Virus record (IMG/VR): IMGVR_UViG_3300034093_001452
Span: 1-26,788 of that record
DNA length: 26,788 bases
Reading direction: 5' to 3' (one strand)
DNA from: a virus
A program made the translations under genes and the position numbers. The notes beneath the pieces are model-generated. The model had not been told where the DNA came from, did not search any database, and was given only the letters and a program-made list of their open reading frames with translations. Within the stretch, counting starts at the first letter, position 1, and each line of letters starts with the position of its first letter. Positions 1-26,788 of the stretch are shown piece by piece.

Positions 1-349
1 CTACAAGTTTGTGCTCGCTACCGTAACCTTGAAGGTCAATAGGGTATGCCGCAGAAGACGAGTAGTACACAACATGGTCTGGTTTGGTACGTAATGCCCA
101 TTGGAACATATCGGAGTCAATAGCAAGGTCAGTAGCGACTTTTAAAGGGTTTCCTTCAATAGTTGCCCTACCCCCAACAATTGCGGCTAAATGAATAACT
201 AAATCAAATTTAGTATTGTCTTCCGCAAAGAACTTACGAGCATCTAAACCATTAACGATATCAACGCATGTAATATCATTCCCATTATCTAATTGGCGGT
301 GAAATTCACGACCAACAAAACCAGCATCTCCAGTAATTAAAATCTTCAT
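1..349 (-). CDS. NAD-dependent epimerase/dehydratase, N-terminal part (runs off window)
   Basis: Reading down from the ATG at 349 gives 116 codons that run off the window edge, so the C-terminus is missing. The protein opens with an extended-SDR Rossmann motif, TGDAGFVG (GxxGxxG, residues 7, 10, 13), an acidic residue ending beta-2 (D30, expected to bind the NAD ribose), then VIHLAA (51-56) and YYSSSAAYP (95-103), which matches the strand before the catalytic Tyr in nucleotide-sugar epimerases of the GDP-mannose/GDP-fucose or UDP-glucose type. The catalytic YxxxK would lie beyond the edge, so the substrate cannot be named. It lies 11 bases downstream of the glycosyltransferase-like gene on the same strand and is probably co-transcribed. 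No Shine-Dalgarno sequence is visible in the AT-rich gap. Phage epimerases usually supply sugars for glycosylating virion proteins, DNA or host surface; that role is inferred here. Confidence 0.85.
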   Translation of the reverse strand, partial: MKILITGDAGFVGREFHRQLDNGNDITCVDIVNGLDARKFFAEDNTKFDLVIHLAAIVGGRATIEGNPLKVATDLAIDSDMFQWALRTKPDHVVYYSSSAAYPIDLQGYGSEHKLV

Positions 350-360
350 GTATATATATT

Positions 361-1056
361 CTAATCACGAACTACTGTCATGTCATGCCCACGAGATTCA
401 ATTGAACCAACTGCGACAGGAAAATGGGTTGCACGGATATCCGTACGCACATGGGTAGGTATCCCTAATAACTCTTTTGCGTCATGGTGATAACAGGGGT
501 CATCTGTCATTTTTTCGTCAGCATCCCAACGCCACCGAATCTTTGTAAACACTTCACGAGCAGCCATAATTGCGGCTGCCGAGGCCATTGCGTCCATAAC
601 AGGGAAAGGGTAGGTGTCTACTACAGGACCCATTAACCCGTAGGTTGGAATAAAAGGTGCTGTAAGGGGGTAATTCATCTCCAACAACTTTGGCAACACA
701 TCATCTGGTGGTTGACAATCAGCGGCTAAAAATAGAAGATGGGTGCAGTTACCATGTGACTGGGAGTAATCCACAACAAGGTTTTGCCCAAAAACAATAT
801 GGCGAAGACGGTTAGCGGTTGTGACACTTGTACGACCATCATCCAACGAGTATGTCCAGTACTCACCACCAATCTCAGCAAGTCGGTCCAGTAAAGGCTG
901 AAAAGGCTCCAAACCACGTTTGTCTATTTGAATACCCACAAAATACTGTACTTCTGGGTGAGTGCTTTTTACAGCCTCAGCATTACGCATCCAAGATGCC
1001 CAAGTGTCCTCTTGGTCCATAACAAATGCAGCCATTGTGGTGCCTACAACAATCAT
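361..1056 (-). CDS. Glycosyltransferase-like protein (GT-A type, tentative)
   Basis: A 231-residue cytoplasmic protein with no signal or membrane segment. The start at 1056 is supported by AGGAG a few bases upstream on the minus strand. The segment HLLFLAADCQPPDD (about 106-118) sits where GT-A glycosyltransferases have a strand ending in a DxD metal-binding motif; here the motif is degenerate (AADC). A later TDDPCYHHDAKELLG (about 184-198) resembles the acidic acceptor-side helix of phage family-2-like enzymes, followed by VRTDIRATHF, a place where a conserved His often occurs. The N-terminal half does not show a standard nucleotide-sugar loop, so the assignment is by overall pattern only. 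With the epimerase downstream it would form a two-gene sugar-modification unit transcribed away from the structural genes. It could also be a non-catalytic GT-fold protein. Confidence 0.5.
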   Translation of the reverse strand: MIVVGTTMAAFVMDQEDTWASWMRNAEAVKSTHPEVQYFVGIQIDKRGLEPFQPLLDRLAEIGGEYWTYSLDDGRTSVTTANRLRHIVFGQNLVVDYSQSHGNCTHLLFLAADCQPPDDVLPKLLEMNYPLTAPFIPTYGLMGPVVDTYPFPVMDAMASAAAIMAAREVFTKIRWRWDADEKMTDDPCYHHDAKELLGIPTHVRTDIRATHFPVAVGSIESRGHDMTVVRD

Positions 1057-1084
1057 CTTATTCTCCTATTAGGTTTGTCTGATG

Positions 1085-1097
1085 TAAACTATATTCT
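1085..1097 (+). promoter_or_regulatory. TANNNT promoter (TAAACT), leaderless type
   Basis: TAAACT (1085-1090) is followed by 7 bases and an ATG at 1098. The same hexamer sits just before the starts at 4616, 6068 and 19762. No good -35 box is visible. It would drive the small-gene cluster 1121..3928. Confidence 0.5.
1088..1093 (-). promoter_or_regulatory. Possible divergent -10 (TATAGT) for the minus-strand sugar genes
   Basis: On the minus strand TATAGT overlaps the plus-strand TAAACT. A weak TTGCGG lies 18 bases upstream as a possible -35. The leader would be about 30 bases and contains the AGGAG used by the gene starting at 1056. The same minus-strand hexamer recurs in the divergent gap at 4583..4615. 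Confidence 0.35.
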
Positions 1098-1121
1098 ATG
1101 ACTAAAGAGTACCGCAACTAA
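1098..1121 (+). CDS. Possible 7-codon leader peptide (MTKEYRN)
   Basis: ATG at 1098 follows the TAAACT box as in the leaderless genes of this phage, gives seven codons and stops with a TAA whose last base is the first base of the ATG at 1121 (TAATG). Translation could pass from this minigene to the next gene by termination-reinitiation. That gene has only a poorly placed AAAGAG upstream. The alternative is that this is plain 5' leader. Confidence 0.25.
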   Translation: MTKEYRN

Positions 1122-1456
1122 TGGGTTTATCGGGCAAAAATTACGACAAGTTTTCTGGACCAGAATTTACTCCTAATAAAGACCGCAAGATGGCGGAATG
1201 GCGTAAAAAGAAAGAAGCAGAGAACTCAGCAGACCTTGCAGAACAAGGAAAGGCTGAAGCAGCACGAGCATCAGCGGCTGAAGATAAGCCCGAAGGAAAA
1301 GTAGTAAAAAGTGTGCCTGTTACTAAAGATGAGGACACCAGCGTAATTGACGCCATTAATAACCCTACCCCAGGTGGAAAACTTAAAAAACAACGTTCTC
1401 GCCGCAAACACTTTGACACGGGTCACAAACCTACGTTATTTGATGATGTAGAATAG
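1121..1456 (+). CDS. Hypothetical charged protein with C-terminal RRxHFDxGH motif
   Basis: 111 residues, strongly charged and probably mostly disordered or helical: Lys/Glu/Ala-rich in residues 20-62, no hydrophobic core, no signal peptide. I do not recognise the family. The notable feature is the C-terminus: RSRRKHFDTGHKP (about 92-104), which matches RIRRQHFDAGHG at the very end of the gp88-like protein encoded 23 kb away (end at 25014). The gene opens the small-gene cluster and ends 4 bases before the next start. The start is the ATG coupled by TAATG to the possible leader peptide. A role in the virion or its assembly is possible because the motif partner lies among late genes, but this is inference. 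Confidence 0.7.
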   Translation: MGLSGKNYDKFSGPEFTPNKDRKMAEWRKKKEAENSADLAEQGKAEAARASAAEDKPEGKVVKSVPVTKDEDTSVIDAINNPTPGGKLKKQRSRRKHFDTGHKPTLFDDVE

Positions 1457-1460
1457 TTGT

Positions 1461-2426
1461 ATGGCAAATAACCCTAAAAACAGCAAACTGTCTGACCAAT
1501 TTGGAGATTTTGTTGCACCAACAGAATCAGACCTTAATACTATTGAAGACGGTAATGACGGTGGTTATTACAGCCCAGAACGCATTGAAGACATGCGTGT
1601 AGGTTTTTCTGGCGTTGATGCCGATTACACCGCATTTCGTAACTCCAAAGCAAGGACACGTGGCGCAGGAGCAACAGATTTTGAAACCACAAGAGCGGCT
1701 GACAGAAGTGCGGCTGCTGTTGCTGACAACCCAGAGTGGTTAGGTTCTGAACAAACAGGTGGTAGTAAGAATACTGGAAACACTACGGACTTTGACGCCG
1801 CCGATACACATGGTAAATACCGTGGTGCTGGATTTGGTGGCATGGATATTGAGGCTGGACCACGTGCATCTACTTTTGACATACGTCGTCCTAGAAACGC
1901 TGCTGAAGCAGCCAATCGTGCTGCTGGTGAATGGTATATCAAGACTGCTGGACCTACTTGTAACCACCCTCGTTGTCAAGCGCTTCGTGCACGAGGTATG
2001 GAATTATGGGAACCATCAATGGGTTCAGACCGTATGTTAACTGAAAGAGACTACGCTAAGTCAACAGTTCCCCATTTGGCAATTCCTAGCACTCGTACAG
2101 ATGTACGTGTTGCACCTATGAATATTCGCCCAGAGTCAGAAAATGTTCCAGAAGGTGAGCGTGTTGGCTCATTTGGTATACATGACATTGAAACTAAACA
2201 AGGAAGCAAAAAAGACATGGGAGACTTTGCACCTGCTTATGGTAAAGAAACTCTAGTGCCAAAAACTGAACCAATGGATACAAAACACCCACGCTGGAAA
2301 GCATTGATGACTCAGTACATGGCAGCAGCAAAACAGGGGGATTACGATATTTTCCACCCAAGCGATTGGTTAGAACACCAACACGCTCCAGGCGAGGAAT
2401 TTGCACCACTTCCTTGGGAATCATGA
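1461..2426 (+). CDS. Hypothetical protein with GKYRGAG motif and small Cys/His cluster
   Basis: 321 residues, acidic and Gly/Ala/Asp-rich, with low hydrophobicity in the N-terminal half (residues 1-150). It contains GKYRGAG at residues 118-124, repeated in the protein at 23435..23968, and a compact TCNHPRCQALRARG segment (about 165-178) whose two Cys and one His could bind a metal. The C-terminal third (from about 260) looks folded, with HPRWKALMTQYM and DIFHPSDWLEH. I recognise no family. Its stop TGA overlaps the ATG of the next gene (ATGA at 2423-2426), so the two are translationally coupled. Composition and motif sharing with a gene downstream of terminase suggest a late or virion-associated protein; no enzymatic role is visible. 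Confidence 0.75.
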   Translation: MANNPKNSKLSDQFGDFVAPTESDLNTIEDGNDGGYYSPERIEDMRVGFSGVDADYTAFRNSKARTRGAGATDFETTRAADRSAAAVADNPEWLGSEQTGGSKNTGNTTDFDAADTHGKYRGAGFGGMDIEAGPRASTFDIRRPRNAAEAANRAAGEWYIKTAGPTCNHPRCQALRARGMELWEPSMGSDRMLTERDYAKSTVPHLAIPSTRTDVRVAPMNIRPESENVPEGERVGSFGIHDIETKQGSKKDMGDFAPAYGKETLVPKTEPMDTKHPRWKALMTQYMAAAKQGDYDIFHPSDWLEHQHAPGEEFAPLPWES

Positions 2427-2632
2427 GTAAAAAAGCAAAAGTAGTACTTTTATTACAAGGTATTATCTTTGCAAATTGGTTTCTTTCTAAAATGGTAAAT
2501 ACCCTTATGCAAGAATCAGTTGAAGATATTCAAAAAGTACACGCCAATCTTGTTTTTATTGAGCCTGATTGTTTATTGGATGAAGCCCTTGATGGCACTC
2601 GTGACTCCTTAAAGTCTTGGAACAGGTCATGA
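2423..2632 (+). CDS. Small protein with N-terminal hydrophobic segment
   Basis: 69 residues from the ATG at 2423, chosen because it overlaps the preceding stop (ATGA) as at many other junctions here; a start at 2366 would add 19 residues read from inside the upstream gene. The N-terminus is positively charged (MSKKAK) and followed by a hydrophobic stretch of about 16 residues (VVLLLQGIIFANWFLS), consistent with one membrane helix with its N-terminus inside. The rest is an acidic helical tail. No family recognised. A single-TM protein could be an accessory lysis or membrane protein, but nothing specific supports this. It is coupled to the next gene by ATGA. Confidence 0.6.
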   Translation: MSKKAKVVLLLQGIIFANWFLSKMVNTLMQESVEDIQKVHANLVFIEPDCLLDEALDGTRDSLKSWNRS

Positions 2633-2787
2633 TTATTAAGTACCCCGTTCATACCATTTCACAAAGTGAAGCAATTTCTATTGCTCAAAACATGGCTATT
2701 AGTAATGGTTTTAAGCGTTCTATCACCCTTAGTGTTCAACGCCTTGCCGAAACTGAATGGTTAATTAGTCTAGACGTACAGAAGTAG
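2629..2787 (+). CDS. Hypothetical 52-residue protein
   Basis: ATG at 2629 overlaps the upstream TGA (ATGA) and the frame stays open for 52 codons to TAG at 2787. The protein reads as a small alpha/beta unit: a strand (IIKYPVHTI), a helix rich in Ala/Ile (SEAISIAQNMAISN), then two strands (RSITLSVQRL and EWLISLDVQK). I do not recognise it. It immediately precedes a HicA-like gene (2-base gap), so an antitoxin-like partner is conceivable, but it has no clear HicB partial RNase-H fold or DNA-binding domain. The tight coupling on both sides supports it as a real gene. Confidence 0.55.
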   Translation: MIIKYPVHTISQSEAISIAQNMAISNGFKRSITLSVQRLAETEWLISLDVQK

Positions 2788-2789
2788 AT

Positions 2790-3077
2790 ATGGCTGCATC
2801 AGACCACGTAAACCCCGACCAACACATGAACCATGGTCATATCAAACAAAGCGTAACCCATAAGGGTGTACGACAGATGTTAGGTTCTTTAGTAGACAAC
2901 GACGTTAAATTCTTATTATCAACTAAATCAAAACACCATGAATTAAAAATCATTGGTAATGGGATTGTTACATTGTCTCAATCACCAAGTGACCACCACG
3001 CTATTAAAAATATGCAAGGTGACATACAACGTTCAATTCGCCGTGATTTGAACCCTGAGTGGAAGTTTCCTAAATAA
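2790..3077 (+). CDS. HicA-like small protein (dsRBD-like fold, tentative)
   Basis: 95 residues. The segment from about residue 25 to 85 follows the HicA layout: a helix (KGVRQMLGSLVDND), a strand (KFLLSTKS), KSKHHELKI with the two His (49-50) where HicA mRNA interferases have GSHH, then a strand with IVTLSQSPSD and a last helix (NMQGDIQRSIRRD). HicA toxins cleave mRNA using that His, and the family also includes solo phage versions. No HicB-like gene is visible, so it may not act as a toxin. The N-terminus MAASDHV resembles MSASDHL of the Arr-like protein at 3683. It is tightly packed with its neighbours and has no promoter of its own. Confidence 0.5.
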   Translation: MAASDHVNPDQHMNHGHIKQSVTHKGVRQMLGSLVDNDVKFLLSTKSKHHELKIIGNGIVTLSQSPSDHHAIKNMQGDIQRSIRRDLNPEWKFPK

Positions 3078-3078
3078 T

Positions 3079-3552
3079 ATGCCTGGAAAAGAACACTTTG
3101 GTGAACAGTTTGGCATGTCCAAGCGTGAAGAGAGCGAAATTGCAGGTGCTGCTTTTGGTCAACATCTTCTTGATGGTATGGCACAAGCCGAAGGTTTCCA
3201 AGATTATGAACACCACGTACTTTCAAAACAAAATCGTGAAAATGAGCAGTTTCGCCAAAAGTATGAGGTAAACAACCCAGCACATGGACGTTTGGGAACT
3301 GTTCGGTTTAACCCTGACTACGACACCACCGTTTATGAAATAGAGCACCCATCAGGTTGGAAAGGTGTACATACGGGAATGATGATGGAATTGCATCACC
3401 CTAAGCGTGGCGCAGTAGATTTAATTGATTACAACGATTACAACCGCCACGGATTGGGTAGTCCTGCCACAGCAGAAGATTGGCCCGACCCAACTGTCCT
3501 GCACACTGACCTTAACGACTTTGTCCAGGAATCTGGAACAGATTACGACTAA
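3079..3552 (+). CDS. Hypothetical protein sharing a PSGWK segment with the Arr-like neighbour
   Basis: 157 residues, soluble, His/Asp-rich, no signal peptide. The N-terminus (KEHFGEQFGMSKREESE) is helical and the middle has an alpha/beta look: FNPDYDTTVYEIEHPSGWKG (93-112), then MMMELHHPKRGAVDLIDYND. The YEIEHPSGWKG element resembles WEFTSPSGWK at the C-terminus of the protein encoded at 3683..3928, two genes on, which hints at a shared domain or duplication. I do not recognise the family. The stop TAA overlaps the next ATG (TAATG at 3550-3554), so translation is probably coupled to the zinc-ribbon gene. Confidence 0.65.
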   Translation: MPGKEHFGEQFGMSKREESEIAGAAFGQHLLDGMAQAEGFQDYEHHVLSKQNRENEQFRQKYEVNNPAHGRLGTVRFNPDYDTTVYEIEHPSGWKGVHTGMMMELHHPKRGAVDLIDYNDYNRHGLGSPATAEDWPDPTVLHTDLNDFVQESGTDYD

Positions 3553-3683
3553 TGGACGATGATAAAGTCTGTGACCTGTCTGAGCAATGCGTGTGGTGTG
3601 GCGGTCAAATGCGCCCTGAACACGCTCATTATCGGTGCGAATCTTGTGGCTCTAGGGACTCTTGTTGTGAGGGAGTTTATTGA
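3552..3683 (+). CDS. Small zinc-ribbon protein
   Basis: 43 residues read from the ATG that overlaps the upstream stop. Seven cysteines in so short a protein, arranged as CVWC (13-16), then HYRCESCGSRDSCC (26-39), make a zinc ribbon (CxxC ... CxxC) with two extra Cys near the end. Small Cys-rich proteins of this shape, with the HYxCxxCGxxDSCC ending, are common in environmental tailed phages; their function is not established, and roles in transcription or protein binding are guesses. The stop TGA overlaps the next ATG (TGATG at 3681-3685). The gene is easily missed because of its size, but the motif and coupled junctions make it convincing. Confidence 0.8.
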   Translation: MDDDKVCDLSEQCVWCGGQMRPEHAHYRCESCGSRDSCCEGVY

Positions 3684-3928
3684 TGAGCGCATCTGACCAC
3701 CTACACGGTAAACAGTTTTGGCATGGAAGTCCTGTTTCTTTTGAACCTGGTGACATTATTGAAGGTAATAGAAGCGTTCATGGTGTTGCTTTTGCAACCG
3801 ATGACCGTGAAAAAGCAAAAGGATATGGCGACCCCTATGAGGTAGAGCCTGTAAACCATGATGATGTCAAACAACCATACGAGGGCAGTTGGGAATTTAC
3901 TAGCCCATCTGGATGGAAAGTTAAGTAG
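3683..3928 (+). CDS. Small Arr-like / ADP-ribosyltransferase-fold protein
   Basis: 81 residues from the ATG at 3683 (a TTG at 3680 would add one residue; the ATG is coupled to the preceding stop). The order FWHGSPVSFEPGDIIEG (12-28), HGVAFATDDREKAKGYG (33-49), YEVEPV (52-57) follows rifampin ADP-ribosyltransferase (Arr): the His after the first strand (H14), the PGD turn, the AxATxDxxxA helix start and the xYxVEP strand. Arr uses a His-Tyr-Asp triad; here the Tyr place has F37 and no clear counterpart of the Asp is seen, so activity is doubtful. It is also much shorter than Arr (about 140 residues). It is the last gene of the cluster before a hairpin terminator. It could be a host-modifying effector or a structural use of the fold. 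Confidence 0.5.
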   Translation: MSASDHLHGKQFWHGSPVSFEPGDIIEGNRSVHGVAFATDDREKAKGYGDPYEVEPVNHDDVKQPYEGSWEFTSPSGWKVK

Positions 3929-3931
3929 TTA

Positions 3932-3961
3932 TTCACATCTTTATGCACATGGGTGTATAAT
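3932..3961 (+). promoter_or_regulatory. Strong sigma-70-like promoter facing a terminator
   Basis: TTCACA (3932-3937), an 18-base spacer and a perfect TATAAT (3956-3961). This is the best -35/-10 pair in the window, yet the first thing downstream is the hairpin at 3985-4012, about 20 bases after the predicted start. It could make a very short RNA. Confidence 0.45.
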
Positions 3962-3984
3962 TATTAGTGAGGTTTTACCCACCG

Positions 3985-4012
3985 AGACGGATTGCTTGCG
4001 AGCGGTCCGTCT
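3985..4012. terminator. 12-bp hairpin between convergent genes (bidirectional terminator)
   Basis: AGACGGATTGCT (3985-3996) pairs with AGCGGTCCGTCT (4001-4012) around the loop TGCG, with two G-T pairs and the rest Watson-Crick. It lies exactly between the end of the plus-strand cluster (3928) and the stop of the minus-strand methyltransferase (4019). There is no uninterrupted T-tract on either side, only a T-rich stretch from 4012 on the plus strand, as is common for actinobacterial terminators. Confidence 0.75.
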
Positions 4013-4018
4013 TCGTGT

Positions 4019-4582
4019 CTATTTACTGTTTTTAAAAGAAACAGCGACTTGCCATTTAACACGTGCAACTATAGGCCAAGTAACACCACAAACATCACCC
4101 TCTGTAAGGATTAGAGCATCATACTGATTGTAAATATCCTTAAACCCCATATTATTTAATAAGTCAATAATGCGGTCTTCATGACAGTTCCAGTAGTGGG
4201 GAGCACCATCCCACATAACACCATATTTTTCATATTGAAAGTTTTTATCTTGATGTTCTAAGGTAATCATCACATCTTTGATGTCTAACTCATCAGTTTT
4301 CCACATATTAAGAACTTTAAAGACATCAGGACCAACCACCATAATTTGAGCATCTGGCGTGGCAATACGTGAGATTTCATTTAAAAATGACGGTACATCA
4401 TTCCAAGAGATATGTTCAAGGATGTGACCTAAATAGATAACATCAAAAGATGAGTCATCAAACGGGTAAGGTTCTCCACTTTTTACTAGAACGTCAGGTG
4501 TTATGTTTTCACTTTGAAATACATCAGTGTTAACCCACCCATCCGCATAAAAAGGACCACATCCTACGTTTAGTTTGTTCAT
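4019..4582 (-). CDS. Class I SAM-dependent methyltransferase
   Basis: 187 residues. KLNVGCGPFYADGWVNTDV (3-21) is motif I with its post-I acidic residue (D20), followed by PYPFDDSSFDVIYLGHILEH (38-57), typical of the Methyltransf_11-like family in which DVI.. .LEH marks motif II, and a strand with IMVVGPD after the helix of motif III. The C-terminal region contains WDGAPHYWNCHEDRIIDLL, probably covering the acceptor site. Such enzymes next to glycosyltransferase and epimerase genes often methylate sugars or lipids; the target here is unknown. It is a single-gene unit on the minus strand, divergent from the exported protein and convergent with the small-gene cluster. The ATG at 4582 has AAGG 3 bases upstream and a TATAGT box 8 bases upstream. 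Confidence 0.88.
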   Translation of the reverse strand: MNKLNVGCGPFYADGWVNTDVFQSENITPDVLVKSGEPYPFDDSSFDVIYLGHILEHISWNDVPSFLNEISRIATPDAQIMVVGPDVFKVLNMWKTDELDIKDVMITLEHQDKNFQYEKYGVMWDGAPHYWNCHEDRIIDLLNNMGFKDIYNQYDALILTEGDVCGVTWPIVARVKWQVAVSFKNSK

Positions 4583-4590
4583 ATGCCTTC

Positions 4591-4596
4591 ACTATA
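4591..4596 (-). promoter_or_regulatory. TATAGT -10 box for the methyltransferase
   Basis: On the minus strand TATAGT lies 8 bases before the ATG at 4582, so the leader would be very short but does contain AAGG. It shares a 33-base divergent gap with the promoter of the gene at 4616. Confidence 0.45.
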
Positions 4597-4603
4597 ACAC
4601 TGA

Positions 4604-4615
4604 TAAACTGTATTA
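4604..4615 (+). promoter_or_regulatory. Leaderless promoter TAAACT-N6-ATG
   Basis: TAAACT (4604-4609), six bases (GTATTA), then ATG at 4616. No Shine-Dalgarno sequence is present and none would fit in a transcript starting at the ATG. The 11 bases TAAACTGTATT are identical to those before the endolysin gene (19750-19760). Confidence 0.6.
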
Positions 4616-5881
4616 ATGCGTAAATCCCGTTTGCGGATTACAAGTGGTTTCTTGTGGGTAATGCTCACATTCTTGGGGTTTTATCCGTCATCTCCCGCTA
4701 AAGCCGAAAACTTAATAATCACTGAACCAACAGATGTTTGGTTTGATTACAATGAAACAACGCAGTTTATAGCGCAAACATACATGATTACTGGGTACAA
4801 CTCAGACCCAATGTTGTGGTTGTATAACGAAGAAGGCACTTTGCTTTACAGCATTGATGACTCCATTGGCTTGCAGTCGTACATCTCTATGGAAGTACCT
4901 GCTGGTCGCTACAGACTACGGGCTGGTATTTGCTGTGGAAACCCTGATGCTTGGCATACAAATCAAGGGTGGAACTTGCGGTATGAACTGGGGTTCAATG
5001 GTGTTGGGTCTACTCAAACCACTTCTACAACCTCTACTACGGTAGAACCAACCACAACGACTTCCACGACTTCTACGACTTCTACCACTACGTCTACGAC
5101 TTCTACCACGACTTCCACAACATCCACAACCACAACGACACTGGCACCAACCACAACCACGTCATCTACTACCACCACCGTTTTGACAACGACAACGACA
5201 ACAGAGCCACCGACAACGACAGTATTACCGACAAGTACAACATCTACAACCTCCACTACGGTTCCTGAAACTACCACTACTTTAGCACCTGTGACGAATA
5301 CCACAAGTACCTCTACAAGTACTACCACTTTGGTCCCTGTACCCACAACCACTACTACAAGTACCTCTACGACCACTACAGTGCCTTCTACGACCACTAC
5401 AACTGAACCTGTACAAGAACTTGTACAGGTTGACCCAGAAGTAACTGCTCTATTAGGAGCCATCAGTATGTTGCCTCAATCTGAAATTGCAGCGGCTGTG
5501 GATAATATTATTGAAGAAGGTGTCAGTCCTGATGAAGCAACCGCCCTTGCTACTAACCCAGAAGTTTTGCAGTCTGTTACAGCCGAACAAGCCGCAGAAA
5601 TCTTTGACGCTGTAGAAGTATCAGAGTTGTCTGACGCACAAGCCGAACAACTTGTTGAGGCTGTTCAAGGTGCTACAGAGGAAGTCAGAGCCGAATTTGA
5701 AGATAAAATTAACGTGTTCGGTGGGAAATTTAATGGATATGTCCCCGTTGGTTCAAACATTGACGTCGGACAAAGAAAAGTACTAGTTGCCGCAACTGGT
5801 ATATTATTTATGGCACCAGCAGTTTCTGTATCTTCGTCTACCAGTGGTTCTCCGTCATCGGACTCTCGTAGGAAGCAATAA
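4616..5881 (+). CDS. Exported surface protein: signal peptide, beta domain, Thr-rich stalk, C-terminal membrane segment
   Basis: 421 residues. Residues 1-30 form a Sec signal peptide: basic start (RKSRLR), hydrophobic core (FLWVMLTFLGFY) and an AKA cleavage site (28-30). Residues 31-133 look like a PPC-type beta-sandwich (MLWLYNEEGTLLYSIDD, then VPAGRYRLRAG). Residues about 134-264 are an almost pure Thr/Ser stalk. Residues 265-370 are acidic helical (TAEQAAEIF, LSDAQAEQLVEAV). A hydrophobic segment at about 388-405 (VLVAATGILFMAPAVSV) precedes a Ser-rich tail ending in RRKQ, as in wall- or membrane-anchored proteins, though no LPXTG motif is seen. The product should be displayed on the host surface. 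It may have been captured from an actinobacterial host. Possible roles are superinfection exclusion, adhesion or lysis control; none is proven. The stop overlaps the next ATG. Confidence 0.85.
   Translation: MRKSRLRITSGFLWVMLTFLGFYPSSPAKAENLIITEPTDVWFDYNETTQFIAQTYMITGYNSDPMLWLYNEEGTLLYSIDDSIGLQSYISMEVPAGRYRLRAGICCGNPDAWHTNQGWNLRYELGFNGVGSTQTTSTTSTTVEPTTTTSTTSTTSTTTSTTSTTTSTTSTTTTTLAPTTTTSSTTTTVLTTTTTTEPPTTTVLPTSTTSTTSTTVPETTTTLAPVTNTTSTSTSTTTLVPVPTTTTTSTSTTTTVPSTTTTTEPVQELVQVDPEVTALLGAISMLPQSEIAAAVDNIIEEGVSPDEATALATNPEVLQSVTAEQAAEIFDAVEVSELSDAQAEQLVEAVQGATEEVRAEFEDKINVFGGKFNGYVPVGSNIDVGQRKVLVAATGILFMAPAVSVSSSTSGSPSSDSRRKQ
5017..5406 (+). repeat. Thr-codon tandem low-complexity region
   Basis: About 390 bases of ACN and TCN codons, with short units such as ACGACTTCTACC reiterated imperfectly, encoding TTST-type repeats broken by PTT, LAPT and EPVQ spacers. 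The repeat stays in frame throughout. Codon variation between units argues against very recent slippage. Confidence 0.9.
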
Positions 5882-6042
5882 TGAAATTCTTTAAAGAAAT
5901 ATACGCCCTCTTGTGGACACTTGCAGGTACTTGTCTTGTACTAATCACACTTTCTGGCTCCGTTAAGGTCCTTGCTTTGTGGATTACGGGTATTACATTA
6001 ACTTTGCATCTCTTGGGGTCTTTTTTCCAAGACGATGAGTAG
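5881..6042 (+). CDS. Two-TM small membrane protein (holin-like candidate)
   Basis: 53 residues starting at the ATG that shares its A with the upstream TAA. Two hydrophobic helices, about 8-24 (YALLWTLAGTCLVLITL) and 28-48 (VKVLALWITGITLTLHLLGSF), are joined by the short turn SGS; the N-terminus has two Lys and the C-terminus is acidic (QDDE). This hairpin topology fits a class II holin or a membrane partner of the exported protein it is coupled to. It lies 14 kb from the endolysin, and two other membrane proteins (20773, 25018) lie closer, so the holin call is weak. The gene is well supported by the coupling and by its membrane helices. Confidence 0.65.
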   Translation: MKFFKEIYALLWTLAGTCLVLITLSGSVKVLALWITGITLTLHLLGSFFQDDE

Positions 6043-6055
6043 CACCTGTCTAGGG

Positions 6056-6067
6056 TAAACTAGTTAC
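6056..6067 (+). promoter_or_regulatory. Leaderless promoter TAAACT-N6-ATG (start of fibre array)
   Basis: TAAACT (6056-6061), six bases (AGTTAC), then ATG at 6068. No Shine-Dalgarno sequence is seen. This is the only clear promoter before the 13-kb fibre array, so the array may be read from here as a long transcript. Confidence 0.6.
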
Positions 6068-6787
6068 ATGGCTAACGTTCCACATACAGTCAATTACAAA
6101 TTAGACAGAGGACTCCCGTGGGAGCGCCTTATTATAGTAAAAAATAAATATAGCCACGCCCTTTTGTACCCTACTGAGGCTCGTGCTTTTATCAAAACAG
6201 GAACTCTATCAAAAGTTGAAATTACTACAGTTATTACTACTGAACGAGGAATTGAACTTTCATTAACTGCTGAGGAAACCCAAGATTTACCCCTTGGAGA
6301 CCTGCAATACGATGTAATGGCTACTATCAAAGGCGTTCAGCGCCCAGTATCTGGCGGTACAATTACTGTATCTGCTTTAGACACTATTACCCCTCTGGAG
6401 GACACACAGGCTATGGAAATCCGTTATAAGCAACACACGGACTACCGCCGTACCTTCACATGGAAGGACTCAACTGGCGCTGTCATGACCATCCAAAGCG
6501 CCTTCATGCAGGCTAAGACGTCTACTGGCACTACTGTTGTGGACTTGCGCTGGTATTCCACCACACCTTCAGAAAACACCGTAATAGCCTTAACCCCTGC
6601 CAGCAAGCGTGGTTACCTAGCGCCAGCAACAGGTGCAACCTTAGAATTACATATTTCTAATACCAACGACGTTGCCGCTGGTTCATACCCATTTGACCTT
6701 TTTGTACAAGATTCGTCAGGTGATTGGGATTGCCTATCATCAGGAACCCTAGTAGTTGAAGCAGCGGTTTCAGCACCACCTGTATGA
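6068..6787 (+). CDS. Baseplate/tail appendage protein with two repeated beta domains
   Basis: 239 residues, soluble, no signal peptide. It is built of two similar halves: residues about 8-105 (YKLDRGLPWERLIIVKNKYS ... DLPLGDLQYDVMATI ... SGGTITVSA) and 117-232 (IRYKQHTDYRRTFTWKDSTG ... VAAGSYPFDLFVQDSSGDW ... SGTLVVEA). Each has the shape of the immunoglobulin-like domains found at the N-terminus of baseplate upper or fibre-connecting proteins: an opening strand with an aromatic, a distal hairpin and a final strand after GxY. It may connect fibres to the baseplate. It is the first gene after the leaderless promoter and overlaps the next gene by ATGA (6784-6787). Confidence 0.65.
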   Translation: MANVPHTVNYKLDRGLPWERLIIVKNKYSHALLYPTEARAFIKTGTLSKVEITTVITTERGIELSLTAEETQDLPLGDLQYDVMATIKGVQRPVSGGTITVSALDTITPLEDTQAMEIRYKQHTDYRRTFTWKDSTGAVMTIQSAFMQAKTSTGTTVVDLRWYSTTPSENTVIALTPASKRGYLAPATGATLELHISNTNDVAAGSYPFDLFVQDSSGDWDCLSSGTLVVEAAVSAPPV

Positions 6788-7209
6788 GCACCGTAGAAGT
6801 TACAAAAACACCTAATAAGTATGTAACAGTTACCCAGAAAAAGAATGTTTCTGTTGTAACTGAGCCTACTGAACAAGTATTAGAGGTACACGACCCAGGC
6901 GTGGCTGGACCTGCCAACGTCCTTGCTATTGGTACTGTAACGGCTGGAGTGCCAGCATCTGTATCTATTACTGGTGTAGCCCCGTCTCAAACTCTTAACT
7001 TTGTTTTACCAGTTGGTGGCTCATTTGTATACACCCAGAGTGTTTCAGCGTCCACGTGGACCATTACTCACAATTTGGGGTTCTTCCCATCCGTGAGCGT
7101 GGTTGATAACGGCGGGAACATGGTCATAGGTGATGTATTATATATAACAGAGAATCAAGTTTCTATTTCGTTTTCCGCCAGTTTTGGTGGAAAAGCATAC
7201 TTTTCGTGA
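6784..7209 (+). CDS. Short tail fibre protein, HNLG-type C-terminal domain
   Basis: 141 residues. The N-terminal 40 residues are Val/Thr-rich (KYVTVTQKKNVSVVTEPTEQ) and look like an attachment strand. Residues about 85-141 form a compact beta domain beginning STWTITHNLGFFPSVSVVDN and ending GGKAYFS, a pattern widely seen in phage fibre and receptor-binding proteins (HxLG followed by PSVxVVDxxG). The same HGLG element occurs in the next two genes, so the three may be related pieces of the fibre set. Translation is coupled to the preceding gene. The receptor is unknown. Confidence 0.7.
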   Translation: MSTVEVTKTPNKYVTVTQKKNVSVVTEPTEQVLEVHDPGVAGPANVLAIGTVTAGVPASVSITGVAPSQTLNFVLPVGGSFVYTQSVSASTWTITHNLGFFPSVSVVDNGGNMVIGDVLYITENQVSISFSASFGGKAYFS

Positions 7210-7216
7210 GGATTAA

Positions 7217-8467
7217 ATGTCAAAGTTTCTAAATAATGTCAATATCAATGGCAATGAACTCCTCAACGCCGTTGTTCATAATGCTGGTACAGCACCTACA
7301 ACTAACCAAAAGGCTGGTGGTATTTATTTTGATACCAACGGTGGTTTAAATAAACTCAAGTATTACAACGGTACGGCATGGGTAGAACTTTCATCAGGTG
7401 GTGCTGGAACGTGGCAACCCATTGATGGTGACCTTACCGCAATAGCCGCACTTGCAGGCACCTCTGGCTTCCTTATCAAAACTGCTGCTGATACATGGGC
7501 ACTAGACACCACAACGTATTTAACATCCTCTACGGGCGTTACAACAGTCAATGGTGCCTCTGGTGCTATCACTAACGTTGCTAAGACAACTGACAAGTTA
7601 AGCGTTTTTGCGGCAACTACATCTGCTGAACTGGCTGGAGTCATTTCTAACGAAACTGGCTCTGGTTCCCTTGTATTTGGTACTAGCCCTGCAATCACAA
7701 CCTCGCTTACTACAGCAAGCACCTCGTTTGACCTACTTAACACAACGGCTACCACAGTTAACTTTGCTGGTGCGGCTACTACTCTCAACATCGGTAATGC
7801 CTCTGGAACAGTTACTATTGCAGGTAACCTAACCGTTGAAGGTACAACAACTACTATTAACTCAACAGTCATCACCGTTGATGATATTAACTTTATTTTG
7901 GGTGATGTTGCTTCCCCATCTGACTCAACAGCCAATGGCGGTGGTCTTACCCTTAAAGGTCTTACTGATAAGACATGGAACTGGGTATCTAGCACAGCGG
8001 CATGGACATCTTCTGAGCATATTGACCTTGCGTCAACCAAGGTCATCAAGATTGCTGGTACACAAGTACTGTCGGCTACCCAGTACACAGGTAATGCTTC
8101 AACCGCTACAACAGCAACCAACGTTACTGGTGGTGCCGCTGGTTCAATCGTTTACCAAACAGGTTCTGCTACTACAAGCACCCTCGGTCTTGGTACTTCG
8201 GGCCATGTCCTTGTTGCTGGCGCATCTGCTCCCGTATGGACAAAGAAGAAGCATGCTGAAACTCTTTCTACATCGGCTACGTCATATGCCATTGCACATG
8301 GTTTAGGAACAAACGATGTAATAGTCAATGTTTATGAAGTATCTTCTGGAGAAGTTGTCTACGCTGACATTACCAACGTAAATGATGGTTCCGCTGTACC
8401 TACGACTACTTTAAACTTTGCGGTAGCACCAACTGCTAACCAATACCGAGTAGTAATCTTGGCTTAG
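7217..8467 (+). CDS. Tail fibre protein
   Basis: 416 residues, Thr/Ala/Ser-rich with beta-structured low-complexity character and no membrane segment. The head (FLNNVNINGNELLNAVVHN ... QKAGGIYFDTN ... KLKYYNGTAWVEL) is the common fibre N-terminal module. The middle has the trimeric shaft pattern TSSTGVTTVNGASGAITNVA and FAGAATTLNIGNASGTVTIA, and the end (about 350-416) is a beta domain with SYAIAHGLGTNDVIVNVYE. A GAGG sequence lies 5 bases before the ATG, so this gene initiates independently of its neighbour. A 7-bp hairpin follows directly after its stop. Confidence 0.85.
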   Translation: MSKFLNNVNINGNELLNAVVHNAGTAPTTNQKAGGIYFDTNGGLNKLKYYNGTAWVELSSGGAGTWQPIDGDLTAIAALAGTSGFLIKTAADTWALDTTTYLTSSTGVTTVNGASGAITNVAKTTDKLSVFAATTSAELAGVISNETGSGSLVFGTSPAITTSLTTASTSFDLLNTTATTVNFAGAATTLNIGNASGTVTIAGNLTVEGTTTTINSTVITVDDINFILGDVASPSDSTANGGGLTLKGLTDKTWNWVSSTAAWTSSEHIDLASTKVIKIAGTQVLSATQYTGNASTATTATNVTGGAAGSIVYQTGSATTSTLGLGTSGHVLVAGASAPVWTKKKHAETLSTSATSYAIAHGLGTNDVIVNVYEVSSGEVVYADITNVNDGSAVPTTTLNFAVAPTANQYRVVILA

Positions 8468-8486
8468 GGGTAGCCTCGTGCTACCC
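8468..8486 (+). promoter_or_regulatory. Intercistronic RNA hairpin
   Basis: GGGTAGC (8468-8474) and GCTACCC (8480-8486) form a perfect 7-bp stem around CTCGT, placed between the stop at 8467 and the AGAGGA ribosome site before 8502. No T-tract follows, so it may act as a processing or stability element or a weak terminator. Confidence 0.5.
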
Positions 8487-8501
8487 TAGTAGAGGACTAT
8501 T

Positions 8502-11500
8502 ATGGCTAACTTTCTCAAATCACTATTTGTCAAGGGCGTTGAGATTGACCCTGCTGGCGCTGCCAGCGACCAAGTACTTAAATACAACGGAACTAAGTTT
8601 GTTCCTGGTACTGCCTCTACTGTTGGCTCTATTGATGACCTTTCAGACGTTATTGTCACCACACCTTCTAATGGTCAAGCCCTTGTATATAACGGCACCG
8701 ACTGGGTAAATGGTGCTTCAGGAGTTGCTGGGAGTACATACACCGCAACTATTGGTGATGGTACCAATGATGTTTTTGTTTTATCGCATGGTCTTAACAC
8801 TCGTGATGTCTTTGTTACTATCCGTAATGCGGCTTCTCCTTATGAAGTTATTGACGCTTATTGGGCGGCTACTACAACTGGCACAGTAACTATTGACTTC
8901 AGCGTTGTACCAACTATCAATAGTGTTCGTGTGGCTATCTATGCCGCTGTAACAGGTAATAACACTGCATTAGCCCTTGACACCCTCACAGATGTTGTTA
9001 TCAGTACACCAGCCAATGGTCAATTTCTTGAGTTTGATGGTACAAACTGGGTTAATAAGGTTAGCCCATCCAATGAGCCGATGGGTCATGAGAATAAAGC
9101 AGACAGCGTTATTTCATTTAACGAAGGTACACGCACATTTTCTATTGCACCAGCATCTACATCATACACAGTGTGGTGTGCAGGTAAACGGTTTGTAAAG
9201 ACAACCACATCAACGGTCATTATTCCAGATACATCAGGTCTTTACTACATTTACTTTGACTCTTCAGGTGTTTTAAGTTATCGGACCAGTTACTTTGTTT
9301 GGGATACAGACGCACCAACTGCTTACATTTACTGGAATGAAGTAGACAATAAGGCTTACTTCTTTGCTGATGAGCGCCACGGAATCACTCTTGACTGGGC
9401 AACACACGAGTACCTACATAGGACTCGTGGTGCGGCTATTGCTAATGGATTTGGAATAAGTTGGGCGGCAGGTAACGGTTCATCTGACACTGATGCAAAG
9501 TTTGACCTTGCTAATGGAACATTTTTTGATGAAGACCTTCAGGTTGATGTCACGCATTCTGCAACTCCAATTGCAAACACATGGGAACAGACTCTTCAGG
9601 GCAACGCAGAGATACCATCTTTTTACAGAGATGGAGACCACTGGAAAAAAGATAATGCAACAGAATTTGCTTTTAAGCAAGGTTCTGGTAGACCAAAGTA
9701 CAACTTGTATTCTGGCGGAGCGTGGACAACTGCGACAGCGCAAAACGGTTATTACATAATTTCGTGGATTGTCGCAACAAACAACCTGAACGAGCCAATA
9801 CTTTCCATTATGGGGCAAACTGCCTATGTTAATCAAGGGCTAGCAGAAGAAGCGCTATGGGAAGACCTTGATTTATCAGCATTACCTATCCATGAATTTC
9901 GCCCGCTTCACAAAATCATTTACAAAGCGCTAGATACATACACAAACTCGGTAAATGCCCGTATCGTCTTAGTGACAGATATCCGACAGATTCTTTCCAC
10001 TGATGGAGCAATCCCATCAACTCCAGTATCCGACCACGGGTCAATGACTGGCCTTGCAGATGATGACCACACTCAGTACTTAACTGATACTCGCCATAAT
10101 GCTTTAGACCACAGTACAGCCATGGCAAGCGTTGTTATTGATGACCTTTCAGATGTTGCCATTACATCACCTGCAAATGGTGAAATATTAAAATATAACT
10201 CTGCTACAAGTTTGTGGACTAACGCTTCTGCTGGTGGGGTTGTTGTTCTTAATGATTTAACTGATGTATCTGCTGCAACACCAATTACATCTCAACCACT
10301 CATTTGGGATGGCACCAACTGGCAATCTGGGTCATTTAACCAGTACCTTCGCTTAGGTGAATCGGGTGTTACTGACTGGTTGCAGTTAAGCCCTCAATCA
10401 TTGCAACTAAATCCAAGTGCGGGGCTTGCTCGCTTCTCTTACTATGAAGTAGTCATCAATGACACCGTTTATCAGGCAGAACTACTTCCTCAAGAACTTA
10501 AATGGACTGACTGGAGCAACGGTAACCAAACAAAAATACAACCGATTGGTGCAACTAACGGGCAAGTACTTGCTTTCAATACTGGTTCATCGTCTTATGT
10601 GCCTTCAAATATACCTATTGATAGTCTCAGTGACGTTGTTATTACTAGCCCTACTGATGGTCAAGTATTAAAATATAATACTGCTACAAGTTTGTGGACT
10701 AACGCTTCTGCTGGTGGTGGAGCAAGTATTACTGTCTCTGATACACCACCAGTGTCCCCTACTGCTGGAGCGCTTTGGTTTGAATCTGATAGTGGTCTTA
10801 CCTTTATTTACTATGATTCCCAGTGGATTGAAATTGGCGCAGGCGCTTCCTACGACCCCATTACAAGAATTGTTCAGGCTAAAGGTGATTTAATCCTTGG
10901 AACTGCCTCACAGACCGTAGACCGTTTAACTGTAGGAAGTAACAGCCAAAGGCTTATTGCTAACTCAAGTACCGCTACGGGGGTCTCATGGGCTTCTGAC
11001 AGCACTAATACAGTCATTGATACTAAAGGCGACCTTCTTGTAGGTGCTACAGCAGATGTTGTAGCCAAGTTGCCAGTAGGCACAGATAACCAAGTTCTTG
11101 TTGCTGACTCTACTGCTACCAATGGTGTTTCTTGGCAAAGTAAACCTTTTAATACAGCATGGGGAACTATTGCATATCAACAAGCAACATCTAACTCGGC
11201 TGGTTTTTCTAGTGAAACAGTAATGTTGACAACAAGTGCATTTACTGCTATTGCTGGTCGCAGATATAAAATTACATACTTTGAATCGGGCGTTTCAACA
11301 CTTAGCGGAACAGTTAACTTTATTAGGTCACGGATAAGGTTGACAAATATCTCTGGAACAATTCTGAATTTTTCAGAAAATGCAATTATTAATCAAAGAA
11401 ACAATACAACTAACTTTTGCATAACAACATCTTTATCTGGTTCTGTAACTGTTTGTGGGACCCTTGAAGCAAGTGGTGGTGGTTCAGGTATCTGTTCTCG

Positions 11501-11552
11501 TTCTTCTGATTCCATTACGCATATTTTAGTAGAAGATATAGGACCCGCATAA
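8502..11552 (+). CDS. Large tail fibre protein with repeated LSDVxITxPxNGQ modules
   Basis: 1016 residues, the largest gene in the window. Five copies of a fibre repeat occur, each with the shape L(S/T)DV..TP.NGQ.L.Y(N/D)GT.W.N: near residues 45-75, 163-190, 545-575, 582-605 and 706-735. Between them lies a folded module (about 192-510) and GLADDDHTQYL (517-527), a motif frequent in phage fibre shafts. Two copies of KGDL..G.A...V..L.VG...Q.L.A...T..GVSW follow (about 792-870). The last 130 residues (AWGTIAYQQ ... RYKITYFE ... RIRLTNISGT ... VEDIGPA) are homologous to the end of the protein at 12603..13700 and probably form a receptor-binding tip. AGAGGA precedes the ATG. The stop shares its last base with the next ATG. 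Confidence 0.9.
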   Translation: MANFLKSLFVKGVEIDPAGAASDQVLKYNGTKFVPGTASTVGSIDDLSDVIVTTPSNGQALVYNGTDWVNGASGVAGSTYTATIGDGTNDVFVLSHGLNTRDVFVTIRNAASPYEVIDAYWAATTTGTVTIDFSVVPTINSVRVAIYAAVTGNNTALALDTLTDVVISTPANGQFLEFDGTNWVNKVSPSNEPMGHENKADSVISFNEGTRTFSIAPASTSYTVWCAGKRFVKTTTSTVIIPDTSGLYYIYFDSSGVLSYRTSYFVWDTDAPTAYIYWNEVDNKAYFFADERHGITLDWATHEYLHRTRGAAIANGFGISWAAGNGSSDTDAKFDLANGTFFDEDLQVDVTHSATPIANTWEQTLQGNAEIPSFYRDGDHWKKDNATEFAFKQGSGRPKYNLYSGGAWTTATAQNGYYIISWIVATNNLNEPILSIMGQTAYVNQGLAEEALWEDLDLSALPIHEFRPLHKIIYKALDTYTNSVNARIVLVTDIRQILSTDGAIPSTPVSDHGSMTGLADDDHTQYLTDTRHNALDHSTAMASVVIDDLSDVAITSPANGEILKYNSATSLWTNASAGGVVVLNDLTDVSAATPITSQPLIWDGTNWQSGSFNQYLRLGESGVTDWLQLSPQSLQLNPSAGLARFSYYEVVINDTVYQAELLPQELKWTDWSNGNQTKIQPIGATNGQVLAFNTGSSSYVPSNIPIDSLSDVVITSPTDGQVLKYNTATSLWTNASAGGGASITVSDTPPVSPTAGALWFESDSGLTFIYYDSQWIEIGAGASYDPITRIVQAKGDLILGTASQTVDRLTVGSNSQRLIANSSTATGVSWASDSTNTVIDTKGDLLVGATADVVAKLPVGTDNQVLVADSTATNGVSWQSKPFNTAWGTIAYQQATSNSAGFSSETVMLTTSAFTAIAGRRYKITYFESGVSTLSGTVNFIRSRIRLTNISGTILNFSENAIINQRNNTTNFCITTSLSGSVTVCGTLEASGGGSGICSRSSDSITHILVEDIGPA
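10186..10237 (+). repeat. 52-bp direct repeat, copy 1 (in large fibre gene)
   Basis: Matches 10666-10717 with two adjacent mismatches (10199-10200); the last 37 bases are identical. The copies lie exactly 480 bases apart, in frame, and encode the end of two fibre modules (SLWTNASAGG). Confidence 0.95.
10666..10717 (+). repeat. 52-bp direct repeat, copy 2 (in large fibre gene)
   Basis: Partner of 10186-10237. Near identity including third codon positions points to recent duplication or gene conversion. Recombination between copies would delete 160 codons without a frameshift. Confidence 0.95.
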
Positions 11553-11716
11553 TGGCTATTGACTTTCCAAACTCCCCTACAGCAAATCAGACCTACACAG
11601 TCGGTGGTAAGACATGGACATACGACGGTGAAAAGTGGGTTGTCGTGGACAAAGTAAACAACGCCTCTAATCAGTTATATGATGTTACGGTATTATTGCG
11701 TATGGAGACTAACTAA
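11552..11716 (+). CDS. Small fibre-associated protein
   Basis: 54 residues between two TAATG junctions, starting MAIDFPNSPTANQTYTVGGK and continuing TWTYDGEKWVVVDK. The F(P)NSP..GQ.YT.GGKTW..DG..W pattern is a common phage tail fibre module, often at the N-terminus of larger fibre proteins, and here it stands alone. It could be the detached head module of a former larger fibre gene or a small subunit that caps a fibre. No membrane or signal features. Both junctions imply coupled translation with the large fibre gene upstream and the tail-collar gene downstream. Confidence 0.7.
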   Translation: MAIDFPNSPTANQTYTVGGKTWTYDGEKWVVVDKVNNASNQLYDVTVLLRMETN

Positions 11717-12603
11717 TGGCTCGTAGGCGTGTAGACACAGCACCACAATTTAACGTTGGCGCTGATTCAGTATTAATCCAGCAAGTATCAGGGTCAACCT
11801 CTACTATTTTTGAGGTTAAGAACTCTTCTGGCGCATCTGTAATGGCTATTGATAGTTCTGGCGCAACCACGGCTACCTTTGCTGCTGGTGTAGGTCTACC
11901 AGTGGGCATGATTACCCCGTTTGCTGGTTCTACGGCACCAACAGGTTGGTTGCTTTGCTACGGACAAGCGGTATCTAGAACAACCTATGCCGCTTTGTTC
12001 GCAGTTCTTTCAACTACTTACAATACTGGTGTCGTAGCAGAAACTGACTTCTGTCTTCCTGACCTTCGTGGTCGTACGGTTGCTGGTATTGACAATATGG
12101 GCGGCACAGACGCTCTTCGCCTTGATATTGCCAATAGTTCTGGAACAGTTATTGGGTCACAGTATGTAACTTTGACTTCCGCACAGTCAGGAGTCCCTGC
12201 TCACTCCCATGACAATACTGCTTCATTTAGCGGTTCTTTTACGGGTACTGGTAGCACAACGGGAAATGATTCTCCAGACCACTCACACTCTGGCACTACT
12301 TCAATGAACGCTTACACAGACTTCTTGAGAGTTGTAGGTGTTGCTGGTACAACAATGGAAAATAACCATGCAGTAGGTCGTGGAGGAGGTTCGTATGCTG
12401 ACCATACAGGTTCTTACCCGAACCACCAACACAACTTCAGTACGGGTGGTGCTTCTGCTCGTCATGCACACTCTTTTACCCCTGCTGGTTCAATTTCAGG
12501 TTCTGTAACGATGAGCAACCAACCCAACACGGCTGCATCTGCTGCTGAATCTCATAGCGTAATGCAGCCAACAATGGTTCTAAACTATATAGTGAGGTAC
12601 TAA
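11716..12603 (+). CDS. Tail collar-domain fibre protein with HxH motifs
   Basis: 295 residues. Residues about 1-57 are a shaft (SVLIQQVSGSTSTIFEVKNS). Residues about 58-130 are a phage tail collar domain: VGMITPFAGSTAPTGWLLCY, GQAVSRTTYAALFAVL, then FCLPDLRGRTVAGIDNMGG. The C-terminal part has four HxH motifs (H163/H165, H189/H191, H237/H239, H250/H252) in Gly/Ser/Thr-rich sequence and ends MQPTMVLNYIVRY, the typical tip ending. In the long tail fibre tip of phage T4 (gp37), HxH motifs bind iron along a trimeric needle; a similar metal-bound needle is likely here but inferred. It is paralogous to 15947..16537. Confidence 0.92.
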   Translation: MARRRVDTAPQFNVGADSVLIQQVSGSTSTIFEVKNSSGASVMAIDSSGATTATFAAGVGLPVGMITPFAGSTAPTGWLLCYGQAVSRTTYAALFAVLSTTYNTGVVAETDFCLPDLRGRTVAGIDNMGGTDALRLDIANSSGTVIGSQYVTLTSAQSGVPAHSHDNTASFSGSFTGTGSTTGNDSPDHSHSGTTSMNAYTDFLRVVGVAGTTMENNHAVGRGGGSYADHTGSYPNHQHNFSTGGASARHAHSFTPAGSISGSVTMSNQPNTAASAAESHSVMQPTMVLNYIVRY

Positions 12604-13700
12604 TGCCATTCGTAGAGACACGCTTCATTTCCCCTACAACGCTGACAACATCAGCGGCTAGTGCGCTGTATACAGTTCCAACTGGGTATTCCGCAATCAT
12701 TAAACAATTAGTCGTAACGAACATTACAGGAACTGCGGCTACATTTACTTTTTACGTTAATACTGCTTCTGCTAGTAATGCTCTATTCAGTGGTACGTCA
12801 GTAGCGGCTAATGACACGGTGATTATCAACTTGTCTCAAGTACTCACAACTGGAGAGACTCTCAGGGCGCTGGCTTCTACAAACTCGGCGCTTAACCTGA
12901 CAGTCTCAGGTGTCTTAAACGATGGTCCTCTTGCATCTACGGCTACCTACATTGCAGACAATGCTATTACAAGTGCCAAGATTGCTGATGGAGCAATTGT
13001 CAATGCAGACATCAACGCATCGGCGGCTATAGATAAAACCAAGATTTCTGGCACCGCCGTCACCGTTGCCGATACGGGAACCGTTACTTCAACAATGATT
13101 CTTGACGGAACCATCTTAAATGCCGATATTAACACTTCGGCTGCAATCGCTCAAAGCAAGATAGCAAGCCTTACTTCTGACCTTGCGTTAAAAGCACCAC
13201 TTGCTAGTCCAACCCTGACTGGCACTCCATTAGCACCTACTGCTTCCGCTGGGACAAACACAACACAAATAGCAACTATGGCTTCACGACCTTGGAATGT
13301 TGCCTGGGGAGTAATGTCCTACAACAGTGCCACAGGTTCTGACACAACTATTACTTCTGAAGAAGTGCAGATTACTGGTTCTTCTTTTACTGCCGTAACT
13401 GGCAGGCTATACAAAATAACCTATTTTGAGCCTGATGTTTTTCCTACTAATGCAAGTGCATATATAGCAGCAAGAATAAGATTAACAAACATTTCTGGAA
13501 CACTTCTTAACGAGTGCTTTGAACAATTAGATGTTTCTGGAGTTACTAATAGATTTATTAATCTTATTTGGCTTGGAACAATTACTGCTGGCGCACAGAA
13601 TGTCGTTGCAACTTTGCAGGCTACTGGAGCAAATGGATATGCAAGCAGGGGTTCCAGTACTAAAGCATTTTTGTTTGTGGAAGATATAGGACCTGCATAA
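12603..13700 (+). CDS. Tail fibre protein with receptor-tip C-terminus
   Basis: 365 residues in three parts. Residues 1-105 (FVETRFISPTTLTTSAASAL, then AIIKQLVVTNITGT) are a beta domain shared with the next two paralogues at 15118 and 15606. Residues 115-235 are a fibre shaft with repeated I.NADIN.SAAI..(T/S)KI and ALKAPLASPTLTGTPLAP. Residues 240-365 (AWGVMSYNS ... RLYKITYFE ... RIRLTNISGT ... VEDIGPA) match the end of the large fibre at 8502..11552. The protein therefore combines a head found in one set of genes with a tip found in another, which points to domain exchange. Start and stop both lie in TAATG junctions. Confidence 0.87.
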   Translation: MPFVETRFISPTTLTTSAASALYTVPTGYSAIIKQLVVTNITGTAATFTFYVNTASASNALFSGTSVAANDTVIINLSQVLTTGETLRALASTNSALNLTVSGVLNDGPLASTATYIADNAITSAKIADGAIVNADINASAAIDKTKISGTAVTVADTGTVTSTMILDGTILNADINTSAAIAQSKIASLTSDLALKAPLASPTLTGTPLAPTASAGTNTTQIATMASRPWNVAWGVMSYNSATGSDTTITSEEVQITGSSFTAVTGRLYKITYFEPDVFPTNASAYIAARIRLTNISGTLLNECFEQLDVSGVTNRFINLIWLGTITAGAQNVVATLQATGANGYASRGSSTKAFLFVEDIGPA

Positions 13701-14962
13701 TGACTGGTATTCGTAGAGTCTCTCAATTAGGTACTACTGGTGTATCAACATTTGTTGATGGGTCAGTTGTTTTAGGCACAGATACAACGGGTAATTATGT
13801 TTCTACCGTTGTAGCAGGTACCGCTATTGGTATTTCTGGAGCAACAGGCAATGTCACTGTAACAAACTCTGGAGTTACTTCAGCAGTTGCTGGTACGGGC
13901 GTTTCTGTTTCAAGCGGTACGGGTGCAGTGACAATAAGTATTGGACAATCAGTAGGTACAGGAGATTCACCAACATTTGCAAAAGTGTATCTAACTACCC
14001 CTACATCAGGATTAACTGTTGGTCAAGTTTATACCGCTACATGGGGCGGGATAGCAGGCAACAGAGGTTATTTGCTTTTGAACAATAGTGCTTCTGATGG
14101 AAATATCTATTTAAGGTCAAGTTCAGATTCAAACGTCTATATCGGGGGCAATAACAGCAACACTTTGTTAGTAGGCAATGGTTTTGCAACGGTAAACGGT
14201 GCGTTCACTATTAGTTCTACTCTTGCAGTGGCAGGCGCTACGACCACATTGGGTTATGTAGCATCAGGCGCTACAGGAGTGACTGATGTTGGGTCTGTAT
14301 CTGCAACAGGATGGTTTCGTTCAACAGGTGCTACTGGCTGGTATAACCAAACATATGGTGGTGGTATCTACATGGAAGACTCTACCTATGTCCGTGTTTA
14401 TGGCAGCAAAAGGTTTTATGCGTCTGCTGGCCTTCATACTGGCATTCAATACGGGAGTTATGGCTCTATGTCGGTGTGGAGTAAAAACAACGGTTGGGCT
14501 GGAATAAACTTCCCTGAAAATGCTGTTACATGGATGCAACTTGACGATTCACAATTTGGTGTTTATAGGCAAAACTCAACATGGAACTTTTACTATTACT
14601 TTGGTTCTTTCACTGCGTCAGATAGTCGTTACAAAAGGGAAATTAAACCATTGGAATACGGTCTTAATTTAATCAATGCTCTTAAACCAGTTGAGTTTAA
14701 GCGTTTGACTGAAAGAAATGATGACGACCCCGAAGCAGTTGAAGAAGAAATCTTTTATGGGTTCCTAGCCCAAGATATAAAAGAAGCACTAGATTCTGTT
14801 GGGGAGACACGGGATACAAACCTTTGGGATTTAGGTGGGCCTGAAATGCCTTTAACCCCTAGTGACCGTCAATACATAAATGAAATTGAATTAGTTCCAC
14901 CTATTGTAAAGGCTTTGCAAGAACTAGATGCTAGGCTAAAACTTTTGGAAGGAGGAATATAA
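13700..14962 (+). CDS. Tail fibre/spike with S74 intramolecular chaperone domain
   Basis: 420 residues. Residues 1-300 are a beta-structured fibre (AVAGTGVSVSSGTGAVTISI, GDSPTFAKVYLTT, repeated GATG elements). Residues 307-420 form the peptidase S74 chaperone: ASDSRYKREIKPLEYGLNLI, then LKPVEFKRL, YGFLAQDIKEAL and a last coiled coil (PPIVKALQELDARLKLLE). The Ser307 and Lys312 spacing is that of the Ser-Lys pair that cleaves the chaperone off after the trimer has folded, so the mature fibre should end at about residue 306. A strong GGAGG near the end serves the next small gene. The receptor cannot be read from the sequence. Confidence 0.93.
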   Translation: MTGIRRVSQLGTTGVSTFVDGSVVLGTDTTGNYVSTVVAGTAIGISGATGNVTVTNSGVTSAVAGTGVSVSSGTGAVTISIGQSVGTGDSPTFAKVYLTTPTSGLTVGQVYTATWGGIAGNRGYLLLNNSASDGNIYLRSSSDSNVYIGGNNSNTLLVGNGFATVNGAFTISSTLAVAGATTTLGYVASGATGVTDVGSVSATGWFRSTGATGWYNQTYGGGIYMEDSTYVRVYGSKRFYASAGLHTGIQYGSYGSMSVWSKNNGWAGINFPENAVTWMQLDDSQFGVYRQNSTWNFYYYFGSFTASDSRYKREIKPLEYGLNLINALKPVEFKRLTERNDDDPEAVEEEIFYGFLAQDIKEALDSVGETRDTNLWDLGGPEMPLTPSDRQYINEIELVPPIVKALQELDARLKLLEGGI

Positions 14963-15114
14963 TGGAACAAGAAACACAAGAACAACCAAATCATCAAGTT
15001 GACCCTCAAAAAGTAATTAACTCCTTGATGCGTCAATTGGCTGAGTTGAATCATAAAACTGCTTTGATGGAAGCATACATTGAAGAACTTCAGGAAAAAA
15101 TGGAAAAGAAATAA
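14962..15114 (+). CDS. Small coiled-coil protein of the fibre locus
   Basis: 50 residues, highly charged and helical. From residue 18 on it has the heptad-like pattern VINSLMRQLAELNHKTALM followed by EAYIEELQEKMEKK, predicting a coiled coil. It begins in the TAATG of the chaperone gene with a good GGAGG upstream, so expression should be efficient. A second protein of the same kind (17919..18053) precedes the Gly-rich adhesin; both share the order INxL, LxxEN/LNHK, then A..xL.xKM. Small trimerisation or connector peptides would fit the location, but no function is known. Confidence 0.65.
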   Translation: MEQETQEQPNHQVDPQKVINSLMRQLAELNHKTALMEAYIEELQEKMEKK

Positions 15115-15117
15115 TCA

Positions 15118-15606
15118 ATGGCTTTTACAGAAAAACGACTAGCAGGACCATCTGTACTTACGGCTAACACTGAGACAAACCTGTATATATGCCCAACCGC
15201 TCAAACTACTACTACAATGATTAAACAATTTGTTGTAACTAATACAAGCGCTTCTGCAACTGCCACTATCAGTATCTCTTTGGTACCCGTTACACAAACT
15301 GCTGGCACAGCCAACCGTTTATTTAACTCTTTGGCATTAGCGGCTAATGAGACAATATTACTGGATGTATCACAGGTAATGACTTCGGGTGATTTTATCT
15401 CAGCCAGGTCTAGCGCTGGTTCTACTATCAACGTAACTATTTCAGGCGTAGAGAACGCTGGCGGTATGGTAGTTTCAGGGTTAGCGGATTCCGCTGTAAC
15501 TACTGCTAAAATTGCAGATAGTAATATAACCGCCGCAAAACTAGGACCTAACGCCTTTTTGTCTAATAACCAAGCAGGTGCAATAATGTTAATGGAGATG
15601 ATGTAA
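15118..15606 (+). CDS. Fibre head-domain protein (paralogue A)
   Basis: 162 residues. Residues 1-110 are the same beta domain as residues 1-105 of the protein at 12603: FTEKRLAGPSVLTANTETNL, MIKQFVVTNTSASATATI, NRLFNSLALAANETILLDVS, TINVTISGVENAG. Residues 118-162 (GLADSAVTTAKIADSNITAA, then FLSNNQAGAIMLMEMM) start a fibre shaft that ends early. Compared with the longer paralogue, the shaft and tip are missing, so this may be a truncated descendant or a short fibre. The start is 3 bases after the preceding stop; the end is a TAATG junction to the next paralogue. Confidence 0.8.
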   Translation: MAFTEKRLAGPSVLTANTETNLYICPTAQTTTTMIKQFVVTNTSASATATISISLVPVTQTAGTANRLFNSLALAANETILLDVSQVMTSGDFISARSSAGSTINVTISGVENAGGMVVSGLADSAVTTAKIADSNITAAKLGPNAFLSNNQAGAIMLMEMM

Positions 15607-15947
15607 TGGCTGTCGGTGACCGTAATGAAACTAGGTTCTTTGGACCATCAACGTTGGGTGCCTCTAGCGCTGGACTTGGCACCACCGCTGTCCCTTCTGG
15701 GCAGACATGGATTATTAAACAAATGACTATTTGCAATACTACTGGTGTAGATAGGCTTGTATACATGGGCGTAGGCACTACAGAAACTCCAAGCAACCGC
15801 TTCTTCTCGGCGCTTCCTATTGGTGGTTTTGACACAATTGTATGGGATACAGGTCTAGTACTAACCGCTGGTGAACGTCTTTGGGGCTACAGTGATAGCG
15901 CCAGCGCCGTATCCGTGATGGCAATGGGCTGGGTTAAGGAAGTTTAA
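15606..15947 (+). CDS. Fibre head-domain protein (paralogue B)
   Basis: 113 residues consisting almost entirely of the head domain seen at 12603 and 15118: RNETRFFGPSTLGASSAGLG, then WIIKQMTICNTTGVDRLVYM, RFFSALPIGGFDTIVWD, and a last strand VSVMAMGWVKEV. No shaft or tip follows. The family resemblance is in the ET/EK-R(F/L).GPS.L start, the IIKQ strand and the L..A...D strand pairs. It is likely a virion protein that decorates or caps a fibre. Both ends are TAATG junctions, joining it to paralogue A and to the second tail collar protein. Confidence 0.78.
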   Translation: MAVGDRNETRFFGPSTLGASSAGLGTTAVPSGQTWIIKQMTICNTTGVDRLVYMGVGTTETPSNRFFSALPIGGFDTIVWDTGLVLTAGERLWGYSDSASAVSVMAMGWVKEV

Positions 15948-16537
15948 TGCCTATTTCTGCTGCATTAAGTAGTGCGGGGGCTGTTCCTGTTGGTGTTGTA
16001 AACCCATTTGCTGGTGCAACTGCCCCTGCTGGTTGGTTGTTGTGTTCTGGACAGTTAGTTAGTCGTACACAGTATCCTGTGTTGTTTACCACTATTGGAA
16101 CTACATATGGTGCTGGTGATGGTTCTACTACTTTTGCTATTCCCGATATGCGTGGTCGTTCTGTTGCAGGTAAAGATGATATGGGCGGTACGGCTATTAA
16201 CCGAATCACTAGTGCTGTTTCAGGTATCACAGGTACAACACTTGGTGCTACTGGTGGTAACGAAAACCCTCAATTGCATACTCACACAATTACTGGTGGC
16301 GCACATACACACGAAGTAAGAGGTGGAAGTGTTTATTCTGCTAATGGTACTGCCGACAGTTTCGCCCGTTCAAACACAACTGGTGATGTCAATTTTAGAA
16401 GTGGCTTTGAAGCGACTGGTTCAGGTTTCGGTTCATCAATGGCAACACATACACATAGTTCATCTAATTATGGAACTGGTACGGCAGGAAATGTTCAGCC
16501 AACCATCATTCTTAACTACATCATTAAGGCGCAATAG
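15947..16537 (+). CDS. Second tail collar-domain fibre protein with HxH motifs
   Basis: 196 residues, paralogous to 11716..12603 but lacking its N-terminal shaft. Residues about 12-90: VGVVNPFAGATAPAGWLLCS, GQLVSRTQYPVLFTTIGTTY, then FAIPDMRGRSVAGKDDMGG. The C-terminal part contains three HxH motifs (LHTHTI, AHTHEV, THTHSS) separated by Gly/Ser-rich sequence and ends VQPTIILNYIIKAQ. As in its paralogue, these fit a metal-binding needle tip. Two collar-type tip proteins in one phage may mean two fibre types or alternative tips. It begins at a TAATG junction and ends 2 bases before the next start. Confidence 0.92.
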   Translation: MPISAALSSAGAVPVGVVNPFAGATAPAGWLLCSGQLVSRTQYPVLFTTIGTTYGAGDGSTTFAIPDMRGRSVAGKDDMGGTAINRITSAVSGITGTTLGATGGNENPQLHTHTITGGAHTHEVRGGSVYSANGTADSFARSNTTGDVNFRSGFEATGSGFGSSMATHTHSSSNYGTGTAGNVQPTIILNYIIKAQ

Positions 16538-16539
16538 TT

Positions 16540-17262
16540 ATGGGTATAACGCAACAAATCGGTGCTAGTTCACTAATCAAACCAGGCGTTATAGACAATG
16601 CGGCTGCACGACCTGCATCACCTTACGAGGGTCAAGTGATTTTTCAGAAGGACACGGACCAGTTGCTTGTGTGGAATGGTACGGCGTGGGTTATCCCGAA
16701 CAGTCCTGCACAAAACCCACAGGGTTTAGAACTCATAACTCCTGCTGTTACTGGTACGGGAGTAACTGTTTCTTCAAATGGGACAGTTACATTTACCGCT
16801 GCGTCAAGTATTGGTATTATAGATTGTTTTAGTTCTTTATACACCAATTATCGTGTTGTGTTTAACATTACAAATAGTGGTTCCGAAACTGGGAAAGAGA
16901 TTCGTTTACAGGTTAGAAACTCTGGTGGGACTATTACTACCAACACTTATGCTTATCAACAAAGCCATTTTAATTATGGTGGGAGTACAATCGGTTCAGG
17001 TGCTTATGGAACTGCATACACCATCATTATCCCCAACTCTTACTATACAGCAACACCAGATAATGCTTTTTTTGATGTTCAAATAATGCCAACAAAATTT
17101 GCTTACTATGGCGGGGGGAAATCTAATGGTGCCGCCATCCCTGCTATCGGTCCTATTGGCGGTGAATGTTTCAACACTGTTAGCGTTGCAACAGGTTTAA
17201 CATTTACGACAAGCGCAAGCACCATAACTGGAACAGTAAATGTTTATGGGTATAGGGTTTAA
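16540..17262 (+). CDS. Tail fibre protein with RPxxPYEGQ head
   Basis: 240 residues. The head (residues 24-60: ARPASPYEGQVIFQKDTDQ, LLVWNGTAWVIP) is a common fibre attachment module also present in the gene at 17300 and, diverged, at 18053. The rest is a beta-rich receptor domain: NPQGLELITPAVTGTGVTVS, YTNYRVVFNITNSGSETGKE, IRLQVRNSGGTI, then a long loop-rich part ending TGTVNVYGYRV. The pattern LxxNYRVVFNI... and STITGTVNVYGYR is a typical fibre C-terminal jelly-roll seen in environmental phages. No other function is visible. It is separated from the next gene by an 11-codon remnant. Confidence 0.83.
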   Translation: MGITQQIGASSLIKPGVIDNAAARPASPYEGQVIFQKDTDQLLVWNGTAWVIPNSPAQNPQGLELITPAVTGTGVTVSSNGTVTFTAASSIGIIDCFSSLYTNYRVVFNITNSGSETGKEIRLQVRNSGGTITTNTYAYQQSHFNYGGSTIGSGAYGTAYTIIIPNSYYTATPDNAFFDVQIMPTKFAYYGGGKSNGAAIPAIGPIGGECFNTVSVATGLTFTTSASTITGTVNVYGYRV

Positions 17263-17264
17263 CG

Positions 17265-17300
17265 ATGGCTATTAGTAATAATTCAACTGGGGCTAAGTAA
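17265..17300 (+). pseudogene. 11-codon remnant of a fibre gene start
   Basis: MAISNNSTGAK then TAA. Positions 1, 4, 5, 7, 8, 9 match the start of the next gene (MSVSNLSTGMR), and it ends in the same TAATG junction. It looks like the stub of a fibre cassette whose body was deleted; a coupling minigene is the alternative. Confidence 0.5.
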
Positions 17301-17881
17301 TGTCAGTATCTAATCTTTCTACGGGCATGCGCCCTGGCGTATGTCTGTCTACAAGTCGCCCTACGGTTCCTTACGAGGGTCAAATGATTTACGAGACCGA
17401 CACGGACATGGTGGCTATTTGGAACGGCACATCATGGCGGTATGTCTCTGCTACTACGCCAACCAACGGGACAGTGTTGCAAGTTGTTATTGGGACATAT
17501 AGCACCCAAACTGGAAAATCAAATGGAACTTTTGGTTCTACTGGGTTAACGGCAACAATCACACCTAAATCAACATCAAGTAAAATTCTTGTTATGTTTA
17601 CACAAACATCAAGTACAAGTGGTGGTGGTGTTACTTTGGGTTTAAGACTCGTACAAACTATTGGCGGGTCAGATACGGTTTTGCAAACTTGGTCTTATGC
17701 TTTAATGTCTGCTTCTAATGTTATTTATAGCAACTTTTCACAAAATGTTCTTGCATCACCAGCAACAACAAGTGCGGTAACTTTTAGGACTGATATGAAT
17801 AGTTCTACAGGTTCAGGCGATGTTTATACACAGGTGGGCAATACACCTAGCAACATCACCCTTATGGAGATTGCAGGGTAG
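17300..17881 (+). CDS. Tail fibre protein with RPxxPYEGQ head (paralogue)
   Basis: 193 residues. The head MSVSNLSTGMRPGVCLSTSR is followed by PTVPYEGQMIYETDTDMVAI and WNGTSWRYVS, parallel to the gene at 16540; the two genes share 15 identical bases at the YEGQ codons (16621-16635 and 17369-17383). The C-terminal domain (NGTVLQVVIGTYSTQTGKSN, TATITPKSTSSKILVMFTQT, then SNITLMEIAG) is a different receptor-type jelly-roll, with the LxVV...T ... ATITPKSTSSKILV pattern frequent among phage fibre tips. Head kept and tip replaced is what modular exchange would give. It ends at 17881 and is followed by a 37-base gap with a ribosome site for the next small gene. Confidence 0.83.
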   Translation: MSVSNLSTGMRPGVCLSTSRPTVPYEGQMIYETDTDMVAIWNGTSWRYVSATTPTNGTVLQVVIGTYSTQTGKSNGTFGSTGLTATITPKSTSSKILVMFTQTSSTSGGGVTLGLRLVQTIGGSDTVLQTWSYALMSASNVIYSNFSQNVLASPATTSAVTFRTDMNSSTGSGDVYTQVGNTPSNITLMEIAG

Positions 17882-17905
17882 CACCTGCTACACTTACCAC
17901 ATAAC

Positions 17906-17912
17906 AAAGGAG
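17906..17912 (+). promoter_or_regulatory. Strong ribosome site (AAAGGAG) starting the adhesin pair
   Basis: AAAGGAG lies 6 bases before ATG 17919, in the only clear gap (17882-17918) in this half of the fibre array. A small GTAGC/GCTAC inverted repeat (17878-17891) overlaps the upstream stop and could mark a transcript boundary; TACACT (17889-17894) is a possible -10. Confidence 0.45.
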
Positions 17913-17918
17913 CCTTAA

Positions 17919-18053
17919 ATGGAACTACAAACTGATGACCTCATCAATGGCCTACTTGAAGAAGTAAAGCGCCTTACCCTTGAAAACATTGCTTATAAAG
18001 CCGCATTGCAAAAGATGTCAAATGCGTCAGATAGCCCTATCTCAGAAGAATAA
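17919..18053 (+). CDS. Small coiled-coil protein preceding the Gly-rich adhesin
   Basis: 44 residues: MELQTDDLINGLLEEVKRLT then LENIAYKAALQKM and an acidic, Ser-rich tail. A single helix with heptad-like Leu/Ile/Val spacing predicts a coiled coil. It resembles the protein at 14962..15114 in size, in the order of hydrophobic residues and in its place just before another fibre gene. The start has a strong AAAGGAG; the stop TAA shares its last base with the ATG of the adhesin, so the two are co-translated. The role is unknown; a connector or fibre-specific chaperone is a reasonable guess. Confidence 0.65.
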   Translation: MELQTDDLINGLLEEVKRLTLENIAYKAALQKMSNASDSPISEE

Positions 18054-19417
18054 TGCATAGCGCACACCCAATACATAGGGCACTTGTTACCTTTTCAAAT
18101 AGCACCACAGGAGAAATCCGTGTAAAAATACCAGCATTGCTGGGCGCTGATTCTGAAGTAGCAATCTCTTATATTGGGCGCAAAGCACCATGGGCTGTCC
18201 CTGCTATTGGTGACCAGATAGTTGTAACGTCAGATGACACTAACTTAACTAATGTCTTTTGGCTACAGACAGATAATGCTTATGCTACCACTGCCGTTAG
18301 TGCTGGGACTGCTACGTACGCTACCACTGCTGGTAGCGCCACTAATGCCACTAATGCCACTAATGCTACTAATGCTACTAATGCCACTTACGCTACTAGT
18401 GCTGGTACAGCACATATCCCAATTTTTGCCAATGCGACTGCTCGTTCTACTGCTATTCCTTCTCCAACTGAAGGAATGCTTACATATTTGCAGGATGTAA
18501 ATAGCCTATTTATTTATAGCGGTACTGCTTGGGCACCTACTGCTGGTACGGCACCGAGAGGCACTTATACAGGCGCACCAACAGTAGGTGATTACACACT
18601 TGCTGTAGATGGTTACGAAGGCAGAAGTTATATGTGGTACAAGGCGAGTGGAACTTTTGTTTGTACATCTGCTGGTTTTTGCGACATTGTTGTTACAGGC
18701 GGTGGAGGTGGCGGTGGCTCACTTGGCGGAGGCGGAGGCGGAGGCGGAGTAAATGAATATAAACAGGTATTCATGCCTGTCGGCACATACGAAATCTTTA
18801 TTGGCGCAGGCGGAGCAGGCGGTACAAGTGGTGGGAAAGGAAGTACAGGGGGAGATACTAGAGTTATTACCCCTAATCCCCCTGACCATTTTCTTTATGG
18901 AGGCGGTGGAGGCGGTGGAGGCGGTCAAAACGCAGGCGGTGTTAGTATTTACGGTGGCAATGCTATCGGAGGCGGGGGCGGTCATTCCTATTCAGGAGTG
19001 AACACAGGAAGCGAAATGAACTACGGAAATGGTTATTACGCCACAAATGGTGGTTACGGATACACAGGGAACCCATACAAAGGCGGAGGTGGCGGTGGTT
19101 CTAGAGGTGCTGGTTCGCACGCATCATTATATACAGGTGGAGATGGTGGAGCGGGTTTACCAATGATGTTCCCTGGTGGTACTCTTGGCGTTTTTGGCGC
19201 AGGCGGTGGTGGTAGTTACCACGGAAATTACGGAGGTTTTGAAGGTAGGGGTGGAAGTAGTTATTCTGGAGGCAGAGGGGCTGGCGCTCAGGCTGGCTTT
19301 GCTGGTTCTGATGGTAACGGCAGTGGCGGCGGTGGCGGTGGCTATTTAAGCGGTACTTACTATGCAGGCGGTAGAGGCGGAAACGGCTCAGTAGTGTTTT
19401 GGGGTGTAAATGTTTAA
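18053..19417 (+). CDS. Gly-rich tail adhesin with OB-like N-terminal domain
   Basis: 454 residues. Residues 1-75 (RALVTFSNSTTGEIRVKIPA, VPAIGDQIVVTSDD) look like the OB-fold that baseplate spike or hub proteins use. Residues 75-125 are a Thr/Ala/Asn-rich shaft with five TNA units. Residues about 128-165 repeat a fibre head (ATARSTAIPSPTEGMLTYL, LFIYSGTAW). From about residue 200 a strand SGTFVCTSAGFCDIVVTGG leads into a domain dominated by Gly runs (up to nine in a row) interspersed with Tyr, Ser and Asn, ending GGNGSVVFWGVNV. Such Gly-rich domains form polyglycine-II sandwiches in phage adhesins (for example T-even gp38 of the S16 type). This is likely a distal receptor-binding adhesin. It overlaps the next gene by 8 bases. 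Confidence 0.87.
   Translation: MHSAHPIHRALVTFSNSTTGEIRVKIPALLGADSEVAISYIGRKAPWAVPAIGDQIVVTSDDTNLTNVFWLQTDNAYATTAVSAGTATYATTAGSATNATNATNATNATNATYATSAGTAHIPIFANATARSTAIPSPTEGMLTYLQDVNSLFIYSGTAWAPTAGTAPRGTYTGAPTVGDYTLAVDGYEGRSYMWYKASGTFVCTSAGFCDIVVTGGGGGGGSLGGGGGGGGVNEYKQVFMPVGTYEIFIGAGGAGGTSGGKGSTGGDTRVITPNPPDHFLYGGGGGGGGGQNAGGVSIYGGNAIGGGGGHSYSGVNTGSEMNYGNGYYATNGGYGYTGNPYKGGGGGGSRGAGSHASLYTGGDGGAGLPMMFPGGTLGVFGAGGGGSYHGNYGGFEGRGGSSYSGGRGAGAQAGFAGSDGNGSGGGGGGYLSGTYYAGGRGGNGSVVFWGVNV
18341..18385 (+). repeat. Five 9-bp tandem units (ACTAATGCY)
   Basis: Units at 18341, 18350, 18359, 18368 and 18377 encode Thr-Asn-Ala five times, followed by two diverged units to 18403. Gain or loss of units keeps the frame, so shaft length could vary. 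Confidence 0.93.
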
Positions 19418-19742
19418 TGTAGAAATCCCCGAAGTAGAACCAAGCAATAATGTTTGGGCAAAATTAAATAGCGAAAGCATCGTTGAGAACTTAATTGTTG
19501 CTGAAGAAGAAATAGTTAGCGCATTTGACAATCCCGATATGTACATCTTTATAGGTGACAACGATGCACTCAATGTTTGTATCGGCGATTTCTATGATGG
19601 TGTAAACTACTTGTCTCCAAAGCCTTACGAGTCATGGGTTTTAGTAAATAACGCTTGGGAACCTCCGCATGCAATGCCTGCTGATGGAAAAATGTACAGG
19701 TGGGATGGCGAAGAAGACGACTGGGTATTCATGCATGATTGA
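19410..19742 (+). CDS. Tail fibre assembly chaperone-like protein
   Basis: 110 residues, acidic. The last 50 residues have the phage tail assembly chaperone pattern: PKPYESWVLVNNAWEPPHAM, then PADGKMYRWDGEEDDWV, i.e. RP(Y/F)xSWxL ... WExPxxxPxDGKxYxWDExxxxW, as in PF16778. The N-terminal half (SESIVENLIVAEEEIVSAFD ... IFIGDNDALNVCIGDFYD) is an alpha/beta domain also usual for the family (VxNxIxA ... G..YDG). It would help fold or attach the fibre encoded just upstream; its 8-base overlap (ATGTTTAA) with the adhesin gene supports a dedicated partnership. It closes the fibre array before the next promoter. Confidence 0.8.
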   Translation: MFNVEIPEVEPSNNVWAKLNSESIVENLIVAEEEIVSAFDNPDMYIFIGDNDALNVCIGDFYDGVNYLSPKPYESWVLVNNAWEPPHAMPADGKMYRWDGEEDDWVFMHD

Positions 19743-19749
19743 TTTAAGA

Positions 19750-19761
19750 TAAACTGTATTC
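19750..19761 (+). promoter_or_regulatory. Leaderless promoter TAAACT-N6-ATG (lysis region)
   Basis: TAAACT (19750-19755), six bases (GTATTC), then ATG at 19762. It shares 11 identical bases with the element at 4604. It gives the endolysin gene a promoter separate from the fibre array. Confidence 0.65.
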
Positions 19762-20289
19762 ATGACCAGAAAATACTCTTATTACCCCAGTTTTGACGGA
19801 AAAAAGGCACAGCCTGGAACCTTAAAATTAGCCGAACTTTGTGCCAAGAGATACAAAGCCACCAATATGGGAATTTATGTTGCCCGATTGATGCGAAATT
19901 CTCATACCGAAGGTAAGAAGATTGGTGACCCAGGCATGGAAAAGTGGATGTCTGTTCATGCCACTGGAGCCGCTATAGACCTTGGGTACACTGACCGTAA
20001 GGTTGGCGTTGCTATGTGGGACTTCTTGTTGGCACACACGTTAGAACTTGGCATTGAAGAAATCCACGACTACGCATTTGACACAAACGTCAAGGACAAA
20101 GTGCAGGGTTATGGAAGAGGCTTCAGGTGCTCAAGAGGAGAAAATTCTAAAGGGGTAAAGATTTTCACCAAGGATGATAACGCTGGAAGTTTTGGGGGCA
20201 AGTGGTTGCATGTAGAACTTTCTCCAGAGATGGCTAAAGACGCTGCAAAGTTTGAAGCCGCATGGCGAGCAATTCCAAAGCCTGAATAA
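19762..20289 (+). CDS. Endolysin-type M15 peptidase
   Basis: 175 residues, no signal peptide. SVHATGAAIDLGY (64-76) is the SxHxxGxAxD motif of M15 peptidases, giving zinc ligands H66 and D73, and KWLHVELSPE (147-156) supplies the third ligand H150 in the W.H element. M15 enzymes cut D-Ala-D-Ala or L-Ala-D-Glu bonds in peptidoglycan stem peptides; phage versions are endolysins. The usual acidic residue before the last His is not obvious (K147 in that place). No cell-wall-binding domain is attached, so the protein is a single catalytic module. It is preceded by its own leaderless promoter and followed by genes for a KTSC protein and a membrane protein, together a plausible lysis cassette. Confidence 0.87.
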   Translation: MTRKYSYYPSFDGKKAQPGTLKLAELCAKRYKATNMGIYVARLMRNSHTEGKKIGDPGMEKWMSVHATGAAIDLGYTDRKVGVAMWDFLLAHTLELGIEEIHDYAFDTNVKDKVQGYGRGFRCSRGENSKGVKIFTKDDNAGSFGGKWLHVELSPEMAKDAAKFEAAWRAIPKPE

Positions 20290-20294
20290 TACGG

Positions 20295-20306
20295 TAGGCT
20301 AAACAG
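20295..20306 (+). promoter_or_regulatory. Leaderless-type promoter TAGGCT-N6-ATG
   Basis: TAGGCT (20295-20300) fits TANNNT and is followed by six bases (AAACAG) and ATG at 20307, in the 17-base gap after the endolysin. No Shine-Dalgarno sequence is seen. Confidence 0.45.
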
Positions 20307-20798
20307 ATGCCTCGTAAACCACCAGGAATTCAACCAGCAGGACGTGAACGTCTTCGTAAAAACTGGGATGACATTGAAACAAGTAGCCCTACCCCGTCAT
20401 GGTTGACGGGTGGTGGTCTTTCTGAAAAAGGTCAGCAATTCCAAGAGCAGATTGATGAATCTAATAAAGAATATAATTCTTTGTTTGATACTAAAACAGT
20501 TATCTCAATCCCAGAACCTGACTATTACCAAGGTCCAGAACTAAGTACTCGTGTTATTAAACATCGTTTTGTACCTAATAAAATGACTGGGCTGACTGGT
20601 ACTGCGTATGTACAGTTTGGTGGAACACGTAAAAATGGAAAACGTAAAACTGAAGATATATATGCGTATTACAACGTGCCCCCTTCGGTATACTTAGACT
20701 TTTGTCAATCAGATTCAAAAGGGCAAACAATTGATGCATGGACTACCAACTATCCTGACTACAGAAAACTTAATGACCCGTCTGTTTTCTCGCTTTAA
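20307..20798 (+). CDS. KTSC-domain protein
   Basis: 163 residues. The C-terminal half has the KTSC pattern: STRVIKHRFVPN (100s), a strand TGTAYVQFGGTR, then DIYAYYNVPPSVYLDFCQSD and SKGQTIDAW, matching S..I..(v)xY......L.V.F..G..Y.Y..VP..VY..F..A.S.G. KTSC stands for Lys tRNA synthetase C-terminal domain; it also occurs as a short stand-alone domain in phages and bacteria with no agreed function. Residues 1-60 are basic then acidic and probably flexible. Its position between endolysin and membrane protein does not explain its role. The next gene starts inside its last 26 bases. Confidence 0.7.
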   Translation: MPRKPPGIQPAGRERLRKNWDDIETSSPTPSWLTGGGLSEKGQQFQEQIDESNKEYNSLFDTKTVISIPEPDYYQGPELSTRVIKHRFVPNKMTGLTGTAYVQFGGTRKNGKRKTEDIYAYYNVPPSVYLDFCQSDSKGQTIDAWTTNYPDYRKLNDPSVFSL

Positions 20799-21186
20799 AA
20801 AAGCAATACCATATTGGCCTTTAATTGGTTTTATCCTTTCAGTAGCCTTTACCGTTTTCATAAGCCCATACTGGATTTTAGATATAGTCCTATTCGGTTA
20901 TTTTCTATTTAAAGACACCATCAATAGCGTCCAGTCAGCAGGACCTGTGTATTGGATTACAAGAGATTACGATAAATCCCAGAAACTGTACGTTGGCTCT
21001 GGGTTTATGCGTGAAATAGATGAACCTTGGCGCATTGGTAAAGGTCTTCAAATATCTTTACACAAAAAATCATTTCAAATAGGCTTGTGCAAGAAAACGA
21101 AATACAAAGACCAGCAAGAAGCAGAACTTGGGGTTTTAGGTGCTAGGTTTATGGACACTAGACCAACAGACATCGGGAATTGGTAA
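20773..21186 (+). CDS. Two-TM membrane protein (holin candidate)
   Basis: 137 residues from the ATG at 20773, whose N-terminus MTRLFSRFKKA is basic; a start at 20731 would overlap the upstream gene much more and add an unlikely polar extension. Two membrane helices follow (about 12-32, YWPLIGFILSVAFTVFI, and 35-52, WILDIVLFGYFLF), then a cytoplasmic part with YWITRDYDKSQKLYVGSGFM and a C-terminal AELGVLGARFMD. With the endolysin two genes upstream it could be the holin, but it is larger than most holins and has a sizeable soluble domain, so another membrane role is equally likely. The stop forms a TAATG junction with the next gene. Confidence 0.65.
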   Translation: MTRLFSRFKKAIPYWPLIGFILSVAFTVFISPYWILDIVLFGYFLFKDTINSVQSAGPVYWITRDYDKSQKLYVGSGFMREIDEPWRIGKGLQISLHKKSFQIGLCKKTKYKDQQEAELGVLGARFMDTRPTDIGNW

Positions 21187-21398
21187 TGCGTTTCTTCAAT
21201 AAAGAACTAAAAGATAAAGCAGACAGTCGTGTATCCAAGATGGAAACACCAGCATTAGTGGGGTGGCTTGATAGTTCCATCATGACCTTTGGTCAAGCAT
21301 TTGATGAATGGCGCTTCAGAAATGGCAACAAAGAAACCGTAACCGAAGCCATTACTGCCATTAATTCCATTTGGGATGAATTAGAGCGACGTAGTTAG
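21186..21398 (+). CDS. Hypothetical small protein before terminase
   Basis: 70 residues from the ATG sharing its A with the upstream TAA; a TTG two codons earlier is less likely. The protein is helical and soluble: MRFFNKELKDKADSRVSKME, a motif-like LVGWLDSSIMTFGQAFDEW, then TEAITAINSIWDELERRS. Its place directly before the large terminase is where the small terminase subunit is often found, but no helix-turn-helix is evident and the length is below the usual 100-180 residues. I do not recognise the family. Transcription of terminase restarts from a separate promoter in the 14-base gap. Confidence 0.6.
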   Translation: MRFFNKELKDKADSRVSKMETPALVGWLDSSIMTFGQAFDEWRFRNGNKETVTEAITAINSIWDELERRS

Positions 21399-21400
21399 AC

Positions 21401-21412
21401 TATTATTGTATT
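21401..21412 (+). promoter_or_regulatory. Leaderless promoter TATTAT-N6-GTG (terminase)
   Basis: TATTAT (21401-21406), six bases (TGTATT), then GTG at 21413. The GTG start without any Shine-Dalgarno sequence makes sense if the mRNA begins at the start codon. Confidence 0.55.
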
Positions 21413-22969
21413 GTGCTAACAGAAGAAGAACAAACAGAACTACTTGCGGAAGAGATAGTAGAGGAACTTGACGAAACCTCTGCGGAATTCCTAGACAACC
21501 TTGTAAAAAGGTTGCTTGTATTTACCGAAGAGTTCTGCGATATAGAGTTTTTCCCTTATCAGGTGCCTATTGCCTACCGCATTATTGAGTCCATTGTCTT
21601 AGGAGACGGTGAAGAACTGACAGTGGTGGCTACACGCCAGTCAGGTAAATCTGAAGTACTGTCAGCAGTTATGGCTGGCATGATGGTCATCTTGCCAAAG
21701 TTGGCTCCCATCTACCCAACATGGTTAGGAAAGTTTGCTAAGGGCTTTTGGGTTGGAGTATTTGCACCAACCGAAGAACAGGCTGAAACTGTGTTTGGGC
21801 GTATTGTCTCAAAACTGACAAGTGACCACGCTCTGGACTTCCTACTTGACCCTGAGATTGATGACAAGGCTACATCGGGTGGTACTCGTGGACGTGGTCG
21901 TATCATCACTTTGAAGCACTCTGGGTCACTCTGCCGTATGCAGACCTGTAACCCCAAGGCAAAGATTGAATCTAAAACCTACCATTTTGTTCTTATTGAC
22001 GAGGCTCAGGAAGCCGACGAATTCATGGTTAACAAATCAATCAAACCCATGTTGGCGTTCAACAACGGCTCTATTTGTTTAACTGGAACGGCTAGTAGAA
22101 ACAAATGTTATTTCTATAAGGCAATTCAGTACAACAAACGTCGTGCTGTAAGTGGTCGCAAAGTTCGTCCATGTCATTTTGAATATGACTATAAGACCGC
22201 ATCAAAATATAATGATAACTACGGCAAGTTTATTTCTAAAGAAAAACTGCGTATTGGTGAGGACTCAGACGAATTCCAGATGTCTTATGTAAACAAATGG
22301 ATTCTTGAAAAAGGTATGTTTGTTACCGAAGAGCGCATGGACCGCCTGTATGACCCTTCTATGGGTCTTGTAAAGCAATGGTGGAGAACACCAGTTGTTA
22401 TTGGTATTGACGTTGCTCGTGCAAACGACTCTACAGTTGTCACAGTTCTTTGGGTTGACTGGGACCACCCAGACCCATTTGGTTTCTATGAGCACCGAAT
22501 CCTCAACTGGCTTGAGATTAACAACGAAGAATGGGAAACCCAATACTTTGAAATAATTGACTTCATCCGTAACTATGATGTGTTACGTATGGGTGTTGAC
22601 GCCCAAGGTGTTGGTGGTGCTGTGGCGGAACGCCTACAGGTCCTTCTTCCCGACATTGAGGTTCTTGCTGTGTCTTCTGATTCCAAGGCTCAAAACGAAC
22701 GATGGGTTCATCTAACTGAACTTATCCAGCGTGAGCAATTGATTATCCCTGGTCATAGTAAGGCTCGCCGCAACCGTACTTGGAAACGTTTTAACCAACA
22801 AATGTCAGACCTTGAAAAGGTATACAGAGGTCCATATATGCTTGCCGCCGCCCCGAATGAAAAGGGAGCCTTTGATGACTACCCAGACTCCTTGGCTATT
22901 GCCTGTCATATGACCATTCAAGATACTATGCCTCAGATTATGATTAGCGAAAATCCGTTTTTCAGGTAG
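21413..22969 (+). CDS. terL: Terminase large subunit
   Basis: 518 residues, full length for the family. N-terminal ATPase: Walker A ATRQSGKS (73-80), Walker B VLIDEA (193-198, catalytic E197), coupling motif LTGTA (223-227). C-terminal RNase-H-like nuclease: GIDVA (D333), RMGVDAQGVGG (D396) and AFDDYPDSLA (D488/D489/D492), the three acidic groups that bind the metals. It cuts and pumps DNA concatemers into the prohead through the portal. An N-terminal acidic extension (residues 1-45, Glu-rich) may contact the small subunit. The start is a GTG placed six bases after a TATTAT box; no ATG before Walker A gives a better length. A clear small terminase is not visible next to it; the 70-residue gene upstream or the HTH-like gene at 25294 are candidates. 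Confidence 0.96.
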   Translation: MLTEEEQTELLAEEIVEELDETSAEFLDNLVKRLLVFTEEFCDIEFFPYQVPIAYRIIESIVLGDGEELTVVATRQSGKSEVLSAVMAGMMVILPKLAPIYPTWLGKFAKGFWVGVFAPTEEQAETVFGRIVSKLTSDHALDFLLDPEIDDKATSGGTRGRGRIITLKHSGSLCRMQTCNPKAKIESKTYHFVLIDEAQEADEFMVNKSIKPMLAFNNGSICLTGTASRNKCYFYKAIQYNKRRAVSGRKVRPCHFEYDYKTASKYNDNYGKFISKEKLRIGEDSDEFQMSYVNKWILEKGMFVTEERMDRLYDPSMGLVKQWWRTPVVIGIDVARANDSTVVTVLWVDWDHPDPFGFYEHRILNWLEINNEEWETQYFEIIDFIRNYDVLRMGVDAQGVGGAVAERLQVLLPDIEVLAVSSDSKAQNERWVHLTELIQREQLIIPGHSKARRNRTWKRFNQQMSDLEKVYRGPYMLAAAPNEKGAFDDYPDSLAIACHMTIQDTMPQIMISENPFFR

Positions 22970-22986
22970 ATACCCTTAAAGTAGTG

Positions 22987-23024
22987 TAAAGTGGTATTAA
23001 GTAAACCACATCCCTATTTGGAGG
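22987..23024 (+). promoter_or_regulatory. Promoter (TGTAAAGT) with conventional leader and GGAGG
   Basis: TAAAGT (22987-22992) preceded by TG lies in the 60-base gap after terminase; the leader ends with GGAGG (23020-23024), 5 bases before the GTG at 23030. Unlike the leaderless sites this is a conventional leader, suggesting strong translation of the next gene. Confidence 0.45.
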
Positions 23025-23029
23025 ATTAA

Positions 23030-23431
23030 GTGACCGTATCACCAAACCCAATGTTCCCTGAAAAGGGCGTTAACGTTTTTGAGAGCAGTTTTGCTCCTAG
23101 CATCCCAATGAATAAAGGACCTCTTCGTTTTGAAGAAGGTGTTGCAACAGACACTGATGTTCCTCATGACTTCGCTCAGGGTGCATACATGGACACCTCA
23201 CCTAATGGTGGTCGCATGAACCATAGCAATCCTGAAGCACAGTTTAAGCATGCAATGGACACCATGCGTGAACGTGCTCACGTAGGCTCTGCCGCTTGGA
23301 TTGAAGCCCCAACAGTCTTGTCAGACTTTGTACAGGGTGCAATGAGTGGCGATGCAATGCCACAGTTTGAGTATGCCTTCAATACAGGTGCTCACATGAA
23401 CCGTCCAAACCCAACTGTCGTAAACGACTAA
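23030..23431 (+). CDS. Hypothetical virion-type protein with internal duplication
   Basis: 133 residues beginning at GTG, fixed by the GGAGG five bases upstream. Soluble and Met/Asn/Pro-rich, with an internal repeat: DFAQGAYMDTSPNGGRMNHS, then NPEAQFKHAMDT (about 42-75), and DFVQGAMSGDAMPQFEYAFN, then TGAHMNRPNPTVVND (about 98-133). Both copies share DF.QGA, a QF..A segment and an MN(H/R).NP turn. I recognise no family. A strong ribosome site and a place just after terminase suggest an abundant late protein, perhaps part of the head, but this is inference. The stop is 3 bases before the next start. Confidence 0.68.
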   Translation: MTVSPNPMFPEKGVNVFESSFAPSIPMNKGPLRFEEGVATDTDVPHDFAQGAYMDTSPNGGRMNHSNPEAQFKHAMDTMRERAHVGSAAWIEAPTVLSDFVQGAMSGDAMPQFEYAFNTGAHMNRPNPTVVND

Positions 23432-23434
23432 ATA

Positions 23435-23968
23435 ATGGACGCAGGCGCTCCACCAAGTGGTGCCCCTGCCACAGGAGACAGTGGTGCACCCACTACTGGG
23501 GATAGTGGAGAACAAGACGTACAGAGGGTAGGTTTACCTTCTATTACTTCATCAGTCTCTGGCTTACCTATTTCTCCTGTATACGCAGGTGCATTAGGTA
23601 CTTATAAATTTGATGTTGGTCGCTCTCGGAAATCTTCTTTCCATGCCTCCCGACAGTCCTACACGTATTCTCAGGCTGAAGTACGTAACAAATACGTACC
23701 ACAGCGCCGTGGTTCTCAAGCCCAAGTAGCACAACAAAAGACCATGGAAGGTACGGGAGAAGTATTCACCGACCCTCTGGATGAATTTAAGCCTCAAGTG
23801 TTTAAAGAAGCCCGTCGTTCTACGGACATTGGTAATGGTGCTGATGAACACAAGCGCCGTGAGCCTGCTGGAAAATACCGTGGTGCTGGTAAAGAGGCGT
23901 ACCGCCAAGGTAACCGTGGTAACTCAGAAACATCTGTAAACCGCCAACTCAGGTACTCACAGGGATAA
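23435..23968 (+). CDS. Hypothetical basic protein with GKYRGAG motif
   Basis: 177 residues. Residues 1-30 are a low-complexity stretch with two GDSGAP-like repeats (GAPATGDSGAPTTGDSG). The middle is hydrophobic/Ser-rich (VGLPSITSSVSGLPISPVYA) and from residue 60 the protein is strongly basic and Gln/Arg-rich (RNKYVPQRRGSQAQVAQQKT). GKYRGAG (residues 146-152) is identical to the motif at residues 118-124 of the protein at 1461..2426, with 17 identical bases. A basic, probably disordered protein could bind DNA or act in head assembly. Family unknown. The gap to the next gene, which starts at GTG, is 2 bases. Confidence 0.68.
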   Translation: MDAGAPPSGAPATGDSGAPTTGDSGEQDVQRVGLPSITSSVSGLPISPVYAGALGTYKFDVGRSRKSSFHASRQSYTYSQAEVRNKYVPQRRGSQAQVAQQKTMEGTGEVFTDPLDEFKPQVFKEARRSTDIGNGADEHKRREPAGKYRGAGKEAYRQGNRGNSETSVNRQLRYSQG

Positions 23969-23970
23969 TT

Positions 23971-25014
23971 GTGGCAACTCCTCTTTTTAAAATTCTTCAG
24001 CAAGTTTCTGATACTGACCTAAGCCGCATTCCACCAGCCCGTGCTGGCGCACAGTTCAAGCAGTTTGCACAGTCCAGAGGCGCTAGTCGTAACTTGCAAC
24101 TATTGGTTGGTCAAAAATCCAACACAAAGACAAATAAAAACGAAACTTCTACAAACCCAATGGCACAGCGTGGTTTACAAGCCACACTTGCTCTGGCACC
24201 TGCTGGTACATCGGGAGTTGCTGATACTTGCGGTTCTTGCTCTACACCTGGATGCCGAGAAAACTGTCTTAGTGATGCAGGTCGTTTTTCAAATGATGCT
24301 TCACAACGTGCCCAACGTGTTCGTACTGAGTTTGGCGCAGAACACCCTGACCTTTTCTTGGCACACCTTCGTGACTCACAACGAAGCCACGCTGAAGAGG
24401 CTTGGGCAGCAGGTCTTCACCCCGTGTTCCGTAGAAACACTTTGAGTGACATCCCGTGGCATAAACTTCCTACGGCTCCTACTCTTATTGGAGAATACGA
24501 AGAACATCCAAGTGGCATTATGATTCCAAAAGATTTGCAACACCTTCCTGGTGCATCTACATCTGAATACACAAAAGAAGACATGCGTGGTGTTGTGGAT
24601 AAAGAAGAAGACATTCCGTACAGAAGCGTTAATCTTACACGTAGCGTTAGTGAACTTACGACTGCCCCACGTATTGAACAGGTACTAGAAGGTGGTGGTA
24701 ACGTTGCTGTTCCAGTTGCAAAAAAGAAGAAAGACACTCCTCACGAATTTTTAACTGTTGAAGATTCATCAGGACGTACCGTTACTGCACCAACATTTGA
24801 CATGGACCGTGACGACGCTCGTTGGGCAGACCCAGAGCAAGGGCACATTGGTGTCCTAACTGAAAAACAACGTGGTTCTTTTGGTTCAGGTGAATATGCA
24901 TTAAATCCTCATACCAATAGGTTTGGGTTTGTACGCCCACACACTGCTGGTCAAGCCTCTGACGTTCCTGTTCGCATTCGCCGTCAGCACTTTGATGCTG
25001 GACATGGAATGTAA
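23971..25014 (+). CDS. gp88-like Cys-rich protein
   Basis: 347 residues starting at GTG. A cysteine cluster, C87xxC90, C95 and C99 (DTCGSCSTPGCRENCLSDAG), is followed by GR (104-105), an RA.RVRTEFGAEHPDLFLAHL helix and HPVFRRNTLSDIPWHK (about 150-165). This order (CxxC..C..CL...GR, then RT.FF..dP..F, then (V/F)R.N..SDI.W) is that of the gene product 88 family found in mycobacteriophages and other phages, whose function is unknown; the Cys may bind a metal or Fe-S cluster. The C-terminal third is polar, and the extreme end RIRRQHFDAGHGM carries the RRxHFDxGH motif also found in the protein at 1121..1456. The extension beyond the gp88 core is unusual and may be a virion or partner tag. Confidence 0.72.
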   Translation: MATPLFKILQQVSDTDLSRIPPARAGAQFKQFAQSRGASRNLQLLVGQKSNTKTNKNETSTNPMAQRGLQATLALAPAGTSGVADTCGSCSTPGCRENCLSDAGRFSNDASQRAQRVRTEFGAEHPDLFLAHLRDSQRSHAEEAWAAGLHPVFRRNTLSDIPWHKLPTAPTLIGEYEEHPSGIMIPKDLQHLPGASTSEYTKEDMRGVVDKEEDIPYRSVNLTRSVSELTTAPRIEQVLEGGGNVAVPVAKKKKDTPHEFLTVEDSSGRTVTAPTFDMDRDDARWADPEQGHIGVLTEKQRGSFGSGEYALNPHTNRFGFVRPHTAGQASDVPVRIRRQHFDAGHGM

Positions 25015-25017
25015 TAC

Positions 25018-25218
25018 ATGGACCCCGCACTTGCCACTATTATCGTTGCGGTAATAACAACCTTTGGTTTTTCCATTAAAGAGTTTAAAACAATGAAAAA
25101 GGCTAACTCCCTTGACCACGGTCAAGTAATGCAACAATTAAATAAAGTACAAAGTAGTGTTGATAAAGTTGGGGACCGCCTTAACGACCACATTGACTGG
25201 CATGTAGATAAGCAGTAG
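25018..25218 (+). CDS. Holin-like protein: one TM helix plus coiled coil
   Basis: 66 residues. An N-terminal membrane helix (residues 4-20, ALATIIVAVITTFGFSI) with a short acidic start is followed by a basic linker (KEFKTMKKANS) and a C-terminal coiled coil (LDHGQVMQQLNKVQSSVDKV, then GDRLNDHIDWHVDKQ). The DHG.V...L..(V/I)...V..V...L.DHI.WH pattern is typical of small actinophage proteins annotated as holins. The coiled coil would allow ring formation after insertion. It lies 4.7 kb from the endolysin, so the assignment competes with the membrane proteins at 20773 and 5881. It is the last gene before a promoter. Confidence 0.65.
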   Translation: MDPALATIIVAVITTFGFSIKEFKTMKKANSLDHGQVMQQLNKVQSSVDKVGDRLNDHIDWHVDKQ

Positions 25219-25248
25219 TTGACAGCCTGACTGGGATGATAGTATGTT
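25219..25248 (+). promoter_or_regulatory. Promoter with TTGACA -35
   Basis: TTGACA (25219-25224), an 18-base spacer and TATGTT (25243-25248). A perfect -35 box is rare in this window, where the leaderless promoters show none. The TTGACA overlaps the stop of the holin-like gene. Confidence 0.55.
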
Positions 25249-25254
25249 GGTGAT

Positions 25255-25276
25255 GTGGTTTGTGAATAAACCGCAC
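25255..25276 (+). promoter_or_regulatory. Leader hairpin before the HTH-like gene
   Basis: GTGGTTT (25255-25261) pairs with AAACC-G-CAC (25268-25276) around GTGAAT, with one bulged G. It lies between the promoter and the GAAGGA ribosome site for 25294 and may be an operator or an RNA control element. Confidence 0.4.
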
Positions 25277-25293
25277 TAACAGAAGGAATACCA

Positions 25294-25578
25294 GTGGAAA
25301 CACATTCACTTGTTGAGGCATTAAAAACGCCACAAGCACACGGTATAGGCGTGAATTGCAAATTCTCACAGATTCGTGACCTCCTCTCTGCGGAAGAGAT
25401 GGAAGCCCTAGATAAAGCAGTTGACGGTATTCGTCAAGATGCTGGGATGGGAAAGTCCAAAAGGTTTAGCGCCTCATGGTTATCAAAAGTACTTGATTCT
25501 TTTGGTCATTTTGTAAGTGTTTCAACTGTTCAACGCCACGTAAACAAGGAGTGCTCTTGTGAGCGAATTAGCCGATAA
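25294..25578 (+). CDS. HTH-like small DNA-binding protein
   Basis: 94 residues from GTG, fixed by GAAGGA six bases upstream. N-terminal part: KFSQIRDLLSAEEMEALDKA, a helical dimer-like region. C-terminal part: RFSASWLSKVLDSFGHFVSV then STVQRHVNKECSC, which reads as a helix-turn-helix (FSASWLSKVL, turn GHFVS, recognition helix STVQRHVN) with a C.C end. Small phage proteins with an S.(S/T)(T/V)(I/V).RH...(C) ending are either transcription regulators or small terminase-like subunits; I cannot separate the two. A dedicated promoter and a leader hairpin suggest regulated expression. Its last 20 bases overlap the next gene. Confidence 0.5.
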   Translation: METHSLVEALKTPQAHGIGVNCKFSQIRDLLSAEEMEALDKAVDGIRQDAGMGKSKRFSASWLSKVLDSFGHFVSVSTVQRHVNKECSCERISR

Positions 25579-26707
25579 ATTATCCACACCCCCTGAGTCC
25601 AAAGCACAAGCCCTTGGCAAGTTAGTAGAAATCCTTGACCGTCAAAACATTGACATCAATGAAATTGGTTCTGTAAAACGTGTAAGCCTTTATCAGTCAT
25701 TGACTAAAGACCAAGATGGTGAAGCACAAATCCATGACCTTGCGGCTATTCAGTTCTCACCTAAGTGGGCAGAAGGTCCTGAGTGGGACCCTGTTAACCA
25801 AGGTCCTGCAATTAAGTTGCCTAAAGTTACTGTTAAACAGTCGGTGTCTACTTGGAAGAAATGTGTTGTTCTTCCTGACATCCAGGCTGGGTTCTTTCGT
25901 AATGCAAATGGAGAACTGGTCAGTACCCACGACCCAGTTGCAATGGACTACGCACTTGCAGTTATCAAGGCAGAAAAGCCTGACATCGTAGCCCTCAACG
26001 GAGATAACGCTGACCTTCCAGAGATGTCAAAGTATCGGTTGAGTCCTGCGTTCTCTATGACTACCCAAGCAACAATTGATTACCTAACCACGTTGTGCGC
26101 CCAAATCAGAGATGCGGCTCCTTATGCTCGTATTATCTGGATGGAAGGTAACCATGAGATTCGTCTTACGAACTACATCATTGACAATGCTAAAGCCGCA
26201 TTTGGGTTGAAGCAGGGTAATACCCCTACCTCCTTCCCAGTGCTCTCTATTCCCTTCCTGTGCCGTTTTGAGGACTTTGGGGTGGAGTACTTCGCTGGAT
26301 ACCCAGCCAGCCAGTTTTGGCTAAACAACCGCATCAAGATTATCCATGGAACCAAGGTGGCTTCGGGTGGCTCTACCGCCCATAAGTACCTAGGCACAGA
26401 AAAGTCATCTGTGGTCTATGGTCATATTCACCGCCGTGAGTGGGCTGAGCGCACCCGTAGCGACTGGGATGGTCCAAAGACCATTGCCGCCATCTCCTTT
26501 GGCTGTCTAGCCCGTGTGGACGGTATGGTGCCATCTACCAAGGGTGGCATGGACCTAGATGGTCGCCCAATCACCTGCGTAGAGGATTGGCAACAGGGGC
26601 TTGGGATTATTTACTACCAAGAGGGTGATGGTGCTTTCCACCCCGAAATGCTTCCAATCCATGACGGAACCATGTTTTATAAGGGCAAGTTACTAGGTGT
26701 AGAATAG
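25559..26707 (+). CDS. Metallophosphoesterase (calcineurin-like)
   Basis: 382 residues. Metal-binding motifs in order: PDIQAG (D107, with Gln109 in place of the usual His of DxH), LNGDNADLPE (D149), EGNHE (N198, H199), IIHGTK (H263) and YGHIHRRE (H289, H291). These bind the two metal ions of calcineurin-like phosphoesterases; D-x-Q is a variant seen in phage members. Possible substrates are nucleic acid ends, cyclic nucleotides or phosphoproteins; none is indicated. Residues 1-95 are an extra N-terminal region without motifs. The GTG start is fixed by AAGGAG (25546-25551) seven bases upstream, inside the preceding gene. It is expressed with the HTH-like gene, between terminase and the genes beyond the window. 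Confidence 0.9.
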   Translation: MSELADKLSTPPESKAQALGKLVEILDRQNIDINEIGSVKRVSLYQSLTKDQDGEAQIHDLAAIQFSPKWAEGPEWDPVNQGPAIKLPKVTVKQSVSTWKKCVVLPDIQAGFFRNANGELVSTHDPVAMDYALAVIKAEKPDIVALNGDNADLPEMSKYRLSPAFSMTTQATIDYLTTLCAQIRDAAPYARIIWMEGNHEIRLTNYIIDNAKAAFGLKQGNTPTSFPVLSIPFLCRFEDFGVEYFAGYPASQFWLNNRIKIIHGTKVASGGSTAHKYLGTEKSSVVYGHIHRREWAERTRSDWDGPKTIAAISFGCLARVDGMVPSTKGGMDLDGRPITCVEDWQQGLGIIYYQEGDGAFHPEMLPIHDGTMFYKGKLLGVE

Positions 26708-26711
26708 CCAA

Positions 26712-26788
26712 ATGGAACTTTTACCCGACTTCAAGAAATTCGTAGAATCTGTATTCGGGAAGAAGAACCCTACTAAACCTCCGCTTGT
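26712..26788 (+). CDS. Start of a further gene (partial; possibly portal)
   Basis: ATG at 26712, 4 bases after the phosphoesterase stop, with 25 codons open to the window edge: MELLPDFKKFVESVFGKKNP then TKPPL. The short amphipathic helix followed by a Lys/Pro linker is a frequent opening for portal proteins, and a portal gene is expected near here because it is missing elsewhere, but the fragment is too short to decide. Confidence 0.45.
   Translation, partial: MELLPDFKKFVESVFGKKNPTKPPL

Follow-up and report, generated by a model that had tools for sequence, protein, structure and literature searches.

A phage-encoded stalked surface protein with exchangeable heads and an obligate small membrane partner, tentatively assigned to receptor masking

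Why should a phage encode a large, exported, stalked protein directly followed by a small membrane protein, and what would the two do on the surface of an infected cell? The question is raised by a gene pair in the window (the whole stretch of DNA analysed here, an IMG/VR virus record of 26,788 bases). The large terminase encoded in the window is 46.5–48.4% identical to those of six Streptomyces phage records, including BRock, and a run of tail-fibre genes lies near the pair. The features concerned are as follows.

4604..4609, + strand: leaderless-type -10 element TAAACT, six bases ahead of the surface-gene ATG
4616..5881, + strand: surface stalk protein gene (ORF of 421 amino acids; dN/dS)
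4616..4705, + strand: signal peptide, residues 1–30, with AKA at residues 28–30 (judged by eye)
4706..5011, + strand: predicted PPC-like beta-sandwich head, residues 31–132 (AF2 model, PDB and Pfam matches)
5012..5410, + strand: Thr/Ser stalk, residues 133–265 (composition)
5411..5779, + strand: conserved helical C-domain, residues 266–388, reading EQAAEIFDA ... YVPVGSNIDVGQRK in the window (homology, model)
5780..5830, + strand: C-terminal hydrophobic segment, approximately residues 389–405 (hydropathy scan, model)
5831..5878, + strand: Ser-rich tail ending RRKQ (sequence), presumably cytoplasmic from the natural fusions
5881..6042, + strand: membrane partner of 53 amino acids, predicted two-helix, with an LAGTxLVLITLSG motif (ORF, PHROG matches, conservation)
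6056..6787, + strand: TAAACT element and first gene of the tail-fibre run (phrog_1084, unknown function; gene starts at 6068)
19750..20289, + strand: TAAACT element and endolysin-type gene, M15-like by eye (gene starts at 19762; SVHATGxAxD motif)

The original prediction described the first product as an exported, stalked protein with a signal peptide, a PPC-like head, a Thr/Ser stalk, an acidic helical domain, a hydrophobic end and a basic tail, and each of these parts could be located at 4616–5881. The stalk consists of 81 Thr and 20 Ser among its 133 residues (101/133), and residues 266–375 carry 23 D/E against 3 K/R. The hydrophobic segment was placed from a hydropathy scan of the near-identical copy in locus L002, with three leading residues subtracted. 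No lipobox is present, AKA being followed by E-N with no cysteine at the cleavage site, and a test for a sortase anchor found no LPXTG motif in residues 266–421. Signal-peptide-like N-termini were also seen by eye in most full-length members of the family. That the phage encodes an exported, stalked protein with an adhesive-type head, a helical domain and a weak hydrophobic helix is well supported.

The head of the window protein was modelled by AF2 as all-beta, with a mean pLDDT of 75. Its PDB matches include PPC and collagen-binding domains of collagenases (5sv5 and 3jqw; TM 0.60–0.66, E 3e-3 to 6e-3) and Tk-SP (3afg; E 6.4e-5), with other jelly-rolls scoring similarly. The window protein itself had no Pfam match at E 0.05, PPC included; the PPC family (PF04151) was matched by two of 48 relatives, with a best E of 1.7e-6. 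Taken with the model, these matches point to a jelly-roll beta-sandwich of PPC-like type. The heads of the family are diverse: at E up to 0.01, Pfam domains among the 48 members comprised fn3 (11), PA14 (10), EPTP (5), LCCL (3), PPC (2), SUEL lectin (1) and beta-helix (1).

Seven pairs of relatives were compared for the likeness of their heads. L083 and L087 have C-domains that are 93% identical and heads no closer than shuffled sequence (181 of 200 shuffles scored as high); the same holds for L057 and L066 (C-domains 87% identical; 172 of 200 shuffles). In L054 and L017, with 86% identity in the C-domain, the likeness of the heads is borderline (2/200 shuffles), and related heads were found in L005/L004, L017/L026, L087/L089 and L011/L046. 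By these alignments, heads appear to be swapped on conserved anchors. Heads of the PPC and PA14 types were also sought in the other genes of 23 module-carrying records, chosen as mostly longer ones, and occurred only in the surface genes; nothing therefore shows that the head copies the receptor-binding fold of the phage itself. A search of 50 loci for heads shared with neighbouring genes gave a single match, between part of L102 and a gene of L039. A head common to surface protein and tail fibres was rejected, as none was found in the 50 loci or, for PPC and PA14, in the 23 records.

The conserved C-domain was examined through the natural fused relative L014, the C-terminus of which (276 residues, 37 alignment rows) gave an AF2 model with a pTM of 0.49. 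This contains a well-predicted helical domain, a weaker helix at 121–141, a disordered linker and a two-helix hairpin corresponding to the partner (pLDDT 54–83). Searches with the C-domain gave a best E of 0.1 with Foldseek against the PDB; with VIA-align the best Z was 8.0 (rmsd 9.7, 139 aligned), followed by helical-repeat proteins, including soluble domains of MgtE at Z 5.8 (rmsd 3.2, 103 aligned) and Z 4.9 (rmsd 3.4, 90 aligned), middling values in a range common for helical models that may reflect just a common arrangement. There is thus no clear fold match, which does not make the fold new. Protein A constructs were matched in a PDB profile search (E 0.0009) over 34 positions. Weak Pfam matches to the helical region among the 48 members, namely GatB_Yqey (19), Glycos_trans_3N (18), AcMNPV_Ac75 (11) and DUF445 (11), lay below the cut-off in six proteins examined singly, except for AcMNPV_Ac75 in L073, which was just above it. 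These identities were rejected, the matches being taken as generic acidic helical repeats.

The second gene had been predicted to encode a 53-residue protein joined to the first by TAATG, and this junction is borne out at 5881–6042, the two ORFs sharing one base. The accompanying claim of two transmembrane helices finds support in the hairpin of the fused model and in many relatives, in which the hydropathy scan gives two helices, and fared less well in the window copy, with one clear helix. The partner matches phrog_29041 (E 2.9e-9) and phrog_36365 (E 6.8e-4), both PHROGs of unknown function. It matched no holin family model: these were its only PHROG matches, and it had none in Pfam or NCBIfam.

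Are the two genes truly a unit? C-domains were clustered at 85% identity and the member with the most downstream sequence was inspected in each cluster. The partner gene was present in 54 of 54 clusters: fused to the surface gene in five (those of L014, L025, L049, L102 and DSL-LC01), overlapping it by 1–4 nt in 26, following at 0–20 nt in 17 and lying farther away in six. Among 186 C-domain loci, drawn from overlapping sets in which the same contigs were often counted twice, the partner was separate in 173, fused in nine and missing in four, all four of which are cut at a contig end. A second count over overlapping sets, with the window included, found it adjacent or fused in 105 of 108 loci, L010, L040 and L077 stopping at a contig edge. 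The reverse search, starting from the partner, gave 467 IMG/VR places; in 78 of the 80 loci kept, a C-domain lay directly upstream of the partner or was fused to it, and the two exceptions begin at a contig edge. The coupling of the two genes on which the original prediction depended was hence kept at all loci except those truncated by the end of a contig, and surface gene and partner are an obligate pair wherever the sequence is long enough. L027 is a split intermediate, with a linker as in the fusions that carries a stop and a new ATG.

The natural fusions also bear on topology, because they place the tail of the surface protein and the N-terminus of the partner on the same side of the membrane. 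This side would be the cytoplasm, the helices of the two proteins may pack as a single anchor, and the partner may, judging from the fusions, be N-in/C-in, the arrangement expected of a class II holin. As a separate observation, the two genes seem to have had separate histories: L004 has a head and C-domain close to those of the window and a divergent partner (dN 0.44), and in L005 it is the head that has diverged (dN 0.68), the partner being closer to that of the window (dN 0.13).

The large protein might instead be a component of the virion, such as a tail fibre or decoration protein, rather than of the cell surface. It adjoins tail genes in the window, and a single member among 48 has a match to a minor-tail PHROG (E 1.1e-5); the signal-peptide-like N-termini (judged by eye), the C-terminal hydrophobic helix and the obligate membrane partner all argue the other way, and we consider a virion role very improbable.

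How widespread is the pair, and in which hosts? The C-terminal domain of the window protein found 27 viral loci as a query, and an alignment search with the C-domain gave 279 confirmed IMG/VR places, from which 80 loci were kept. A homology search of this kind had been proposed against viral and actinobacterial proteins; it succeeded on the viral side and gave no relative in species genomes, in scans of low sensitivity. The original prediction called such a display protein uncommon in lytic phage genomes; in the phages found here it is not rare. As viral sequences keep the pair in hundreds of places, and all of its parts are under purifying selection in the near group (dN/dS 0.05–0.29 for the window against four relatives, with one head comparison saturated and the small-gene dS of 1.5–2.9 too high for precision), it is more than a chance association. 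Each of 23 records examined (23/23) has a single C-domain copy.

With three C-domain and two partner queries, tblastn over 50,697 phage records had DSL-LC01 as its sole match. This Actinomycetia phage encodes a family member, WJZ48438.1, in which C-domain and partner are fused in a protein of 944 amino acids; it differs from the window protein in its other head modules and is annotated just as a hypothetical protein. The DSL-LC01 paper (PMC10611076) makes no mention of fibronectin, and the passages of it available to us do not discuss the fused gene. BFVD gave nine matches at E up to 0.001, with 33–50% identity to the fused L014 end, so that members of the family are already in databases; these are proteins of uncultured Caudovirales phages (for example A0A6J5P167, A0A6J5Q6G8 and A0A6J7WWL4), unnamed, or named for the head alone (Fibronectin type III, PA14) or with a TerB-like label. 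The core of the pair has no model in Pfam, NCBIfam or PADLOC, and in PHROGs only the two clusters matched by the partner; no PADLOC-DB family was matched at E 0.01 by L014 or by either window protein, and Rfam had no match in the window.

WhiB was found in 19 of the 23 records, the window's own 26.8-kb fragment being without it, and a phrog_2 terminase in 16 of 23. WhiB has been called exclusive to Actinobacteriota (PMC10202952), and its presence in these records points to actinobacterial hosts. By gene content, the carrier phages thus appear to infect Actinobacteria.

It had further been suggested that the C-terminal half was captured from a host. Under this account of its origin, which is compatible with any of the jobs discussed below, a host gene pair was taken up by phages and kept its surface function. 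Thr-rich surface proteins are frequent among Actinobacteria, which together with the impression behind the original prediction is what favours capture. When 84,980 species genomes were scanned twice, the 185 and 180 pattern matches included no relative. Each scan used one peptide pattern, carried by 25 and 30 of the 35 rows of alignment A3 respectively; this negative is weak, because either pattern is present in only 20 of the 78 C-domain loci found through the partner gene. The window domain also had no relative in 72,556 plasmid records. Set against 279 viral places, these results leave host capture unsupported and, in our judgement, improbable.

The pair was proposed to be under a leaderless promoter, and TAAACT does stand six bases upstream of the ATG. 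The window has three sites of the form TAAACT-N6-ATG against 0.34 expected, a count of three being reached in one of 100 shuffles; since the motif was picked after the first two sites had been seen, only the third, before the endolysin-like gene, is independent. A looser form of the motif was not above chance, and a sigma-70 scan found 6 sites where chance alone predicts 6.3; terminator-like sites numbered 7 against 2.5 expected. In L004, L005, L006, L009 and L039 the surface gene is likewise preceded by TAAACT. Ahead of the tail gene the element stands in the window and L005/G001 only; it also precedes other genes, is missing in more distant loci and is replaced by TAAAAT before the endolysin-like gene of G001. 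The module is probably made late, with the tail and lysis proteins; as the motif was chosen post hoc and is patchy among relatives, this is only what we infer. Elsewhere in G001 (81,500–89,400, minus strand), TAAG(A/G)T stands six bases before the ATG of twelve small ORFs; rather than promoters, these may be ribosome sites that are coupled to the stop codon just upstream.

Lysis-type genes recur around the module. Of 48 clusters with sufficient sequence, 28 have a holin-like or endolysin-like gene within 2.5 kb downstream and 22 have an endolysin-like one there, and a lysis-type gene was found on either side in 16 of 29 clusters with both flanks; these counts lean upward, because the lysis models were built from the same neighbourhoods as were counted. 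Several loci have the surface gene, partner, a holin-like gene and a VanY-type gene in tight order. Given such neighbours and a membrane partner, the helical domain and partner might work together with holin and endolysin, either as a holin-like accessory pair or as a lysis factor that spans the wall. The TAAACT motif common to the surface gene and the endolysin-like gene of the window is in keeping with this, as is the precedent of LysF1a/LysF1b in F1 mycobacteriophages, where LysF1a is described as a small two-helix N-in/C-in protein of an actinophage lysis cassette (PMC13056207), so that actinophage lysis can use small proteins with two transmembrane domains of this topology. The likeness to LysF1a is drawn from its description; LysF1a has 88 amino acids, and no fusion to a surface protein is described for it in the portions of that source available. 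The label holin-like, moreover, is weak, as the L004 copy has a stronger match to a PHROG called nuclease (E 5e-20) than to the holin PHROG (E 5.6e-5), and the partner itself has matches just to PHROGs of unknown function. Lysis would have no need of adhesive heads and stalks, a pore former would hardly be expected as a fused 1:1 partner, and approximately 14 kb separate the pair from the endolysin-like gene in the window. That gene had no Pfam, PHROG or NCBIfam match, its peptidase label coming from the SVHATGxAxD motif as read by eye. Control of lysis is a possible assignment, though not the favoured one.

The likeliest of the several possible jobs, to which we give a probability of roughly one in three, is receptor masking against superinfection and loss of progeny. 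Their anatomy argues for surface protein and partner as one membrane-anchored, two-subunit surface-display module. Under masking, the displayed heads would attach to glycans or proteins in the host envelope and hide the receptors on which the phage's tail fibres depend; infected cells and lysis debris would then no longer bind related or progeny virions, and by exchanging heads the module would keep up with the receptor types found on different hosts. Masking fits because the head would be on the cell's own surface, the neighbours are tail and lysis genes and heads are exchanged. It is supported by the obligate pairing, the adhesive type of the swapped heads, the promoter motif common to the surface gene, the tail operon and the endolysin-like gene of the window, purifying selection and the precedent of T5 Llp, which is described as preventing adsorption to infected cells and to lysed fragments (PMC9586334). 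In both cases a phage-made envelope protein would stop adsorption to infected cells and debris; Llp differs in being a small outer-membrane lipoprotein that is made early, whereas the protein displayed by the module is large and stalked, is anchored at its C-terminus, has a membrane partner and belongs to phages of Actinobacteria.

Several points count against masking. The absence of PPC and PA14 heads from the other genes of the 23 records is one; another is timing, since exclusion proteins are typically made early, according to the same source (PMC9586334), and the TAAACT motif suggests late expression, for which support is itself thin. Lysis-type neighbours (28/48 clusters) are not required by masking, and a stalk that reaches outward suits binding in trans at least equally well.

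Binding in trans is the essence of the flocculin-like alternative, in which the heads bind neighbouring hosts or particles, infected and fresh cells clump and progeny find hosts in dilute water. The outward stalk and the flocculin-like plan fit this reading: head, Thr/Ser stalk and C-terminal anchor resemble yeast adhesins, described as surface-anchored proteins with lectin-like PA14 heads, and 10 of 48 members here carry PA14; lectin-type and other adhesive heads are likewise swapped between relatives. Yeast PA14 adhesins have a Ser/Thr stalk. Yeast flocculins differ in being GPI-anchored wall proteins, whereas the module is phage-encoded with a transmembrane anchor and a partner, and no homology over the whole protein is claimed. 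The benefit to the phage is speculative, and we rank adhesion as a possible job behind masking and narrowly ahead of lysis control. The heads could also serve as sensors: a head detecting superinfecting virions or neighbouring cells might signal through stalk and helical domain to the partner, which would delay or trigger the holin and endolysin encoded next to it, in a counterpart of lysis inhibition that has its receptor outside the cell. This we hold to be unlikely.

Phages that alter the host surface are already known. In the open-access literature, as far as its texts were available, we met no description of a surface protein with a stalk and swapped heads that is obligately paired with a two-helix partner of its own. 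The pair is widespread in uncultured phages, mostly WhiB-carrying, and none of Pfam, PHROGs, NCBIfam and PADLOC assigns it a function. If masking or stickiness is its job, it would give phages a modular way to rebuild the surface of infected actinobacteria, and the exchangeable heads may report the chemistry of host surfaces.

Other genes of the window and of relatives were recorded in passing. Divergent from the surface gene is a methyltransferase gene (4019–4582, minus strand; PF08241, E 2.9e-8) with relatives in 10 of 50 loci, and glycosyltransferase-like genes, recognized by eye, recur near the module; such neighbours might modify the stalk or the virion. Two tail-collar-type genes of the window (11716–12603 and 15947–16537) have many PHROG matches in common and are likely, on this basis, a duplicated receptor-binding module. 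A metallophosphoesterase gene at 25559–26707 (phrog_20266, E 1.6e-72) has relatives in 13 of 50 loci. Between partner and tail run, L122 (5465–6003) and L144 (6244–6782) carry two more small membrane-protein genes, judged by eye. Finally, a large protein encoded at 8873–10231 of L014 (family F22) has weak matches, below the cut-off, to Ig-like and macroglobulin domains, and its relatives lie downstream of the module in seven of 50 loci.
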